From the NCBI GenBank assembly GCA_026129095.1, contig JAHCIT010000002.1, forward strand, positions 450,530-514,529: a DNA stretch of 64,000 bases, in the 5' to 3' direction. The position numbers and the translations under genes were made by a program. This stretch comes from Deltaproteobacteria bacterium. GTDB lineage: Bacteria > JAGRBM01 > JAHCIT01. The notes under the pieces are model-generated. The model ran no database searches, was not told the origin of the DNA, and saw nothing but the letters and a program-made list of their open reading frames with translations. Every line of letters starts with the position of its first letter. Position 1 is the first letter of the stretch. Below are positions 1-64,000 of the stretch, in pieces.

Positions 1-2
1 GG

Positions 3-284
3 TTCCGTTCAGGCGAGCGGGCATTTTTCTTCCTGCGCCGGGCTGCGGGCAGGTGGATCGTGATCGGGCTGTCCCAGGGGGCGCGTCCGGTTTACCGGAA
101 CCTGAATGGCGATCTGGTCGTGGAGGCTGCTCCCATTGACCAGATCCGGACAGCTTCCGGCACTGCAGCCGATGCCGTCGGCTCGCCTCTGGAAGCATTC
201 CGCAATCAGGTCCGTTCATTGATTGAACAGGCCCACCGCACCCGCGAAGCGGGGCGCCGCCAGGACAGTCCAAAGCCCGATTGA
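3..284 (+). CDS. C-terminal part of an unrecognised protein (truncated by window edge)
   Basis: The frame is open from the first complete codon at position 3 to the TGA ending at 284, so this is the tail of a gene that begins upstream of the window. An internal ATG at 60 falls inside a conserved-looking stretch (a run of hydrophobic residues with the local sequence VIGLSQGARPVYRN), so I do not treat it as the start. The visible 93 residues end in a charged, Arg-rich helix. The GLSQG segment recalls the end of secreted proteins common in deltaproteobacteria, but I cannot name a family. It precedes purH by about 100 bases on the same strand. Confidence 0.6.
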   Translation, partial: FRSGERAFFFLRRAAGRWIVIGLSQGARPVYRNLNGDLVVEAAPIDQIRTASGTAADAVGSPLEAFRNQVRSLIEQAHRTREAGRRQDSPKPD

Positions 285-388
285 CCACCGGGCCATCCGA
301 CACTATCTCCCCGGAACTTGCTGCCCCTGACTGCCCTGTGCTCCTTCTGGCGCCAGAGGCACATGCCGGGCCGGGGAGATGAACTGTC

Positions 389-1963
389 GTGACGGATCGT
401 CTGGCGTTGCTGTCGGTATCAGACAAGGCGGGACTGGTGGAATTCGCAAGGGAGCTGAACAGCCTTGGCTGGAAGCTGCTCTCCACCGGCGGCACTGCCC
501 GCACCCTTCGTGATGCAGGACTCAAGGTTACTGACGTGTCGGATTACACGGGCTTTCCGGAAATGATGGACGGGCGGGTGAAGACCCTGCATCCGAAGAT
601 TCATGGCGGCCTGCTCGGTCGCCGGAGTGTTCCTGCCCACACGGATGCGATGAAAGCCAATGGGGTCACGCCCATCGACCTCGTGTGCGTGAATCTCTAC
701 CCATTCGAACAAACAGTGGCCCGCCTTGGTGCAACGCTGGACGAGGCGATCGAGAACATCGACATCGGCGGCCCCTCAATGCTCCGCTCGGCCGCCAAAA
801 ACAGCGAAGACGTGACTGTCATCTGTGATCCCATCGATTACGACATCGTGTGCCGTGAACTGAAATCGAACGGAAACCGGACCAGCAGGGAAACCCGGTT
901 CCGCCTTGCCGTCAAGGCCTACCAGCATACGGCCGCCTATGATGCAGCAATTTCCAACTGGCTGGCGCAAAAAATTGACGGCGAAAGCACCCGCTTCCCC
1001 TCGCAGCTGACCGTGCCGCTGGTTCGTGTCAGGGAACTTCGCTACGGCGAAAATCCACACCAGAAGGCCGCCCTATACCGGGAAAAAAGCCCAGGACCCT
1101 ATTCGCTGGCGGCGGGTGAGGTTCTCCAGGGCAAAGAGCTCTCCTACAACAACTGGCTGGACCTGCACGCTGCCCTTGAGCTGGTGCGTGAGTTCATCCC
1201 TCCAGCCGTGTCGATCATCAAGCACAATAACCCCTGTGGATGCGCCACCGCCAGCGAACTGAGCGAAGCCTACCGCAAGGCCCATGAAGCCGACCCGGTG
1301 AGCGCATTCGGGGGTATCGTGGGCCTGAATCGCGAAGTGGATGGTCCGGCCGCCCGCCGGATGTCCGAGATATTCCTTGAGTGCGTTGTTGCACCGAATT
1401 TTTCCGCTGAGGCGCTGGAGATCCTTTCAGCCAAAAAGAATCTCCGCCTCGTCCGTGTGCCATTTCCGCCGGTTCCAGACGGTGCAGCCTCTACAGCCGG
1501 AATCGGTTCATACGAATTCCGGCGGATAAGCGGCGGCATGCTGGTCCAGGACTGGGATACCGCAGATGCCCCTGAAGCAGACTGGAAGGTAGTCACTAGG
1601 CGCCCACCCTCCGAGGCCGAACGCCGGGCCCTTGCCTTCGCATGGAAAGTCTCCAGGCACGTGAAGTCGAACGCCATCGTACTCGCCCGTGACGGACAGC
1701 TCGTCGGGACTGGCGCTGGCCAGATGAACCGGGTGGATTCGGCCCGGCTTGCAGTGGAACGGTCTGTGCTAGGGACGAAGGATGTCGTCTGTGCATCGGA
1801 TGCCTTTTTCCCGTTTCCTGACGGTCTTGAAACCGTCGCTCGTGCCGGCGCTACTGCCGCCATCCAGCCCGGAGGAAGCGTTCGCGACGACGAGGTGATT
1901 CGCGCAGCTGATGCGGCAGGCATGGCGATGGTATTTACCGGTTTCCGCCATTTCCGCCATTGA
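389..1963 (+). CDS. purH: Bifunctional AICAR transformylase / IMP cyclohydrolase PurH
   Basis: Catalyses the last two steps of de novo purine synthesis in the cytoplasm: formylation of AICAR with 10-formyl-THF, then ring closure to IMP. The protein is 524 residues, the usual PurH length. The N-terminal MGS-like cyclohydrolase domain (about 1-150) carries TGGTARTL and KTLHPKIHGG; the transformylase domain carries the IKHNNPCGCA signature. The GTG start at 389 follows a GGGGAG ribosome site about ten bases upstream. The next reading frame starts near or inside its 3' end, suggesting co-transcription. folD and gcvT further along the window supply the same folate one-carbon pool. Confidence 0.96.
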   Translation: MTDRLALLSVSDKAGLVEFARELNSLGWKLLSTGGTARTLRDAGLKVTDVSDYTGFPEMMDGRVKTLHPKIHGGLLGRRSVPAHTDAMKANGVTPIDLVCVNLYPFEQTVARLGATLDEAIENIDIGGPSMLRSAAKNSEDVTVICDPIDYDIVCRELKSNGNRTSRETRFRLAVKAYQHTAAYDAAISNWLAQKIDGESTRFPSQLTVPLVRVRELRYGENPHQKAALYREKSPGPYSLAAGEVLQGKELSYNNWLDLHAALELVREFIPPAVSIIKHNNPCGCATASELSEAYRKAHEADPVSAFGGIVGLNREVDGPAARRMSEIFLECVVAPNFSAEALEILSAKKNLRLVRVPFPPVPDGAASTAGIGSYEFRRISGGMLVQDWDTADAPEADWKVVTRRPPSEAERRALAFAWKVSRHVKSNAIVLARDGQLVGTGAGQMNRVDSARLAVERSVLGTKDVVCASDAFFPFPDGLETVARAGATAAIQPGGSVRDDEVIRAADAAGMAMVFTGFRHFRH

Positions 1964-1988
1964 TGCAGGTACGGCTAGCGCTCCAGAC

Positions 1989-4541
1989 GTGAAACTGTTT
2001 GCCGGCTTTTCAAGACTGTTTCCCCTGTGGGTCATCCTTGGATCTGCAGCCGCTTTTGCCGTACCAGAGCTGGTTCTCCCCGCTGCACCCCTGCTCCGTG
2101 GCCTGTTCATCGCCACCATGTTCTGCACCGGCATGGTGCTGCACGAATCCGAGCTGAATGAAATCCGGCGGAATCCGTGGCCCGTGGCTGGCGGTGTCTC
2201 GCTCCAGTTTCTCATCATGCCGCTGGCGGCATTTGCCATCTCCCGGCTGCTGCCTCTGGAGCCGATAGACCAACTGGGCCTCATTCTGGCCGGTGCGGTC
2301 CCCGGAGCGATGGCCAGCAACACGATCACCTATCTCGCCGGCGGGGACGTGGCCTTTTCCGTGGCGATGACCGTTGTATCAACAGCACTGGCACCAGTCC
2401 TGACGCCACTGCTGACCGGCTTCTATTCCGGTACGGCTGTATCTCTGGACACCGGCAGCATGATGTTCGATATTTTTCTGACAGTCGTACTGCCGGTCGC
2501 GGCTGGCTACACCCTTCGGTACTTTTTCACGGAACAGGTGGTACAGATAGAGCCTGTCCTGGCGTCTGCCAGCGTTTTTTCGATAACTGGAATCATCGCG
2601 ATTGTCACCGCGCAGAATGCAGGGCGTATTGTCAGTGTTGGTGCGATGGTGATCCTTGCAGTCATCCTGGTAAACGGAACGGGATATCTCCTGGGCTATC
2701 TGGGAGCTCGTCTGGGTGGGCTTGACCGCAGGCGGCGGCTGACCGTGGCCATTGAGATCGGCATGCAGAACGCGGGGCTTTCCACTGTGCTGGCGAGCCG
2801 GTATATCTCTCCTGAGGCGGCTCTGGCCGGGTCGTTTTATACTGTCTGGTGCGTTATCACCGGATCACTGCTCTCCCCCTTCCGCCGGGAAGCCGCAGCT
2901 GACCGGCAGATTGCAGAACTGGCGGCCACTGCCCAGGAGAAACCTGTTCGAATGAGCGATAACACTGAGGATGACAATGGATCCACGGCCCAGCCGGCTG
3001 GCCCACGCCGGCCCATCAACTTGCCGGGAAATCCTGTAATTCTGGAGCGGAGCGAGCATCCGGTTTCACGCAAGTCGATCTCGCCAGAGGCCCAGAAAGT
3101 CCTTTACCGGCTGAGATCAGAAGGGTACCGGGCGTTTCTCGTCGGTGGATCGGTGAGGGATCTTCTACTTGGCCGCAAGCCCAAGGATTTCGACGTTGCC
3201 ACTGACGCTTCCCCCCGGCAAGTGGCCCGGCTGTTCCGGAATGCACGGGTAATCGGCCGCCGTTTCCGGGTAGTCCATGTCCGGTTCGGCCGGGACACAG
3301 TGATCGAGGTCGCCACATTCCGCGCTACCCCCAAACCCGGTCAAGGCGATGACGAGCAGCAGGTTGCCGAGGAATTTGCCGGAAACGAAGCCGACGAATT
3401 CATGCATGACAATGCCATGGCTTCAGCTCCGATTGGCGATGACCTGGATGATGAGCCGACCGAAACGGATGCGCTCAGAATCGTGGCGGAAGCCGCCCAT
3501 GCAGACGAAGAAGATGACGATACTGAGGACGAAAGCAATGTTGAGGATCATTCTACGGGAGTTCAGGAGCGGCGGCCGCGCCCCCCGTTGCCGCACAGGG
3601 AAACAGGCGAGAACCCGCATCTACAGTGGGACGATAACGTCTTTGGCACCGCTGAAGAGGATGCATTCCGGCGCGATCTTTCCATAAACGGCCTTTTCTA
3701 CGACATCGATTCGTTTTGCGTGATTGATTACGTAGGCGGTCTCGATGATCTCAGACATCGTCTTATCCGTACCATTGGAGATCCGAATGTCCGGTTTCTT
3801 GAAGATCCTGTCCGGATGATCCGCGCCATCCGCCATGCGGCGCGTGTCGGGTTCCGGATAGAGGACAACACATGGGAGGCAATCAAGATTCACCACGAGC
3901 AGATCAAGAACTGCTCAAGGGCCCGCGTGCTGGAGGAGTTCCTGCGCGAGCTTTCCCGGGGAAGCTCACACGCCTCGCTGACACTGCTTGAGAAAACAGG
4001 GCTTCTGCGCGATATTCTTCCGCCGCTGGCCGATGCCCTTGGCCCCTGTCCCGGAGAAAACGATCACCAGAAGCGGGCCTGGCGGCGGTTTGAAGTGGCC
4101 GATCAGTGTTACCAGCGCGGCGAGCTCCCTGAGGAACTCGCCTATACTGTCGCCGTGGCTCCCTATAATGACGATCTCGTAGATGCCATATCCAGCCCCG
4201 ATTTCGATGTAGGGCGGCTGCCCGGTGTGCTAACGCAGGCCGGAGAACGAATTGGGGAGATCAACCGGCGGCTGGCCGTACCACGCCGGCTCGGCATCCC
4301 GGCTGTGAATATCTATCTGAATTTCATGCTTCTCCGCCGGGGCCTTGGTACCGGACGCATGAATGCCCGGCTCGTCACGAGTCCCCAGCGGATGCAGCAG
4401 TGCTATCCGCTCTATACAATCGATGCGCTGGCCCGCGGCGAACAGCCGCAAACCATTGATGAATTCCTGAACATGCCCCGCCAGAAAAAGCGTAGCAGCA
4501 ACCGGCGGCGCCCCGGCCGCCGAGGTTCATCCGGCCACTGA
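1989..4541 (+). CDS. In-frame fusion: SBF-type (bile acid:sodium symporter-like) transporter + poly(A) polymerase/CCA-type nucleotidyltransferase
   Basis: One uninterrupted frame encodes two unrelated proteins. The frame is open from an ATG at 1911 (inside purH); I prefer the GTG at 1989 because SBF proteins normally begin with an LFPLW-type segment, as here. Roughly residues 1-315 form about nine or ten hydrophobic helices with SBF features (GMVLHESEL, GAVPGAMASN, EIGMQNAGL). From the ATG at 2952 the sequence is a PcnB-like polymerase: LVGGSVRDLLLG, the DFD metal-binding pair, RRDLSIN, and the RNA-binding helical region RFLEDPVRMIRAIRHA. About 80 extra, very acidic residues lie between ATFR and the RRDLSIN motif. 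The C-terminus is basic (KKRSSNRRRPGRRG). Two genes are normally expected; see the finding on the junction. Confidence 0.75.
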   Translation: MKLFAGFSRLFPLWVILGSAAAFAVPELVLPAAPLLRGLFIATMFCTGMVLHESELNEIRRNPWPVAGGVSLQFLIMPLAAFAISRLLPLEPIDQLGLILAGAVPGAMASNTITYLAGGDVAFSVAMTVVSTALAPVLTPLLTGFYSGTAVSLDTGSMMFDIFLTVVLPVAAGYTLRYFFTEQVVQIEPVLASASVFSITGIIAIVTAQNAGRIVSVGAMVILAVILVNGTGYLLGYLGARLGGLDRRRRLTVAIEIGMQNAGLSTVLASRYISPEAALAGSFYTVWCVITGSLLSPFRREAAADRQIAELAATAQEKPVRMSDNTEDDNGSTAQPAGPRRPINLPGNPVILERSEHPVSRKSISPEAQKVLYRLRSEGYRAFLVGGSVRDLLLGRKPKDFDVATDASPRQVARLFRNARVIGRRFRVVHVRFGRDTVIEVATFRATPKPGQGDDEQQVAEEFAGNEADEFMHDNAMASAPIGDDLDDEPTETDALRIVAEAAHADEEDDDTEDESNVEDHSTGVQERRPRPPLPHRETGENPHLQWDDNVFGTAEEDAFRRDLSINGLFYDIDSFCVIDYVGGLDDLRHRLIRTIGDPNVRFLEDPVRMIRAIRHAARVGFRIEDNTWEAIKIHHEQIKNCSRARVLEEFLRELSRGSSHASLTLLEKTGLLRDILPPLADALGPCPGENDHQKRAWRRFEVADQCYQRGELPEELAYTVAVAPYNDDLVDAISSPDFDVGRLPGVLTQAGERIGEINRRLAVPRRLGIPAVNIYLNFMLLRRGLGTGRMNARLVTSPQRMQQCYPLYTIDALARGEQPQTIDEFLNMPRQKKRSSNRRRPGRRGSSGH
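2952..2955 (+). other. pcnB: ATGA at the transporter/polymerase junction (probable original pcnB start)
   Basis: The ATG at 2952-2954 begins the polymerase-like part in the same frame as the upstream transporter. The overlapping TGA at 2953-2955 is in the next frame. This ATGA is the standard overlap of translationally coupled genes, so a one-base indel upstream of it would convert the fused frame into two normal genes. Internal initiation here would give a free 529-residue polymerase. Confidence 0.5.
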
Positions 4542-4577
4542 CTTATCCAGCCGCACCGCACTTTCCTTCGTAATGTC

Positions 4578-4814
4578 ATGCCCAAGATCATTCACGAATA
4601 CCATCTGGTTGACATGCCCAAGCGGCGGATCCTCGAATTCCGGAAGCATGGGGCGAAGGTTTACAAGATATGTGAGAATCCGGATTGCGACTGGTGTGAG
4701 CAGTACGTGGAGATCATTTCCGACAGCGAGTTCATGACCTATTGCCTGCGTTGCGCGAGGAAAATACTTCGCTACGGTGTTGAAACCTCGGAAAATCCTG
4801 ATCTGGATCCCTGA
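4578..4814 (+). CDS. Small Cys-rich (putative zinc-binding) protein, unknown function
   Basis: 78 residues beginning at an ATG 36 bases after the fusion gene. It contains CENPDCDWC in the middle and CLRC about 22 residues later, a spacing that could hold one metal ion as a zinc ribbon-like knuckle. It is otherwise charged, with no signal peptide or membrane segment, so it is probably cytoplasmic. I do not recognise the family. Its position after the RNA polymerase-like gene and before a convergent gene suggests it is the last gene of that transcription unit. A real gene is supported by the start placement and the patterned Cys residues. Confidence 0.6.
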   Translation: MPKIIHEYHLVDMPKRRILEFRKHGAKVYKICENPDCDWCEQYVEIISDSEFMTYCLRCARKILRYGVETSENPDLDP

Positions 4815-4819
4815 AGATT

Positions 4820-7063
4820 CTATTCCGGTAGAGGTGGCAAGTCGGTCGCAGGCGGGGGTATGCCCGGTTCGGCGGGACGAACCGGTTCGGGTGGAGGTGG
4901 AGGGGGCAAAGCCGGTTCTGCCGGAGGGGGCGGCGGCGCTGCCGGAGCCGGTGCTGGTACTGGCGGAGCCGGCTCCGAGGCAGGAGTTTCGGCCTGCTGG
5001 CTTCCGGACCTGGTCCCTTCGCGTATTTTCTCGATCGCCTTCCGTGCCCTGGTCTCTCGTGGATTTTCGATCAGTGCCGTATCGTACTGGGCAACTGCCG
5101 CTTTCAGGTCACCTGTGAGACGGAACATTTCCCCCCGGTAGAAATGGGCCTGGCTGCGAAGCGTGGGGCTAAGCTGCCCACGGTAGACTGTCATCAGCAG
5201 TTCAAGATTGGCCGTCGCTTCGGCATATTTCTGGTCCTTGACGAGCTGTTCGGTGGAAATAAAGAGATCCTGGACCTCCCTGTCCGAAAGTTTCGGAGGC
5301 TCTTTCTGAGCGGCGGGATCAGGTGGCAAATCCCTCAGTAACAGTTTCTGTCCAACGGCACGGGCACGGACATGGGAGGGACTGATAGCCAGTGTTTCGC
5401 GCACCTGCACTTCTGCAGCCTCAAGATCCTGTCCAGCTGCCGTGTAACGGTTCGCCAGTTCCGCACGGGCCGCAGCAAAGCGTGGCTCCAGCTCAATCGC
5501 CTTCAAATAGTGGTCCATCCCAGCCGGATCCGACAGTTTGGCCAGCCCCTGAAGGTAGTGGACAAATGGATCGTTGGGACTCCGCGCACCTTCTTCACCT
5601 GCGATTTTCTGGGCCTCGGTAAATCTCCGGGCAAGCAGCAATCCAGTCACAACTGCATTCCGGCTGGCCAGCGGGGCGGAGGTGATCTGCGCCAGGTTTT
5701 CTACTGCCGTCAGGGCGCTATCCGCATAGGAACTGTCACCCTGGGAAAGGGCGGAAAACGCCTGTATCATCTTCACCAGTGCCGTGATTTCGCGTGGCGT
5801 GTCTTCCGTACCTGTCAGCGGATCCAGTACGGCAAGTGCCGCGGCATATGCGTCAGGAGTATCGGGAAGCATCGCCATGAGCGCTTCCGACACCGGCTGA
5901 AGATAGGGATTGTCGCCTTCCAGTCTGGGAACATAGTTCTCAGCGTACGGCCGCTGGGCCCGCTCGGCCTGGCTGGCCCGCAACTGCTGCTGAAGCAGTG
6001 CCTGTTGCCGGGCGATGCGCTCGGCATCCCGCATATCCGGCGGCTGGTATTCCGGTTTCAGAATGGCAACAACCGGTTCAAGCACCGGCCGGGCCGGGCC
6101 GGCGAAAAAGCGATCCAGAAGATCATCCTTGGGAAGCACCACGGCATAAAACACGCCGCCAGCCGCCAGAACCAGCAATACCAGGCCAATCGCTGCCGTC
6201 AGCACAAGGCTCCCGCCCTTTGGCGCAGATGGGGCCTCTTCGTCGAGACTGTCGAGCTCAAAGCCCAGCGTTGCCGGCTTACGTGGAGACTGCTGTGCGG
6301 GTGGCGACAGCCTGATGTTTTCAGGCACAGGTTCTGGAGCTGAAGCCGGAGCCGGAGCCGGTGGCTTGGAAACCGGCGTAACTGCATCCGGATCCGGAGC
6401 AAGACCCAGCAGCGGAGCAATTTCTATGAATTTCTGTGGCGGAGCCCAGTCCGAGCCGTCGCGAGAATAGGTGTCGCGTGCCCCAATCCGCTCATTGGAT
6501 ATCCAGGACTGGACTGTATTCAGATCCGCAGGACCGTATATCAGGCCAAGACCCTGCTTCTTGACGCGCCATTTGGCACCGGAATCTTTTACAGGTGCAG
6601 CGACGGCCGTCTTGGCAGCGGCTGGAGCCGCCGGAGCTGGTGATGGCTTGGCCGGGGGTGGGGTTGCCGGAGCGGCAGGCTTTGGCTGTGGCGGCACTTT
6701 TACCAGATCATTCAGCGTCTCCGAATATATGGGTGCCTTGCCCCCCCCAGAGTTTTGGGGTGACTCGCTGGAGGCACTGTCCGCCATCGGAATTGGCTGC
6801 TCATCGACCATTGAACTGCTCATCGGAGCCGATTTTGCACCGCCATGAATCGGATCATCATCGGATCGGGGAGTGGACGGCTTTGCCGCGGGTACAGTCT
6901 TTGCTGGAGGCGGGGCTGATGCTTCGCCATCAACTGCCTTGCGCTTGACCACAAAAACATTGGAGCAGCTGCTGCAACGGACTTTCGTTCCCTGTGGAGA
7001 AAGTTTCTGCGGGTCCAGATTGTACTGGGCGCTGCATTTCGGACATTTCACCCGCATCGCCAT
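4820..7063 (-). CDS. Zinc-ribbon (MJ0042) / GYF_2 / transmembrane / TPR protein (shorter paralogue)
   Basis: 747 residues from the ATG at 7063, chosen because GAGGGAG lies about nine bases upstream and the zinc ribbon begins at once; the frame is open to 7240 but upstream residues are junk-like. Order: MJ0042 zinc ribbon (Cys7, Cys10, Cys30, Cys33), Pro/Ala-rich linker, GYF_2-like domain (about 163-222, with IYGPADL and a following tryptophan), second linker, one membrane helix (about 286-310), then a TPR-rich region (about 410-680) and a Pro-rich tail. This predicts a cytoplasmic ribbon and GYF with a periplasmic TPR scaffold. It lies 106 bases downstream of a longer paralogue on the same strand. 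The plan resembles the N-terminal half of myxobacterial GltJ; that link is inference. Confidence 0.85.
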   Translation of the reverse strand: MAMRVKCPKCSAQYNLDPQKLSPQGTKVRCSSCSNVFVVKRKAVDGEASAPPPAKTVPAAKPSTPRSDDDPIHGGAKSAPMSSSMVDEQPIPMADSASSESPQNSGGGKAPIYSETLNDLVKVPPQPKPAAPATPPPAKPSPAPAAPAAAKTAVAAPVKDSGAKWRVKKQGLGLIYGPADLNTVQSWISNERIGARDTYSRDGSDWAPPQKFIEIAPLLGLAPDPDAVTPVSKPPAPAPASAPEPVPENIRLSPPAQQSPRKPATLGFELDSLDEEAPSAPKGGSLVLTAAIGLVLLVLAAGGVFYAVVLPKDDLLDRFFAGPARPVLEPVVAILKPEYQPPDMRDAERIARQQALLQQQLRASQAERAQRPYAENYVPRLEGDNPYLQPVSEALMAMLPDTPDAYAAALAVLDPLTGTEDTPREITALVKMIQAFSALSQGDSSYADSALTAVENLAQITSAPLASRNAVVTGLLLARRFTEAQKIAGEEGARSPNDPFVHYLQGLAKLSDPAGMDHYLKAIELEPRFAAARAELANRYTAAGQDLEAAEVQVRETLAISPSHVRARAVGQKLLLRDLPPDPAAQKEPPKLSDREVQDLFISTEQLVKDQKYAEATANLELLMTVYRGQLSPTLRSQAHFYRGEMFRLTGDLKAAVAQYDTALIENPRETRARKAIEKIREGTRSGSQQAETPASEPAPPVPAPAPAAPPPPPAEPALPPPPPPEPVRPAEPGIPPPATDLPPLPE

Positions 7064-7169
7064 TGGCCAACTACTCCCTCGTCTCACACGGACAACCAGC
7101 CTGCTAGCCGTCCGCAAACCCCTGAGTAGACGCCTTTTTAGCGCCCGCCCGCCTGAATACCAAATCCCG

Positions 7170-10100
7170 TTACCTGACGCCGAGCTGGGCCATTTCGGCT
7201 GGCTGGTACTTATGGCCGACGAGAATCCGGCGGATCTCATCCTCTCCCAGCCCCTGCCCGCGAATGGCTCCGATCACGTCCATTTTCCGTTTGTCGCTGA
7301 GCTGCGCGGTTTTGGCGAGTGCCCTGCTCCAGCTCGCTACGGCACCACGTGAATCATTCTTCTCATAAAGCAACGAATAGCCAATCTGGACATGGGCCTC
7401 ACCCAGGTTCGAATCATACCGGATAGCCTGCCGGCAGTGGCCTTCGCCGCCAACATAGTCCTGCTTGTCCATGGCGATCAGACACCGGTACAAGTGCGCC
7501 TTGGGAATTGCCGGTCTGATCGACAGTAACCGTTTCAGCGTCGCATCCGACTGGGCTGGGCGGTCAAGCTCGTCCCTTTCCACGTACCCCATGACCTGAA
7601 GCGCCTCAATCTGGATTTCGCCCAGAAGCTGCAGCCGGTCCGCTTCCCATTTCGGCCAGCGACGCGGGTGCCAGTCCAGAAACTGCTCTGCAAGCGGGGC
7701 CGTCTCGGGAACAATGGCGTATTTCTTCAGTGTACGGATTCGCTCCTCTTCCTGTGCAAGCTTTGGAAGAAGCTGCTCGTACATGGCATGGGCTTCACGC
7801 CATTTTTCCTGGCGGGTCAGAATCCGGGCTTTGGCGATATCAGGGTCGATAAATGGTGACCATCCCTGGGATTCATTGGCCTGAGCCTTGCGGATGGATA
7901 CATCAAGCTGCTGATTCGCCTGAGCATACTGGCGAAGTCCGGCCCACGCACGCCCCCACCAGTAGGCAATGATCGGATTCTCCCGGGCATAGTAGTCGGC
8001 CTTCGAAAACTCGCCGTTTGCCGCCTGGAACAGGGCATCGGCTTCCGGAACCGGGATGGCCTTGGCCTGTGCCACCAGCGTTTCCGCCTGAGCCAGCCGG
8101 GAACGGGCAATCCAGAAATAAACCTGGGGTTCCGATTTGCGGATGGCCAGTGCCTGATTCAGGTCAGCTACCGCCTCTTCGTAACGGCCGAGATAGAACT
8201 TCACGATCGCCCGCTCCACATAGAGCTGGGAATTCTGGTCGTCGGCCTTGAGCAGCTGGACCGCCTGATCGTATGCTGAAAGCGCGGCGGCGTAGTCGCC
8301 TATTTCCCACAGGAACTTGGCAAGCTGCTGATGGGTAGCAATGCGGAGGGGAGCAAGCTCCACCGCCTGCCGCGTCCTGGAAATGGCGTTGCTGCTTTCG
8401 CCCAGCTCCCAATAGGTGCGGCCGATGGCAACGAACGTCTCGGGGTTCTGGGGATCAAGCTCAATGGCACGATCGAAGGAAGCAAGTGCGTCCTGCGTAC
8501 GTCCCTGCGTGAGCTGAAGCTGGCCCAGCGAGACATAGGCGTCGGCATTCTGTGGATCGATGCCGATTACAGCCTCATACTCGATCTGGGCCAATTCGAC
8601 ACGCCCGGAACGGGCATATGCCTGCCCGAGCAGCACTCGCGCCGAAAGGTCTCCCGGATCCAGACGAATCGCCTCTTTCAGGGCTGCCTCACCCTTGTCG
8701 TTTTCACCGATGGCGAGGTGCGCCCGTCCAATCCGCTGATGAGCGGCCTGATAAGTCCGGTCAACCTTGATGGCCTCTGCATAGCTGATCAGGGCGTCCG
8801 AAACCTGCCCAGCGGCAAATAACGCATCTCCAACGATTGTTTTTGATTCCGCCGACGGGAACACCTGATCGGCCTCCCGCGCCTTGGCGAGCGCTGAACC
8901 TGCCTGGCCATCGGCCATTAACAGGGCGGCCCGAACCACCAATACCCGGGCGCGGAATGGCTTGACGGCGGCGAGAGGTATTTTTTCCACGGCATCAAGC
9001 AGCTCGACAGCCTGCCGGCTCTGATCGGGCATCCGGCGCAAAATGAATTGCGCTTTCATCAGACGCGGATAGACCGCGTTTGGCCGGGCCGAAATGGCCT
9101 TGTCGTATCCTTCCGAGGCCTGCGTATAATCTTTCTGAAGTTCGTGCAGCCGTGCCTGAACGATGAGAGCAAGCTGGTGTTCTCCTCCCACGGCAAACGC
9201 CTTGTCCAGGGCTGCCTGTGCGGCGGCAAACTGGTCCGGTTTCCCCAGCAGTGCATACGCCAGAGCTACCTGAGCGTCAGCCGACCCGGCAGCGACGGTG
9301 GCGGCATTCTGTGCGACTGCTATCGCCTCATCTGTCTTGCCTGCGACGCGAAGTACATGGGCAAAGGCAATCAGCGTATGCTCGGCGGTGGCATCGACGC
9401 CCTTCACCGCCTCGGCCATCGCCTGACCATCCGCCAGCTTCGTTCGTTCACCGAGCATTTCAGCCCAGAAGGCATAGAGTCTCGCCAGAAGGGCTGCCGC
9501 CTGAAAATTCGATGGGTTCTTCTGGATCGCCGTCTTGAGTTCCTTTTCGGCCTCGGGGAACTGTTCGACCAGCAGCGCGCTGACAATTGCCTCTGCCTTC
9601 TGCTGGGACTGACGGGAAACGGCTTCCCGCGATGACGTTACTGACTGGCGGCTGCTGACCAGTTCCCGAAGCTTGGCTGTATTCAGCTGGGAAAAGTCCA
9701 CTTCGCGCATCTGGTACCACCAGAATGCTCCGCCTGCGGCAATGGCAAGAACGACGACTCCAACAGCGACCTTTATGATCAGGCTGATATTGCCTGCCAT
9801 CCCTCCGCCGCCCAAGCCCGTCGCGCCAATGGCATCGGCATCGAAATTGAAACCGCCAGCTCCCGCTGCCTCGGCACTGGCCGTAGCAAGAAACTTTTCC
9901 AGATCGGTATTTTCGATATTGGGGATTTCCAGGAGAATGCGCACCGGAAGCCACGGGCCTTCGTCACGGGAAATCTCGTCCTTGACTCCGATCTTCTTGC
10001 TCTTGAGCAGATCCTTGATCTTGCCTATCGGGAAAGGCCCTGCGAGCTGGTCCTTGGCATTCTTGACCTTGTACTGGCCGGCGGCCACCGCAACCGTGTC

Positions 10101-10793
10101 GGTAAAGGCGTCATCGTCGAATCCGATGGTAGCCGTGCCGGCCGCCGGAGCGGCACGGCCTTTCTTGATCTCCTGCTCAACCTGGCGATCCAGTGCATCC
10201 AGTTCGTCCAGGGCATCGCCACCGCCGCCATCATCAAACGAAAAGTTCCCGTCCGAATCACGAACCGCTCCACCGCCTGTATCTATTTCGGACGCACCAG
10301 CGAACGCGCCTCCGCCAATGGATTCTTCTGGTTCTTCCGTTGCAAACGGATCCTCGGGAGCATGATCGGCGAATGGGTCATTTGCCGCACCCGCACCGGC
10401 GGCAGTTTTCTTGGGTTTTGGAGGGGGCGGCGCAACTGGCTCAGGCGGCACTTCCTCCTCGGCAGTGAAATTGAAATCATCGGGCGGAGAAACCGACCCC
10501 TCGACCTCCAGTTTGTCCTCGGAAAGCCCGGCGAACGGATCATCACCTCCGCCAAAAGGATCTTCGGTTTCTGCGGCCACGGGTGGTGGAGCGGCTGGCT
10601 TCGGAGCGGGTGCCGGTTTTGGCGGTGGAGCCGCTTCAGCCTGGGGAGCCGCAGCTCCTTCCTGGGAACCATCCGGCAGGATCACGATCACTGCACCGCA
10701 GCTTTTGCATTTGACGCCGACCTTCTTGCCCTTGGGGATCTTGGCATCGTCGATATTGAAAGCCGCATTGCAGGACTGGCAGACGATCTTCAT
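7170..10793 (-). CDS. Zinc-ribbon (MJ0042) / GYF_2 / transmembrane / multi-TPR protein (long paralogue)
   Basis: 1207 residues; the start is fixed by AAGGAG about six bases before the ATG. Order: zinc ribbon (Cys5, Cys8, Cys29, Cys32); a long acidic/Pro linker with repeated DPF motifs (near 78, 85, 139 and 148); GYF_2-like domain (about 239-300, with LAGPFPIGKI and RDEGPWLPV); one membrane helix (about 336-358); then some 800 residues of TPR repeats, including textbook copies ending in IELDPQNP and IGIDPQNADAY. The N-terminus should face the cytoplasm and the TPR array the periplasm. It heads a two-gene minus-strand unit with its shorter paralogue. Probable role: transenvelope scaffold in motility or polarity, by analogy only. 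Confidence 0.88.
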   Translation of the reverse strand: MKIVCQSCNAAFNIDDAKIPKGKKVGVKCKSCGAVIVILPDGSQEGAAAPQAEAAPPPKPAPAPKPAAPPPVAAETEDPFGGGDDPFAGLSEDKLEVEGSVSPPDDFNFTAEEEVPPEPVAPPPPKPKKTAAGAGAANDPFADHAPEDPFATEEPEESIGGGAFAGASEIDTGGGAVRDSDGNFSFDDGGGGDALDELDALDRQVEQEIKKGRAAPAAGTATIGFDDDAFTDTVAVAAGQYKVKNAKDQLAGPFPIGKIKDLLKSKKIGVKDEISRDEGPWLPVRILLEIPNIENTDLEKFLATASAEAAGAGGFNFDADAIGATGLGGGGMAGNISLIIKVAVGVVVLAIAAGGAFWWYQMREVDFSQLNTAKLRELVSSRQSVTSSREAVSRQSQQKAEAIVSALLVEQFPEAEKELKTAIQKNPSNFQAAALLARLYAFWAEMLGERTKLADGQAMAEAVKGVDATAEHTLIAFAHVLRVAGKTDEAIAVAQNAATVAAGSADAQVALAYALLGKPDQFAAAQAALDKAFAVGGEHQLALIVQARLHELQKDYTQASEGYDKAISARPNAVYPRLMKAQFILRRMPDQSRQAVELLDAVEKIPLAAVKPFRARVLVVRAALLMADGQAGSALAKAREADQVFPSAESKTIVGDALFAAGQVSDALISYAEAIKVDRTYQAAHQRIGRAHLAIGENDKGEAALKEAIRLDPGDLSARVLLGQAYARSGRVELAQIEYEAVIGIDPQNADAYVSLGQLQLTQGRTQDALASFDRAIELDPQNPETFVAIGRTYWELGESSNAISRTRQAVELAPLRIATHQQLAKFLWEIGDYAAALSAYDQAVQLLKADDQNSQLYVERAIVKFYLGRYEEAVADLNQALAIRKSEPQVYFWIARSRLAQAETLVAQAKAIPVPEADALFQAANGEFSKADYYARENPIIAYWWGRAWAGLRQYAQANQQLDVSIRKAQANESQGWSPFIDPDIAKARILTRQEKWREAHAMYEQLLPKLAQEEERIRTLKKYAIVPETAPLAEQFLDWHPRRWPKWEADRLQLLGEIQIEALQVMGYVERDELDRPAQSDATLKRLLSIRPAIPKAHLYRCLIAMDKQDYVGGEGHCRQAIRYDSNLGEAHVQIGYSLLYEKNDSRGAVASWSRALAKTAQLSDKRKMDVIGAIRGQGLGEDEIRRILVGHKYQPAEMAQLGVR

Positions 10794-11021
10794 CGGTGCT
10801 CCTTAACCGGGTAAACTGGCGAAACTACACGAAATCCCTAACATGCCAGACGCAAACGGCGCAAGGAAAAGGTCAACAATAACAAAGGCTTCCATCCGGC
10901 TGTTTCATTTTGCATTCTGGCCGAGGGTGGACAGCCCAAGGGCGCCTTCGTAACCCTGCTGAAAATCTCTGCTACATTTCCGAACTCCCCGCTGATTTCA
11001 TCGAAAGGCCGGTCTTTCACT

Positions 11022-11267
11022 ATGGCTGAATCAACACACAAAAGTTCATCAACTCCGGTTTTCCGTGGATGGGTGCTGGACATCCTCGCCCGAGTACTCT
11101 CCACGCCGGTAGCATCGGAACTCGCCATTACCGAGCTGAAAAAGTCCCTTGGAATCCCGATAATGAATACCATCAAACTTGGCGTCGCCGGGCTCCCCGC
11201 GCAATTTCAGCCCAGTGCCTTTTATGCGGAACCGGACAGCAACCCCGGATGCTCGGAGCCCAAATGA
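11022..11267 (+). CDS. Short ORF translationally coupled to the amidase
   Basis: 81 residues beginning at an ATG at 11022; its TGA overlaps the amidase ATG as ATGA at 11264-11267. The sequence has an amphipathic helical middle (LDILARVLSTPVASELAITELKKSLG) and no known motif. A GAAAGG precedes the start at a long spacing of about 13 bases, so initiation may be weak. It could be a genuine small subunit-like protein or a leader whose translation opens the amidase start. I do not recognise the family. Confidence 0.45.
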   Translation: MAESTHKSSSTPVFRGWVLDILARVLSTPVASELAITELKKSLGIPIMNTIKLGVAGLPAQFQPSAFYAEPDSNPGCSEPK

Positions 11268-12655
11268 CCATCCCCAGTCAACCGCTTTTTGCCGGGCTTC
11301 GCGATCGGTACCGGGACGGCCGGGAAACACCGGAAACGGTCGTTGACCGGTTCCTGGGACGGATCGCCGCCGACCGGGATCATGAAATTCCGCTTAATGC
11401 CTTTCTTGCCCTGAGGGAAAGCCAGGCACGCCAGGAAGCCCAGGCGTCATCCGGCCGCTGGAAATCGGGAAAGCCGCTCTCTCCCCTCGATGGCATACCT
11501 CTGGCCGTGAAGGATGCCGTGAATGTAGCGGGACTTTCCACTCCGGTCGGCACGCGGTTTCTCGGAAAAACACCTGAGCCCAGGGACAGCGAACTGGTTC
11601 GCAGACTAAAAGCGGCTGGCGCCATTATCCTTGGCAAGACGCACATGCACGAGTTTGGATTCGGCGCAACCGGAATCAACCCCCACGGCATGACCGCACG
11701 TAATCCCTATGACCGCAGGCGGATCACCGGAGGATCCTCCAGCGGTTCAGCAGCCGCCGTAGCAGCAGGTCTTGTCCCGGGGGCCATTGGAACTGATGCG
11801 GGAGGATCGGTCCGGATTCCGTCGGCCCTGTGCGGCCTTACTGGACTCAAGGCCACGTTCGGCCGGATTCCGATGGACGGAATCGGGGCGCTGACATACA
11901 CAATGGACCATGCCGGGCCGATGACGCGGACCGTCCAGGATGCCATAGAGCTGTTTGAAATCATCGCCACTCCCGCACTGAACACCATGCCCGATTCGGC
12001 CCGCCCTTTCACGGCCGGGATCATCGACGGGTATTGCACGGAAACCTGCGCCCCGGACGTGTCGAATTCGGTCGAAGTGGCCCTGCAGCTGCTTGAGAAA
12101 GCCGGCGTGAAAACCGTCCGCGTCCAGATTCCTTCGGCATTGGCAATGCATGCGGCAGGAGTCGTAACGATGGGTGGTGAAGCGGCCTCAATTCTCGAAA
12201 CCGACTGGGAAGAGCACCGGAACGAGTTTGGCGGGGACGTCCGGCTGTTCACAGCTGGAGCGCGCAAGCTTGCTGCCCACGAATACCTGCGCGCCCAGAG
12301 GATCAGGACCCTGGTCTGCGCCGAGCATGCTGCTGCATTCCAGAAGGCGGACATCATCATCACACCGATGACAGCCCGCACTGCTGCGTTTATTCATGCC
12401 AAGGCGCTCCGGCGCGGTGAAACCGATCCGGATCTTGTCCAGGCACTGAGCCGATTCAGCTTGCCCTATAACCTCACTGGACTACCGGCCCTGACACTTC
12501 CGGCGGGAACCGATGCCAACGGTCTTCCCGTTGGGCTGCAACTGGTTGCACCCCCGAATGAAGAGATTCGCCTCCTGTCGGCGGCGCTCTATACTGAAAA
12601 AGTGCTTGCCGACCGCTGTCCGCCACCACCAGGCTGGCTACCGCCGTGGAACTGA
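11264..12655 (+). CDS. Amidase-signature family hydrolase (GatA-like)
   Basis: 463 residues. Amidase-signature enzymes hydrolyse amide bonds with a Ser-cisSer-Lys triad; all three positions are visible: Lys83 in AVKDAV, the cis-Ser in GGSSSGSAAA (about 158) and the nucleophile in GTDAGGSVRIPS (Ser182). The overall pattern resembles GatA, but no gatB or gatC is next to it, so tRNA amidotransferase function is unproven and a general amidase is equally likely. I chose the ATG at 11264 because it overlaps the upstream stop as ATGA and matches the family N-terminus; the open frame extends further upstream without homology. Confidence 0.88.
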   Translation: MTIPSQPLFAGLRDRYRDGRETPETVVDRFLGRIAADRDHEIPLNAFLALRESQARQEAQASSGRWKSGKPLSPLDGIPLAVKDAVNVAGLSTPVGTRFLGKTPEPRDSELVRRLKAAGAIILGKTHMHEFGFGATGINPHGMTARNPYDRRRITGGSSSGSAAAVAAGLVPGAIGTDAGGSVRIPSALCGLTGLKATFGRIPMDGIGALTYTMDHAGPMTRTVQDAIELFEIIATPALNTMPDSARPFTAGIIDGYCTETCAPDVSNSVEVALQLLEKAGVKTVRVQIPSALAMHAAGVVTMGGEAASILETDWEEHRNEFGGDVRLFTAGARKLAAHEYLRAQRIRTLVCAEHAAAFQKADIIITPMTARTAAFIHAKALRRGETDPDLVQALSRFSLPYNLTGLPALTLPAGTDANGLPVGLQLVAPPNEEIRLLSAALYTEKVLADRCPPPPGWLPPWN

Positions 12656-12665
12656 CAGGGCCAGC

Positions 12666-13805
12666 CTAGTGGGTCAGGCACGAATCGAGATCGTGCTTGA
12701 TGGCGTGACGGTCCAGATTTTTGCCGATGAAAACAATCTTCGACGAGGGCGCTTCCTTGCCCCATGGCCGGTCATAGTTGGCCGTAAAACGGTTACCGAC
12801 GCCATGGAAAACCACCCGCTTGGGTGAACCCTTGAAGTTCAGAATCCCCTTGCAGCGGAAGAGAAACAGCTTTTCAGAAATCCGCTCAAGAAACGCCTCG
12901 AACTTTTCCGGCTCGATCGGGTCGTGGAAAACGAAGCTGACCGAATTGACGTCGGTATCATGATGCTGGTGCTTGTGGTCGTGTCCGGGGTGATCACAGT
13001 GCGGATCATGGCATTCCTCATCGTGCTTGTGTCCATGATCATGGTGCTGATGTTCCGGATGATCGCATGCGGATTCCCCGCCACACTCGCTTCCATCTTC
13101 ATGGTGATGATGGTGATGTTCGTGGTCCTGTCCGTCGGGATGAGTGTCCAAACCATCCAGAAAATCCGGGGCGTCCTCCAGCTTGCGATCCAGTGAAAAG
13201 GCCCCGACATCCAGCAAGAGACGCAGGTCCACGTCAGCGTGCTTCGACTTCAGGATACGTGCATAAGGGTTCAGCTTGAGAATATCTGCCTCAATCGCCT
13301 TGGTCTGGTCTTCGGAAACCAGATCCATCTTGTTCAGAAGCACAATATCAGCAAAACCGATCTGCTCGGCGGCTGTTTGGCTGTTCTCCAGGTTGCGGCG
13401 GAAATTCTCGCCATCAACTACCGTGATGATCGAATCAAGGCGGGTCAGCTTCTCCATCTCCGGCATAAAAAAGGTCTGTGCCACAGGGGCAGGGTTGGCA
13501 AGACCGGTCGTCTCGATCACAAGATAGTCAAACTTCTGGCGCCCCTTCATCAGTTTCTTGATCCCCTTGAGCAGATCCCCCCGAACCGAACAGCACAGGC
13601 AGCCGTTATTCAGCTCGACGATCTCTTCATCGGCACCAACGATGAGATCGTTATCGATGCCTACTTCGCCGAATTCATTGACAATCAGGGCTATGCGGAG
13701 ACCATCGTTATTCTTGAGAATATGATTGAGGAGTGTCGTCTTTCCGGCACCGAGAAATCCGGCAAGCACGGTAACAGGAACGGTTTCGGTAGCGAGTTTC
13801 GGCAT
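12666..13805 (-). CDS. COG0523 (CobW/ZNG1-type) G3E GTPase, His-rich, putative zinc metallochaperone
   Basis: 379 residues. Walker A is GFLGAGKTT (about 16-24), the family metal-site CXCC is Cys69-Leu-Cys-Cys, and NKMD gives guanine specificity. A roughly 60-residue insert is packed with His, Asp and Cys and resembles zinc-storage loops in other COG0523 members. The C-terminal CobW domain carries FKGSPKRVVFHGV. Known relatives use GTP to deliver zinc (ZNG1/YjiA/ZigA) or cobalt (CobW); no cobalamin genes lie nearby, and the divergent neighbour is a ZIP zinc transporter, so zinc is favoured. Likely co-regulated from the shared 240-base intergenic region. Confidence 0.92.
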   Translation of the reverse strand: MPKLATETVPVTVLAGFLGAGKTTLLNHILKNNDGLRIALIVNEFGEVGIDNDLIVGADEEIVELNNGCLCCSVRGDLLKGIKKLMKGRQKFDYLVIETTGLANPAPVAQTFFMPEMEKLTRLDSIITVVDGENFRRNLENSQTAAEQIGFADIVLLNKMDLVSEDQTKAIEADILKLNPYARILKSKHADVDLRLLLDVGAFSLDRKLEDAPDFLDGLDTHPDGQDHEHHHHHHEDGSECGGESACDHPEHQHHDHGHKHDEECHDPHCDHPGHDHKHQHHDTDVNSVSFVFHDPIEPEKFEAFLERISEKLFLFRCKGILNFKGSPKRVVFHGVGNRFTANYDRPWGKEAPSSKIVFIGKNLDRHAIKHDLDSCLTH

Positions 13806-13912
13806 GGATAATCCTCAAAGGTGGCGCCGGTTAAGCTGAAGCGCCCGGTTCCTATTCACCGTCCGGCATGGACGGGTCAAGAGTCTGGCCACGACTAGCA
13901 GACCTGAAAAGG

Positions 13913-13934
13913 GGTGCCTCGCAGCAGAGGCACC
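13913..13934. repeat. Perfect 8-bp hairpin in the divergent zinc-gene promoter region
   Basis: Arms 13913-13920 and 13927-13934 are exact reverse complements with a six-base loop. No T-tract follows on either strand, so it is not a classical terminator. It lies between two divergent metal genes, next to the direct/inverted repeat at 13936-13964, and could be part of an operator or a leader hairpin. Confidence 0.45.
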
Positions 13935-13935
13935 A

Positions 13936-13964
13936 CTATTAAAGCAATATTTTGCTATTAAAGC
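13936..13964. promoter_or_regulatory. Candidate operator between COG0523 GTPase and ZIP genes
   Basis: CTATTAAAGC occurs twice, at 13936-13945 and 13955-13964, exactly 19 bases apart (about two helical turns). Between them AGCAA and TTGCT form an inverted repeat (13943-13947, 13952-13956). This AT-rich, partly dyad-symmetric block sits between two genes expected to respond to zinc limitation, which fits a Fur-family (Zur-like) operator. A Fur homologue is encoded at 27581. The assignment is inference. Confidence 0.4.
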
Positions 13965-14046
13965 CGTTGCAAGCTGCTCTGGTTACGGCGTATGAACAGG
14001 TCCGGCCACCTTCGTGCGAGGGGCGGCTGGTCACCAGAAGGGCTCT

Positions 14047-14799
14047 ATGAACCTGCTCACTGCTGCCGCAATCCTCGCCATCGTCCATCTGGTTTCCGGA
14101 GCTGCTTTTATACGGCTTCCCGCCAGGGAGCGGACACTCCGGTTTCTTGTCTCCTTTTCAGCCGGAACCCTGCTGGCCATGAGTCTCGTCCATCTGCTGC
14201 CGGAAAGCGCGCTGCATACCGGCGGCGGGTCCGGTCTGGCTGTTCTGGCCGGTTTTTTCGCGCTCTGGGCACTGGAACATCTGGTCGGGCGGCATGAACA
14301 TGTGGACGACGTACACAAGCACGGCGAGCACGAGCCCGCAACGGGGTTGTCCGTTCTGGCCTCGCTGGTCCTGATTCTTCATGGCTTTATTGACGGGCTT
14401 GCCCTCGCCGCCTTCGAGCACCACGAGGGCTGGGCACTTACGGCGCTTTTAGGTTTAGCCGCCCATGCACCCGCCATGATGCTGGCTCTGGTAACACTGC
14501 TCCGGCTGGCAGGAATGGCTACGGGCCCCATGCTCGGAGTCATCGCCGTCACATCATTCACCATCCCTGCCGGGGCATTGGCGGCCAATGGCGGTCCATT
14601 CTCACATCTTGCGGGGAATATCGCCTGGTTCGAGGCTGCCGTGGGTGGAGCGCTGATCTATCTTTCCACCCATCACCTGCTGCCCGCAGTAGAGCACAAC
14701 AAGCGGGACCGGCTGGCTCTGTATGCTGCGGCCCTCGCCGGGGCTGTCCTCGCCGTGCTCCTCGCCGGTCTTCACGGCGGCGAAGGACACCACCACTGA
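14047..14799 (+). CDS. ZIP-family divalent metal transporter
   Basis: 250 residues with about eight hydrophobic segments. ZIP hallmarks: a His-rich cytoplasmic loop (HEHVDDVHKHGEHE), the helix-4 motif HGFIDGLALAAF and a His-rich C-terminus. Helix 5 reads AAHAPAMM where most ZIPs have HEIP, so the usual second-position Glu is replaced by Ala; transport may be altered. The ATG at 14047 is preferred over 14014 because AGAAGG precedes it at good spacing and the first membrane helix starts there. It is divergent from the zinc GTPase gene and convergent with the FG-GAP gene. Expected role: zinc (or iron/manganese) uptake across the inner membrane. Confidence 0.88.
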   Translation: MNLLTAAAILAIVHLVSGAAFIRLPARERTLRFLVSFSAGTLLAMSLVHLLPESALHTGGGSGLAVLAGFFALWALEHLVGRHEHVDDVHKHGEHEPATGLSVLASLVLILHGFIDGLALAAFEHHEGWALTALLGLAAHAPAMMLALVTLLRLAGMATGPMLGVIAVTSFTIPAGALAANGGPFSHLAGNIAWFEAAVGGALIYLSTHHLLPAVEHNKRDRLALYAAALAGAVLAVLLAGLHGGEGHHH

Positions 14800-14805
14800 T
14801 TTCCG

Positions 14806-16374
14806 CTATTTGCTGAGCAGAACCCGGACCGTCCCGTCGTGGGCGTCTTCACCGCCATACCGGACCACAAGATCATCTGTCTGGTCACCGTTCAGGTCAA
14901 CGGCAAAAGTGAAGAAGGACGCCTTGGGGACCTTGATCCGTCCGCAGTCACTGGCCCAGCCCTTGTTCGCCGTGGTCAGGCAGATACGGTAACTGCCGGG
15001 GCCCTCAGACTGAAGCAGATCCGGTCGGCCATCCCCGTTGAAATCCCCGTCAAGCAGATAGGACGTGAGCAGGCCGGAGCCCTGATGGGAAAGATCGAAC
15101 TTGAACGGGATCGTTTCGCATTCATCCGGGTCATCACTGAAAATCCCGTCCTTCGAGTGATGAGCGTGATAGTCAACCGAGATCCGCCCGAACAGCTTGA
15201 TACGGATCGCCTGCCAGATGCTGAAAGGTATCTCCTGATACACAAGGTCAAGCTTCCCATCAGCATTGGTATCAATAAGGCGCGGCTGTTCAGTAAAATT
15301 CTTCACGTGAAATGTCTGGTCCGGGCTGGCCGGGAATTTCCCGCCCCGGTTGCGGTAAACGTAGATCTCCGACAGCAGTTTCAGGCTCGACAGGTCGTTG
15401 ATCGAAACCTTGGAAATCACCACATCAGAGTGCCCATCCCCGTCTATGTCGCCCACTTCAAAGCGGGTAAGCGGGGCGATATGTCCGTGCCGCATCAGCT
15501 CCCGTAAACCGAACCGGGCGAAATCCCACATCTCGGGCGCAGGATCAAAGTTGCCGTCCTCCGTCGCCCGGAAGACAAGAAGCCGGTCGTCACGGGCCAC
15601 CCACAAGTCCTTGCGACGGTCTCCATCGAAATCGGCAAGGAACAACTGCGGAAGCAGCTGGACCACTCTCGACGACCCGAATTCCAGACGGGCGAACAGG
15701 ATGTTCCCCTCCCAGATCGATGACAGTTCCGTATCCAGGGGAACCGGGAATATCTGGTGGATCCGCCATTCATGGGCGCCAGGGGCCCCGTTCTGCACTG
15801 GCATCAGCTTGAACAGGTACCACTGGTCGGCATCAGGCACCATCAGTTCGGCGGTTCCATCGCCCGTATAGTCCCTGAGCAGCTCACGGGAAAGAATTGA
15901 CGTCCGGTCAGGAGCCGTGAACACGCTGCGGACGGTGATGATCCGCTGTGGCTCATCCGATAGCCGCCCATCAGAGAACGAATAGGCGAAGACCCCTTCC
16001 GACGAAATGAAACCGATATCCGGGCCTGGCGTCGCCGGGTCGAAATTGCCCACGTCGTACACCACGGCACGGTCAGAAGCCCGCACGCTCTGGTCTGGGG
16101 TCTTCGGGAATCCATCACGGGTCTGGAGAAACAGGTCGAAGTATTTTTCCACAGTGCGGGTGGTTTCATCCAGCCTTGTCCGCATTGCCACAATATCGAG
16201 AAGGCCATCCCCGTTGAAGTCGGCCCACCGGACACTCCTTACCAGATCGCCCGTAGTCAGCACGTGCTGCTGATGGGAGAGATCCGCCGCTCCCGCTGCC
16301 GAAATTCCTGCAAACATAACCAGCGACAGGGCGGCGCCCGCTATCCTGCCAATGAAACCAGATTCCTGGTGCAT
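14806..16374 (-). CDS. Secreted FG-GAP/VCBS repeat protein (integrin alpha-like propeller)
   Basis: 522 residues from the ATG at 16374, supported by GGAGGGG about eight bases upstream. A Sec signal peptide (hydrophobic run ending AGAADL, about 1-32) predicts export. At least seven Ca-binding loops of type DxNGDGxxDLV are spread evenly: DFNGDGLLDIV, DYTGDGTAEL, DFDGDRRKDLW, DIDGDGHSDVV, DTNADGKLDLV, DFNGDGRPDLL and DLNGDQTDDLV. This is the pattern of a seven-bladed beta-propeller. Such proteins act in adhesion or as surface scaffolds; the ligand is unknown. Its 3' end lies six bases from the convergent ZIP gene. Confidence 0.88.
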   Translation of the reverse strand: MHQESGFIGRIAGAALSLVMFAGISAAGAADLSHQQHVLTTGDLVRSVRWADFNGDGLLDIVAMRTRLDETTRTVEKYFDLFLQTRDGFPKTPDQSVRASDRAVVYDVGNFDPATPGPDIGFISSEGVFAYSFSDGRLSDEPQRIITVRSVFTAPDRTSILSRELLRDYTGDGTAELMVPDADQWYLFKLMPVQNGAPGAHEWRIHQIFPVPLDTELSSIWEGNILFARLEFGSSRVVQLLPQLFLADFDGDRRKDLWVARDDRLLVFRATEDGNFDPAPEMWDFARFGLRELMRHGHIAPLTRFEVGDIDGDGHSDVVISKVSINDLSSLKLLSEIYVYRNRGGKFPASPDQTFHVKNFTEQPRLIDTNADGKLDLVYQEIPFSIWQAIRIKLFGRISVDYHAHHSKDGIFSDDPDECETIPFKFDLSHQGSGLLTSYLLDGDFNGDGRPDLLQSEGPGSYRICLTTANKGWASDCGRIKVPKASFFTFAVDLNGDQTDDLVVRYGGEDAHDGTVRVLLSK

Positions 16375-16483
16375 GATCTGTCCCCTCCTCAACCCCTAAC
16401 GAAGACGGCGTCACCCCCTCCGAAGGAGTGCGCCGTCCGGCCGTAGCCACATGGCCGTCACGAACGGAAACCCGCTATGACGG

Positions 16484-17581
16484 TTAGATAACTCCGCGGC
16501 CCATCTTACTCAAGACCGCCTGCATGTCGCGCCGTTCTTCCTCGCTCAGGCGGGCAAACAGCGTCTGCGTGTACTGGTCGGCCTGGCCCTTCATGGTCTG
16601 CTGGAGCGCGACGCCTCGCGGAGCCGGAAGCAGCTTCCACGGGCCGTCCTCCGATGGCTGGTCAAGACGGTTCACATAGCCCTTCTGCACCAGACCGCTC
16701 ACAGCCGCTTCAATCTCCGGCCGCTGCCCGCGCACCGCCTGGGAAAGCTGGCGAAGACCCAGCTCGGGTTTTTCCCACACGGCCGTCAGCACCTCAAACT
16801 CCACCCGGTTCAGGTTGTGGGGATTGAGGAGCTTTTCCGCGCCAAGGCGTGAGGCGAGCAGGTTTTTGGCGAGAACGAACTCGGCTGCGCCGTCAGTGTT
16901 GACCCCCAGCACCCCGCCCGCCAGCAAGGTCGCCTTGCTGTCTGTTTCGGCAACGGCTTTTGCCGACAGCTTCGCCAGCACTTGCCGCTCCTGCAGGGAC
17001 AGCCGCCGGTTGAATTCAAACCGGACATGCTCGGCCACCGGACGGGTGCGTTCAACAAGATCACGGCCAGCCTGGCTCAACTCAAACCGGGACTGTCCCG
17101 CACCCGACGTGGGGGAAACCAGTCCACGCTGAACAAGCCTGTTCATCTGCGGATTCGTTGGAAAATCAGCAATGCCCGTATTGCGGGAGATAGCCGCCTG
17201 CGTGGAGGCCCCTCGCCTCTTGAGTTCATTAAGAACCACATAGTCCGGCGTTTCGATCCCGTAGGGCTGAATTGCACGTGAGAAAGCCGCCTCGCCGCGG
17301 GCAAGCATCTTCACCAGATCGACACCCTCGATCGTTTCGCCACCCGCCAGCCGGGTTCCATCCTGCTGGTCAATGGCATCGTAGAAATCCTTCGCGTGGT
17401 AATAGGCCGTACGGGTACCAACAGCCGTGGCGGCCACACCGCTTCCCACCACGACGGGTGTCGCCAGAAGCGGAACCAGCGCCAGTACGCACCCCGAGCC
17501 CGTTAACAGCACGCCCGCAACAAGTGCTCCAAGCCCTGCCCGGACAGCCGCCGAATGTTTGTTTTGATTTTCCCGTTTCAT
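16484..17581 (-). CDS. Membrane-anchored protein with tandem MarR-like winged-helix domains
   Basis: 365 residues from the ATG at 17581, with a purine-rich GAGGAAGAG just upstream. Residues about 18-60 are hydrophobic and contain GSGC (possible but weak lipobox), then a second hydrophobic stretch rich in Val/Gly. Two winged-helix-like regions follow: one near 120-195 (STQAAISRNTG, NRLVQRGLVSP, RFELSQAGRDLVERT) and one near 275-350 (LRQLSQAVRG, GLVQKGYVNRLD, LFARLSEEERRDM), each ending in the MarR-style helix. MarR regulators are normally soluble, so a membrane-tethered tandem form is unusual. No effector domain or neighbour suggests a target. Confidence 0.7.
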   Translation of the reverse strand: MKRENQNKHSAAVRAGLGALVAGVLLTGSGCVLALVPLLATPVVVGSGVAATAVGTRTAYYHAKDFYDAIDQQDGTRLAGGETIEGVDLVKMLARGEAAFSRAIQPYGIETPDYVVLNELKRRGASTQAAISRNTGIADFPTNPQMNRLVQRGLVSPTSGAGQSRFELSQAGRDLVERTRPVAEHVRFEFNRRLSLQERQVLAKLSAKAVAETDSKATLLAGGVLGVNTDGAAEFVLAKNLLASRLGAEKLLNPHNLNRVEFEVLTAVWEKPELGLRQLSQAVRGQRPEIEAAVSGLVQKGYVNRLDQPSEDGPWKLLPAPRGVALQQTMKGQADQYTQTLFARLSEEERRDMQAVLSKMGRGVI

Positions 17582-18044
17582 CTCTTCTCTTCCTCGTTGC
17601 TCCTGCCGGGAGAACCGGGGCAGTCCGGCCACCGGGGCCCCGCAAGGTTCAGTTGAAGAACCCCGAGTACCCACAGGCGGATGCGTATGGTGACCGGTTT
17701 TGGTTCCCCTGAACCTCTCCGTACCACACCTATAAGCTAATCCCCTTTAGGGCAGGAACAAGGATAGAGGTCATAAAACCAAACCTCTGGATTTAATGAA
17801 AATCACCGGTTGGAAAGCAGGCCACCGGAACCATCGGTAACTATGGAGAAAATACACTTGCGCCCAGCAAGGACCTCGCAAGACAGGGTATTTTGACTTT
17901 ACCAATTTAACTGTAAATTCAGTTGGTTATAATGATTCTGAGGATTTATTTTGCCCGGCGTCGTTGCGTTTCACGGCAGGACGCACGTAGTCTGGAACCA
18001 CGATTTGACGCGTCATGTCTAACATGCGCTCACCGAGGGTAAAA
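17582..18044 (+). other. Intergenic region between divergent genes; AT-rich leader of the ybaB-recR unit
   Basis: No credible gene is seen here. The left part is GC-rich leader of the minus-strand winged-helix gene. From about 17700 it becomes AT-rich. A perfect TATAAT sits at 17928-17933, about 110 bases before the ybaB start; the best -35-like hexamer at proper distance (TTTAAC, 17906-17911) is poor, and a TTGACT at 17893 is too far. I consider this the likely promoter zone of the ybaB-recR-mglBA block. Confidence 0.4.
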
Positions 18045-18413
18045 ATGGCCGACGAACCTGCATCGCCCTTTGGAGGCCCGGTCGACCTGTCAAAGTTGAT
18101 GGGGCAGGCCCAGCAGCTGATGGCTGACGTGGGCAAGAAGCGCGAGGCGTACGAAAAAGCCCTCGAAAAGGAAATTGTTGAAGCCGCAGCCGGCGGTGGA
18201 ATGGTCAGGGTGAAGGCCAATGGTCTGGGTCGCATCCTGTCAATCTCCTTTGACCGCGAACTGGTTCAGCCGCTCGACACGGACCTTCTGCAAGATGTCA
18301 CCACCGCTGCTGTAAACGAGGCTCTCCGCCGGGCCGAAGCAGCCGCCGACAGGGTAAAAAACGAACTGCTTGCTGCCCTCCCCTTTGCCGGCCTGTTCCA
18401 GGGAAAGCTGTAG
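18045..18413 (+). CDS. ybaB: YbaB/EbfC nucleoid-associated protein
   Basis: 122 residues from the ATG at 18045, preferred over the upstream ATG at 18015 because GAGGGT lies just before it and family members start near LxKLMxQAQ. The LSKLMGQAQQLMADVGKKREAYEKALEKE coiled start, the glycine-rich GGGMVRVKANG and the DRELVQPLD strand are typical. YbaB forms dimers that bind DNA without strong sequence specificity. It is classically encoded directly before recR, as here. The C-terminal tail (PFAGLFQGKL) also fits the family. Confidence 0.9.
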   Translation: MADEPASPFGGPVDLSKLMGQAQQLMADVGKKREAYEKALEKEIVEAAAGGGMVRVKANGLGRILSISFDRELVQPLDTDLLQDVTTAAVNEALRRAEAAADRVKNELLAALPFAGLFQGKL

Positions 18414-18489
18414 CCGGACGCGGGTTGGATATTCTCCCGCTGGCTGGTTCCTCACTTAAATCCTCAGGGCTGCTAGACTTCCCCATACG

Positions 18490-19164
18490 ATGCTCGTTCC
18501 CGACCCTATCGACCGGCTGGCGGCTGTGTTTCGGCGACTGCCCGGCGTGGGACGTCGGCAGGCCCTCCGGATGGCTCTTTACATTGCCGACCGGCGCAAG
18601 GATCTCTTGAAACCGCTGGGCAAGGCGATCGAGGAGTTCGCTTCCCAGCTAAAGCCCTGCGCCCGCTGCACCGTCTGGACTGAAGGCGAACTCTGCGCCG
18701 TTTGTGCTGATCCGGATCGTGACAGACGAAAAATCTGTGTCATAGAAGACCTGCCTGATCTCGAATCGTTCGAGACCAGTGGCGTCTATACCGGCTTGTA
18801 CCACGTGCTCCACGGACGGCTCGCACCGTCCAAAGGAACAGGTCCCGGCGAGCTTTCATGGGAGCCATTGCTGGAACGGCTCCAGGCCGGGCCACCGGAA
18901 GAACTCGTTCTGGCCCTCAGCCATACCACCGAGGGGGAAACCACCGCCGCTGAACTCTGCCGTTCCGTCGATAAACTGGAACTCCCGATTCGGGTGACCC
19001 GGATCGTTCGTCCCTCTGGCGCCGGTCCGGAGCCCGAATACTGGGAGCGGGAAGAACTGGAGGAGGCACTGACGGGACGCCGGGCCTATCATCCTGAAAC
19101 CCGGCCCCGAAGGGCCAGACCCGCCTCAGGACGGTCCAGAACCCGGCACGGAAGTTCCGCTTGA
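18490..19164 (+). CDS. recR: Recombination mediator RecR
   Basis: 224 residues; RecR works with RecF/RecO to load RecA on gapped DNA. Visible parts: helix-hairpin-helix LPGVGRRQALRMAL, the four-Cys zinc finger (CARC...CAVC), the Toprim-domain start ICVIEDLPDLESFE and the C-terminal Walker-like region. The protein is about 20 residues longer than usual, with a basic, disordered tail after RRAYH. It is the second gene of the conserved ybaB-recR pair and directly precedes mglB-mglA, a linkage I associate with deltaproteobacteria. The ATG at 18490 has no obvious ribosome site. Confidence 0.94.
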   Translation: MLVPDPIDRLAAVFRRLPGVGRRQALRMALYIADRRKDLLKPLGKAIEEFASQLKPCARCTVWTEGELCAVCADPDRDRRKICVIEDLPDLESFETSGVYTGLYHVLHGRLAPSKGTGPGELSWEPLLERLQAGPPEELVLALSHTTEGETTAAELCRSVDKLELPIRVTRIVRPSGAGPEPEYWEREELEEALTGRRAYHPETRPRRARPASGRSRTRHGSSA

Positions 19165-19276
19165 AATCCCCTGCGGGTGCGGATACTTAAGCTGGTTACT
19201 TGTCCGCGAACGCCCCTTGGCTTGCGAGTGTAAGGCGCGTCAACGGTGCCGTTTTCTTGAAGGAGCACGGGAAGTT

Positions 19277-19762
19277 ATGGCTGGTCCAAGCTTCGTGATG
19301 TACGAAACCGAGTACAACGAGATCTCGGACGTCATTGAAAAACTGGCCAAGGAAGCGAACGCCAAGGTCGTCTTTCTGGTCGACAAAAACGGTCAGCTCA
19401 TCGCCAGTTGTGGCGAAACAGAGAATCTTGACACGACGTCGATGGCCTCGCTCACGGCAGGCAATATCGCAGCCACCGGCGGCCTTGCGAAATTGCTCGG
19501 CGAGCGTGAGTTCTCGGTCCTTTTCCACGAAGGCGACCGCGACAACCTGCATATCTCGATCATCGGCGGCCGGGTGATTCTCGTCGTGATCTTCGACGGC
19601 CGCAGCTCGCTCGGACTGGTTCGCCTCCGGGTCAAGAAGGCGGGCGAAGTCCTCCAGAAGATATTCGAGCGGCTGGTCGCCAAGGCCGAGGCCGAAGGAC
19701 AGGGTGCATCGCCATTTGCGGAGATCACCGACGACGATATCGATAACCTGTTCAGTGAATAA
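19277..19762 (+). CDS. mglB: Roadblock/LC7 protein MglB, GTPase-activating partner of MglA
   Basis: 161 residues from the ATG at 19277; the frame is open upstream to 19217 but [13 protein letters not shown] matches the family start. The alternating strands and helices ([54 protein letters not shown]) are the roadblock fold, and the length matches myxobacterial MglB. In Myxococcus MglB is the GAP for MglA and marks the lagging pole. It lies 20 bases upstream of mglA, so the two should be co-expressed. The C-terminal tail ends [10 protein letters not shown], acidic and probably disordered. Confidence 0.93.
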
Positions 19763-19782
19763 CGGGAGGTAGCCACAGAACC

Positions 19783-20370
19783 ATGTCGTTCATCAACTAC
19801 AGCTCCCGTGAGATCAACTGCAAGATCGTCTATTACGGTCCGGGGTTGTGCGGAAAGACAACCAATCTCCAGCACATCTACGACAAGTCCAATCCTGAAG
19901 CGAAGGGCAAGATGATCTCCCTCGCCACGGAAACCGAGCGGACGCTGTTTTTCGATTTCCTTCCGCTCTCGCTCGGCGAGATTCGCGGTTTCAAGACTCG
20001 CTTTCACCTCTACACGGTTCCTGGGCAGGTATTCTACGACGCCTCGCGCAAGCTGATCCTGAAGGGTGTGGATGGCGTCATTTTTGTCGCCGACAGCCAA
20101 GTGGAGCGCATGGAGGCAAACATCGAATCGGTCGAGAACCTGAAGCAGAATCTCGCCGAACAGGGCTACGACCTCGCCAAGATTCCCTATGTCATGCAGT
20201 GGAACAAGAGAGACCTTCCCAACGCCGCGCCGGTGGAGGAACTCCAGAAGCTTCTCAACCACCTGAATGTGCCGGCTTTCGAAGCCTGTGCATCCAAGGG
20301 CACTGGTGTGTTTGAAACGCTCAAAGCAAATGCCAAACTGGTCCTTACGGAACTGAAAAAGGGCAAATAG
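19783..20370 (+). CDS. mglA: Ras-like polarity GTPase MglA
   Basis: 195 residues, almost identical in pattern and length to Myxococcus xanthus MglA. P-loop GPGLCGKTT (19-27), PM3 with TVPGQ (78-82; the MglA-specific Thr replaces the usual Asp) and NKRD (141-144) are all intact, as is LTELKKGK at the C-terminus. In Myxococcus, MglA-GTP sits at the leading pole and activates both type IV pili and gliding complexes; MglB, encoded just upstream, turns it off. A GGGAGG precedes the ATG by about 12 bases. The two ZnR-GYF proteins and two PilT-like ATPases in this window are plausible effectors or outputs. Confidence 0.97.
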
Positions 20371-20459
20371 CCCTCCGTTTCCCCTTCCCGCTCCGGAGCG
20401 GCTAGGATTCCCCACACGGGTTCCCCCCTGTCCCACAGGAACCAGTACGAGGGCATTTC

Positions 20460-20918
20460 ATGGATATTACCAACGTTATCAGCGCACTGTTAAGCGAAAT
20501 GCAGCGGATCTCCTCGTCCGAGACTGTTGTCGGGAAACCCATACGCGTCGGCGATGCCACCATCATCCCGATCAGCAAGCTGGGGCTAGGCTTTGGTGCT
20601 GGTGTGGCAGACGCCAGGGGCAGCCGGGCGCAGACCACCGACGGCGCAATGGGCGGGGCGGGGGCCGGTGGCGGTATTTCAGTCGATCCGCAGGCATTCA
20701 TCGTTGTGGACAAGGACGGACAGGCACAACTCCTGTCGCTCCAGCAATCGAAAGAGTCGGTGCTGACCCGTGCCATCGAACTGCTCCCGCAGGTCGTTGA
20801 AAAGGTCGCAGACGCTACCGCCAATGCATCAAGCCGGCTGCTGGATCGTGCCGCTCCGGAGCCCGCGCTCCCGCAGGCGGCCGTCCGCACGGAAAAATCC
20901 GGCAAGACGAAAAACTGA
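20460..20918 (+). CDS. GerW/YtfJ-family protein
   Basis: 152 residues with the GerW signature: an N-terminal helix, VVGKPIRVGDATIIPISKLGLGFGAG, then a glycine-rich GGAGAGGG loop and PQAFIVVDKDG. The family was named from sporulation proteins of Bacillus (YtfJ/GerW) but occurs in many non-sporulating bacteria; the molecular function is unknown. It starts about 90 bases after mglA with GAGGG upstream of the ATG. The next gene encodes a DUF2953 protein, the same neighbour as in Bacillus, so the pair forms a conserved module. Confidence 0.88.
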   Translation: MDITNVISALLSEMQRISSSETVVGKPIRVGDATIIPISKLGLGFGAGVADARGSRAQTTDGAMGGAGAGGGISVDPQAFIVVDKDGQAQLLSLQQSKESVLTRAIELLPQVVEKVADATANASSRLLDRAAPEPALPQAAVRTEKSGKTKN

Positions 20919-20924
20919 CTCCGC

Positions 20925-21641
20925 ATGGAACTGACTGGCTGGATCGCTCCGCTGATAATTGCCGGAGCGGCCGTTGCTGCTGTGTGTACCGCCATTGCCG
21001 TCTGGCTGTGGCGGACTCCACTGTCCATAGGTGGAAGATTGGCAGGAGGACTGGAGCGTGCTCTCGATGTGGAAGGTGAGGTCCGTTTTCATCCCTTCTG
21101 GATCAGGGCGGTACCGTCCGGGGGACAGGTTATCCTGTCAGCCGGTTTTCACTCACGGACGCTCTGGAGCGGACCACTACCCATACAAAGGGAAAGCCCG
21201 CCCTTTGCAGAGCAGGTCGACAAAGCTGGCAGGAATCTGAAAAAATCCGCCGATATTCTCGGCTTCCTCAACCGTCACTGGGGTCTTGGCAACATTGCCC
21301 TGCTTCTTCTGTCCTTTCGCCGGTTCATCCGGACCGGCAGACTGGAGGGTTATATTGAATACGGCGCCGAAGACCCCGCGATCACGGGCAGGCTGTTTGG
21401 CTATCAGTGCTCGGTCGCCTACCTGTTGCCAGAGCTGCCGGACTTCCGGGTGATCCCCGTGTGGAAATTCCGGACCTGGTTTGAAATCGACATGCGGCTG
21501 CTGGCCGATCTCCATGTCGCCCGGATGGCTGTGGCCATTTTGTGGTTCGGTATCACCCGGTTCCGCCTGAAACCACCTGCCAGCCCGCAGCCGGAGTCAG
21601 CCCCCAGAATTGCCGGGGTGGAATACCCTCATGCCGCCTGA
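20925..21641 (+). CDS. DUF2953 membrane protein
   Basis: 238 residues. An N-terminal membrane helix (IAPLIIAGAAVAAVCTAIAVWLW) is followed by a globular part with FLNRHWGLGNIALLLLSFRRFI and an aromatic C-terminal half. This matches the DUF2953 pattern, whose members in Firmicutes sit beside ytfJ. It starts six bases after the GerW-like gene stop and ends inside the start of the next small gene, so the three are surely one operon. The role is unknown; a membrane partner of the GerW protein is an inference from synteny. Confidence 0.75.
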   Translation: MELTGWIAPLIIAGAAVAAVCTAIAVWLWRTPLSIGGRLAGGLERALDVEGEVRFHPFWIRAVPSGGQVILSAGFHSRTLWSGPLPIQRESPPFAEQVDKAGRNLKKSADILGFLNRHWGLGNIALLLLSFRRFIRTGRLEGYIEYGAEDPAITGRLFGYQCSVAYLLPELPDFRVIPVWKFRTWFEIDMRLLADLHVARMAVAILWFGITRFRLKPPASPQPESAPRIAGVEYPHAA

Positions 21642-21975
21642 ACATTTTCCCCGTTATGCTACCCACGAGGAATTCATCGCAGGCAGGTGCATGGAAGTAG
21701 AAGGCAGCCGCCTGGTGCCGGTTTCACGAATCGCGGTATCAGCCGGTGGAAGTGGCATGGCCAATAGCCATTTGGGTGGGATTGGTGGCTCGGCAAAAAC
21801 CGAGGTGATCGGCACCTGGGTAGTGGACCAGGCCGGCACGGAGCGATGGCTTCCGGCCACCCCCGTACCGCCGGGACCTGAAGGCACATGGAACGACTGG
21901 CTCGCCGCCCGCCCGGAACTGGTCCAGGCAGTCAGAACCGCACTCGCTACTTTTTCCCGGGAACGCGAACGATGA
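21631..21975 (+). CDS. Small GerW-like protein (possible diverged paralogue)
   Basis: 114 residues from the ATG at 21631, which overlaps the preceding stop by 11 bases; GGGGTGG lies upstream. The core VEGSRLVPVSRIAVSAGGSGMA...GGIGGS...VVDQAGTERWLP repeats the order of the GerW signature (VPxS strand, glycine-rich loop, then a hydrophobic strand ending in an acidic-Gly turn), but is shorter and diverged. It is therefore either a second, minimal GerW-type protein or an unrelated small protein with similar composition. Its 3' end overlaps the convergent YcfL-like gene by 29 bases. Confidence 0.65.
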   Translation: MPPEHFPRYATHEEFIAGRCMEVEGSRLVPVSRIAVSAGGSGMANSHLGGIGGSAKTEVIGTWVVDQAGTERWLPATPVPPGPEGTWNDWLAARPELVQAVRTALATFSRERER

Positions 21976-22360
21976 TTTCGAGATTGACCAGGTCGGAGAT
22001 TTCGGGCTGCTGGACAGTCAGGTTAATCTGATCCAGCGCATCCAGCGTGACCGACTTCCACTCCGACGGATCCCCGGCAAGGATACCGAGCGTGTTGTAC
22101 CAGCGGGTCTGGTATTCGAATTCCTGTTTTTTCCGTGAAAAGTTCTCAAACAGAATCACATGGGTCCGAACATCTCCAGACTCTTTGACCGTGGCAATGC
22201 TGACCTTGACTGCACGGGCAAGGTCACCGTCGTTACCTTCCGCATATAGCATCTTGCCGCCGAGATCGGACCGGTACCGGTTTGGAATGCGCGGATAGGA
22301 ACAGGCGGTACCTGCAAGCACAAGAGAAAGCATCAGTGTGGTTCTGGTGATACGTTTCAT
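21947..22360 (-). CDS. YcfL-like (DUF1425) lipoprotein
   Basis: 137 residues with a signal peptide ending in the lipobox LAGTAC, so it is a predicted lipoprotein. The core HVILFENFSRKKQEFEYQTRWYN followed by WKSVTLDALDQINLTVQQP matches DUF1425, a beta-sandwich family including E. coli YcfL. It starts three bases after the stop of the upstream gene, a CsgG/LpoB-like protein; in E. coli ycfL and lpoB are also neighbours. A GGAG precedes the ATG by about 12 bases. Probable role: periplasmic partner in cell-envelope maintenance. Confidence 0.75.
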   Translation of the reverse strand: MKRITRTTLMLSLVLAGTACSYPRIPNRYRSDLGGKMLYAEGNDGDLARAVKVSIATVKESGDVRTHVILFENFSRKKQEFEYQTRWYNTLGILAGDPSEWKSVTLDALDQINLTVQQPEISDLVNLEIIVRVPGKK

Positions 22361-22363
22361 TAG

Positions 22364-23374
22364 TTACCGGGTCAGCTCCCTGAACATCGATTTTACTGCA
22401 CCGGGAATCACTCCGAGCCGGTTGGGAATGGTCCGCCGGGTGCGTTTTACAACCTTGCCGGTCCTGGAGTCGATGAAACTGGCCGTCACCTGCAGGTCCT
22501 GGCCTACCACGGCGGCCGATCCATAAATGACATTGCTGGCACCGACAAGCTGGCCGATGTTCGCCATGCAGTTTTCGTTGTCGCAACCAAGCATCTGCTG
22601 CAAAGCGGCGGCGGTCAGCATCGCCTTGGCGTCGGCCTCGGTAATGACGTTATAGGTTCCGGACTCGCTGGCGGCGGTCAGGAATGCGTCCAGAACGGCG
22701 GTTCGCACATTATCGATACTGTCCGACCCTCCGATACCGCTGATAAAAATCTTGGGGAGTGCCGACGTGTCGCCCTGACCCTTGTCCCGCTCCTGAACCG
22801 CCTTGAAAACATTATCCAGAATGACGACAGCTGTATTGTGTGCGAGCGGTCCCTGTGCGTTCCTGTGATCCCGCGCGTTCAGGCCTCCGAAGATAGGTGC
22901 CCGGACTTCCAGTATCTCGGAAAACTCCCATGTCTTGACCGGTTTGCCATAGTCGAACAGCTCATATGTGCCATTAACATGATATGACTGCGATGGGCCT
23001 TTTCGCTCATTCTGGAGATCCTTGAGCATCACGCGGACCACCCACCGTTCGTTTTCAAACTTGCTGGGCGGCCCCTCGCAATCGCTCCGGTAGTTACATG
23101 CATCGACACGGCTCGAGTCGAACGCCTTATCAAATACATCCTTGAATGCGCGGTTCCAGAAGTCGGCTTCACCCGCTGTCCCGTAATAGGGCCAGATCAC
23201 TATCGAATCCGTGCCTTTTTCAGCCGGAACCATGGCCTGCCGTTCTGGCGTCAGCACTTCCAGTTTGCTCTCGGAAAACAGCTCGGAGTTGAACCCCGCC
23301 CATACCGGTTTCACCGCCAGTGTAATGGCAACAAGCAGTCCGATACCCACCTTGCAAGAAACGACCGATTTCAT
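22364..23374 (-). CDS. Exported CsgG/TolB-N/LpoB-like protein
   Basis: 336 residues with a Sec signal peptide (cleavage expected near KPVWAGF). The C-terminal third has the fold signature of CsgG/LpoB/TolB N-domains: IFISGIGG strand, RTAVLDAFLTAASESGTYNVIT, then GCDNENCMANIGQLVGASNVIYGSA and a strand pair ending in DSRTGKVVKRTRR. The Cys pair (CDNENC) probably forms a disulphide. In E. coli the LpoB version activates a penicillin-binding protein; CsgG forms an export pore. The adjacent YcfL-like gene favours the LpoB comparison. The N-terminal two thirds are not recognised. Confidence 0.7.
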   Translation of the reverse strand: MKSVVSCKVGIGLLVAITLAVKPVWAGFNSELFSESKLEVLTPERQAMVPAEKGTDSIVIWPYYGTAGEADFWNRAFKDVFDKAFDSSRVDACNYRSDCEGPPSKFENERWVVRVMLKDLQNERKGPSQSYHVNGTYELFDYGKPVKTWEFSEILEVRAPIFGGLNARDHRNAQGPLAHNTAVVILDNVFKAVQERDKGQGDTSALPKIFISGIGGSDSIDNVRTAVLDAFLTAASESGTYNVITEADAKAMLTAAALQQMLGCDNENCMANIGQLVGASNVIYGSAAVVGQDLQVTASFIDSRTGKVVKRTRRTIPNRLGVIPGAVKSMFRELTR

Positions 23375-23485
23375 ACCCGTATCTCCCTAGCCCGGATTGC
23401 TCCCAGATGTGTCCGGATGTCCTTAGCCGCACGGCTCTATATTGCCAAGCTGACGATCATATTCGTGTGGATCTACATGCAGCAC

Positions 23486-23522
23486 AAAAGAAAACCGCCG
23501 CCCTTTTGTGAAGGGCGGCGGT
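23486..23522 (-). terminator. Rho-independent terminator of the small lipoprotein gene
   Basis: Perfect 12-bp stem: 23494-23505 pairs with 23511-23522 around a TTGTG loop (plus-strand reading). On the minus strand the stem is followed by a TTTTCTTTT tract (23494-23486). It lies 26 bases beyond the stop of the gene at 23548-23994 and separates it from the downstream gene ending the same strand run. Confidence 0.9.
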
Positions 23523-23547
23523 CCCGTTTAGACAGGCTTGCGCCAGA

Positions 23548-23994
23548 TTACAGCTTGACGCGAACAGCCTTGCCCGTGATGGTCACGCATTCACGGTTGT
23601 AGACCAGATAGTCCGTCTTGTCCGACTTGGAACGGGTCGGGAGAATGAAGTCAGCGCCCTTGAAGGCTTCAATGGCGTTGTACTTGGCGGCCGATGTAGC
23701 CGATGGGCCACCGCCGAACAGGCCCTTCAGCATGTCCGCGAAGCTCGTGCCACCCTGGCCGACGCTCACCGTTTCAAGGGTTCCGACCTTGGCTTCGCCC
23801 TCAAGGGTAATGAAACCAAAGAGCAGGGCCTTGCAGGCCTGTCCCTGGGTATCGCCCACGAGTTCGTAGTCCGTGCCTTTCTTCCACTTCTCAAAGTCAA
23901 AGCCACCGACACCGATCGTCGGATTGGAATTGGCATAGGAAGCGCATCCAGCGCTCAGTGCCAGGGCCGCGAAAGCAAATGCAAACTTCTTCAT
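23548..23994 (-). CDS. Small predicted lipoprotein, unknown function
   Basis: 148 residues. The signal peptide ends in the lipobox LSAGC. The mature part has two more Cys, Gly-rich stretches (GLFGGGPS) and a conserved-looking start GFDFEKWKKGTDYELVGDTQGQACK. I do not recognise the family. AAGGAG precedes the ATG, and the gene has its own strong terminator at 23486-23522, so it is probably a monocistronic, well-expressed surface or periplasmic lipoprotein. Repeated CAGGTT/AACCTG half-sites lie in its 5' leader. Confidence 0.75.
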   Translation of the reverse strand: MKKFAFAFAALALSAGCASYANSNPTIGVGGFDFEKWKKGTDYELVGDTQGQACKALLFGFITLEGEAKVGTLETVSVGQGGTSFADMLKGLFGGGPSATSAAKYNAIEAFKGADFILPTRSKSDKTDYLVYNRECVTITGKAVRVKL

Positions 23995-24296
23995 AGTAAC
24001 TCTCTCTCCTTCAGGTTTAACCTGTTTTCCCGCAGGTTAAGGGTTTGGTTTAGGTTGGCGACTATATCTATCATTCAACACGAACGTCAACGAAAAACTG
24101 CTAAACCGTCGCTTTTGTGCCCGCCAATCGGGTTGAATGAACGGGTCTTAATGCTTGGCATGGGCCTGATGACGCAATGCAAAGAGGTATTAGCCCGCCT
24201 TGATTTTCCGTGCCCGCGCGGAGAAATCTCCTGTTCTGTGCGATAACAGCCGTGTGGGGCTGGCCATGGTTTGGGTAAACAAAGGGGACTGGGAAC
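23995..24296. other. Intergenic region between divergent lipoprotein and yajQ genes
   Basis: No gene seen. Near 24012-24040 are closely spaced half-sites (CAGGTT, AACCTG, CAGGTTAA) belonging to the lipoprotein leader. The remainder is mixed composition; both divergent promoters must lie here but no convincing -35/-10 pair stands out. Confidence 0.5.
24012..24040. promoter_or_regulatory. Inverted repeats in lipoprotein 5' leader (possible operator or RNA hairpin)
   Basis: TTAACCTG at 24017-24024 and CAGGTTAA at 24033-24040 are exact reverse complements around an eight-base loop; an overlapping near-palindrome (CAGGT...ACCTG, 24012-24024) adds a third half-site. They lie 18-46 bases upstream of the lipoprotein ATG (23994), overlapping or just upstream of the ribosome site, so they could bind a repressor or fold in the mRNA. 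Confidence 0.4.
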
Positions 24297-24788
24297 ATGC
24301 CGTCTTTCGACGTGGTCAGTGAAGTAAACCTTCAGGAACTGGATAACGCCCTCAACCAGGCAAGGAAGGAACTCCAGCAGCGGTTCGACCTGAAGGACAC
24401 GCATAGCGAGATCAAGGACGACCAGAAGGAAAAGCTGATCACCATCACCTCCGACAGTGATTTTACGCTCAAGCAGGTCACATCGATTCTCGAGAACAAG
24501 CTCGCGAAGCGGAATGTGCCGCTTGAGAACCTCGACTACCAGCCGGTCGAAAATGCCGCCGGTTCGTCGGTACGGCAGAAAATCAGGATCAAGACCGGTA
24601 TCGAAAAGGAACCGGCCAAGGAGATCGTGAAGGCGATCAAGGATTCAGGGCTCAAGGTTCAGGCGGCCATCCAGGACAACCAGGTCCGTGTGACCGGCAA
24701 GAAAAAGGATGATCTTCAGGCCGTCATGCAGTTGCTTCGGGAGCGCAAGTTCGGCCTTTCACTCCAGTTCACCAATTTCCGTGACTGA
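24297..24788 (+). CDS. yajQ: YajQ-family nucleotide-binding protein
   Basis: 163 residues, the whole-family length. MPSFDVVSEVNLQELDNAL, RFDLKD, ITSDSDF and the C-terminal RERKFGLSLQFTNFRD are hallmark segments. The protein has two ferredoxin-like halves; homologues bind c-di-GMP (Xanthomonas), nucleotides or RNA, and some act with transcription factors. GGGGACTGGG lies before the ATG. With the PilZ, HD-GYP and cNMP-domain genes it adds to the second-messenger content of this window, though ligand identity here is not shown. Confidence 0.95.
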   Translation: MPSFDVVSEVNLQELDNALNQARKELQQRFDLKDTHSEIKDDQKEKLITITSDSDFTLKQVTSILENKLAKRNVPLENLDYQPVENAAGSSVRQKIRIKTGIEKEPAKEIVKAIKDSGLKVQAAIQDNQVRVTGKKKDDLQAVMQLLRERKFGLSLQFTNFRD

Positions 24789-24847
24789 CCCGGCCCGGGG
24801 CGCCGGCTGGTCCAGTCCGCAACCCGAACGACGGTAATCATCCGCCA

Positions 24848-26080
24848 GTGACACTCTTTGCACTTCAGCCTCACCGGATCGTCATCGCCGGAGCCGGTTA
24901 CGGAGGTCTTCACGCGGCCTGCGGCATTGCCAGACGTTTCGATCCGGACAGGGTGAGGCTCACGATCATTCAGCCGGGCAGCCGCTTTACAGACGTCTGC
25001 CGGTTGCACGAAATGTCGGTACGCCCGGTGAGCATCTCCTATGATCTGGCCGCTGCCCTCGTCCGGTTTCCACTCCAGTGGATTGATGGACAGGTGCAGG
25101 AGATCGACGCGGACAGCCAGATAGCCACCGTCGATTCCTATGGCCACCCCGTATCCGTCCCTTACGATACGCTGATTGTCGCCACCGGGTCAGTTTCCAG
25201 CGACTACGGCATACCGGGAGTGAAGGAATATGCCCTTCCCCTCAAGTCCCCGGATCACGCCGAGCGAATACGCGCAAAGCTCGACAGTCTCCGCCGCCGC
25301 AAGCCGCCCGCCCGTATTCTCATCGCTGGCGGCGGACTTACCGGCGTGGAACTGGCCGCCGAAATCGCCGATGAATGGAATTTGACCCCCGGTATCCGGC
25401 AGCCGGAACTGGTCCTGCTCGATGCGGCGGACCGGCTCCTTCCGGCATCCGGAAAGCGTGCCGCCGAATACGCCGCGCGGTATCTTCTTTCTCGCGGCAT
25501 CAAAATCCGGCTCCGGACATCCATTGCTGGCGTCTATTCAAGCGGCATCGCCCTCAACACCGGAGAGCGTCTTGCGGCTGATGCTGTCATCTGGTGTGCA
25601 GGCGTACGCCCGCTCCCACTGCCGGGACTGGAAGCGCTGTACACTGGTCCGGGCGGACGAATACCGGTGAACGGGTTCCTGGAATCCGGGCAGGCGGGAA
25701 TCTATGCCATTGGCGATCAGGCCGCGGTGAATGGACCAGATGGCGGCCTTTTGCCGCCGCGAGCGATGTATGCCTGCCAGATGGGCGACCAGGCAGCCGC
25801 CATCATCATGGCGCGGTTTTCCGGAAAACCCGCCCATCCGTTCCGCCCTGAAAATTCAGGCGAACTTACCTCTCTCGGGCACCGCGACGGCGTAGGATAT
25901 GTATATGCAGGCGGGCGGAAAATGCTGGTTACCGGCAGGTCCGCTGCTGTCATGAAGTCGGTTTCCCTGCAGGTCCATCTGGTTCAGCTCATGGTGCGGG
26001 TTCGCGAGCCCATCCTCCCCGAAGGCGCCCTGCTGTCAGAGGCTGTCTCCCGGCTATGGCGGCTCAGGAAAAAATCATGA
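24848..26080 (+). CDS. Type II NADH:quinone oxidoreductase-like flavoprotein
   Basis: 410 residues from a GTG start. Two Rossmann glycine motifs (VIAGAGYGG near 12-20 for FAD; LIAGGGLTGVELAAE near 160-175 for NADH) and the central IYAIGDQAA motif define the NDH-2/FAD-dependent pyridine nucleotide reductase family. The C-terminal amphipathic region (QVHLVQLMVRVRE) may anchor it to the inner membrane. Expected role: non-proton-pumping electron transfer from NADH to quinone, though sulfide:quinone or related reductases share the fold. The stop overlaps the next start as ATGA. Confidence 0.85.
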   Translation: MTLFALQPHRIVIAGAGYGGLHAACGIARRFDPDRVRLTIIQPGSRFTDVCRLHEMSVRPVSISYDLAAALVRFPLQWIDGQVQEIDADSQIATVDSYGHPVSVPYDTLIVATGSVSSDYGIPGVKEYALPLKSPDHAERIRAKLDSLRRRKPPARILIAGGGLTGVELAAEIADEWNLTPGIRQPELVLLDAADRLLPASGKRAAEYAARYLLSRGIKIRLRTSIAGVYSSGIALNTGERLAADAVIWCAGVRPLPLPGLEALYTGPGGRIPVNGFLESGQAGIYAIGDQAAVNGPDGGLLPPRAMYACQMGDQAAAIIMARFSGKPAHPFRPENSGELTSLGHRDGVGYVYAGGRKMLVTGRSAAVMKSVSLQVHLVQLMVRVREPILPEGALLSEAVSRLWRLRKKS

Positions 26081-26793
26081 GCCGCCGGCGCATGACCAGA
26101 CAGCCTCGTGGAACACGGCCCTGGATCAGCGCGATCCTCGCCACCAGTCTCGACGGAAAGATCACTACCGCCGAGGGAGGTCCTCCCCGTTTCCCGTCCA
26201 GGGCCGACAAGCGGCACCTGATGGAGCAGCGTGCCCGGGCCGACGCCGTTATTGTCGGTGGCGGAAGCATCCGTAACGAAAATCCGCGAATCGTCGTTGG
26301 AAGACGCTTCGAGCTGGATCGCTGCCGGCGCGGCCAGACGCCGCAGCCAATGGTTGCCATCGTGAGCGCTTCGGGCGATCTCGGTACCAATCCAAGATTT
26401 CTGGCCACTGCAGGCGAGCTCCGCCTTTACACAACCACCCGGGGCGCCCGCTACGCACAGTCACGGTATCAGAATGTACCGCTGAAAATCCGGGCCGTTC
26501 AGGAATCCCGGCCCGGAGAGCTGGACCTGACTGACATCATCGGTGAGCTGGATTCCTCCGGCATGCGGCGGATCCAGTGCGAAGGTGGCGGTGAGCTCGT
26601 TCAGCGGCTTCTCAGGCTTGATCTTCTGGATGAACTCGCACTTACCCTCTGCCCGGTTATCGTGGGAGGGCGTAATACGCCTTCGGCGGCCGGATTTACG
26701 GGTTTTGACTCGGCTGATATCCCCCGCTTCCAGCTGGTCAGCAGCCGCAGGATCGGGGATGAGCTTTACCTCACTTACCGCCGGCACCGCTGA
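26077..26793 (+). CDS. RibD C-terminal-type reductase (riboflavin or folate-like)
   Basis: 238 residues starting at the ATG of an ATGA overlap with the NDH-2 gene. Features of the RibD_C/DHFR-like fold: PWISAILATSLDGKIT, ADAVIVGGGSIRNENP, IQCEGGGELVQRLLRLDLLDEL and the final CPVIVGGR. In RibG this domain reduces the ribosylamino-pyrimidine of riboflavin synthesis using NADPH. The deaminase half of RibD is absent, so it is either the stand-alone reductase or a related reductase. The FMN/FAD-linked upstream flavoprotein is only circumstantial support. Confidence 0.8.
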   Translation: MSRRRMTRQPRGTRPWISAILATSLDGKITTAEGGPPRFPSRADKRHLMEQRARADAVIVGGGSIRNENPRIVVGRRFELDRCRRGQTPQPMVAIVSASGDLGTNPRFLATAGELRLYTTTRGARYAQSRYQNVPLKIRAVQESRPGELDLTDIIGELDSSGMRRIQCEGGGELVQRLLRLDLLDELALTLCPVIVGGRNTPSAAGFTGFDSADIPRFQLVSSRRIGDELYLTYRRHR

Positions 26794-26908
26794 GGCTTTT
26801 GCCTTCCAGGCAAGAATCGCCATCTGTTTGGGGTAAATTACCCACCATGCAGGGTATTTTCAGGGACAATCGGCCGAGAACTGGTTCGTCTCGTAAGGGG
26901 GAGGGGAT

Positions 26909-27006
26909 GAGGGAGGAGGAGCGTTGCAGCGAAGCAGAAGCTTCTAGGTGGGCTTTATTTGCTCAGGCAGGATGTTTTGAAGTCTAACGCTCCCCCTCCT
27001 CGGGGG
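26909..27006. repeat. Large imperfect hairpin element
   Basis: Left arm 26909-26925 (ending GGAGCGTT) pairs with right arm 26986-27001 (AACGCTCC and onward) with about two mismatches around a 60-base loop; the loop contains the ten-base palindrome AGAAGCTTCT (26936-26945). A short CCCCC/GGGGG hairpin follows at 26992-27006. It could be a structured RNA, or the remnant of a small mobile repeat. Confidence 0.45.
26916..26942 (+). repeat. 27-base element, copy 1 (upstream of fur)
   Basis: Matches 28156-28182 at 22 of 27 positions, sharing GAGGAG, AAGCAGAA and CT at the ends. The copies lie in the non-coding DNA on either side of the Fur-family gene, in the same orientation. This copy overlaps the left arm of the large hairpin. 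Confidence 0.4.
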
Positions 27007-27199
27007 GTATAACTGCCAAATAGAAAGCACTATTCGTGCCAAATCCGGAGTAACGTGGTTACGGCGACTTAGCGCGTCATTAGCATTGCCACGATGCGCC
27101 AATTTAGCGCACCGCTCCATGCTCGATCAGATAAAAGATTCCAAGTTGGAACACCGTGTCATTTCGGCGAACAAAAAATGTGATAAAATTCACGTTTTA

Positions 27200-27230
27200 T
27201 TGTTGCGTGTATCAACAATGTAGTTATAAT
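27200..27230 (+). promoter_or_regulatory. Promoter-like site with inverted repeat, upstream of fur
   Basis: TATAAT at 27225-27230 is preceded, 16 bases away, by TTGCGT (27203-27208). The inverted repeat TTGTTG/CAACAA (27200-27205, 27213-27218) overlaps the -35 and spacer, a typical repressor position. The distance to the fur ATG (27581) is about 350 bases, so it may drive a long leader or an unannotated small RNA. Confidence 0.35.
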
Positions 27231-27461
27231 AGGTTTTAATAAACTGAATTTGGCCTACGATTATAGATAGTTAGAGGCCATTTCCTCTGGAACCCCCAGA
27301 TGTTGCTCATGTGCTGGCAAAAGCTAATTATCTGATTTTATTAATATATTTTCTGGGCGATTGATGACTATAGGTTCGACACAGGGAGTCAAAAAAACGA
27401 CTGTTGTCAGTTTTCCGACGCAGGGCGTAAACGCATGGATGAGGGACTGCCTAATCCGGTC

Positions 27462-27473
27462 GGCTGTACAGCC
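27462..27473. promoter_or_regulatory. Perfect 12-base palindrome GGCTGTACAGCC
   Basis: Exact self-complementary sequence 108 bases upstream of the Fur-family start, followed by a small TGAGC/GCTCA hairpin at 27482-27495. A symmetric dimeric regulator could bind here. No known consensus is claimed. Confidence 0.35.
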
Positions 27474-27580
27474 AGTTAATTGAGCATCGGCTCATCCAAG
27501 CTGCGCTGGTTTCGTTAGAGGGTCTTAATATGGGGAAAACACCGGAATACCGGAGCGGGGGAGAATAGAGAACCGAGCGC

Positions 27581-28060
27581 ATGTCCAACTTTGTCGAATC
27601 GGCCCTGCATTCACTCAAGCAGTCGGGGTTCCGTCTGACCGAACAACGGCGGGCAGTGCTGGAAGTGCTGGCTAATGCCCGAATCCCGCTGACGCCGACG
27701 GAAGTCCACCAGCGGATCAAGGGCCGCGGCCGGTCCATGGATCTTGTGAGCGTTTACCGGATTCTGGAAACCTTCGAACAGAACGGCCTCGTCCATCATG
27801 TTTTGGCAGGCAACACCTACAAGGCCTGCTCGCACTATTTCGATTCCGGCGACAAGCGCCATAGCCACGATCACGACCGCGCCCATGAGGGCCACCACTG
27901 CCATCACCTGGCGATCTGTACGCAGTGCGGGAAATCGTACGAGTTTGCCTGCCCGGAACTTGCCGCCATCGCCAGCCAGGTCTCCCAGCAGAGTGGTATC
28001 CAGATCAGCAAGCACATCCTCGAGCTTCAGGGAACCTGCAAAACCTGCCAGCCGGGTTAG
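27581..28060 (+). CDS. Fur-family metalloregulator
   Basis: 159 residues. N-terminal winged helix (SGFRLTEQRRAVLEVL, DLVSVYRILETFEQNGLVHHV) and dimerisation/metal domain with HSHDHDRAHEGHHCHHLAICTQCGK and a C-terminal CKTC. The two CXXC pairs form the structural zinc site; the unusual His density suggests a metal sensor, perhaps for zinc (Zur-like) rather than iron, but paralogues cannot be separated by eye. It stands alone behind 790 bases of non-coding DNA with several symmetric sites. Candidate targets are the COG0523/ZIP genes at 12.7-14.8 kb. Confidence 0.92.
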   Translation: MSNFVESALHSLKQSGFRLTEQRRAVLEVLANARIPLTPTEVHQRIKGRGRSMDLVSVYRILETFEQNGLVHHVLAGNTYKACSHYFDSGDKRHSHDHDRAHEGHHCHHLAICTQCGKSYEFACPELAAIASQVSQQSGIQISKHILELQGTCKTCQPG

Positions 28061-28155
28061 GGCAGCAACTCTTGTCCTTAGCTAACCCCGGCGCCAAAAA
28101 ATCCGCGAGATGTTTAGAACCCTCGGCCCATTGGCCGACTGCGGCTATTTGTGGC

Positions 28156-28182
28156 GAGGAGTGCTGAAGCAAAGCAGAATCT
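28156..28182 (+). repeat. 27-base element, copy 2 (downstream of fur)
   Basis: Partner of 26916-26942 with five mismatches. It lies 96 bases after the fur stop in AT-rich DNA before a low-GC lipoprotein gene. No flanking target-site duplication was seen. Confidence 0.4.
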
Positions 28183-28291
28183 ATTTCTTAAAAAATATAT
28201 CGCTAATATTGCATCCCATGTTTTATGTGCTAATTACCCGTTTCAAACAACGAAGGACGGCAAAATAGATGCTTTCCGGCAAGGATAACAA

Positions 28292-28828
28292 ATGCGTTTA
28301 AAGTCGATCGGATTTTCTGTTATTGGAATTATTTTTATAATTTCTGCATGTGGTGGAGGGTCAGGAAGTCGGCAGACGAGCGGAATCTGCGCCAACAATA
28401 CCGACCCATTGAACGAAACAGACATGTGCGGGATTCTGAACATTACCTATCAATTCCTGGAGACCATTCCCCCGGGCCTATCCGATGAGAGGATAGACGC
28501 TGCAGCTATTGATCTCTTTTGTTTGGATCTGGCCGGAGGTGAAGCTCCGATTACAGACGAGGATGTACTTGACGATGATATTTCATGTACCGATCTGCTG
28601 ACCGGAAATGATTTAATCGAATGCCGGATATATGCGACATACAATGGAACCGTCGAAGCGGCGAAGGCTCGACACTGGAGTGTTCTCGCTGAAGTTGTGG
28701 ATTTTGACTTCGTAATTACCGATGGAATTGCACATGACGTTGATTCAGCCACGGAATACTGTGACGAAATCGCTGATGTGCTTGAAAATAGTGATTACAC
28801 AGTCAACGCCGAGGCGCTGGAGCCCTAG
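28292..28828 (+). CDS. Predicted lipoprotein, acidic, unknown function
   Basis: 178 residues; signal peptide ending in the lipobox IISAC followed by GGGSGS. The mature protein is acidic with seven Cys, several plausibly paired (CANNTDPLNETDMC). I recognise no family. AAGGAT precedes the ATG. Codon use is more AT-rich than the flanking genes, so it may be a horizontally acquired or fast-evolving accessory gene. It follows a 230-base AT-rich gap after the Fur-family gene. Confidence 0.7.
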   Translation: MRLKSIGFSVIGIIFIISACGGGSGSRQTSGICANNTDPLNETDMCGILNITYQFLETIPPGLSDERIDAAAIDLFCLDLAGGEAPITDEDVLDDDISCTDLLTGNDLIECRIYATYNGTVEAAKARHWSVLAEVVDFDFVITDGIAHDVDSATEYCDEIADVLENSDYTVNAEALEP

Positions 28829-28971
28829 TTTTTTACCCATCTGGTTTTCAGGCTTATCTCACCGCAATAGGCGTAGCTGGGGGTTCGTTTCGGATCCCCG
28901 GCAATTTTCCATTGTACTTGGTATAAACCGGTTTCAGCTTTGAGCTTTTCGCTGGTGTACATTCGGCCTGG

Positions 28972-31443
28972 ATGAGCTTTGCGCTTTTCGATAGCGACGA
29001 CCCTCACGTCATCAGCCTGTCGGTCCATGATGTGATCTCCCTGGCGTCCGAAAGCACGGCGCGGCCGACAACTCCCGCCTTCGCCCGCGCACGCCTCGGC
29101 CAGGAAGTTCACAGCCGCTACCAGAAGGAAACAGCCGGCCGGCCCGGATTCCGTAAGGAAGTGGCCGTGAGCCACGAAACCAGCATCCGGGGTTTCACCC
29201 TGAAAATCGACGGCCGGATCGATGTGGTGATCGAGCGGCCCGAAGGCACGATCATCGAGGAGATCAAGTCGGTCTTCCTCACGGCGGCAGAGATGTCGGG
29301 CCTCGCTTCCGGTGAACTTTCCGGCTGGGCTGACCAGGTTCGTCTGTACCGGTGGATGTGGCGCATGTGCGGGCGGGGTGATGCCGACGCAACCCTTGTT
29401 CTCGTTTCGCTGCTCGACGGCACCAGCCGGATAATCCCAATTGCGGAATCCGGTGCCGACCTGGACCGGCATATCTGCGCCTTGCTGGACCGGGTCATCC
29501 GGAAGATCGAGGCATCGCTGGAAACCGCCACTCGCCGGCGAAGCCTCGCGGCACGCCTCCGGTTTCCGTTTCCAGACTACCGGCTGCGGCAGGATGATCT
29601 CGCGAAAACCATACAAAGTACGGCGAGAACAGGCGGCACACTGATCGTCGAGGCACCCACCGGGCTCGGCAAAACAGCAGCGTCACTCTGGGGATCGCTC
29701 GCCTCCGCTCTCGTACAGAACTGCAAGGTCTTTTTTGTCACTGCCAAGGGAACCCAGCAGAAAATGGCGCTGGAAACGGTCGCGAAGATCCGCGAAGTCT
29801 CCGGGCTTGAATCCGAAGACCCCCTCCGGATCGTGCAAATCCGGGCCAAGGAAAAGATGTGCCTGAATGACACGGTAATCTGTGATCCGGAGTTCTGCCC
29901 ATATCTGAAAAACTACGGCGAGCGGATGGCGGAACTGGATTTCCCCGCCAAGCTGCTGGAGCATGGCGTCATCACTGGCGACCTGCTGCTGGACAAGGGA
30001 CACGAACACACACTTTGCCCGTTCGAGATGTCACTCGATCTCGCCTGGGAATCGGAAGCGGTCGTCTGCGACTATAACTATGCCTTTGATCCCGGTGTGA
30101 TGCTGGCTGAGCTGGCCGATCCCGATCTCGCTGCCCGTTCGATCCTTATTGTTGATGAGGCCCACGCACTACCTGCCCGGGCACGCGGATACCGGTCGCC
30201 CGTACTCGCTGCATCGGAGCTGGAGCAGCTGGCCACGAACATCCTTTCGCCACGTCCTGAAGAGCCGGTGCGGCAGGGCCGGCTGAAGCGCGGTGCAGAC
30301 CGGGCACCAGGGCTTTTTGACTCCCCGCTCGACCGTCTTGTGCAGTCATCCGCCGCACGGGAACTGTCGGCAAGTCTCATGAGTCTTGCCCGCCTGGTCC
30401 GCGACCCCGAAAGCTGCGGTGTCGAGGATCCCGGTAACCGGGGGAACTATATCGCCCGGCCGGAAGCAGACACTTTTCAGACAGTCATGCGCCAGATCGA
30501 GCAGACATTTCTTTCATACCTTGTCGAGCGAAAACGCCAGACGGTAGTCAGACCCCACGATCCGGCCGTAGACGCCTTCGCCATGGCGTCGAAGTTCGTC
30601 CGGACGCTCGCCGACGCCGGCAACGAAACCCGTGCCCTGTGGACTCCCGACAGCGGCGGCCAGATATCACTGTACTGTCTTGATGCCTCACGGTTTCTTT
30701 CCGGCCGGTGGGACTCCGTAGCAGCATCGGTTCTCATGTCCGGCACACTCTCTCCAATGGACTATTTCCGGGAAATACTGGGGCTTCCGGAAACAGCCGA
30801 AACGATTCAGCTTCCTTCTCCTTTTCCATCCGGAAACCTCACGGTTGAAGTGGATGCGAATCTGTCCACCGCATGGCGCGACCGGTCGCGCACGCTGCCA
30901 GAGATCGGCCGCCGTTTGCGGGAGTTTCTCGCACGCCCCGGAAACCGGGTGGTCTACGCCCCCAGCTTCGACTACCTCGCCAGCCTTCACGATGCGACAG
31001 GACCGATCCCGGACAAGCGCTTTTTGTTCCAGACCGAACGGATGGACGATGCCAGCCGCGAGCGGTTTCTCCGCGATCTGGCCGCGCGGTCGGGAGATAT
31101 TGTGCTGTGGGCGGTATTGGGTGGCATTTTCGCCGAGGGCGTGGATTTGCCCGGCGAGCATCTCGTGGGTGCCGCCATCATCGGGCCGGGCCTGCCGAAG
31201 CCGGGCCCTGAACAGGAGCTGGAAAAGTCTTACTGGGAGGAAAAATCCCCTGGCAGCGGATTCGAGCATGCTTACCTGTATCCCGGAATGATCCGTGTGA
31301 TTCAGTCCGCAGGACGGCTGATCCGTTCGGAAACGGACAAGGGCGAACTCCTGCTCATCGACAGGCGGTTCGGGCAGCGTAACTACCGTCGGCTCTTTCC
31401 TTCTTGGTGGGAAGCCGGAGGACCCGGTCCGGAGCCGGAATAA
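28972..31443 (+). CDS. RecB/Cas4-type nuclease fused to a DinG/Rad3-family helicase
   Basis: 823 residues. The N-terminal 190 residues carry PD-(D/E)XK motifs: His47, Asp84, Glu97-x-Lys99 and a QVRLY motif after a Trp, as in RecB/Cas4 nucleases. The rest is an XPD/DinG-type SF2 helicase: APTGLGKTA (about 227), cysteines MCLNDTVIC, FC and LC of a probable 4Fe-4S site, VDEAH, and the C-terminal QSAGRLIRS motif. Together these predict a 5'-3' helicase with nuclease activity in DNA repair or defence. The ATG at 28972 lacks a strong ribosome site. It converges with the exported-protein gene, leaving six bases between them. Confidence 0.88.
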   Translation: MSFALFDSDDPHVISLSVHDVISLASESTARPTTPAFARARLGQEVHSRYQKETAGRPGFRKEVAVSHETSIRGFTLKIDGRIDVVIERPEGTIIEEIKSVFLTAAEMSGLASGELSGWADQVRLYRWMWRMCGRGDADATLVLVSLLDGTSRIIPIAESGADLDRHICALLDRVIRKIEASLETATRRRSLAARLRFPFPDYRLRQDDLAKTIQSTARTGGTLIVEAPTGLGKTAASLWGSLASALVQNCKVFFVTAKGTQQKMALETVAKIREVSGLESEDPLRIVQIRAKEKMCLNDTVICDPEFCPYLKNYGERMAELDFPAKLLEHGVITGDLLLDKGHEHTLCPFEMSLDLAWESEAVVCDYNYAFDPGVMLAELADPDLAARSILIVDEAHALPARARGYRSPVLAASELEQLATNILSPRPEEPVRQGRLKRGADRAPGLFDSPLDRLVQSSAARELSASLMSLARLVRDPESCGVEDPGNRGNYIARPEADTFQTVMRQIEQTFLSYLVERKRQTVVRPHDPAVDAFAMASKFVRTLADAGNETRALWTPDSGGQISLYCLDASRFLSGRWDSVAASVLMSGTLSPMDYFREILGLPETAETIQLPSPFPSGNLTVEVDANLSTAWRDRSRTLPEIGRRLREFLARPGNRVVYAPSFDYLASLHDATGPIPDKRFLFQTERMDDASRERFLRDLAARSGDIVLWAVLGGIFAEGVDLPGEHLVGAAIIGPGLPKPGPEQELEKSYWEEKSPGSGFEHAYLYPGMIRVIQSAGRLIRSETDKGELLLIDRRFGQRNYRRLFPSWWEAGGPGPEPE

Positions 31444-31449
31444 GCCCGT

Positions 31450-33522
31450 TCAGTTCACCGGTTTGGCGAGCTGGAGGATGCCAGCAGGAAGCTGGGTACG
31501 CTGGGCGCGGACAACCGTACGGTTCACCACCAGTTCACGTGTATCACGCAGTTCCGCGGTAGCAGTTCCACGGATCCATGCCTGGATGACCGATGGAACC
31601 ACCTGTTGCGGACCGTCCAGTGGCGAAACATAGCCCAGCGCCGCTCCCGCATCGACTGCCTCGCGGCTGAGTGCAAACAGCAGGAGCCCCTGCTGTACTG
31701 CCTGGTCCGAAAGTTTCCCCACAACGTCAGGTGCCAAATCCGGTGCGAGCAGTACGACCGTCTCGCGAGTGCCATCCGGCAACTGGCCCTTGGGAACCCG
31801 TTCAGTCTTTACCGCACCGAGGCTCCTCTCCAGTTCGCCGGCCCATCCGGAATCAAACTGTCCCAGCATTACCACTGGTGCGCCGGGCTTGCTCGCCAGC
31901 AAAACCCGTCCCAGCACTGCCGGCTCGGGAAGTCCGCCCACCACGAGCCGAAGTCCCCGCCGGGCTTCACCCGGATCAGTGACCTTGCCGGCCGGATTCC
32001 AGTCGATAACCGGAATCCGGCTGAGTTGAAGCAGGTTCCGGAGCGGGCTCGTTGCCGGATGACCGCCCAGAACGTACAGATCGCTCCGGGGTTCGATCGG
32101 GAGCGCATCTTTCCCCCTGACGGAGATTTCATATCCGCCCGCCGCCACCAATGAACGCAACCGCTCCGCATCGGCACCAGCAGCAGCCACAACCACCTTC
32201 GTGGGCCCGGGACGGACAACTGCCGACGTGGGCAGGTTGCGATAAAGCCGGTACATGGCGCTGCCACCGCCCGAAGGCACTCCTTCCAGATTGGTAATGA
32301 CAATCCGGAACGAATGGCGGCGGGTCCCGACACCAGTCCACCGGCTGATCGAGTAGCCGGAAAGCGGAAACTGCCCGCGAAACCGCTCAGGTGGATTCGG
32401 ATCAGGTCCATCACGCAGAAAGGCATTGTTTTCGAGCTTGAGTCCCGGCTCGAAATCCAGGAAATTGAACTGGTACAGGCCCCGCCCGGACAGGGTGAAC
32501 CATTCCTCCTTGCCGTAGGGAATGAACACGCCCTCGGGCGCACTGTTGCCCGTGATGGGCCGTCCTGCCGGCTCGGCGGCTGTCGAAAAGGTAACGCCTT
32601 TCAGGTCCAGGTAGTCGACGCCAACAATTGCAGAAAGATCGTCCAGCAGCGCATTCACCGCCACCGAAAGCTGGAACGACACCTGCGCCTCAAACATGCG
32701 GGCCGAGATATCGAAACGGGCATACATGGTCGTCAGGGGAATTGGGCCCAGATCGAAGTAAAGCTCCACGTAGCGGATAACCCGGATAGGACCGGCGCGG
32801 TAGCCCAGCAATTTGCTGCGGAACTCGTCCTCGTTTCGGGTCAGCGTGAGCATCGTCCCGAGTGTGCGCGCCTTGACCCGGATCCGCATGCCGTCGGCGA
32901 TGGTTTCGTCAGTCCGGCCGGTCAGATCCCGGTAAATCACATCATCGAAAACGAGCGGGTTATCCTTGCGGTACCGTATGGTCCATGCGGATGAGGAAAC
33001 ATGGTCCCGTGCCGCGTCGTAGGTCACATAGGTCCGGGCAGAAAGAGGCGGCGGATTACCAAAACGTGCTGCATAGACGTAGCCAAGCCGCCCGTCCGGG
33101 TGGGCAACGAGCAGTTCCAGCACATCCTGGGCACCTGTCGGCCATCGTTCCGGAGCAAGCCGTGGACCACAATCCCGTATCATGAACAGGAGTTCGTCTG
33201 CCCTGCCGATACGATCGGATATTCTTGTGGGGTCCGAATCCCACGCATACTGTTTCCCATCAGGACGGGAATCGACCTGGAACGGGATAATTTCGACCTT
33301 GCCTTCCGGTGCCGCAAAGAGGCGCAATTCCGCAACCGGCGCGCCCACCAGGGCATCCAGCCGTTCGCCCGGAACCGTCATGTACAGTGTGCTGGAACCG
33401 ACATCCGAAAAGACAGGCAGGAAAGCCTTGGCCGGCGGAACATTCAGCCACAAGCCTGCAACCATCACAATGGCCGCCATCTTGCCGGGCCCACCGAAGG
33501 ATATGCCAGAAAGCCGGTTCAT
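31450..33522 (-). CDS. Large exported protein, unknown function
   Basis: 690 residues with a signal peptide (hydrophobic core MAAIVMVAGLWLNV, cleavage near PPAKAF). The mature protein is rich in beta-strand-like stretches; no known domain was recognised, although one part (RLFAAPEGKVEIIPFQVD) recalls other exported proteins of unknown function in this group. It carries no lipobox, so it is likely periplasmic or outer-surface. A GGGG-rich ribosome site precedes the ATG. Divergent from the GAF-like/PilZ/cNMP operon and convergent with the nuclease-helicase. Confidence 0.75.
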   Translation of the reverse strand: MNRLSGISFGGPGKMAAIVMVAGLWLNVPPAKAFLPVFSDVGSSTLYMTVPGERLDALVGAPVAELRLFAAPEGKVEIIPFQVDSRPDGKQYAWDSDPTRISDRIGRADELLFMIRDCGPRLAPERWPTGAQDVLELLVAHPDGRLGYVYAARFGNPPPLSARTYVTYDAARDHVSSSAWTIRYRKDNPLVFDDVIYRDLTGRTDETIADGMRIRVKARTLGTMLTLTRNEDEFRSKLLGYRAGPIRVIRYVELYFDLGPIPLTTMYARFDISARMFEAQVSFQLSVAVNALLDDLSAIVGVDYLDLKGVTFSTAAEPAGRPITGNSAPEGVFIPYGKEEWFTLSGRGLYQFNFLDFEPGLKLENNAFLRDGPDPNPPERFRGQFPLSGYSISRWTGVGTRRHSFRIVITNLEGVPSGGGSAMYRLYRNLPTSAVVRPGPTKVVVAAAGADAERLRSLVAAGGYEISVRGKDALPIEPRSDLYVLGGHPATSPLRNLLQLSRIPVIDWNPAGKVTDPGEARRGLRLVVGGLPEPAVLGRVLLASKPGAPVVMLGQFDSGWAGELERSLGAVKTERVPKGQLPDGTRETVVLLAPDLAPDVVGKLSDQAVQQGLLLFALSREAVDAGAALGYVSPLDGPQQVVPSVIQAWIRGTATAELRDTRELVVNRTVVRAQRTQLPAGILQLAKPVN

Positions 33523-33674
33523 TACTGCTTGAAACCCCAGCCTACGACAGACAGATACCTGCCATCGACGCTCATTTTACCACGTCATGGCCCGTTACGT
33601 CTTGGACTGAAATACCGTTGCTAAAAGCCCTTTCCAGTTGACTCCGGAGGCCCCGCCCAAGCACTTTATCCTTC

Positions 33675-34400
33675 ATGTCGGATTCGGGGTCAAAGGGTCC
33701 GGGGGGACCGAAAAACAGTCCTGTCGGCCTGAAGGTCACTGGGACTCCGGGCCCCGGTCCGTTTCGTATCCCCAGCGAAAAAGACCGGATCGTCAAGCTT
33801 TTCGAGAATCTTCCGCGGACACCGGTTATCAAGTCTCCCGTAATCCGGGGTGCTGCCATCGGGCTTACCAAAAAGGCCCTGCCACCCGAGCCGATACTGC
33901 CGCTCGAGCGGCCACAGGCGGTCGCCAAGTGCGAGGAAACACAGAACCCCCGCGAAGTGGTACGCGCCCTTCTCGGATACGGCATCGGAATTGCCCGCCG
34001 GGCGCTGCTTTTTTACCCAAGCGGCCACGCGCTGAAGGGCATCGAGGGCATTGGTTCCTCGATCAGCCCGGAATCGGTTCCTTCGATTGAGCTTGATCTG
34101 GCCAAGCCATCGGTATTCCGGAACTTCACCTATGGAGCGGCCTGCTATCTGGGGCCGGTGCCACGCACAGACACCAACGACCTTTTTGTCAGGCTCACCG
34201 GCGGCGAGCGACCGGCTGGTGCCCTCATCGTCCCGGTTCTGGCTGGCGATCGCGCTGCCAATCTCCTGTACCTCGACAACGGGCAGGCAAAGGATATTGA
34301 GGCCGACATGGGCGAACTGCTGCTGTTGACAGCCGCCGCTGGCAAGGCTTACGAGCGGATCATCTCCGCACGCCGGGGCGTCCGGAAAGAAGGATTGTAA
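33675..34400 (+). CDS. GAF-like protein of the PilZ operon, unknown function
   Basis: 241 residues. A disordered, Pro/Gly-rich N-terminus is followed by a globular segment (VVRALLGYGIGIARRALLFYPSGHALKGIEGIG...LIVPVLAGDRAANLLYLDNGQ) resembling GAF-type domains found beside PilZ and secretion genes in deltaproteobacteria. No ligand residues can be assigned. The stop lies two bases before the GTG of the PilZ gene, so they are one operon. It may sense or bind a small ligand, but this is inference. Confidence 0.65.
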   Translation: MSDSGSKGPGGPKNSPVGLKVTGTPGPGPFRIPSEKDRIVKLFENLPRTPVIKSPVIRGAAIGLTKKALPPEPILPLERPQAVAKCEETQNPREVVRALLGYGIGIARRALLFYPSGHALKGIEGIGSSISPESVPSIELDLAKPSVFRNFTYGAACYLGPVPRTDTNDLFVRLTGGERPAGALIVPVLAGDRAANLLYLDNGQAKDIEADMGELLLLTAAAGKAYERIISARRGVRKEGL

Positions 34401-34402
34401 AG

Positions 34403-34807
34403 GTGGCGACTCAGGCCAGCACAGGAACCGGGCCCGTTAAAACGGGCCGCAGACGCTATACACGGCTTCCCTGCCGTGTTACGGTCCAGATCACCGAAGC
34501 CGAAGGCGAAGGGCACCTGCTTTTTACATCGGTAAACCTGTCGCTCGGCGGCGTGTTTCTGGAGAGCGAACTGTTGCTGGAAGTGGGCTCTATCCTGAAA
34601 CTCGCTTTCAGGCTGCCCGACAGTGATGTCCCGACAGAAGCGAGTGCAGTCGTGGTAAGGGTTTCTGACGAGGATTCCCTCGGCCGGATGCAGCCAGGCA
34701 TGGGCCTTGAGTTCACCTCCATGGCACCCGCCGGCCGGATGGCTCTGGAAGCCTGGCTCCGGGACCGGCTGGTAGCCCTGAGAAAGGACGCCCGTGGCAG
34801 TCGATAA
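34403..34807 (+). CDS. PilZ domain protein (putative c-di-GMP receptor)
   Basis: 134 residues from a GTG start at 34403, two bases after the GAF-like gene stop. The PilZ signature RRRYTRLPCRV (RxxxR) and NLSLGGVFLES (D/NxSxxG) are present, so c-di-GMP binding is likely. It overlaps the next gene by 14 bases, which starts at a GTG. In this operon it is the only recognised c-di-GMP receptor; its effector may be the tandem cNMP-domain protein immediately downstream. Confidence 0.9.
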   Translation: MATQASTGTGPVKTGRRRYTRLPCRVTVQITEAEGEGHLLFTSVNLSLGGVFLESELLLEVGSILKLAFRLPDSDVPTEASAVVVRVSDEDSLGRMQPGMGLEFTSMAPAGRMALEAWLRDRLVALRKDARGSR

Positions 34808-36227
34808 GGCCAAGCTGAAGGACGAGGCGTTCAAGCTTTTCCAGAAGGGAAAGTTCGACAAGGCCCTCGAAAAGTACCGCGAAGTCCTCAAGGTGGACAA
34901 GCGGGACGACCGTTCAATGATGAAGCTCGCCGAGTGCTACAAGCGCCTAAACAAGCGGGCTGAAGCCATCGCCGTTCTGACGCAGATTTCCGACTTCTAT
35001 GCCCGTTCAGGCTTTCTTCTCAAAGCAATCTCCACGCTCAAGATGATCCTTGAAATCGACAAGAGCCATCAGAGTACTCTGGACATGCTGGCCGAGCTGT
35101 ATTCGAAGCGGGGCATCAGTGCGCCGGGTTCTGCCCCGGCCACATCGGCACCGCCAGCGGCCACATCTGCGCCGGGCAGCGACCTGCCTGAAATCGCCAC
35201 TGCAACGGATACCACCGAGCCTGAGCCCGAACCGGATGCTTCGGAGGTAGTCGCGGCAGACGCAGTCGAAACGGAATCGCCTGAAGACGTCTCGACCGTT
35301 TCAACCGATACCTCGGATCTCGATACCGGAGCCGAACCCGATTCGGCTGACCTGATCGAGGAAATCACGCCGATCGACGAGGCACTCCCCGAGGTGCCGC
35401 TATTCAGCGATCTGCCACCCGAGGAATTCAAGGCGCTGATCGAGAAGTGCCACTTCCGCCAGTTCAAGGCGAAAACCCGGATTATCCAGGAAGGTGACCC
35501 GGGAGATTCATTCTATGTTTTGGTCTCGGGAGAGGTCCTGGTTTACCGCACGGGCGAGGACGGAAAGTCCCGCAAGCTCGCCACGATCAAGGAAGGCAAG
35601 GAAGGATCGTTTTTCGGCGAGTTCGCCGTGCTAACCAATTCCGAGCGCAAGGCATCCATTGGCGCGCTTACGGATGTCGAGGTTCTCGAGATCAATAAAG
35701 CCGATCTGGACGAGCTGGGGGCCAAGCACCCCAAAATCATGGAGGTGCTGTGGGATTTCTACAAAAAGCGAATCCTGGCGAATCTCCTGCTCCAGTCCCC
35801 GCTGTTTCAGCCGCTTTCCATCGACGACCGGCGGTCTCTCGTCTCCAAGTTCACCATGGAGAAAAGGCCAAAGGGAACGGTTGTACTCAAGGAAGGAACC
35901 GATGGAGATGGTCTCTACCTCATCCAGTGGGGTGAAGTGGAGATTTTCATCAATGATCCGTCCGGGAACGGTGAAGTGACCATATCAAACCTGAGCGAAG
36001 GTTCATTCTTCGGGGAGTACTCGCTCGTCAAGCGGACCGTTTGTTCCGCCTCGGTCCGGACACTTACCGATTCCATCTTCCTCAAGCTGCCGAAAGCCGC
36101 CTTCAACGAAATGATCATGACCCACCCGCAGATCCTTGAGGTGATCATGAGTTTTGTCGAACAACGTGAGCGGGAAACCCAGGAAACCAAGGACAGTCTC
36201 GCCCGGATCGCCAGCGGGAAGAAATAA
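34794..36227 (+). CDS. TPR / tandem cyclic nucleotide-binding domain protein
   Basis: 477 residues from a GTG start overlapping the PilZ gene by 14 bases. An N-terminal TPR region (about 7-105), an acidic Ala/Pro linker (about 110-200), and two cNMP-binding domains (about 203-330 and 335-460). The phosphate-binding cassettes are visible: [14 protein letters not shown] retains the Arg expected to bind phosphate, while the second, [14 protein letters not shown], is altered. Such proteins are cAMP/cGMP sensors without a catalytic domain, acting as scaffolds. A cyclic-nucleotide output next to a PilZ receptor suggests cross-talk between messengers. Confidence 0.85.
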
Positions 36228-36288
36228 CCGGCGGCATTCACGGCCCCGCGTTTGCCCGCCCCCTCGTTGCCCATTACTTTCAACGTCC

Positions 36289-37080
36289 ATGACGGCAGCT
36301 ACCGGCACAGACGATCCCCTTGTCATCGGAAAATACCGGTTCAACTCCCGGTTGATCGTGGGAACAGGAAAATTTGAAAACCTTGAAATCATGCGCCGCG
36401 CTCACGAGGCTTCCGGCGCAGAAATGGTAACCGTTGCCGTGCGGCGGGTGAACCTGCAGCGCGGCACAGGTGACGTTCTGGACTATATTGATCCCAAAAA
36501 ATTCACGCTGCTGCCTAATACCGCGGGCTGCTTCACAGCCGATGAGGCGGTCCGATATGCGCGGCTTGGGCGTGAAGCGGGAATGAGCGATCTTGTAAAG
36601 CTCGAGGTGATTGGCGACAGGGAAACCCTGTTCCCAGATAATGCCGAAACCGTGAAAGCTGCTGCAATCCTGGTGAAGGAAGGCTTCACCGTGATGCCTT
36701 ATATCTCCGACGATCTCATCACGGCCAAGCGCCTCATTGATCTTGGTTGCCCAGTAGTGATGCCGCTCGGCGCCCCGATCGGGTCCGGCCTTGGGATCCG
36801 CAATCCCTACAATATCCGGATCATCAAGGAGCAGGTCAATGTGCCAGTAATCGTGGATGCCGGGATAGGCACCGCCTCGGACGCCGCTATCGCCATGGAG
36901 CTTGGCGTGGACGGGCTCCTCGTCAATACCGCCATTGCAGCAGCCAGAAACCCCGAGAAAATGGCCGAAGCAGTCAAGCTCGCGACTTGTGCCGGCCGGC
37001 TCGCCTATCACGCCGGCAGAATGGGTAAAAAACTATACGCCAATGCCAGCAGTCCATTTGACGGGATGATCTCCTCCTGA
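36289..37080 (+). CDS. thiG: Thiazole synthase ThiG
   Basis: 264 residues from the ATG at 36289; the frame is open upstream to 36154 but this start gives the canonical N-terminus [19 protein letters not shown]. ThiG forms the thiazole phosphate of thiamine from deoxyxylulose 5-phosphate, dehydroglycine and sulfur on ThiS. Conserved pieces: the active-site Lys in [25 protein letters not shown] and [16 protein letters not shown]. No thiS or thiF is adjacent here, so those must lie elsewhere. The next gene, 11 bases on, is thiE. Confidence 0.95.
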
Positions 37081-37091
37081 ATTCCACGCAC

Positions 37092-37745
37092 GTGAAATTC
37101 GTTCCAGACATCCTCCTGACCGGAACCATTACCGAACTGCCTCCGGCGCTCGTCCGACGGCTTGTACGAATCGCACATGGTTACGGGCTCCTGCTCGCCC
37201 TTCAGTTACGGGACAAGGCAAAAACCGACCGCCAGCTGTATCTTCACGCAAGAGAACTGGCGACACACGCATTTCTGCTGGTAAATGGGCGCCCGCATGT
37301 GGCAATGGCAGCAGCGGCAGCGGGAGTGCAGCTCGGTCCCGATACACTGCCAGCCGCGGTAGTCCGCCGGGCCTTTCCTAAGCTGGTCATCGGCTATTCA
37401 GCACATTCCGCTGGCGAGCTCCGCCGGGGCAGGGATGCCGATTTCGTGCTGCTCTCGCCCTTTGCGCGGCCCTTAAGCAAGCCCGGCGATCAACGCCGGC
37501 CGCTTGGGACGGCGAAATGGGGTCTGCTGGCCGGTAAAAGCCCAGTGGCAACTCTCGCACTGGGAGGAATAACTCCTGAAAATGCAGATAGGGCAATCAA
37601 TGCGGGAGCCGCAGGGGTTGCGGTGACTGGCGCCGTTCTACTGGCAGACGATCCGGCAAGCGCATTTTCTGATCTGGCCCATGCGGTCAGTATTTCCTTA
37701 GGACTGCAACCACAACTCCCTGCAGTTCGCAATCCTCGGCATTGA
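37092..37745 (+). CDS. thiE: ThiE-like thiamine phosphate synthase
   Basis: 217 residues from the GTG at 37092. ThiE joins the pyrimidine and thiazole moieties of thiamine; visible family parts are LALQLRDKAK, LLVNGRPHVA, AAGVQLGPDTLP, IGYSAHSAGEL and LALGGITPENADRAINAGAAGVAV. It is somewhat diverged from textbook ThiE (VHLGQ-type segment is altered), and could be the TenI-like aminotransferase that shares the fold. It follows thiG at 11 bases. Its last 59 bases overlap the 3' end of lexA on the opposite strand, an unusual tail-to-tail overlap. Confidence 0.85.
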   Translation: MKFVPDILLTGTITELPPALVRRLVRIAHGYGLLLALQLRDKAKTDRQLYLHARELATHAFLLVNGRPHVAMAAAAAGVQLGPDTLPAAVVRRAFPKLVIGYSAHSAGELRRGRDADFVLLSPFARPLSKPGDQRRPLGTAKWGLLAGKSPVATLALGGITPENADRAINAGAAGVAVTGAVLLADDPASAFSDLAHAVSISLGLQPQLPAVRNPRH

Positions 37746-38289
37746 CACGGATCGGCTCCATCCGCGCATTTGCCGGCTCCAGCCGGATCACTGACGTACC
37801 TTCCCGGTAAAACCGTTTCAGTGTCACCTGGTCATTGCCGATCAATGCAACGACCGTCTCGCCCGGCTGTGCAGTCTGGGCTTTACGGCAAATGACATGA
37901 TCGCCGTTGTGGATTCCGTCCTCTATCATCGAATCACCCCGGACACGGAGCACAAAATGATCCCCGCGGCCAAGCAAGTCGGCGGGAACATTCAACGTCT
38001 CGGTCTGCTCGACTGCCTGAATCGGCTGGCCTGCGGCCACAACACCGAGAAGTGGCAGGGCCACTGCCTTCGGGGCGTCAGGCTTTTCCACCAGCTCAAT
38101 CGAGCGGTTGTGGTTCCATGACTTTTTCAGAAACCCCTTGGCCTGAAGAGCCTCCACGTGCTGCTGCACAGTCGAAAGTGCACTGATGCCCAGTTCGTCG
38201 GCGATTTCCCGGTAGCTCGGCGCATAACCGTTGTCCTTCGCCAGCTGTTCGATGGTATCTAGGACTTCCCTTTGCCGTTTGGTCAGCAT
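37687..38289 (-). CDS. lexA: SOS repressor LexA
   Basis: 200 residues. N-terminal winged helix (LTKRQREVLDTI, LGISALSTVQQHVEALQAKGFL) and C-terminal S24 peptidase domain with the self-cleavage Ala86-Gly87 (VVAAGQ), catalytic Ser120 (RGDSM) and Lys158 (VTLKRF). It represses DNA-damage genes and cleaves itself when RecA is activated. The ATG at 38289 has no recognisable ribosome site; a promoter-like TATACT lies a few bases upstream, overlapping a palindrome, so the transcript may be leaderless and self-repressed. The 3' end overlaps thiE by 59 bases. Confidence 0.95.
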   Translation of the reverse strand: MLTKRQREVLDTIEQLAKDNGYAPSYREIADELGISALSTVQQHVEALQAKGFLKKSWNHNRSIELVEKPDAPKAVALPLLGVVAAGQPIQAVEQTETLNVPADLLGRGDHFVLRVRGDSMIEDGIHNGDHVICRKAQTAQPGETVVALIGNDQVTLKRFYREGTSVIRLEPANARMEPIRVNAEDCELQGVVVAVLRKY

Positions 38290-38295
38290 GAGAGA

Positions 38296-38307
38296 AGTAT
38301 ACGTATA
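38296..38307. promoter_or_regulatory. Palindrome and -10-like site at the lexA start (possible LexA operator)
   Basis: TATACGTATA (38298-38307) is a perfect ten-base palindrome seven bases upstream of the lexA ATG. On the minus strand TATACT (38301-38296) reads as a -10, with TTGCTC 16 bases before it as a weak -35. A LexA-binding site overlapping its own promoter is expected for autoregulation, but the sequence does not match a consensus I can name. Confidence 0.4.
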
Positions 38308-38380
38308 TAAACCGAATGAGCAAGCAGAATCTTTCTAACAAACTGAAATTATTGATTAAATAAGTGTGCTTTGGTCTGGC

Positions 38381-38989
38381 TTATCCCTGCTTGGAAAGTG
38401 CCTTTTCAACTATCGGCAAACGGTCATTGCCCCAGTAAAGCCTGCTTCCCACAACGAAAGTAGGAGCCCCAAAGGCACCAAGCCTTACAGCCTCGTCGGT
38501 AACGCTCTTGAGCTTTTCCTTGATCACAGGGTCGCTCGCACGGGCAAGAAGTTGCGCACCATCCAGCCCAAGCGAACCGGCAATTTCGCCGAAAATCTCC
38601 GGGGATTCGATCGTTTTCCCCTCAGCCCAGAGCGCCCGGTACAAAGCAAGCGAAAAGGGGCCCACCCTGGTTTCATCGGCTTCACCCACCGCCGTCAGCA
38701 TGCGTTGTACGGTGAGTGTATTAAACGGGAAAGCTCCTGCAGGAAACCGGAACGGTACCCCATAATAATCCGCCCAGTCGGCGAGATCCTGTATCGCCCA
38801 CTTCTGCTTGGGCGGTATATAGACCTGAAGCGGCGGTTTGTTACCCGTCGCCTGCATGACTCCACCCAGAAAAAACGGCCGCCAGCGGCAATGGGCGCCA
38901 GTCCGGTCACAGAGCCCCTTGATTTGTGTCGCTGCAAGGTACGAATAAGGGCTCACGAGGTCGTAATAAAAATCGAATGATGCAGGCAT
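38381..38989 (-). CDS. DsbA-fold 2-hydroxychromene-2-carboxylate isomerase-like protein
   Basis: 202 residues. The start FDFYYDLVSPYSYLA and the later FGAPTFVVGSRLYWGNDRLPIVE are typical of the kappa-class GST/HCCA isomerase family, which uses glutathione and a Ser at the position of DsbA's Cys (SPYSY). Such enzymes isomerise aromatic intermediates or act in glutathione conjugation. AGGGAG precedes the ATG. Glutathione synthesis is represented at 58252, though that gene is far away. It stands between lexA and a ROK kinase on the same strand. Confidence 0.85.
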   Translation of the reverse strand: MPASFDFYYDLVSPYSYLAATQIKGLCDRTGAHCRWRPFFLGGVMQATGNKPPLQVYIPPKQKWAIQDLADWADYYGVPFRFPAGAFPFNTLTVQRMLTAVGEADETRVGPFSLALYRALWAEGKTIESPEIFGEIAGSLGLDGAQLLARASDPVIKEKLKSVTDEAVRLGAFGAPTFVVGSRLYWGNDRLPIVEKALSKQG

Positions 38990-39001
38990 GGAATGCTCCC
39001 T

Positions 39002-40009
39002 CTACTTCGATGTTTGGGCCGCTGCTTTCCAAGCCAGCCCCGCCGCACCGGCAAGTGCGGCGTTATCACCCAGCCGGGCCCTGAAAATCCGCGCCCGCCG
39101 GGCAGGATAACGGAAACTGCGCTCACGCATCACCTTGTCTGCCCGTCGGGCGAATAGCGGCCAGGCGAGTGCTATCTTGCCGCCGATCACAAACCGGTCC
39201 ACCGACAGCCCCATGACAAGTGCCGACAGAAGTGCCCCCAACGCATCGGCCAGCCGGTCCCATGCCTCTACAGCAGCAGGATCCCCCTGCATGGCAGCCC
39301 GGGCAATCGTCTGTGCAGTGATCTCGCGAGGGGCTTCACGAAACCGTCTGGCGAGACGAGACCTCGTTCCCTGTGCAACAATATCGGCGAAGGAGTTTTT
39401 CACTCCAGTCCCCGAGGCGACCGTCTCGTAGCAGCCAATCTGGCCACAGTTGCAGCGGCGGCCCTGGGGATCATACAGCAGGTGTCCAAACTCGCCGGCC
39501 ATTCCTGACGGCCCGTGCCAGAGCCTGCCATCCAGAATCAGCGCACCACCAAGTCCGGTACCCATGAAAATACCCGCCACTGTTTCAATTTCTCTTGCGC
39601 TGCCGAGCCACTGTTCGCCGGCCAGAGCCGCATCAGCATCGTTAATGATCACTACCGGCAGCTTGAGGGCTTTCATCAGCTGGTCCTGAAGCTTCAGGTT
39701 CCGCCACGCTGAAAACTGCGGACACTGGGTAACGATCCCCTTGTGAGCATCCACGCCGCCTGCCACCGCCATTCCGACGGCAACCAGCTCTGGCAGCGTG
39801 ACGCCCGCCTCGCCCGCCGCTTCCCGAACAAGCCGGGCCAGTTCTCCGGCCGCCCGTGAAGGGTTTTCAAGCACCCGCGAGGATCGCTCGACCCGGCCGA
39901 GCACCCGCCCGTCCCTGCCCGAAATCGCCGCCCGCATGTTCGTGCCACCCACATCCAGTGCAGCCACGAACCGCGGGCCTTTGACGGGGAATTTACGCCG
40001 GTTCTTCAT
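39002..40009 (-). CDS. ROK-family sugar kinase
   Basis: 335 residues. ATP-binding DVGGTNMRAAI at the N-terminus, FMGTGLGGALILDG, GEFGHLL and the CNCGQIGCYE zinc motif (with a further His upstream) define ROK kinases. The HxGxGCxCGxxGCxE-type spacing suggests a sugar kinase such as glucokinase rather than a repressor, since no helix-turn-helix is present. The N-terminus is basic (MKNRRKFPVKG). It starts about 70 bases from, and divergent to, the first PilT-like gene. Confidence 0.88.
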   Translation of the reverse strand: MKNRRKFPVKGPRFVAALDVGGTNMRAAISGRDGRVLGRVERSSRVLENPSRAAGELARLVREAAGEAGVTLPELVAVGMAVAGGVDAHKGIVTQCPQFSAWRNLKLQDQLMKALKLPVVIINDADAALAGEQWLGSAREIETVAGIFMGTGLGGALILDGRLWHGPSGMAGEFGHLLYDPQGRRCNCGQIGCYETVASGTGVKNSFADIVAQGTRSRLARRFREAPREITAQTIARAAMQGDPAAVEAWDRLADALGALLSALVMGLSVDRFVIGGKIALAWPLFARRADKVMRERSFRYPARRARIFRARLGDNAALAGAAGLAWKAAAQTSK

Positions 40010-40079
40010 TGCCGTCCGGTCATACTCGTTTCAGACTGTCGCCACTCAGCTTTGGGACCACAGGGGGCGTTACGCCGTT

Positions 40080-41297
40080 ATGGCCAAGATCGATGCATTT
40101 CTCAAGAAAGCCGTAGAGATGGCGGCAAGTGATCTTCACGTCTCCGTGGGTTCGCCACCCGTCGTCCGTCAGTTCGGCCAACTCAAGAAATTCAAGTTTG
40201 CCGACCTGAATGCCGCCCAGACAAAAGCCCTGCTCTATGAGATTCTTTCTCCAGAACAGATACGCGAATTCGAGTCTACCATGGACCTGGATTTCGCCTA
40301 CTCAATACCTGATCTCGCCCGGTTCCGTGGCAATGCTTTCGTGCAGCGAAAGGGGATCGACATCTGCTTCCGCGTTATCAAGGCCCATCTTCCTTCATTC
40401 GCGGATCTCGGCATTCCGGAAGTAATGAAGAAGGTGTCCGAAAATCACCAAGGGCTGGTGCTGATCACGGGCGGGGCGGGTTCCGGCAAGTCGACGACGC
40501 TTGCCGCGTTGGTGGACTATATCAATACGAACCGGGCCCATCATGTGCTCACGGTTGAGGAACCGATCGAATATGTTCATCCGGTCAAGGCAGGTGCCGT
40601 GAACCAGCGGCAGATCGGGCTGCACACCAAATCCTATGCCAACTCGCTGAAGGCCGCGCTTCGTGAAAACCCCGATGTCGTCATGGTAGGCGAACTCCGC
40701 GATCTCGAAACAATCTCCCTGGCGATCAGTGCTTCCGAGACGGGACATCTCGTTATCGGTTCGATGAACACCTCCTCGGCCCACAAGACCGTGGACAAGA
40801 TCATAGACTCCTATCCATCGAACCAGCAGAACCAGATCCGTGCCATGCTGGGAGAGTCACTAAAAGCGGTATTTACGCAACGGCTTCTGCCCTCGGCCGA
40901 CGGGCGACGCATGGTGCTCGCTTATGAACTGCTGCTTGGGAGCCTCCAGCTCGGCAACCTCATCAAGGACGGCAAGACCTTCCAGATACCAAACCTCATG
41001 CAGACCGGAAAAAATCGGGGCATGCGGCTCATGGACGATACGCTGATGGACCTTTTGCGCGCCGGCAAAATCACACCTGAAATCGCCATCAAAAATGCGG
41101 CAAACCCCAAGACCTTCGCACAGTTCGCTCCGAAAGCGGCCATTGAACCCGAGGGAGCAATCCCCAGCGCCACACCGGCGTCAGCATCCGGCAGTCCTGC
41201 CCGGCCGCCCGCCGGTGCGCCGACAAGTCCCTCCAAACCGGCCTCCCCTGCTCCGGGCGTAATTCCGGGCCGTGCGACAAAACCTGGTGTCGGGTGA
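40080..41297 (+). CDS. PilT/PilU-like type IV pilus ATPase with altered catalytic boxes
   Basis: 405 residues from the ATG at 40080 (the frame extends upstream, but the family start MAKIDAFLKKAVEMAASDLHVS begins here). Walker A GGAGSGKSTT (131-140) and the DVVMVGELRD motif are intact. Two canonical positions differ: the Asp box reads TVEEPIE (Glu161 for Asp) and the His box reads GSMNTSSA (Asn230 for His). A 60-residue Pro/Ser/Ala-rich tail follows the ATPase core. It is probably an accessory retraction ATPase (PilU-like or a PilT paralogue) rather than the main motor encoded 50 bases downstream. Confidence 0.88.
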   Translation: MAKIDAFLKKAVEMAASDLHVSVGSPPVVRQFGQLKKFKFADLNAAQTKALLYEILSPEQIREFESTMDLDFAYSIPDLARFRGNAFVQRKGIDICFRVIKAHLPSFADLGIPEVMKKVSENHQGLVLITGGAGSGKSTTLAALVDYINTNRAHHVLTVEEPIEYVHPVKAGAVNQRQIGLHTKSYANSLKAALRENPDVVMVGELRDLETISLAISASETGHLVIGSMNTSSAHKTVDKIIDSYPSNQQNQIRAMLGESLKAVFTQRLLPSADGRRMVLAYELLLGSLQLGNLIKDGKTFQIPNLMQTGKNRGMRLMDDTLMDLLRAGKITPEIAIKNAANPKTFAQFAPKAAIEPEGAIPSATPASASGSPARPPAGAPTSPSKPASPAPGVIPGRATKPGVG

Positions 41298-41347
41298 GCT
41301 CACGATCTGTTCCGGCTGAGCTCGTTTCATATTAAGGATTCCCACAC

Positions 41348-42436
41348 ATGAACAAGATCGATAGGCTGCTCCGGACCATGATTGAAAAAGAGGCTTCCGA
41401 CCTTCATATGTTTATCGGCAAGCCGCCCCTGCTCCGCCTGCGCGGTGATCTGCTGCCGATCGATGGCGAGCCTGTTTTGACGCCTGAAGAATCAGCCGAA
41501 CTCCTCACCGGGTTCTTGAACGAAAACCAGAAAAACACGATCCGCGAGCATCTCGATCTGGACTGCGCCTATGAACTGCCGGACGGATCGGCCCGGTTCC
41601 GCGTGAACCTGCTGAACCAGAACCGCGGTCTTGGAGGCGTACTACGGATCATTCCGACCAAGATTCTCACCATCGATCAGCTCCGGCTCCCGCCCGTTGT
41701 CCGGAAAATTGCCGACATCCCCCGGGGACTTGTGGTCGTGACCGGACCCACAGGTTCGGGCAAGTCCACCACGCTCGCGGCGATGATCGATTACATCAAT
41801 GAAACCCGCGAAGCCCATATCATTACCATCGAGGATCCGCTCGAATTCGTACACCCGAACAAGAAGTGCATTATCACGCAGCGCGAAGTGAAAACGCACA
41901 CCAAGTCATTCGCCTCCGCACTCAAGATGGCTGCACGTGAAGACCCTGACATCGTGCTCGTGGGCGAAATGCGTGATCTGGAGACAATCCGGCTGGCACT
42001 GGCGGCTGCCGAACTGGGTATTCTCGTTTTCGGGACACTACATACCAACTCGGCGGCCAAGACCATCGACCGGATCATCGACGCATTTCCGGCCGATGAA
42101 CAGCCTCAGGTGCGCGTGATGCTGGCCGATTCGCTCAAGGCAGTCGTCGCCCAGCAGCTCTGCAAGACTGCTGATGGCAAGGGCCGCTGCGCGGCCAACG
42201 AAATTCTTATTTCCACCTCGGCACTCGGGAACCTGATTCGTGAAGGCAAGATAGCCATGATCAACTCGATGATCCAAACCGGCACCGCCATGGGCATGCA
42301 GACGATGGACCAGGCCCTGATGACCTACGTGAAGGAAGGCCGCATTACACCGCTCGCCGCTTATGAAAAGGCCATCGACAAGGAGATATTCGCCAAGCTG
42401 CTCCGCGAATCCGGCGATGAGATGCCGGCTGACTGA
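41348..42436 (+). CDS. pilT: Type IV pilus retraction ATPase PilT
   Basis: 362 residues. All catalytic boxes are canonical: Walker A GPTGSGKSTT, Asp box IEDPLEFVH (Glu162-Asp163), Walker B-like DPDIVLVGEMRD and the His box GTLHTNSA (His232). PilT powers pilus retraction, hence twitching motility. AAGGA precedes the ATG at about 11 bases. It follows a PilT-like gene with diverged boxes, so the pair is likely a main motor plus an accessory. In a genome with MglA this fits polarity-controlled pilus use. Confidence 0.94.
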   Translation: MNKIDRLLRTMIEKEASDLHMFIGKPPLLRLRGDLLPIDGEPVLTPEESAELLTGFLNENQKNTIREHLDLDCAYELPDGSARFRVNLLNQNRGLGGVLRIIPTKILTIDQLRLPPVVRKIADIPRGLVVVTGPTGSGKSTTLAAMIDYINETREAHIITIEDPLEFVHPNKKCIITQREVKTHTKSFASALKMAAREDPDIVLVGEMRDLETIRLALAAAELGILVFGTLHTNSAAKTIDRIIDAFPADEQPQVRVMLADSLKAVVAQQLCKTADGKGRCAANEILISTSALGNLIREGKIAMINSMIQTGTAMGMQTMDQALMTYVKEGRITPLAAYEKAIDKEIFAKLLRESGDEMPAD

Positions 42437-42442
42437 CCGGCC

Positions 42443-43816
42443 GTGCCGCAGGACCAGTTTTCCGTGTCCATTTCCCTAGACCAGCTGAAATCCCGTGCCT
42501 TGGAGGCGTTCCATGCCGGGCTTGATCAGGTACGGCCTGAACGGCTTGTTCTCGAGGCACTTATGCTGGAACCGCCGTTCAAGGGGCAGTTCGACTTGCG
42601 AGAGCTGGTGGAAAGTGAAGAGCCGGTTCATGTTTTTTCGTGTGGAAAAGCAGCTGCCCGGATGGCGGAAGCGGCTACCCATGTCTTGAGTGCGCGACTT
42701 GCCCGCACCTTATGTATCGTTCCGGACGGTACTGCACGGCCTGCAGCTCTCGGCACCCAATCGGTTCAATGGATCGAATCAGGCCATCCCCTGCCATCAG
42801 ACCGGTCTGCTGCCGCTGGACTCGCGGCCTTCGACTGGATGGCGGCCTTGCCCGCCGAGGGTGCCTCGCTTCTGGTTCTGCTTTCCGGCGGAACAAGTGC
42901 GCTCCTGGGAATGCCGCGGACAGGGTTTTCTGTTTCTGATCTTGCGGTCGCCACCCGGCTGCTCCTGGAATCTGGAGCCCGTATCAACGAGATCAACACC
43001 GTCCGAAAGCACCTCTGCCCGCCGCTCGGCGGCGGATTGCTCAAGGCATCACCGTCCGGCATCCAGATCATCGTCCTGCTGATATCCGATGTTCCCGGCA
43101 ATGACCTCACAACCATAGGGTCGGGGCCTTTCATCCCCGATCCAACGACTGTTGCCGATGCCCGGTCCATCCTTGACCGGTACCAGCTCGGTGGCCGGCT
43201 GCCGGAGGACATCAAGAAGCTGTTTTTCAATCAAACGCCACCTGACGATCTCGAAACGCTAAAGCCCGGGGACGGCCGGATTACTCCTACACATCTTGTG
43301 CTGGCCGATAGCCACACACTTCTCAAGGCGATCGAGTCGCAATTCCGTGATGCCCGGTATTCCACGATTATCGGGGAAAATGAGCAGGACACCGTTTCCG
43401 CTGCGGTGGAATCACATCTCGAAGCCGTCGAGCGCCTTCGGCGTGAAATCCCGGAGGGACTGGTGATCCTGCTTTCCGGGGGAGAACTCTCGGTAAAGGT
43501 GGCCGGGACTGGATCAGGCGGACGGAATACCCACTATGCACTGGAATTTCTGGTTCGTACAGGGGCAGACCGGTTGCGGACCGGCCCTTGGGTGCTACTC
43601 TCGGCCGGGTCTGATGGCCGTGATGGCCTCTCTACCGCTGCCGGTGCACTGGTCGATTCCCGGTCATATGAACTGGCGCGTCAGCGGGGGCTGGATCCGG
43701 CTGCTTTTCTGGCCCGTTTCGACAGTTACAGTTTTTTCGCCGATACCGGCGGACTCGTCACGACCGGAGCAACGGGCAGCAACCTGAACGATGTCAGGAT
43801 GGTGATACTTGGGTAA
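42443..43816 (+). CDS. Glycerate 2-kinase (MOFRL/GckA family)
   Basis: 457 residues from a GTG start six bases after pilT. Features: FSCGKAAARMAEAA, WIESGHPLPSDRSAAAG, LLVLLSGGTSALL, ISDVPGNDLTTIGSGPF and the C-terminal MOFRL region with SAGSDGRDG. The enzyme phosphorylates D-glycerate at carbon 2, linking glycolate, serine or sugar-acid breakdown to glycolysis. Its stop overlaps the TTG start of the next gene by eight bases. The spacing from pilT suggests transcriptional read-through rather than a functional link. Confidence 0.88.
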   Translation: MPQDQFSVSISLDQLKSRALEAFHAGLDQVRPERLVLEALMLEPPFKGQFDLRELVESEEPVHVFSCGKAAARMAEAATHVLSARLARTLCIVPDGTARPAALGTQSVQWIESGHPLPSDRSAAAGLAAFDWMAALPAEGASLLVLLSGGTSALLGMPRTGFSVSDLAVATRLLLESGARINEINTVRKHLCPPLGGGLLKASPSGIQIIVLLISDVPGNDLTTIGSGPFIPDPTTVADARSILDRYQLGGRLPEDIKKLFFNQTPPDDLETLKPGDGRITPTHLVLADSHTLLKAIESQFRDARYSTIIGENEQDTVSAAVESHLEAVERLRREIPEGLVILLSGGELSVKVAGTGSGGRNTHYALEFLVRTGADRLRTGPWVLLSAGSDGRDGLSTAAGALVDSRSYELARQRGLDPAAFLARFDSYSFFADTGGLVTTGATGSNLNDVRMVILG

Positions 43817-44942
43817 GCTATTGGTTCTGGCTGCAATTTTCTGTTCCGGTTGCACGGCCGCTTACCAGGCAACGTCTGAGCACTATTACGACTGGACTGA
43901 CCGCTACGATGGCGTCGGACGCCTGAAAGAGGTCAGGCGCCGGACGCTCAAAATGCAGGAGGTTTCGGGGCTTGCATGGGATCCGGTCAACCGCGGTATC
44001 TGGATGATCAACGACGGCCGGCGCCTGAAGCTTGCCTTCCTTGGTGATCCGCTTGGTGCGGACATGTTCAATGCCGAGGCCCATGACCTGTCGGCCTTCG
44101 AGCTACCGAAACAGCGGGATTCCAAATGGGCAGAATGGCCGGACCTTGAAGCGGTGAGCGTTCAACCTGAAGGGCACGGCGTGCGTCTATGGGTAGCGTC
44201 GGAACTTGTGCGCCAGGCATGGAGGCTCGACCTGGAAAACCGGAAGGTCGATGAGATTGTCGGCCTTCCCCAGCCCATCGGCGATGAGGGCTCCGCAATT
44301 GAATGTGCAGGCAGGCGGACAAACGCGTCGATAGAAGGGCTCGCTGTGGGTGGCGGGCCGGAGGGCCGTATTTTCTTCAGCGCCAATGAGCGGTGCCCGA
44401 CCGAAATTGTCCGGAAAGAGGAAAAACCGGACCGCCTTATGCGGTTCAGCCAGACCGCCTTTGAACAGCAGGTAACCCGCTACATGCTGACGCAACGCAA
44501 AACTCCTGCCGCCGAAACGGGTCCCCGAACCCGGAACGTGCTGGGCGAGCGCTTCTTGTGTCCCGGTGTTCCCCGCCAGGACGCACTCAATTCCGGGCAA
44601 TTGTGCAAAACCGGATCGGTTACGGATCTTGCCTGGCAACCGGAGCATAACCGGCTATGGGTGCTGCTTCGCCACTCACGGCTGGTGGCGGCGCTGGAAT
44701 GGTCTACCGAACCCCGGCTGCTTGGACTCTGGAGCTATCTCGGCAAGTTTGAAGAACGGGGAAGTGCCGTTCGGTTCGGAAGCGCCGAAGGACTTGCGAT
44801 TGTTCCGGCCGATCCGGCCCACGGCCGTGGTGCCGTTCTGTTCATTGCAAGCGATAATGGCCCCCACCACGATTCCGAGCTTATCGGTTTCGAACTGCCT
44901 GAAATCGCACCCTGGAAACCGGCAACCATGCCGACCAACTGA
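43809..44942 (+). CDS. Predicted lipoprotein, SdiA-regulated/phytase-like beta-propeller
   Basis: 377 residues from a TTG start overlapping the kinase gene by eight bases. A short hydrophobic N-terminus ends in CSGC (weak lipobox). The body has repeated WDP/GIAW-type strands (VSGLAWDPVNRGIWMINDG, ASIEGLAVGGGPEGRIFFS, SVTDLAWQPEHNRLWVLLRHS, AEGLAIVPAD) characteristic of a phytase-like or SdiA-regulated six-bladed beta-propeller. Six Cys may form disulphides outside the cytoplasm. The substrate is unknown. It precedes mutY by 13 bases, so they are probably co-transcribed. Confidence 0.7.
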   Translation: MGKLLVLAAIFCSGCTAAYQATSEHYYDWTDRYDGVGRLKEVRRRTLKMQEVSGLAWDPVNRGIWMINDGRRLKLAFLGDPLGADMFNAEAHDLSAFELPKQRDSKWAEWPDLEAVSVQPEGHGVRLWVASELVRQAWRLDLENRKVDEIVGLPQPIGDEGSAIECAGRRTNASIEGLAVGGGPEGRIFFSANERCPTEIVRKEEKPDRLMRFSQTAFEQQVTRYMLTQRKTPAAETGPRTRNVLGERFLCPGVPRQDALNSGQLCKTGSVTDLAWQPEHNRLWVLLRHSRLVAALEWSTEPRLLGLWSYLGKFEERGSAVRFGSAEGLAIVPADPAHGRGAVLFIASDNGPHHDSELIGFELPEIAPWKPATMPTN

Positions 44943-44955
44943 CCACACTTCCCGC

Positions 44956-46032
44956 ATGACGGCGCCCACTGATCCGTTGCGCAGCCGAGAGTTCCGGCGG
45001 GCCCTCCGGGGGTGGTTCCGGCTCCGGAAACGGGATCTGCCCTGGCGCCGCACCCTTGATCCATATGCCATCTGGATAAGCGAGGTGATGCTTCAGCAGA
45101 CTCAAGTGGCGACAGTCCTGTCCTACTATGAACCCTGGATGCGCCACTTTCCGGACGTTGAGACGCTGGCGGCGGCCGGACTGGATGACGTACTCATGCA
45201 CTGGCAGGGAATGGGCTACTATGGCCGTGCCCGTACGCTTCACCGGGCTGCTGGCATCATCGTCAGGCAGCATGGAGGAAAGCTCCCCTGCACATGTGAC
45301 CGGCTGGGTGAAATACCAGGCTTTGGGCCCTATACGGCAGGAGCCGTTGCGAGTATTGCCTTTGGCGAAGCAGTTCCTGCCGTAGACGGCAATGTTGCCC
45401 GCGTGATTTCCCGTGTGTTGGGATTATCGGGCCACTCAAGTGATCCCATTCTGCGGCGCGGCATCACTGAAATCCTGAAGCCGGTTGTTCCAAAAAAAAA
45501 TCCGGGCGAATTCAACCAGGCGCTCATGGAACTGGGCGCCACTGTTTGCCGGCCACAGATAGCGCACTGCAATGAGTGTCCTGTTTCGGTAATGTGTACT
45601 TCCAGAGAAAGGATCCTTTTGCCCGGCGTTGCCAGCAAAAGGGATTCCAGACCGGTCCGCACCATTCCCGTGCTTCGCTGGACCGCATTCCTGGTACCGG
45701 GTGGCCGTGGAGGTTTCTTGTACCGGCAACGGCCAATGAAAGGACTGTTTTCCGGGCTATGGGAGCTGCCAACACTGGAGCGGCACTATGAGCCAAAAGG
45801 TGGACTTTTTCTGGGCGAGATTGAGCACCGGCTTACCCACCGGACAATCCGGCTTCATGTTTACCGGCTCAGGTACCTGCCGCGAGAGCTGGCAGGCACC
45901 GAATATTCAGCTTTCAGAACGCCACCGGCGGTAAGTGTTCTTATCAGAAAGGCACTGGTTCTTGCCGAGGGCACTGTCAGGAAAGTCTCGCGGCCTTCAG
46001 CGGATCGGGTGATCCCAGGGACCCTCCGGTGA
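44956..46032 (+). CDS. mutY: Adenine DNA glycosylase MutY
   Basis: 358 residues from the ATG at 44956 (the frame is open far upstream, but MTAPTDPLRSREFRRALR is the family start). MutY removes adenine mispaired with 8-oxoguanine. Hallmarks: ISEVMLQQTQV with the catalytic Glu, the helix-hairpin-helix GFGPYTAGAVASIAFG then VDGNVARV with the catalytic Asp, and four Cys (CRPQIAHCNECPVSVMC) of the 4Fe-4S cluster. The C-terminal Nudix-like domain recognises 8-oxoG. Its 3' end overlaps the convergent H-NOX-like gene by 56 bases. Confidence 0.94.
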   Translation: MTAPTDPLRSREFRRALRGWFRLRKRDLPWRRTLDPYAIWISEVMLQQTQVATVLSYYEPWMRHFPDVETLAAAGLDDVLMHWQGMGYYGRARTLHRAAGIIVRQHGGKLPCTCDRLGEIPGFGPYTAGAVASIAFGEAVPAVDGNVARVISRVLGLSGHSSDPILRRGITEILKPVVPKKNPGEFNQALMELGATVCRPQIAHCNECPVSVMCTSRERILLPGVASKRDSRPVRTIPVLRWTAFLVPGGRGGFLYRQRPMKGLFSGLWELPTLERHYEPKGGLFLGEIEHRLTHRTIRLHVYRLRYLPRELAGTEYSAFRTPPAVSVLIRKALVLAEGTVRKVSRPSADRVIPGTLR

Positions 46033-46564
46033 CGAACATCAGGCGAATATCCGGCTCCATTCCTGTCGTACGAACCGAAACCGGTTCCCCGAGCAGGATG
46101 GCAATGCCTTCCACAATGCCCCGCAGATAGGCGGCAGACACAGGATCCGGAACCGGCCCGAAAGCGGTTTCCCGCCCCTGTTCACGGGTATTCCACAGGT
46201 GCGCCGCCGCTTCGCTGTTCAGGAGCGGAAAAAGAACAGAATAGTCGAGTGCCGTGGCCGTCTGGACGAATTCCCCCACGGTGAGAAGTTTCCGGAAGGT
46301 TGTCGGATAGGACGATCGGAGAATCGCAGGGACGGCCCTCCCAAACTCCTCGTAAAACTGAACCGGGGGTTTACCAGTTAGCGCGGCCACGTGGCCAGCC
46401 AATGCCGCCCATGTCCTGCGTTCCACACGGTGCGCCGCCGAAAACGTGCCGCCCCCGCATTCGCAACCGACTGATTCACATGCCTTGGCGAAGTCGATTT
46501 TCGGAAAATCGGTTTCGACATATCGCCTGAGCAGCGTGCAGAGTATTCCACTGAGCGTAGACAT
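45977..46564 (-). CDS. H-NOX-like protein lacking the heme-ligand histidine
   Basis: 195 residues from the ATG at 46564 (a TTG at 46573 is possible). The order of segments resembles H-NOX (HNOB) domains: GILCTLLRRYVE, GGTFSAAHRVERRTWAALAGHVAALTGKPP, FGRAVPAILRSSYPTTF and the C-terminal GIVEGIAILLGEPVSV...LMFV. In H-NOX a His about 20 residues after the YP/FP motif binds heme iron; here that stretch reads FVQTATALDYSVLFPLLN with no His, and no YxSxR heme-phosphate motif is obvious. It may be a heme-free signalling domain or a different fold. It overlaps mutY at the 3' end. Confidence 0.5.
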   Translation of the reverse strand: MSTLSGILCTLLRRYVETDFPKIDFAKACESVGCECGGGTFSAAHRVERRTWAALAGHVAALTGKPPVQFYEEFGRAVPAILRSSYPTTFRKLLTVGEFVQTATALDYSVLFPLLNSEAAAHLWNTREQGRETAFGPVPDPVSAAYLRGIVEGIAILLGEPVSVRTTGMEPDIRLMFVTGGSLGSPDPLKAARLS

Positions 46565-46798
46565 CGTTTCCAAATACTAGGGAGCCTTCCCGCCATAAGG
46601 CGCAGCGATTCTCTTCCATCCCTGAAGGTGGAATTGAGCAAGGGGAGTACCACCTGATCCCTGACCACAATGGTTATTCTGAACTCCCCGTAATTTCAGG
46701 CATTACGCGGGGGTATGTGGGGGCATGGGCAGCGGAAGCCCATCAAGATCGTCAAAATGCCGACGATTGGGAGGCGAGAATCGACATTATTTTGACGA

Positions 46799-47155
46799 TC
46801 AGAACCCTTTGGAATCTTCTGGGGAACTCCGGCAACCATCATCAAAAAACCGGCCCCAAGGATGCAGGACACCGCCCTCACCAAACTCTTCAGGCGGGCC
46901 CAGCATCTGCTCGTAATATTCTATTGTTTGACGGAGAAAATGTTCCATCCGAAGCTGGTTATAGATCATGAGTCCGGCAAAGAGGGCCAGTAGCAGCAGA
47001 AGGCCTGTCATAAGGTTTCCAAGCCGCCGGACCTGCCGGGCCAGTTCCAGCGAACCCTGGCTGGCCACCGTCTGGGCCCGGATATGTTGCAGCACCGAAT
47101 CCGCAAGCGGGTCATCCCGGCCGCGACCGGTATCGGGCGTTTCAGACGGCGTCAT
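46799..47155 (-). CDS. Small single-pass membrane protein, unknown function
   Basis: 118 residues from the ATG at 47155; an in-frame TTG at 47173 could extend it by six residues. A charged N-terminus is followed by one membrane helix (about LMTGLLLLLALFAGLMIYNQL) and a C-terminus with LGPPEEFGEGG and a terminal Cys. I recognise no family. It is divergent from the pseudouridine synthase gene and lies in the same direction as the H-NOX-like gene, separated by a 230-base gap in which I see no gene. Confidence 0.5.
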   Translation of the reverse strand: MTPSETPDTGRGRDDPLADSVLQHIRAQTVASQGSLELARQVRRLGNLMTGLLLLLALFAGLMIYNQLRMEHFLRQTIEYYEQMLGPPEEFGEGGVLHPWGRFFDDGCRSSPEDSKGF

Positions 47156-47298
47156 GGGTGGTCCGGATTCCAAGCAATGCTTACCCTTAAGTCCGGCATG
47201 ATAGTCCGCCGCTCACAAGCGCACAAAAAGGCTGGCGAAGCCGGCCCAGTTGTGCCATGAGGGAAGCTGCTGCCTCTGCCTGAAGGATCCCGCTGACC

Positions 47299-48144
47299 TT
47301 GGAAGAACGGCTCCAGAAACTGCTTAGTAATGCCGGCATCGCCTCCCGTCGCGAGGCCGAGGATCTCATTCGCGCCGGCCGGGTCACGCTGAATGGCAAA
47401 GCAGTCACTGAACTGGGTACCCGCGCCAATCCGGCAAAAGATGATATCAGGCTGGACGGCGAGCGTGTCTTCTCCGGAAAACCCGAATATTACGTGCTCT
47501 ACAAGCCCAGGAATGTCGTAACCACACTGGATGACGACAAGAACCGGCCGCATGTCGGTGCCTATGTTTCACGCCTCCAGAAACGGGTATTCCCCGTGGG
47601 CCGTCTCGATTTTGATTCAGAAGGCCTGCTGCTCCTGACCAACGACGGAGAATTTTCCAACCGCGTGATGCACCCCCGCTACAAGGTACCTAAAACCTAT
47701 CTTGTAAAGGTCAAAGGCCGCCCGGACGAGCGTGCAGTCCAGCGGCTCCGAACTGGAGTCATGCTGGAAGATGGCCCCACGCTTCCGGCGCGGGTCGAGC
47801 TCTCCCGCCCGACACGGGCCAATACCTGGCTCAAGATTACTGTCTACGAGGGCCGAAACCGCATCATCCGACGCATGTGTGAGCGGGTCCGGTTTCCCGT
47901 CGTCAAGCTGCACCGGATCGGTGTCGGTGCCATTTACCTGGGCAAGATGAAGCCCGGCGAACTGCGCAAGTTCACGCCCCGAGAGATGGCCTATGTGAAA
48001 GAGCTCCTTGCCGCCCAGCCTGACCGTTCGGGTGAAGCTCCGCGGATCGCTCCGACACCACAGGCCCAGAGAAAACGGCTCCGTCACCGTGCTCCCCGGG
48101 CCCGCAAGCTGGGCCGTGGCGGACGGCCTGGCGCAGGCCGCTAA
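47299..48144 (+). CDS. RluB/RsuA-family rRNA pseudouridine synthase
   Basis: 281 residues from a TTG start. S4 RNA-binding domain (ERLQKLLSNAGIASRREAEDLIRAGRVTLNGK) then the catalytic domain with GRLDFDSEGLLLLTNDG (catalytic Asp) and NRIIRRMCE. Family members modify uridine in 16S or 23S rRNA; the RluB-type C-terminal extension (KFTPREMAYVKELL) favours 23S. A basic, disordered tail (RKRLRHRAPRARKLGRGG) follows. The initiator tRNA is encoded about 70 bases downstream, so translation machinery is clustered here. Confidence 0.92.
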   Translation: MEERLQKLLSNAGIASRREAEDLIRAGRVTLNGKAVTELGTRANPAKDDIRLDGERVFSGKPEYYVLYKPRNVVTTLDDDKNRPHVGAYVSRLQKRVFPVGRLDFDSEGLLLLTNDGEFSNRVMHPRYKVPKTYLVKVKGRPDERAVQRLRTGVMLEDGPTLPARVELSRPTRANTWLKITVYEGRNRIIRRMCERVRFPVVKLHRIGVGAIYLGKMKPGELRKFTPREMAYVKELLAAQPDRSGEAPRIAPTPQAQRKRLRHRAPRARKLGRGGRPGAGR

Positions 48145-48177
48145 AAACGGGTCAGGCCCCTCTATTTCCGGCACCTA

Positions 48178-48206
48178 TTGACTCACCCCCCCGCCATGTT
48201 TATTCC
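48178..48206 (+). promoter_or_regulatory. Weak promoter-like site before the initiator tRNA
   Basis: TTGACT (48178-48183) with TATTCC (48201-48206) 17 bases later. The -10 is poor and transcription would start almost at the tRNA 5' end, so this is tentative; the tRNA might instead be co-transcribed with the pseudouridine synthase gene. Confidence 0.25.
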
Positions 48207-48211
48207 ACTGG

Positions 48212-48287
<76 letters not shown>

Positions 48288-48299
48288 AAGATTCCAGAA

Positions 48300-48334
48300 G
48301 CAAACAGGGGTTCCCATACGGAGTCCCTGTTTGC
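48300..48334 (+). terminator. Terminator-like hairpin after the initiator tRNA
   Basis: Perfect ten-base stem, 48300-48309 with 48325-48334, 13 bases after the CCA end. The following tract is not T-rich, so it may be a weak or factor-assisted terminator or simply a stabilising tail. Confidence 0.4.
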
Positions 48335-48354
48335 GTCTGACGCAAATTCATTCG

Positions 48355-48382
48355 TTGACACCCACACCGTCAGCAGTATCAT
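48355..48382 (+). promoter_or_regulatory. Sigma70-type promoter of the 48439 lipoprotein gene
   Basis: A perfect TTGACA (48355-48360) and TATCAT (48377-48382; five of six matches) are separated by 16 bases. Predicted start is about 50 bases upstream of the lipoprotein ATG. This is the best-looking sigma70 promoter in the window. Confidence 0.55.
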
Positions 48383-48438
48383 CAAAAACGCATTAGTATA
48401 GTCTTTAGATCTGAGACTTCTTAAGGGGGCTTCGTGTC

Positions 48439-49158
48439 ATGATTCGGTTCTGTCGGCCGGTATCAAGGCTGTTGGTTTTGGCGGCACTTCTGAGCGCAGG
48501 AATTACTGGCTGTGCTTCCGATGGTGGTTCGACCTTGACCATACGGGGCAGTGCAACTGCAACGGAGGCAGAATCTGTTTCGTCAGTTTCCCCTGCCGCT
48601 GTTGGTGGCGTCGATCCTTCTAGCCTCAAGGTCAAAATCAACGAGTTCTGGGTATCTGAAGATTCGCTATGCACCGATCCCGTGCTCGTTTACCAGGCGA
48701 CAGCGCCTACGTATCAGGAAATGGTCGATGAACCGGTACTGGGCTCCGGTCCTGTTGCCGATGGAGTTTATCCCTGCATCATCGTGGTGATGTCTGACAC
48801 TATCCGGTTTACTCCCAGTGCCAACATTGGTGTCTGCGACGAAGGCACGGAATATTCCGGCGGTATTTGCCATGATGGCGATGTATCGGTTCTTCCGGAC
48901 GGCACGGAAGTGGAGTGCACCGATGGGGAAGACACTATTGCGAGCTATATGAGCACGGCTGTTCCCGAAGACCTGGAGGGCTCCAACGGATTCCTTCCTC
49001 CGGATGATCCCGACGATCCCACTACCGGCACACCACTCGATGGCGCATTTACGATAGAGGGAGACACGACGGCAGTGATGTTCGTTGATGCTTCTGGCCG
49101 TATCTGGGATAACGAGGGCACCTGTGAAATGTCCTCCGCAGACGCGGGATTCCGCTAA
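48439..49158 (+). CDS. Predicted lipoprotein, unknown function
   Basis: 239 residues; the signal peptide ends in the lipobox GITGC. The mature part is acidic with Gly/Asp-rich stretches (PPDDPDDPTTGTPLDG) and six further Cys, suggesting a folded, disulphide-bonded extracytoplasmic domain. No family recognised. A GGGGG ribosome site precedes the ATG, and a promoter lies at 48355-48382. It is followed after 170 bases by the ABC exporter/radical SAM operon, but there is no direct sign of co-transcription. Confidence 0.7.
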   Translation: MIRFCRPVSRLLVLAALLSAGITGCASDGGSTLTIRGSATATEAESVSSVSPAAVGGVDPSSLKVKINEFWVSEDSLCTDPVLVYQATAPTYQEMVDEPVLGSGPVADGVYPCIIVVMSDTIRFTPSANIGVCDEGTEYSGGICHDGDVSVLPDGTEVECTDGEDTIASYMSTAVPEDLEGSNGFLPPDDPDDPTTGTPLDGAFTIEGDTTAVMFVDASGRIWDNEGTCEMSSADAGFR

Positions 49159-49329
49159 CATAACCGGCCCCGCCCCCTTCCGGGCAACCCGGAATCACCC
49201 GGCTTGACCCAGTGCCCCCGGTTCATCACCTTAGTGGGGCTTGGAAACCGGGCGTCATGGATGCCCGGAACACCGGGTGAACCGGCCTGTTTGCCGGCTT
49301 TAAACCCTTAGGACCGTCATCCCTCCGGC

Positions 49330-51198
49330 GTGGACCCATCCCAGAACGCACTTTACGCCTTCTACCTGAAAAAGTTCCGGTGGAAGTATTCCATGGGGCT
49401 CGGCGCGCTTATCGCCGTGGATCTTCTGGACTGGGTGTCTCCGCTCATCATCATGATGGCGGTGGACGAACTGACCACTCGCATATCCGGAAAAAGTGCC
49501 GATGGGCATTCACTCTGGTTCTGGGGCGTTCTGTACCTGCTGGCACTGACGCTCATGGGCGTATTCCGGTGGTTCTGGCGCGAGGGATTCATCTCGACGA
49601 GCCATCGCGTTGACCGTCACTTCAAGCGGACTTTTTTCAGAAGGCTTCTCACCCAAACCGCCTCGTTCTTCCAGCGGCACCCGACCGGCGACATCATGTC
49701 GCGCGCCACAAACGACATGGAAACGACACGGCTTGCGATGGGCGTTGGTTTCCTGATTTTTCTCGATGCGATCTTCTTCCTCGTTGGGGTTCCGCCCATC
49801 CTTCTTTATCTTGACTGGAAGCTCACACTGATCGTCTTTGCTCCGGCACCATTCCTTCCGTTTTTCATGTTCCGGATGGGCCGGCTGCTGGATGAACGTA
49901 CAACCGCTACGCAGGCGGCCTTCAGCCGCATGAGCGAAACAGTTCAGGAGGCCGTATCGGGAATCCGGGTGATCAAGGGCTACGTTCAGGAGCCGCTGGC
50001 CAGAAAACGGTTCAACGCTGCGAGTGAGCAGTACCTGAAGGATAATGTCAGGCTCGCCGCGCTTCAGGCGGCTTTCATGCCGGTGCTTGAGTTCACTACG
50101 GCCATTTCAACCGTGCTGCTCATTCTGTTCGGCGGCATGGACGTGCTGAACGGGACGATTACGCTCGGCACATTCATCGCGTTCCGGCAGTATATCACCA
50201 AACTCGTCTGGCCGATGACCGCGATCGGCTGGGCGCTCAACCTGCACCACCGGGGCCGGGCCTCTGGCCGTCGTATACTCGAACTGCTAGCTGAAAAGCC
50301 GGAGGTCCGTGATCCTGTGCCAGAACCCTTCGCCGAATGCGAGACGACGGCTATTCTGCCCCCCGATGAACTTCTGGAGTTCGACAAAAGCACCTATCCA
50401 AAGCTCCGTGGAGAGATCGAGTTCCGGAACCTCACATTCAGGTACCATGCAGACAGCCCGCCTGTGCTGGAAAATATCAACCTCAAGATAGAGCCCGGCC
50501 AGAGCGTTGCTTTCGTGGGCCGTATAGGTGCTGGTAAAACCACGCTGCTTGGTCTGATCCCGCACCTTTATGCCATCACCCGCGGCCAACTGTTCGTTGA
50601 CGGCCGGGATATTAGTGACATTCCGCTAAAGGAACTCAGGGGATCCATTGGTATGGTACCCCAGGACCCGTTTCTTTTTTCTGAAACCATCGAAACCAAT
50701 GTGCTGTTTGGCATCGAGGCCGGAAACGCCGTTCCGCCACCCCAGTCACGGGAAAATCCGTCTCAGGCAGACCTTCGCGTCATTGATGCGGTCAGAAGGG
50801 CACATGTCGAAACCGAAATTCTCCGCGCTCCCCGGCAATATGCAACCCTGCTTGGAGAGCGCGGAATCAACCTGTCCGGGGGGCAAAAACAGCGTCTTAC
50901 CATCGCCCGCGCCCTGCTCCGCGACCCCTCAATCCTGATTTTTGACGATACACTATCGGCGGTCGATGCCTCGACCGAGCGGGAGATTCTGGCTGAAATC
51001 CGGAGCGCCATTCGCGGCCGGACATCCCTCCTCGTCAGTCACCGGATTTCTACCGTACTTGCCGCCGACCGTATCTACTACCTCGAGAACGGACGGATCA
51101 CCGAATCCGGCACTCATTCCGAACTCCTGAAACTGAATGGTCGCTACGCTGACCTGTACCGACGGCAACAGATCGAAGAAACCCTGGAGGTCGCATGA
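49330..51198 (+). CDS. Heterodimeric ABC exporter half, subunit 1 (degenerate ATP site)
   Basis: 622 residues from a GTG start. An N-terminal six-helix exporter domain is followed by an ATPase with Walker A GRIGAGKTT (about 397), signature LSGGQKQR (about 515) and Walker B ILIFDDTLSAVD, where the catalytic Glu is Asp540. Exporters with this replacement pair with a normal subunit; the next gene (ATGA overlap at 51195-51198) supplies it. They belong to the lipid, peptide or drug exporter type (MsbA/BmrCD-like). The substrate is unknown; the radical SAM neighbour raises the option of a modified peptide. Confidence 0.9.
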   Translation: MDPSQNALYAFYLKKFRWKYSMGLGALIAVDLLDWVSPLIIMMAVDELTTRISGKSADGHSLWFWGVLYLLALTLMGVFRWFWREGFISTSHRVDRHFKRTFFRRLLTQTASFFQRHPTGDIMSRATNDMETTRLAMGVGFLIFLDAIFFLVGVPPILLYLDWKLTLIVFAPAPFLPFFMFRMGRLLDERTTATQAAFSRMSETVQEAVSGIRVIKGYVQEPLARKRFNAASEQYLKDNVRLAALQAAFMPVLEFTTAISTVLLILFGGMDVLNGTITLGTFIAFRQYITKLVWPMTAIGWALNLHHRGRASGRRILELLAEKPEVRDPVPEPFAECETTAILPPDELLEFDKSTYPKLRGEIEFRNLTFRYHADSPPVLENINLKIEPGQSVAFVGRIGAGKTTLLGLIPHLYAITRGQLFVDGRDISDIPLKELRGSIGMVPQDPFLFSETIETNVLFGIEAGNAVPPPQSRENPSQADLRVIDAVRRAHVETEILRAPRQYATLLGERGINLSGGQKQRLTIARALLRDPSILIFDDTLSAVDASTEREILAEIRSAIRGRTSLLVSHRISTVLAADRIYYLENGRITESGTHSELLKLNGRYADLYRRQQIEETLEVA

Positions 51199-53090
51199 GC
51201 AAAGGCGATCCAGGAGAAAAGGTGTCCACGTCCGACGATCAGGTTCAGCTTGGCTGGACTGATTCGCGTCTGGCATGGCGCCTGTTGGGGTATCTGCGCC
51301 CATATCCGCTGCCCGTCCTGGCGGCCGTGCTTCTGACGCTTGCCATGACGGGTGTGCATCTTCTTGCGCCGTATCTTGTGGGCCGTTTTGTCGATGATGT
51401 GCTGGGACACGGAACGGCCGCAGTCGCTCCAGGCTGGTTTGCCCAATGGCTTGACAGCTGGTTCGGTGCCTATGCCGGCAGCCGTGGACAGACTGGTGTC
51501 CGCTTTTATGGATTCCTGATCGCCGCCGTGTTCGCTTTTGGGCTGCTCGTGAGCATGGCTGCCACATTCTTGCTTCAGTGGCTTGGCCAGATGGTGATGC
51601 GCGACCTCCGCAGGGAGATTTTCGGTCATGTCACCGAGCTTCCAGTCACCTATTTCGACCGCAATCCTGTCGGACGGCTTGTAACGCGCGTGACGAACGA
51701 CATATCCAGCCTGAACGAGCTGCTTTCCGGCGGCTTCATCACCCTCATACAGGATGTCGTGATGGTCATGGCAATCACAACCGCCATGCTGTTGCTCGAC
51801 TTTCGTTTGGCCATTCTGTGTCTCGCAACATTTCCAGTGCTGATCTGGACAGTCCGGGTGCTCACCCGTCACATCCGGTTTCTGCTCCGCGAGGTAAAGC
51901 GGCTCATTGCAGTCATCAACTCGACCATCAACGAGAATGTGACTGGTATCAGGGTAACCCAGCTTTTTTCCCGTGAAGAATATCAGGCCGAGCGATTTGA
52001 CCAGCTTTTGAACGACTACGCCCGTCGCCAGATTCAGATGGTCCGTGTGACAAGCTACTTCCTGCCGGCGTCAGCCATGTTTTCAGGCGTTCTGGTCATG
52101 CTGGTGATTGGTCAGGGTGGCAGCCAGGTGCTCGCCGGGGTTACCTCCATCGGCGTTCTGGTAACATTCCTTGCATATACGCAGCAGCTTTATCTTCCGA
52201 TCCGGACTTTCACCGACAAATACAACGTCTTGCTTCTTGCGATGGCCAGCGCTGAACGGATTTTTACACTGCTGGATGAACCTGCCGAAGCGGTACAGAC
52301 CAACGGAAATGGGCAGGATGAAGATCCGGCCAGACCGATTGTCGAATTTGACCACGTGACACTGGAATACGGATCAGAAGTGCGGGCTCTGGATGATCTT
52401 TCACTCGCCATACCGGCCCGGCAGGCTATCGCCGTTGTAGGTCCTACCGGTGCGGGCAAGACGACTCTGATCCATCTACTGGCGCGGTTTTATGATCACC
52501 GGTCTGGAACTGTCCGTATCGCTGGCCGAGATATCCGTTCGATCCCCAGGCCGGAACTGCGCCGACGGATCGGGATTGTACAGCAGGATGTGTTTCTTTT
52601 TTCCGGCAGCATTGCAGACAACCTGTTCATTCCGGACACACTGCCTGAATCCGAGCGCGTTGCACGGGTGGAAGGGGTATTTGCGGATCTGGGCTGTCTG
52701 CCCTTTTTGCACAAGCTGCCTCAAGGGACCGCGACACCCGTTCGCGAGAGGGGGAGCAACTTTTCGGCTGGTGAGCGTCAGCTCATAGCCTTTGCCCGGG
52801 TACTTGTGGCCAGTCCCGACATTCTCGTTCTGGACGAAGCAACCGCCAACGTCGATACCGAAACCGAACAGCTCATTCAGAAGGCGATCGAAAAGCTTAC
52901 AAGCGACCGTACTTCTATCATTATCGCCCATCGGCTCTCGACAATTCTTCACTGCGACCGGATCGTGGTAATGAACCGGGGAAAAATCGCTGAGGATGGG
53001 CGCCACTCGGATCTCATTCAGGATGGCGGCCTTTATGCCCGTCTGTATGAACTCCAGTTCCGTGACCAGGAACAGCGGGAGGCCGTTTAG
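51195..53090 (+). CDS. Heterodimeric ABC exporter half, subunit 2 (canonical catalytic Glu)
   Basis: 631 residues; the ATG overlaps the upstream TGA. Six membrane helices precede an ATPase with Walker A GPTGAGKTTL (about 416), signature FSAGERQ (about 523; usually LSGGQ) and Walker B ILVLDEATANVD with catalytic Glu548. In a head-to-tail dimer its altered signature meets the altered Walker B of subunit 1, giving one inactive site, while its own Walker A/B meets the intact LSGGQ of subunit 1, giving the active site. This asymmetry is typical of heterodimeric exporters. The radical SAM gene starts two bases after its stop. Confidence 0.92.
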   Translation: MSKGDPGEKVSTSDDQVQLGWTDSRLAWRLLGYLRPYPLPVLAAVLLTLAMTGVHLLAPYLVGRFVDDVLGHGTAAVAPGWFAQWLDSWFGAYAGSRGQTGVRFYGFLIAAVFAFGLLVSMAATFLLQWLGQMVMRDLRREIFGHVTELPVTYFDRNPVGRLVTRVTNDISSLNELLSGGFITLIQDVVMVMAITTAMLLLDFRLAILCLATFPVLIWTVRVLTRHIRFLLREVKRLIAVINSTINENVTGIRVTQLFSREEYQAERFDQLLNDYARRQIQMVRVTSYFLPASAMFSGVLVMLVIGQGGSQVLAGVTSIGVLVTFLAYTQQLYLPIRTFTDKYNVLLLAMASAERIFTLLDEPAEAVQTNGNGQDEDPARPIVEFDHVTLEYGSEVRALDDLSLAIPARQAIAVVGPTGAGKTTLIHLLARFYDHRSGTVRIAGRDIRSIPRPELRRRIGIVQQDVFLFSGSIADNLFIPDTLPESERVARVEGVFADLGCLPFLHKLPQGTATPVRERGSNFSAGERQLIAFARVLVASPDILVLDEATANVDTETEQLIQKAIEKLTSDRTSIIIAHRLSTILHCDRIVVMNRGKIAEDGRHSDLIQDGGLYARLYELQFRDQEQREAV

Positions 53091-53091
53091 C

Positions 53092-54165
53092 ATGGCCTGG
53101 AACCCGCTCAAACGTAAAAAGCGCCGCCAGCTGGGTCTGGATGTCCCCCGCGGGCTCACGGTGGAACTAACCAGTCATTGCAACTACGACTGCGGGCCTT
53201 GTCCGCTCAACTTCTACACCATGGACGTGAAGCGGTTGCATCTGAATCTCGACATTTTGGAAAAGCGGCTCGGCGAACTGCCTCCACTTGAGACCATCGA
53301 CCTGACCGGTTGGGGAGAAGGCTTTCTACATCCGGATTTTCCCCGTGCCGTGGAACTGGCGGCTCATCATGCCGGCGATGTGTCGCTCACAACCGCCGGG
53401 CTGTTTCTTGACCGTGATCGCGCCAGTCTGCTGATCGAGCACGGTATTTCCTATGTAATGGTTTCACTCGATGCCGCGAACCGTGCCAGTTACAAGGCTC
53501 TTAAACACAAGGACGATTTCGACCGGGTTGTCTCGAATATCGAAGCCTTCGTGGGCGAACGATCCCGGACTGGCCGGACGCGGCCGCAGATCGCCATCTC
53601 CTGCATACTGACACGGGAAACCATGCCTGACTGGTACGCGCTCGCCGAGCTTGCCACCGCCCTTCAGGTCGACCAGCTCGTTTTCAAGGCGCTTGCTCCC
53701 ATGAATCCCTCTGAGCTGAGATACTCCCTGCATCACCGGTTCTATCCTGGCGTGGACGCCCCCGCACTCGACCCTGCTGACGAACTGGACCGTGCCATCC
53801 GCCGCGCCACCGGTAACGGCGTTGAAGTGGCTGTCTTCAATGACTGGGCAGGCGATCAGATTCATCCCTGCATGGCATATGCAACCGACCGGCCTTACCT
53901 GCGCTCGGATGGCCTTATGGCCCCCTGTTGCATGCTCGCCTATCCGCTGGATCGCCCGCTACCTGACGGATCTTCACGGAAAGCAGGGCCGGTTTCCTTT
54001 GGAAGCTGGTTTGAAGAGCCGATCGAAAATATCTGGAAGAAGCAGGATTACATACGATTCAGGGATGCCCTAGACCGCCACGAACCGGCGGAGGCCTGCC
54101 TGGGCTGTCCGGTTAATCACCTCTTCCGGTTAGAAGTTCATCCTCCGGAGCCCATTCAATCGTGA
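53092..54165 (+). CDS. Radical SAM/SPASM-like protein
   Basis: 357 residues from the ATG at 53092 (the frame is open upstream inside the exporter gene). CNYDCGPCP is the CxxxCxxC cluster motif of radical SAM enzymes, followed by GWGEGFLHP, SLTTAGLFL and VSLDAANRASYKAL, typical of the barrel. The C-terminal part has CMAYA, APCCMLAY and CLGCPV cysteines, as in SPASM extensions that hold auxiliary 4Fe-4S clusters. SPASM proteins often modify peptides (RiPPs) or other enzymes. It sits between an ABC exporter and a drug/metabolite transporter; no precursor peptide was identified. Confidence 0.88.
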   Translation: MAWNPLKRKKRRQLGLDVPRGLTVELTSHCNYDCGPCPLNFYTMDVKRLHLNLDILEKRLGELPPLETIDLTGWGEGFLHPDFPRAVELAAHHAGDVSLTTAGLFLDRDRASLLIEHGISYVMVSLDAANRASYKALKHKDDFDRVVSNIEAFVGERSRTGRTRPQIAISCILTRETMPDWYALAELATALQVDQLVFKALAPMNPSELRYSLHHRFYPGVDAPALDPADELDRAIRRATGNGVEVAVFNDWAGDQIHPCMAYATDRPYLRSDGLMAPCCMLAYPLDRPLPDGSSRKAGPVSFGSWFEEPIENIWKKQDYIRFRDALDRHEPAEACLGCPVNHLFRLEVHPPEPIQS

Positions 54166-55100
54166 CCGGGCAGGTGAGGGAACAAAGCCCTGCAGCCCTC
54201 ATCTGGCGCGGGTACACGGAAATCTTCGGCTGCACACTGATCTGGGCCGGATTTGCGGTGGTAGCGAAGCTGGCCCTTACGGGCACACCGCCCGAAGTAC
54301 TCGCAAGCTGGCGATTCGCTCTGGCCGCAATGTTTCTGGTCCCCTGGCTCTGGGCGACAGGATCACTCCCCCGGATTCCCGGCAAATACGAGTGGCCCGA
54401 GCTTCTGCTCCTCAGCTCCCTTGGCGTCATCGGGCACAATCTTTTCCTCTTTTTTGGACTCAACTGGGCGAGTGCCTACGAATGTGCACTTGTTACAAAT
54501 ACTCTGATCCCCATCGCCATCCCCGTAATCGCGTCCCTCGCGGGCGTGGAAACTTTCGACCGGTCACGCATTCCCGGCCTTGTGATTGGCTCTGCGGGTG
54601 TCGTATTAATCTTTATCGGAATTCCTGGCGGGATATCAGGGGATTCCTCCCGGTTCTGGGGCGTAATCCTGTTTCTTGGCTCGGGAAGCTGCTGGTCCAT
54701 CTACACGGTGCTCTCGCGCCGGGCACACTCGCGCTGGAAGCCAAGCGATCTGGCTGCCTGGTCCACCTGGATCGGGGCGCTGGTTCTGCTTCCACTGGGA
54801 TTGTGGAAGCCGCTGACGCAAGGCTGGCCCGATCCCTCGGTATCTCTCTGGGGCAAACTGGGTTACATGTCGATACTGAACACTGTCATCGCGTTCTTCA
54901 TGTGGCAGAACGGCGTAGCCAGAATCGGTCCCGCCCGGAGCGGCGTCATGGTCTATCTCGTTCCGGTATTCACACTGATGCTTTCAGCCTTGGTGCTGGC
55001 CGAACGCCCATCGGCCCTGCAGCTTGCGGGTGGGGGACTCGCCATGGGAGGCGTTCTGTGGGCAAATCGCCGGGAACTTCTGGGGGGCTGGATCCGGTAA
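54162..55100 (+). CDS. EamA/DMT-family transporter
   Basis: 312 residues from a GTG start overlapping the radical SAM stop (GTGA). About ten hydrophobic helices in two EamA halves; the first half contains ALTGTPPEVLASWRFALAAMFLVPW, the second GVVLIFIGIPGG and the final SALVLAERPSALQLAGGGLAMGGV. DMT proteins export metabolites, amino acids or drugs. As the last gene of the exporter/radical SAM operon it may carry the same product, or only be co-transcribed. It converges with the SDR gene (four bases between stops). Confidence 0.88.
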   Translation: MTGQVREQSPAALIWRGYTEIFGCTLIWAGFAVVAKLALTGTPPEVLASWRFALAAMFLVPWLWATGSLPRIPGKYEWPELLLLSSLGVIGHNLFLFFGLNWASAYECALVTNTLIPIAIPVIASLAGVETFDRSRIPGLVIGSAGVVLIFIGIPGGISGDSSRFWGVILFLGSGSCWSIYTVLSRRAHSRWKPSDLAAWSTWIGALVLLPLGLWKPLTQGWPDPSVSLWGKLGYMSILNTVIAFFMWQNGVARIGPARSGVMVYLVPVFTLMLSALVLAERPSALQLAGGGLAMGGVLWANRRELLGGWIR

Positions 55101-55104
55101 ATGT

Positions 55105-55854
55105 TCAGACCGTTGCAAAGCCTCCATCGACCGATAGTGTCTGGCCCGTAATCCAGTCCGCCTGGCGGCTCGCCAGAAACACGATTGCCGCAGCGACATC
55201 ACGCGGCTCGCCAAGCCGGCGGAGCGGGTAGAGCTTCGCCCACTGTGCCTCGGTGTCCGGCGTCAGAAACGAGGTCATCGGCGTTTTGATCGTACCGGGG
55301 CAAATCACGTTCACATTGAGCCAGTACCGGCCGCATTCCTTGGCAAAGGCGCGGGTAAAGGAAATGACACCTCCCTTGGCAGCTGAGTAGGCGACCATGG
55401 ATTTTTCACCGATCCGGCCCGCATCAGAAGCAATATTGACAATTTTGCCATGTTTTTCCTTCTTGAGGTGCGGAAGTGCGGCCGACGACATGTTGATAGT
55501 CCCCAGCAGGCAAACGTCGATTTCGGCTTTCCAGTCAGCCGGGACGGAACTTTCGAGTTGGCCGCCTTTCAGGATACCAGCCACATTGCAAAGCACGTGC
55601 AGGCCCCCGAAATCCCTTGCCACAGCATCAGCCGCCTGACGGCAGCTTTCTATATCAGTCACGTCGCAGCCATAAGACCGTGTCTTGATACCCAGCGACG
55701 CCAGGCGATCGGCCGTCCCTTTAAGCCCTTCCGTGTTGCGGTCAACTAGCGCCAGCGACGCGCCCTCTTCGGCGAGCGCTATGGCTGTTTCCTGGCCAAT
55801 ACCCGATGCCGAACCCGTCACCATTGCGACGCGGCCATTGAGTCCCAAATCCAT
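55105..55854 (-). CDS. Short-chain dehydrogenase/reductase
   Basis: 249 residues of classical SDR type: TGSASGIGQETA cofactor motif, NVAG, catalytic Ser in NIASDAG, YSAAK with catalytic Tyr and Lys, and the C-terminal GQTLSVDGGF. The second-strand Asp in LVDRNTEG suggests NAD rather than NADP preference. GGGGAGAAG precedes the ATG. The substrate cannot be told from sequence. It lies on the minus strand after squalene-hopene cyclase, separated by about 100 bases, so a role in polycyclic or lipid metabolism is possible but unproven. Confidence 0.92.
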   Translation of the reverse strand: MDLGLNGRVAMVTGSASGIGQETAIALAEEGASLALVDRNTEGLKGTADRLASLGIKTRSYGCDVTDIESCRQAADAVARDFGGLHVLCNVAGILKGGQLESSVPADWKAEIDVCLLGTINMSSAALPHLKKEKHGKIVNIASDAGRIGEKSMVAYSAAKGGVISFTRAFAKECGRYWLNVNVICPGTIKTPMTSFLTPDTEAQWAKLYPLRRLGEPRDVAAAIVFLASRQADWITGQTLSVDGGFATV

Positions 55855-55959
55855 TTTGTTCTTCTCCCCTGCGTTACGGTTTGACGCACGCTAGCTAGCA
55901 GGGAGAAATGGAACAATACGGCCCGCAATCAGGCCGCCAGAAAACCGTGCGGCGTTTAC

Positions 55960-58029
55960 TCAGGCTGCTGCCCGTGTTCCGAATACTTGGGTCATTCGCT
56001 GTATGCGGCCATACCGTCCCTGGATTACCTGTGCATAACGGCCAAGCGCCATCAGGGGGAACACCTGGCGGTAAAGGTGGTAGCGAATGTAAAAGTGGCC
56101 GGGGAACCCGGTCCCGGTGAATTCTTCTTCGTCCCAGGAGCCATCGCTGCGCTGATGATCCAGAAGCCACTGGATGCCGCGCTCGGCCTCAGGCGAATGG
56201 CCTTCTCCCGCAGCAATCAGGCCCATGACAGCCCAAGCCGTTTGGGAGGCGGAAGGTGAATTGGGAACATATTCACCTTTGGGATAGCTTGAACAGTCTT
56301 CACCCCAGCCGCCGGAGGTGTGCTGGGCCTTCTTCAGAAACTCCACCGCTCGCCGCACAGGTTCGGCCTTCATATTGTAGCCGACGCTCTCCAGACCACA
56401 GAGAACCGCCCACGTGCCGTAGAGATAGTTCACGCCCCAGCGGCCAAACCAGCTCCCGTTCTTCTCCTGCGACTTTTTCAGATAAACCACCGCCCGCCGG
56501 ACCACAGGATCCGACAGATCGCGCCCGAATGATCCAAGCATTTCTACCACTCGACCAGTAAGGTCGGGAGTATTCGGGTCAAGCATCGCCTTGAGATCAG
56601 CGAACGGAATCTCGTTCAGGAGATCCCGGTTATTGTCCATGTCGAATGCGCCCCAGCCGCCATCCTTGCATTGCATGGTTTCGAGCCAGCCGATCGCACG
56701 ATTCATCGTCCCCTGCTTGTCATCTTCGAACTGCGGGCTTTCCATCCGGACGGTCTGCATTCCCATCAGAACAGCCGCCGTGTCGTCACAGTCAGGGTAA
56801 TAGCGGTTATGGAATTCGAACGACCAGCCACCAGGACGCCCTTTCCTGTTTTTCACCGACCAGTCGCCATAGGCTTTCAGTTCCTTGGAAATAAGCCAGT
56901 GCACAGCTTTCTGAAGTTGCGGGTGATCTGGCTTGAACCCCGATTCCCGTAGAGCCCACATGGAAAGTGCTGTGTCCCATACCGGCGAGACGCAGCTCTG
57001 AAGCCGGAACGAATCTTTCGTTTCAATCCCGAACCGGCACAGCGCACGCCAGCCATTTCGTGTCACCGGGTCATTGTTTGCATAGCCGCGGGCCTTCAGT
57101 GCCAGCAGCGAATAGGCCATCGCTGGAATAATCCCGCCCCAGTCGCCCTCTTCGTCTTGCCGGGAAAGAATCCACCTTTCACAGGCTTCCAATGCCTTTT
57201 CAGCAAACGGGACAAAACCGACCTTTTCGAACAGTTTCAGCACCCGGTCGATCATCAGAAAAAAGTTTTTCCACGAAGCGGGAGCCGACCAGTCCAGCTT
57301 CATCCGGTGGTCGACCTTGTCCGGTCCGCCTTCGACGTAAAGTTCATCAATGCGGATGTCACGTTTGGGTTTCATCACCGGCCGGTAATGCCAGAGCATC
57401 ATGATCGGCACCACACAACTCCGGGCCCAGGAACTCATCTCGTAGATATTGAACGGGAACCATGTGGGGAAGAGCATGAACCATGCTGGTACCGAGGGTG
57501 TGCCCGCATAGTCGTAAAGCCCCATGAGAGCGAGGTGCATCCGGGTAAACACCCGCGATTTGGACACACCACCCATGGCTAGTGCCCGCTCACGAGCCTT
57601 TACCATGTGGGGAGCCTCGGGATTGTGGCCTGCCATTTTCAGGGCGACATAGCATTCAACAGTGGCCGACAGCTCTGAGGGGCCTCCCTGATATATTGAC
57701 CAGCCGCCGTCCTCGTTCTGGAGGCGCATGATGTCGTTGCAGGCCTTGCGCTCAAGTTCCGGATCATGCCGGTCGAGCATGTGCATGAGGTAGATGAACT
57801 CGGAATTGATGGTGGAATTGGCTTCCAGTTCGGCCCACCAGTAGCCGTCCTTCTCGTTCTGAATTCCGAGAAGGAACTCCTGGCCGTCGCGCACCCCGCT
57901 CGACAGTTTTTCCTCGATTTCATGCCGCTGAGAGCGGACCGAGGGTGACTTTTTCCAGAGGTTTGACAGGCCCGGACGGGAACCCCAGTTAGGTTCGACC
58001 GGCAGGCGGATACCGGGTTCACTATTCAT
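55960..58029 (-). CDS. shc: Squalene-hopene cyclase
   Basis: 689 residues, usual length. The catalytic DCDDTA motif (starting at about Asp413) protonates squalene; several QW repeats are present (GGWGAFDMDNN, NGSWFGRWGVNYLYGTW, SGGWGEDC, DGSWDEEEFTGTGFPGHFY). The enzyme makes hopanoids, sterol-like lipids that stiffen the outer membrane. It carries the LPVEPNWGSRPGL-like N-terminus common to bacterial forms. A TTGACA -35 and a perfect palindrome over the expected start site lie just upstream (58131-58188), suggesting repressor control. Confidence 0.95.
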   Translation of the reverse strand: MNSEPGIRLPVEPNWGSRPGLSNLWKKSPSVRSQRHEIEEKLSSGVRDGQEFLLGIQNEKDGYWWAELEANSTINSEFIYLMHMLDRHDPELERKACNDIMRLQNEDGGWSIYQGGPSELSATVECYVALKMAGHNPEAPHMVKARERALAMGGVSKSRVFTRMHLALMGLYDYAGTPSVPAWFMLFPTWFPFNIYEMSSWARSCVVPIMMLWHYRPVMKPKRDIRIDELYVEGGPDKVDHRMKLDWSAPASWKNFFLMIDRVLKLFEKVGFVPFAEKALEACERWILSRQDEEGDWGGIIPAMAYSLLALKARGYANNDPVTRNGWRALCRFGIETKDSFRLQSCVSPVWDTALSMWALRESGFKPDHPQLQKAVHWLISKELKAYGDWSVKNRKGRPGGWSFEFHNRYYPDCDDTAAVLMGMQTVRMESPQFEDDKQGTMNRAIGWLETMQCKDGGWGAFDMDNNRDLLNEIPFADLKAMLDPNTPDLTGRVVEMLGSFGRDLSDPVVRRAVVYLKKSQEKNGSWFGRWGVNYLYGTWAVLCGLESVGYNMKAEPVRRAVEFLKKAQHTSGGWGEDCSSYPKGEYVPNSPSASQTAWAVMGLIAAGEGHSPEAERGIQWLLDHQRSDGSWDEEEFTGTGFPGHFYIRYHLYRQVFPLMALGRYAQVIQGRYGRIQRMTQVFGTRAAA

Positions 58030-58130
58030 ACGTTAAGTAATGTCCCCTGATAATTCTCCGGTCCCCGTTGAAAACAGGAACGGACGCCTTTGCACAAGAC
58101 TCCATATCCTTGCCGGGCCCAGAAAGCTGA

Positions 58131-58150
58131 CTAACTGATAAGTCAGTTAG
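58131..58150. promoter_or_regulatory. Perfect 8-bp inverted repeat at the shc promoter (possible TetR-type operator)
   Basis: CTAACTGA (58131-58138) and TCAGTTAG (58143-58150) are exact reverse complements with a four-base centre, a spacing seen in TetR-family operators. On the minus strand it falls just after the promoter at 58160-58188, at about +3 to +22, an ideal place for repression of the squalene-hopene cyclase gene. No TetR gene is in this window. Confidence 0.55.
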
Positions 58151-58159
58151 CGAAACCCA

Positions 58160-58188
58160 AGGCTAACGAACCGGAAGCAATGTGTCAA
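58160..58188 (-). promoter_or_regulatory. Promoter of squalene-hopene cyclase
   Basis: On the minus strand TTGACA (58188-58183, perfect) is followed after 17 bases by TAGCCT (58165-58160, weak -10). The predicted start is near 58153, about 124 bases before the shc ATG, with the operator-like palindrome immediately downstream. Confidence 0.45.
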
Positions 58189-58251
58189 TATGGCTATAAC
58201 TAGCTGTAATTATAAAGGAATAACGCCAAAAAGGGATCGGCGCCAACGGCA

Positions 58252-59511
58252 CTAGTTACTGTTTTCTTGGGTGTTTTCCAGTTCCTGCTCCTCAAGCCCT
58301 ACCGTGAGGGTCGCGAGGTTTCCGATCCAGTCAAGTACAGCGAGGCTTTCGGGCGTGAGAATCGGTGTGGCAGAAACGATCTCTCCTGTCGAGAGCGGCT
58401 CCAGGCAGATCTTCTGGAACTGGGCACCCCGGGCATTCAGGTTCTCGCGAGCCGAGCGGGTTCCATGGCTGCGGAAGAAGGCACCGATGGAGCGGTGTCC
58501 AATCCGGTACAAAACCGGCTCGATAACGAATTCATTCAACCGGTCTGCCGTCGGGATTCCCTCCTGAATGACCACGGACGTAACCGGTGCCCTGCCCTTG
58601 GTAACATGCATGGAGTTGCGCTGCTTGCGGTTCAACCTCAACAGCTCATCTCCGCTTTCGGCTTCCATTACCGACATGCCGTATGTGCCTGCGTCCGACT
58701 TTACAACGACATAGGGATGGTATCCGGTCTTTCGGGCTTCGTAGACGCGGGTCAAGTCCGCCACCATGCGGTCCGCTTCGGCAGCCACCTGATCCATGCC
58801 GGTACCGGTAAGAAAGTTGATGCCTGTAACCAGCCGCGTCTCGACCGTGAGCGAAAACGGCTCCACGCCGGTAACATCGGCAAACTCCCGGGCAAGCTGG
58901 TTATAGATTTCAAATGACCGGTGCTTCGATCTCTGGTGCCACCCAAGACCCGTTTTCGGCAATATGGGCTGCGATATCTGCAACAGCTCGGGCGGAGGGC
59001 CCCCCAGAAGATCGTGGTTGAGAATCACGGCATCCGGTATGCCCGACGAACTGGCCAGTTTCCCGTCCAAAACGCGCCCCCTTTCGAGCACCAGCGTTCT
59101 GCCTTCGGGTAGCTCCACCGGAACGCGGTCAACCGTCTGCTCCGGATGCAGGCTCACGACTGTCGTTGGATAGCCCGCCTGAGCGAGCATTTGCTGAAGC
59201 GCATAAAGGTTCTCAATGTATCCGACATTGACCGTATGAAACTCGGGAACCAGGGCGAGAGAACGGGCCCCTGGCAGGCGGCGGGACAGGGTTTCACGGA
59301 AGGCGCGCACTCCACGATCGAAATCCTCTGGACAAAGCAGTGAAAATCCTGCCGGGAAGCAATTGATATCAACCGGCGCGATTTTCGGACCCGAATGACG
59401 GATATCCATGCTGACAGTGAACGGCTCTGGGACTCCACGTGAACGGGCTATCCACCAGTCATCAAGTGGCTTTTTCCGTTCCACCAGTCTTGCGGCGATT
59501 TCGGAGATCAT
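58252..59511 (-). CDS. gshA: Glutamate-cysteine ligase, Acidithiobacillus-type (ATP-grasp)
   Basis: 419 residues. The N-terminal SMDIRHSGPKIAPVDINCFPAGF and the middle YVVVKSDAGTYGMSVM (ATP-grasp) fit the separate glutamate-cysteine ligase family first described in Acidithiobacillus, distinct from E. coli GshA. The product gamma-glutamylcysteine feeds glutathione synthesis. GGGAGAG precedes the ATG. The last residues (EEQELENTQENSN) are acidic and disordered. It lies between gcvT and the shc promoter region; the DsbA-fold isomerase at 38381 may use glutathione. Confidence 0.85.
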   Translation of the reverse strand: MISEIAARLVERKKPLDDWWIARSRGVPEPFTVSMDIRHSGPKIAPVDINCFPAGFSLLCPEDFDRGVRAFRETLSRRLPGARSLALVPEFHTVNVGYIENLYALQQMLAQAGYPTTVVSLHPEQTVDRVPVELPEGRTLVLERGRVLDGKLASSSGIPDAVILNHDLLGGPPPELLQISQPILPKTGLGWHQRSKHRSFEIYNQLAREFADVTGVEPFSLTVETRLVTGINFLTGTGMDQVAAEADRMVADLTRVYEARKTGYHPYVVVKSDAGTYGMSVMEAESGDELLRLNRKQRNSMHVTKGRAPVTSVVIQEGIPTADRLNEFVIEPVLYRIGHRSIGAFFRSHGTRSARENLNARGAQFQKICLEPLSTGEIVSATPILTPESLAVLDWIGNLATLTVGLEEQELENTQENSN

Positions 59512-59581
59512 GTGCTCTCCCGTTCCAAGATGCAGGCGACCCAGCCGGGCGGGTGTTACTGGAAATGCCGCACAGCCAAAC

Positions 59582-60679
59582 TCATCCTGCCCCTACGGTA
59601 CTGGCCTTTACAAAGGGCGTTGGAACCACCTCGGCCGGCATCCATTGGCCCCGGATTTCAATTTCAAAAACCACGCCTGTACGCGCCTGCGACGCAGGTA
59701 GATAGCAGAGTCCTATCGATTTGTCGGTGGTTGGCGTCTTGGTCCCACTCCGGACCTCGCCTGACTCCCCCAGGTAAGTACGCACCTTGTAGTGCTGCCG
59801 CGCAATGCCATTACCCTTGAACTCAAATCCGATCAGTTTTTTCCCCACGCCTGCCTGTTTCTGGTTCCACAAACACTCGCGACCGATAAAATCGTGCGTC
59901 AATTTCACTGCCCACCCCAGGCCAGCCTCCAGTGGTGTATCCTGCGGTGTAATGTCGTTTCCGTGGAGCGGATATTTCATTTCCAGCCGGAGTGTATCCC
60001 GCGCTCCAAGACCGGCGGGGCTCACTTCACGGTTCGACAGCAGCAAATCCCACAATTCCGGTCCAAACCGGCTTTCGACATACAGCTCAAAACCATCCTC
60101 GCCCGTATAGCCAGACCGTGAAATGAGGACGGGATGTCCGCCCATTTCTCCGGACACCGCGTGCATATAGAGAAGCTTTGCCAGGTCGGTTCGGGTATGC
60201 CGGGAAAGCACTTCGACCGCCCTAGGTCCCTGAAGCGCAAGCTGCGCCCAAGCCTCGGACACAAAAGCCGGATCACAGATATTTTTCGTGTGGTCCCGTA
60301 TCCAGTCATAGTCAACAAACTGATTGCCGGCGTTCACGACAGCGAAATAGTGCGTATCGCCAAGACGGTAAACGATAACATCGTCGATGATCCCGCCTTC
60401 GGGGTTGCAGAGCAGCGTGTACTGGGCCTGACCCACCGCCAATTTTGATGCGTCATTGGTAAAAACCCGCTGGCAGGCCTCCAGTGCGCGAGGACCGCGA
60501 AAATCGATTTCTCCCATATGCGACACATCGAACAGTCCCGCTGAGCCACGCACTGCTTTATGCTCGGCGATCACTCCCTGATACTGGACCGGCATTTCCC
60601 AGCCAGCGAACGGCACCATACGGGCACCCAGAGCGACATGTCTTTCAAACAACGGAGTTCGACGAAGTGTGTCGGTCAT
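59582..60679 (-). CDS. gcvT: Glycine cleavage system T protein (aminomethyltransferase)
   Basis: 365 residues from the ATG at 60679, preceded by AGGAAA; the frame extends upstream but MTDTLRRTPLFERHVALGARMVPFAGWEMPVQY is the family start. GcvT transfers the aminomethyl group from lipoylated GcvH to THF, giving methylene-THF. Motifs: GLFDVSHMGEI, SRSGYTGEDGFELYV, AGLGARDTLRLEMKYPLHGNDI and the C-terminal EVVPTPFV. gcvH and gcvP are not adjacent. folD, 13 bases upstream, uses the same folate intermediate, so the pair probably forms an operon. Confidence 0.94.
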   Translation of the reverse strand: MTDTLRRTPLFERHVALGARMVPFAGWEMPVQYQGVIAEHKAVRGSAGLFDVSHMGEIDFRGPRALEACQRVFTNDASKLAVGQAQYTLLCNPEGGIIDDVIVYRLGDTHYFAVVNAGNQFVDYDWIRDHTKNICDPAFVSEAWAQLALQGPRAVEVLSRHTRTDLAKLLYMHAVSGEMGGHPVLISRSGYTGEDGFELYVESRFGPELWDLLLSNREVSPAGLGARDTLRLEMKYPLHGNDITPQDTPLEAGLGWAVKLTHDFIGRECLWNQKQAGVGKKLIGFEFKGNGIARQHYKVRTYLGESGEVRSGTKTPTTDKSIGLCYLPASQARTGVVFEIEIRGQWMPAEVVPTPFVKASTVGAG

Positions 60680-60692
60680 GGATTTCCTGTAA

Positions 60693-61556
60693 TTAGCGGT
60701 TCTTTCCAACCGTGCGCTCGGCGGCAATCAGGGTGTTTTCCATCAGCTTGGCAATAGTCATGGGCCCCACGCCGCCGGGCACCGGCGTAATGAAACCGGC
60801 CCGCTGACTGGCGGCACCGAATTCCACGTCACCCACGAGCTTTCCGCCAGGCAAACGGTTGATACCTACGTCGATAACAACCGCTCCCTCGCGGATCCAG
60901 TCGCCTTTCACAAATTCTGCCCTGCCAACGGCCGCTACAACCAGACCAGCTCTCCGCACCGATTCGGGCAGGTTTCTGGTTCTGGAATGGCAGATGGTAA
61001 CCGTGGCGTTCTGCTCCAGCAGCATGAGAGCAACGGGCTTTCCCACGATATTGCTTCGCCCGATCACCACCGCTTCCTCACCCTCTATCCTGATGCCAGT
61101 CGACCGGATGAGATCAAGGCAGCCTGACGGGGTGCACGGGCGAAAACCCTCCAGTCCAGATGCCAGAGCGCCCACGTTCATGGGATGAAAACCATCTACA
61201 TCTTTCCGGGGATCAATACGTAGTAAAACCGCACGCTCATCGACCTGTTTGGGAAGCGGAAGCTGCACCAGAATGCCGTGAATATCCGGCCGGGCATTCA
61301 GGGAGTCTACCACCTTTAGGAGTTCTTCCTGTGTTACCGTTCCAGGCAGGTCAATCTGTTCGGAATGAAAACCGGCCTCCGCCGCCGCCTTGCCCTTGTT
61401 CCGGACATAAACCTGGGAAGCCGGATCGCTTCCAGCGAGCACGACGGCGAGGCCTGGGCGGACCCCGTGTGTACGTTCCAGTTCGCCAGCCAGAACGGCA
61501 ATACCCTTGCGAAGAGTGGCTGCGATCTCTTTTCCGTCGATAATTTGCGCGGCCAT
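60693..61556 (-). CDS. folD: Methylene-THF dehydrogenase/cyclohydrolase FolD
   Basis: 287 residues, normal length. FolD converts methylene-THF to 10-formyl-THF (NADP-linked oxidation, then cyclohydrolysis). Conserved pieces: [17 protein letters not shown] with the catalytic Lys, [34 protein letters not shown] and the final [13 protein letters not shown]. It directly precedes gcvT on the minus strand. Its product is the cofactor for PurH encoded at 389. No strong ribosome site precedes the ATG. Confidence 0.95.
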
Positions 61557-61610
61557 GCGGAAGGTATGTATCCGGGCCGTACCCTGAAGGGCAATTCAGG
61601 AAATAAGGGG

Positions 61611-62006
61611 TCAGCTGGGAAGCGACTTCAGCTGCTTGATAAGCGCCTGGCAGTCGCCAAAAAGCTGTCCGATCTTCCCCGGCTTGGCGAGTTTGACCGC
61701 GAGGAAGATCTTGTCATCAAGTTGATAGAAGAGAATCCCGCCCCTGTCGGCCAGGACCACCATCGAAAAAAGCCGGTTACAGTCGAGCTCGCTCACAATC
61801 GTCGGCGCGGCAGCCGACACCGCCGACACCATGCCCCCCAGCTTCAGATCCAGCTCGCCGGATTCGTCTTTCGGATAGGAATGAATCACCACCCCATCGT
61901 CCGACACGAGGCTGATTGCACCGACCAGCGGACGCTCTTCGACAAACTTCTTGAAGATTCCCGAGATCACTTCGAAGTTCGCCGAGACGATATCATCCAG
62001 ACTCAT
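61611..62006 (-). CDS. Roadblock/LC7 domain protein
   Basis: 131 residues with the roadblock pattern: an N-terminal helix (SGIFKKFVEERP), VGAISLVSDDGVVIHSYP, a central helix and LFSMVVLADRGGILFYQLDDKIFLAVKL. Roadblock proteins form dimers that regulate small GTPases; the MglA cognate MglB lies at 19277. A second roadblock protein may regulate another MglA-like GTPase or act at a different pole. It is followed by folD on the same strand (54 bases between). The partner is not in this window. Confidence 0.85.
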   Translation of the reverse strand: MSLDDIVSANFEVISGIFKKFVEERPLVGAISLVSDDGVVIHSYPKDESGELDLKLGGMVSAVSAAAPTIVSELDCNRLFSMVVLADRGGILFYQLDDKIFLAVKLAKPGKIGQLFGDCQALIKQLKSLPS

Positions 62007-62085
62007 AACGCGGGAATCCTTACCTGCATGCGGAAATTATTGCGATAATGCCCCGGCAGGACCGGAAAGTAAAGCCCTAACATTA

Positions 62086-62709
62086 TCAGGGGGTTGCGGG
62101 TTTTTTCGGCGGGGGGGGCGGATCGCCTGCCCTGCGCATGAGCAGGGCCGTGACAATCGTAACCTGCAGTGCGGCCGGGTTAGTGGTTTGTCCGGATGCG
62201 GTTCCAAGCACGCGGCCTGTTTTATCCACCACGATGTAGTGAGGAGCAAGCTTCGGGTCCGTTCCGAGCACTCCGGCCACGACACCATCCAGATCAAACA
62301 TCACCGGCCGCTCATAATGCCGGTTCTCCAATAACTTGCCCAGGTCTTCCGGCTTGCCCGTAACCAGATACAGAAGCTTGGCATTCGCCTTGATGATGGC
62401 GTTTGCCAATGCCCGGTTCGATCCCGCCGCCCGGTCGCACAGGTCGCAATCTTCGGTCTCGATAATCAGAACCAACGCCTCAACGCCCGGATCTTTCAGG
62501 AATGACCGGATCGTTCCCATCCCGGTCACCCCATTTATCAGTACCGGGAGCTCCGTATCGAGTGCGATGCCGGCCGCGCCGACGACGCTCGCCACTGGCC
62601 TGGCAACTGCCATCGGGACGGTTGTCAGTAGTATCGCCAGCACAGTGGCTGCGATACTGAATGCGGATCCAAACCGGACCATCTTCCGAAAAACTCCATC
62701 CGTTTTCAT
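62086..62709 (-). CDS. Exported thioredoxin-like protein
   Basis: 207 residues from the ATG at 62709; the frame extends upstream by 16 residues to 62757, but that would overlap the divergent YciI gene. An N-terminal hydrophobic run (ILLTTVPMAVARPVASVV) suggests export. The core LVLIIETEDCDLCDRA is a CxxC thioredoxin-like active-site strand, followed by LLYLVTGKPEDLGKLL and HYIVVDKTGRVLGT, typical of the fold. The C-terminus is Pro-rich. Probable role: a periplasmic thiol oxidoreductase or a redox-inactive relative. Confidence 0.65.
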   Translation of the reverse strand: MKTDGVFRKMVRFGSAFSIAATVLAILLTTVPMAVARPVASVVGAAGIALDTELPVLINGVTGMGTIRSFLKDPGVEALVLIIETEDCDLCDRAAGSNRALANAIIKANAKLLYLVTGKPEDLGKLLENRHYERPVMFDLDGVVAGVLGTDPKLAPHYIVVDKTGRVLGTASGQTTNPAALQVTIVTALLMRRAGDPPPPPKKPATP

Positions 62710-62750
62710 GACAAACCGGTTATAACGCCTGTCGAAAGAGAGTTGAAGTG

Positions 62751-63041
62751 ATGCCACATTTCATCCTGATAGGTCGCGATGGCCCGGACGCACTTGAGCG
62801 GCGGCTTAAGGCGCGTGACGAGCATCTGGCCGGTCTCAGGGAACTCGAAAAAGCAGGTAAACTCGTCGTCGCCGGTCCCATCCGGAATGGCGACAAGCCG
62901 GTGGGGACCGTTGCCATTTTTGAAAGCGACAGCCTGGAAACGGCTCGCTCACTCATGGACCGGGATCCGTATGTGCGCGAAGGTGTATTCGAATCCTGGT
63001 CGGTTGAGCCGTACTTGGTGGTTCTGCCGAAACGGGAATAG
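62751..63041 (+). CDS. YciI-family protein
   Basis: 96 residues from the ATG at 62751. The ferredoxin-like fold of YciI is evident: HFILIGRDGPDALERRLKARDEHLAGL with the conserved His, then GKLVVAGPIRNGDKPVGTVAIFESDS and the DRDPYVREGVFESWSVEPY tail. Members are small dimers; a chlorite/peroxide-type or general enzymatic role has been suggested in the literature but is not established. It is divergent from the thioredoxin-like gene and converges with the next membrane-protein gene (four bases). Confidence 0.85.
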   Translation: MPHFILIGRDGPDALERRLKARDEHLAGLRELEKAGKLVVAGPIRNGDKPVGTVAIFESDSLETARSLMDRDPYVREGVFESWSVEPYLVVLPKRE

Positions 63042-63045
63042 TGTT

Positions 63046-63576
63046 TTATACCCCCGGAAACATCCGTCCGTTTTCCTTAACCAGTACAATGCCCCAGTAG
63101 ATGATAATTCCGATCAGCACGATAAGGATCCAGTGAAGTCTTTTCAGCTTGTGCTGATAAAGCAGCAATGCCGCGTCACGGTCAGCGGCGGGAACAAGTC
63201 CCTTCGCAATCCGGATGTATTTCATTCCGAGAGCGAACATGGCCATCGACATAAGCATCACGTACAAAAACACGAAACCGAGTTTGATGCCCAGCACCGG
63301 ACCCACCTGGCGGAAATAATCCAGCCCATAGGCAGCCTTGTATTTGAGCAGGTTCACCACTCCGCTCATAAACATGAACAGCATCAAATACCCGTTGATA
63401 TTGATAAAAAGCCGCACCGTTTCGACCTTGCGGTCAAGAAACTCTTCCTCGTTTGGGAGTTTTGAGGCCAACGGCAGGTAAAAAAACACAAAAAACGCCA
63501 TACCGCCCAGCGACAGTGCCGTGGACGCGAGATGCACCCACAGGGCTAGCGTATCAAAATCAATGTAGGCCTTCAT
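63046..63576 (-). CDS. Four-helix membrane protein (CopD/DUF-like), unknown function
   Basis: 176 residues with four membrane helices (near 10-33, 60-80, 95-115 and 145-165), a conserved His in the first (LWVHLAST) and another (RLHWIL) near the last. The arrangement resembles CopD-type or related membrane proteins, some of which bind heme or copper via paired His. GGGAA precedes the ATG. The function is not shown. It is adjacent to the HD-GYP gene on the same strand, separated by 57 bases. Confidence 0.65.
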   Translation of the reverse strand: MKAYIDFDTLALWVHLASTALSLGGMAFFVFFYLPLASKLPNEEEFLDRKVETVRLFININGYLMLFMFMSGVVNLLKYKAAYGLDYFRQVGPVLGIKLGFVFLYVMLMSMAMFALGMKYIRIAKGLVPAADRDAALLLYQHKLKRLHWILIVLIGIIIYWGIVLVKENGRMFPGV

Positions 63577-63633
63577 GCGTTCCCGGCCGGAGCGGGTGGC
63601 TTTACTGCCACCGGCCGCCGCGCCGAGCGCTCC

Positions 63634-64000
63634 CTAGCCTGTCCGGAGTCTGGTGTCGAGCAGTTCCAGAAAGAGGTCCGTGGCGGCCGGATCATAAAGT
63701 GAACCCCTTCCGTCCACATAGTGTTCCTTGATCATTTCCGTAGTCCATGCCTGCTTGTAACTGCGGACAGTAGCGAGAGCGTCATATACCTCCACCATGA
63801 TCAGGATATGGCCCGCCAGGGAGATATCGGAGCCACCGAGGCCCCTTGGATAACCGGAGCCATCGTACCGCTCGTGATGCTCGTAGACATATCGCCGTTC
63901 CTCCGCGAGGGATGGCACCTGGGCGAGAATCTGGTCGCCAATGGCCGGGTGCTGCCGGATCTGGTCTCTTTCGTCTTTCGTCAGCGGACCGCCCTTCTGC
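63634..64000 (-). CDS. C-terminal part of an HD-GYP c-di-GMP phosphodiesterase (truncated by window edge)
   Basis: The frame is open from 64000 downward to the stop at 63634; the first 27 residues read from the edge include RQHPAIGDQIL, part of the HD-GYP helix set. Visible hallmarks: HHERYDGSGYPRGLGG (the GYP signature in its GSGYP form), DISLAGHILIMVEVYDAL and the family C-terminus FLELL. The upstream HD catalytic pair and any sensor domain are outside the window. Predicted function: hydrolysis of c-di-GMP. Confidence 0.85.
   Translation of the reverse strand, partial: QKGGPLTKDERDQIRQHPAIGDQILAQVPSLAEERRYVYEHHERYDGSGYPRGLGGSDISLAGHILIMVEVYDALATVRSYKQAWTTEMIKEHYVDGRGSLYDPAATDLFLELLDTRLRTG

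Follow-up and report, generated by a model that had tools for sequence, protein, structure and literature searches.

Two described proteins bear most closely on the locus reported here. GltJ (AgmX, MXAN_4862), part of the gliding machinery of Myxococcus xanthus, is listed among the effectors of the polarity GTPase MglA (PMC12288465). Bd0075 of Bdellovibrio bacteriovorus combines a cytoplasmic GYF-like domain with extracytoplasmic TPRs, and a two-hybrid assay showed binding of its C-terminal domain to the TPR/FHA protein Bd0474 (PMC12034629); mutants with a transposon in Bd0075 neither attach to prey nor kill it (PMC6561027). Bd2492 and MXAN_5766 (SgmX) resemble the proteins described below in having TPRs, and they work with MglA; the excerpts of the source papers mention neither a zinc ribbon nor a GYF domain, and with no signal sequence predicted there, their TPRs are presumably cytoplasmic (PMC3983030, PMC7519303).

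We analyzed a 64,000-nucleotide stretch of deltaproteobacterial DNA (the window) in which two adjacent genes, gene A and gene B, each encode an MJ0042 zinc ribbon followed by a GYF-type domain and one transmembrane helix, which is the GltJ-like order of features. On balance, and with modest confidence, we favor the interpretation that the two gene products are anciently separated inner-membrane scaffolds, each joining a GltJ-like cytoplasmic docking module to periplasmic TPR arms. The two genes and their parts, in window coordinates, are as follows.

7170..10793, minus strand: gene A, 1207 aa, with a zinc ribbon, Pro-rich linker, GYF domain, transmembrane helix, and TPRs (A-type)
10686..10793, minus strand: MJ0042/zinc_ribbon_4 domain of gene A, residues 1-36 (family models, PDB sequence match)
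9909..10085, minus strand: GYF-type domain of gene A, residues about 237-295 (profiles, structure models; missed by Pfam GYF_2)
9708..9788, minus strand: single transmembrane helix of gene A, residues about 336-362 (hydropathy)
7314..9596, minus strand: TPR region of gene A, residues about 400-1160, presumed periplasmic (Pfam; topology predicted)
4820..7063, minus strand: gene B, 747 aa, with a zinc ribbon, Pro-rich linker, GYF domain, transmembrane helix, weak TPRs, and a Pro-rich tail (B-type)
6950..7057, minus strand: zinc ribbon of gene B, residues 3-38 (family models)
6401..6577, minus strand: GYF-type domain of gene B, residues about 163-221 (profiles, structure models)
6131..6211, minus strand: transmembrane helix of gene B, residues about 285-311 (hydropathy)
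5057..5512, minus strand: weak TPR matches of gene B, about residues 518-669 (below Pfam cut-offs)
4823..4996, minus strand: proline-rich C-terminal tail of gene B, 49% Pro (sequence composition)

The zinc ribbon of gene A matches PF13717 at an E value of 1e-10 and TIGR02098 at 3e-7, and its closest solved structure by sequence is that of GltJ/AgmX (7zok, E 9e-7); the ribbon of gene B matches PF13717 at 1.3e-14. Hydropathy gives a single strong hydrophobic helix in each protein. Pfam finds strong TPRs in gene A (TPR_2, E 7e-33) and weak ones in gene B (E 2e-4 to 3e-3, under the cut-offs). From the single helix and the known topology of GltJ, both sets of TPRs are probably periplasmic. The charge bias flanking the helix carries no clear orientation signal in either protein. 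Gene B as listed among the open reading frames begins at 7240, within gene A, but its start is likely to be 7063, which follows GAGGGAGTAG and has the zinc ribbon immediately after it. About 106 bases separate gene A from gene B, and co-transcription is plausible because no terminator-like site was found in this gap.

The first-pass annotation had given both proteins an MJ0042 zinc ribbon, a GYF_2 domain, one membrane helix, and TPRs; the ribbon, the helix, and the GYF fold hold for both, the TPRs hold strongly for A and weakly for B, and the Pfam label falls away, since GYF_2 (PF14237) matches neither gene at any threshold, high E-values included. The small domain of both proteins is nonetheless, as profiled and modeled, a real GYF fold, because a profile-profile match, a PDB sequence match, and structure prediction agree. 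A profile-profile comparison with the GltJ-type GYF domains of Myxococcota gave the gene A/gene B subtype a probability of 94% (a one-to-one comparison whose E-value carries no correction for a search). A 14-sequence profile of the domain returned a sole PDB match at E <= 1, GltJ/AgmX 7z3c (E 0.029). AlphaFold models of both domains, built on two-sequence alignments and with pLDDT values of 68 and 66 overall and about 73 to 84 in the core, have top Foldseek matches that are all GYF domains, 7z3c among them, at probabilities of up to 1.00. Set against the published GYF signature GP[YF]xxxx[MV]xxWxxx[GN]YF (PMC12034629), gene B reads GPAxxxxVxxW and gene A has GPF without the Trp, while GYF itself is present in neither.

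GltJ, with 7zok and 7z3c, supplies the solved structures closest in sequence to the small domains of the two proteins, and it shares with them the N-terminal MJ0042 zinc ribbon, the linker, the GYF domain, and the membrane helix. The GYF domains of genes A and B, however, form a subtype distinct from that of GltJ, and the C-terminal part of GltJ is absent from both proteins, which carry TPRs there instead. Neither fits the full-length GltJ model: the equivalog NF033761 scores 33.4 bits for gene B and 25.8 bits for gene A against a cut-off of 450, the match being to the N-terminal part and ending at the zinc ribbon and linker, and no gene in genomes G000 or G001 scored above the cut-off. The first-pass annotation had pictured TPRs replacing the periplasmic part of GltJ, a derivation from GltJ that finds no backing in a tree of the small domains (about 95 columns, without strong support), where GltJ-type, A-type, and B-type sequences separate.

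In the scaffold interpretation that we favor, the cytoplasmic zinc ribbon, a disordered proline-rich linker, and the GYF domain would make up the GltJ-like docking module, which would be recruited by, or bind, polarity or cytoskeletal partners. The single helix would span the inner membrane. Envelope partner proteins would be held by a TPR solenoid, which is long in A and, in B, short with an added proline-rich tail, so that the two proteins could link cytoplasmic spatial control to envelope machines for gliding, pili, or prey and surface attachment. The TPR-MglA contact of Bd2492 and SgmX is not transferable to these proteins, because the TPRs of A and B are presumably periplasmic.

The window's genome is isolated: among the relatives listed, one (G001) alone shares its order, the others being placed in the "same domain." Scanning genome contigs with the GYF-TM alignment of gene A gave no matches. 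The corresponding profile detected relatives, most of them proteins of 1100 to 1560 aa, in 12 of the 195 Myxococcota genomes, and those examined at full length have the zinc ribbon, the GYF domain, and the helix. A profile of the GYF subtype reached far more widely, to 170/195 Myxococcota genomes, most of which encode one long A-like and one short B-like protein. Representatives of both kinds have TPRs by Pfam, their GYF domain is followed by a hydrophobic helix, and every one of them has a Pfam zinc ribbon except a protein of genome G269. The motif FG[DE]VD[FL] recurs in A-type linkers (11 observed against 0.1 expected from residue shuffling, a descriptive count since the pattern was picked post hoc) and is absent from gene A of the window.

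Because of this profile distribution and the small-domain tree, which places gene B among the B-types and gene A in a basal position near the A-types, we read the two genes as members of two old subfamilies and not as recent duplicates. Their adjacency and identical domain order might instead reflect a recent duplication, or unrelated TPR proteins that each gained a common zinc ribbon by chance. We consider this highly improbable: outside the zinc ribbon and GYF domain, sequence comparison shows little in common between A and B; the tree, at low support, groups B with the Myxococcota B-types and not with A; Myxococcota B-type genes lie between a presumed ftsK and gatA-gatB, whereas A-type genes lie beside serS; and the same tandem recurs in G001, at 30% and 28% identity and with different outer neighbors. 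In the window, an amidase gene adjoining gene A was considered as gatA and rejected, because its 243 bits fall well below the gatA cut-off of 481.

The first-pass annotation had also placed mglA some 9 kb from the gene pair, and we measured 9.0 kb between gene A and a canonical mglA on the opposite strand. The genes around it are as follows.

18015..18413, plus strand: ybaB-like gene, upstream of recR (43% identity over 82 aa to a Myxococcota gene at the same position)
18490..19164, plus strand: recR, upstream of mglBA (family model)
19280..19762, plus strand: mglB, encoding the GAP of MglA, just upstream of mglA (NF052242, E 3e-25, 89 bits, under the cut-off of 200)
19783..20370, plus strand: mglA, encoding a canonical Ras-like polarity GTPase of 195 aa (matches M. 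xanthus MglA structures at E 1e-106)

Three MglA-like GTPases are encoded in the window's genome and three in G001. Where we read Myxococcota regions directly, an A-type gene stood directly upstream of serS, followed by tadA, dnaX, ybaB, recR, and mglBA (family models confirm serS, dnaX, and recR; tadA and ybaB were assigned by reading the sequence). Among the matches listed, 53 Myxococcota genomes have the A-type gene and mglA on one contig; in 52 of them the two are 11 to 34 kb apart on the same strand, and in the remaining one they are 567 kb apart. The window retains the ybaB-recR-mglBA order near gene A, and no serS, tadA, or dnaX was seen between gene A and mglA.

This linkage bears on whether the zinc ribbon and GYF domain of A, B, or both bind MglA-GTP directly, with the scaffolds assembling at the pole that MglA sets, an idea that we hold to be plausible but less likely than not. 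The same-strand linkage in Myxococcota argues for it, as do the nearness of both genes to mglBA in the window, the co-occurrence with mglA described below, and the fact that a listed MglA effector, GltJ, is the nearest characterized relative of both small domains. The synteny, however, may be a by-product, since Geobacter and Nitrospirota loci, too, have serS about 8 to 9 kb from mglA, and the short stretch upstream of serS there showed no A-type gene; A-type genes may thus stay close to mglBA by hitch-hiking with a conserved serS-dnaX-recR-mglBA block. Direct binding is further weakened by a GYF subtype unlike that of GltJ and by a genus that has the architecture and lacks canonical mglA.

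The first-pass annotation had proposed surveying the genes against mglA across genomes, and they proved to be enriched with mglA, not common in genomes lacking it, although not restricted to mglA genomes. In a broad sample of 386 genomes, mglA is present in 26 of the 42 with the GYF subtype and in 113 of the 344 without it (p 5e-4). Among the 195 Myxococcota genomes, 160 have both, 14 mglA only, 10 the GYF subtype only, and 11 neither (odds ratio 12.6, p 3e-6). These counts are crude and taken from the matches listed; the mglA threshold was E 1e-60 in Myxococcota and 1e-40 in the broad set, the p-values ignore relatedness and genome incompleteness, and draft genomes inflate absences, several of the broad-set genomes scored as lacking mglA being small or fragmented drafts. 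Among the broad-set genomes in which a single open reading frame carried a zinc ribbon, the GYF subtype, and a strong helix, we counted nine families with mglA and one without (the nine include G029, a long A-type frame whose zinc ribbon is lost at the end of the locus). The exception comprises three genomes of one genus (G094, G232, and G361), in all of which a search found the full architecture and no canonical mglA. Because of this genus, MglA is not the universal partner of the zinc ribbon-GYF-helix architecture.

The same data raise the alternative that the module docks a partner independent of MglA, such as a proline-rich or coiled-coil protein or the cytoskeleton, and that co-occurrence with mglA stems from an ancestry that Myxococcota share with Bdellovibrio-like and other related bacteria. 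We give this a substantial but minority weight. Beyond the mglA-less genus, it draws on the ten Myxococcota genomes, some of them drafts, that have the GYF subtype and no mglA match at E 1e-60, and on eukaryotic GYF domains, which, by the titles of the matched structures, bind proline-rich peptides. It draws too on several other zinc ribbon-GYF proteins present in Myxococcota, because of which the module need not imply MglA. The enrichment with mglA, however, extends over families of the broad sample that lie far apart, which speaks against this alternative. The suggestion that the pair are MglA effectors therefore stands in part: the zinc ribbon and GYF domains are of the GltJ kind and mglA is enriched, while the mglA-less genus, the possible hitch-hiking with serS, and the distinct GYF subtype weigh against it.

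The scaffold interpretation is linked to Bdellovibrio through the protein of G269, which has 993 aa, the GYF subtype, one helix, TPRs, and no zinc ribbon by Pfam. Its gene lies upstream of serS, and mglA is present in the same genome. Bd0075 matches this A-type protein in layout and has extracytoplasmic TPRs of similar length; a zinc ribbon is not described for it, unlike gene A, the comparison being with the published description and not the sequence. Judged by this layout, Bd0075 may be orthologous to the A-type proteins. At the interface positions of Bd0075, taken in the same numbering, 2 of 13 residues match in the G269 protein, a count that speaks neither for nor against orthology.

Beyond Bd0075, we found no description of this family in the literature searched. 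A family common to most myxobacteria shares the cytoplasmic docking domains of GltJ, and a likely relative is needed for Bdellovibrio predation. More speculatively, and as a doubtful extension, the A-type and B-type proteins of Myxococcota, of Bdellovibrio-like bacteria, and of the phylum to which the window belongs could form a general, unrecognized class of transenvelope scaffolds under polarity control. Their zinc ribbon and GYF domain would be the docking site of MglA-GTP, placing periplasmic TPR arms for pili, gliding, or prey-attachment machines at a pole, and GltJ would be a form of this older module specialized for gliding. Docking by MglA or by a different polarity protein, if it occurs, would explain how a signal from a cytoplasmic GTPase is passed to several envelope machines and not to gliding alone. 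If no polarity protein docks, a common myxobacterial scaffold will still have been identified, one that is open to deletion in M. xanthus.

A short FG[DE]VD[FL]-like motif recurs in the linkers of A-type proteins from Myxococcota and from G001, the relative that carries the same A-B tandem (for example at loci L011, L196, L253 and L276), with a count of 11 against 0.1 expected by shuffling for a pattern that was picked after examples had been seen. Many of the Myxococcota linkers also contain [AV][IV]PLPG repeats. Gene A of the window has neither the motif nor the repeats.

The GYF subtype of genes A and B also occurs N-terminally on membrane proteins that lack a zinc ribbon, in several copies each in G115 (L195) and G252 (L198), both small genomes in which canonical mglA was not found.

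Family-model matches characterized two further open frames in the window:

1911-4541, plus strand: 876-aa open frame, SBF-family transporter and poly(A) polymerase
14806-16392, minus strand: 528-aa protein with several FG-GAP repeats

The latter is positioned between gene A and mglBA. In the former, the SBF-family domain (residues 67-242) is followed in the same frame, with no separating stop, by a poly(A) polymerase head and RNA-binding domain (residues 408-709), making it either a fusion or an assembly or frame artefact.

Both tandem-bearing genomes encode a second MglA-like GTPase:

G000 (the window's genome), C14:17294-17860 (L030): second MglA-like GTPase
G001, C81:10006-10587 (L032): second MglA-like GTPase

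Each bears a proline-rich C-terminal extension, and close to each lies a gene for a membrane protein that matches GltJ in its C-terminal part.
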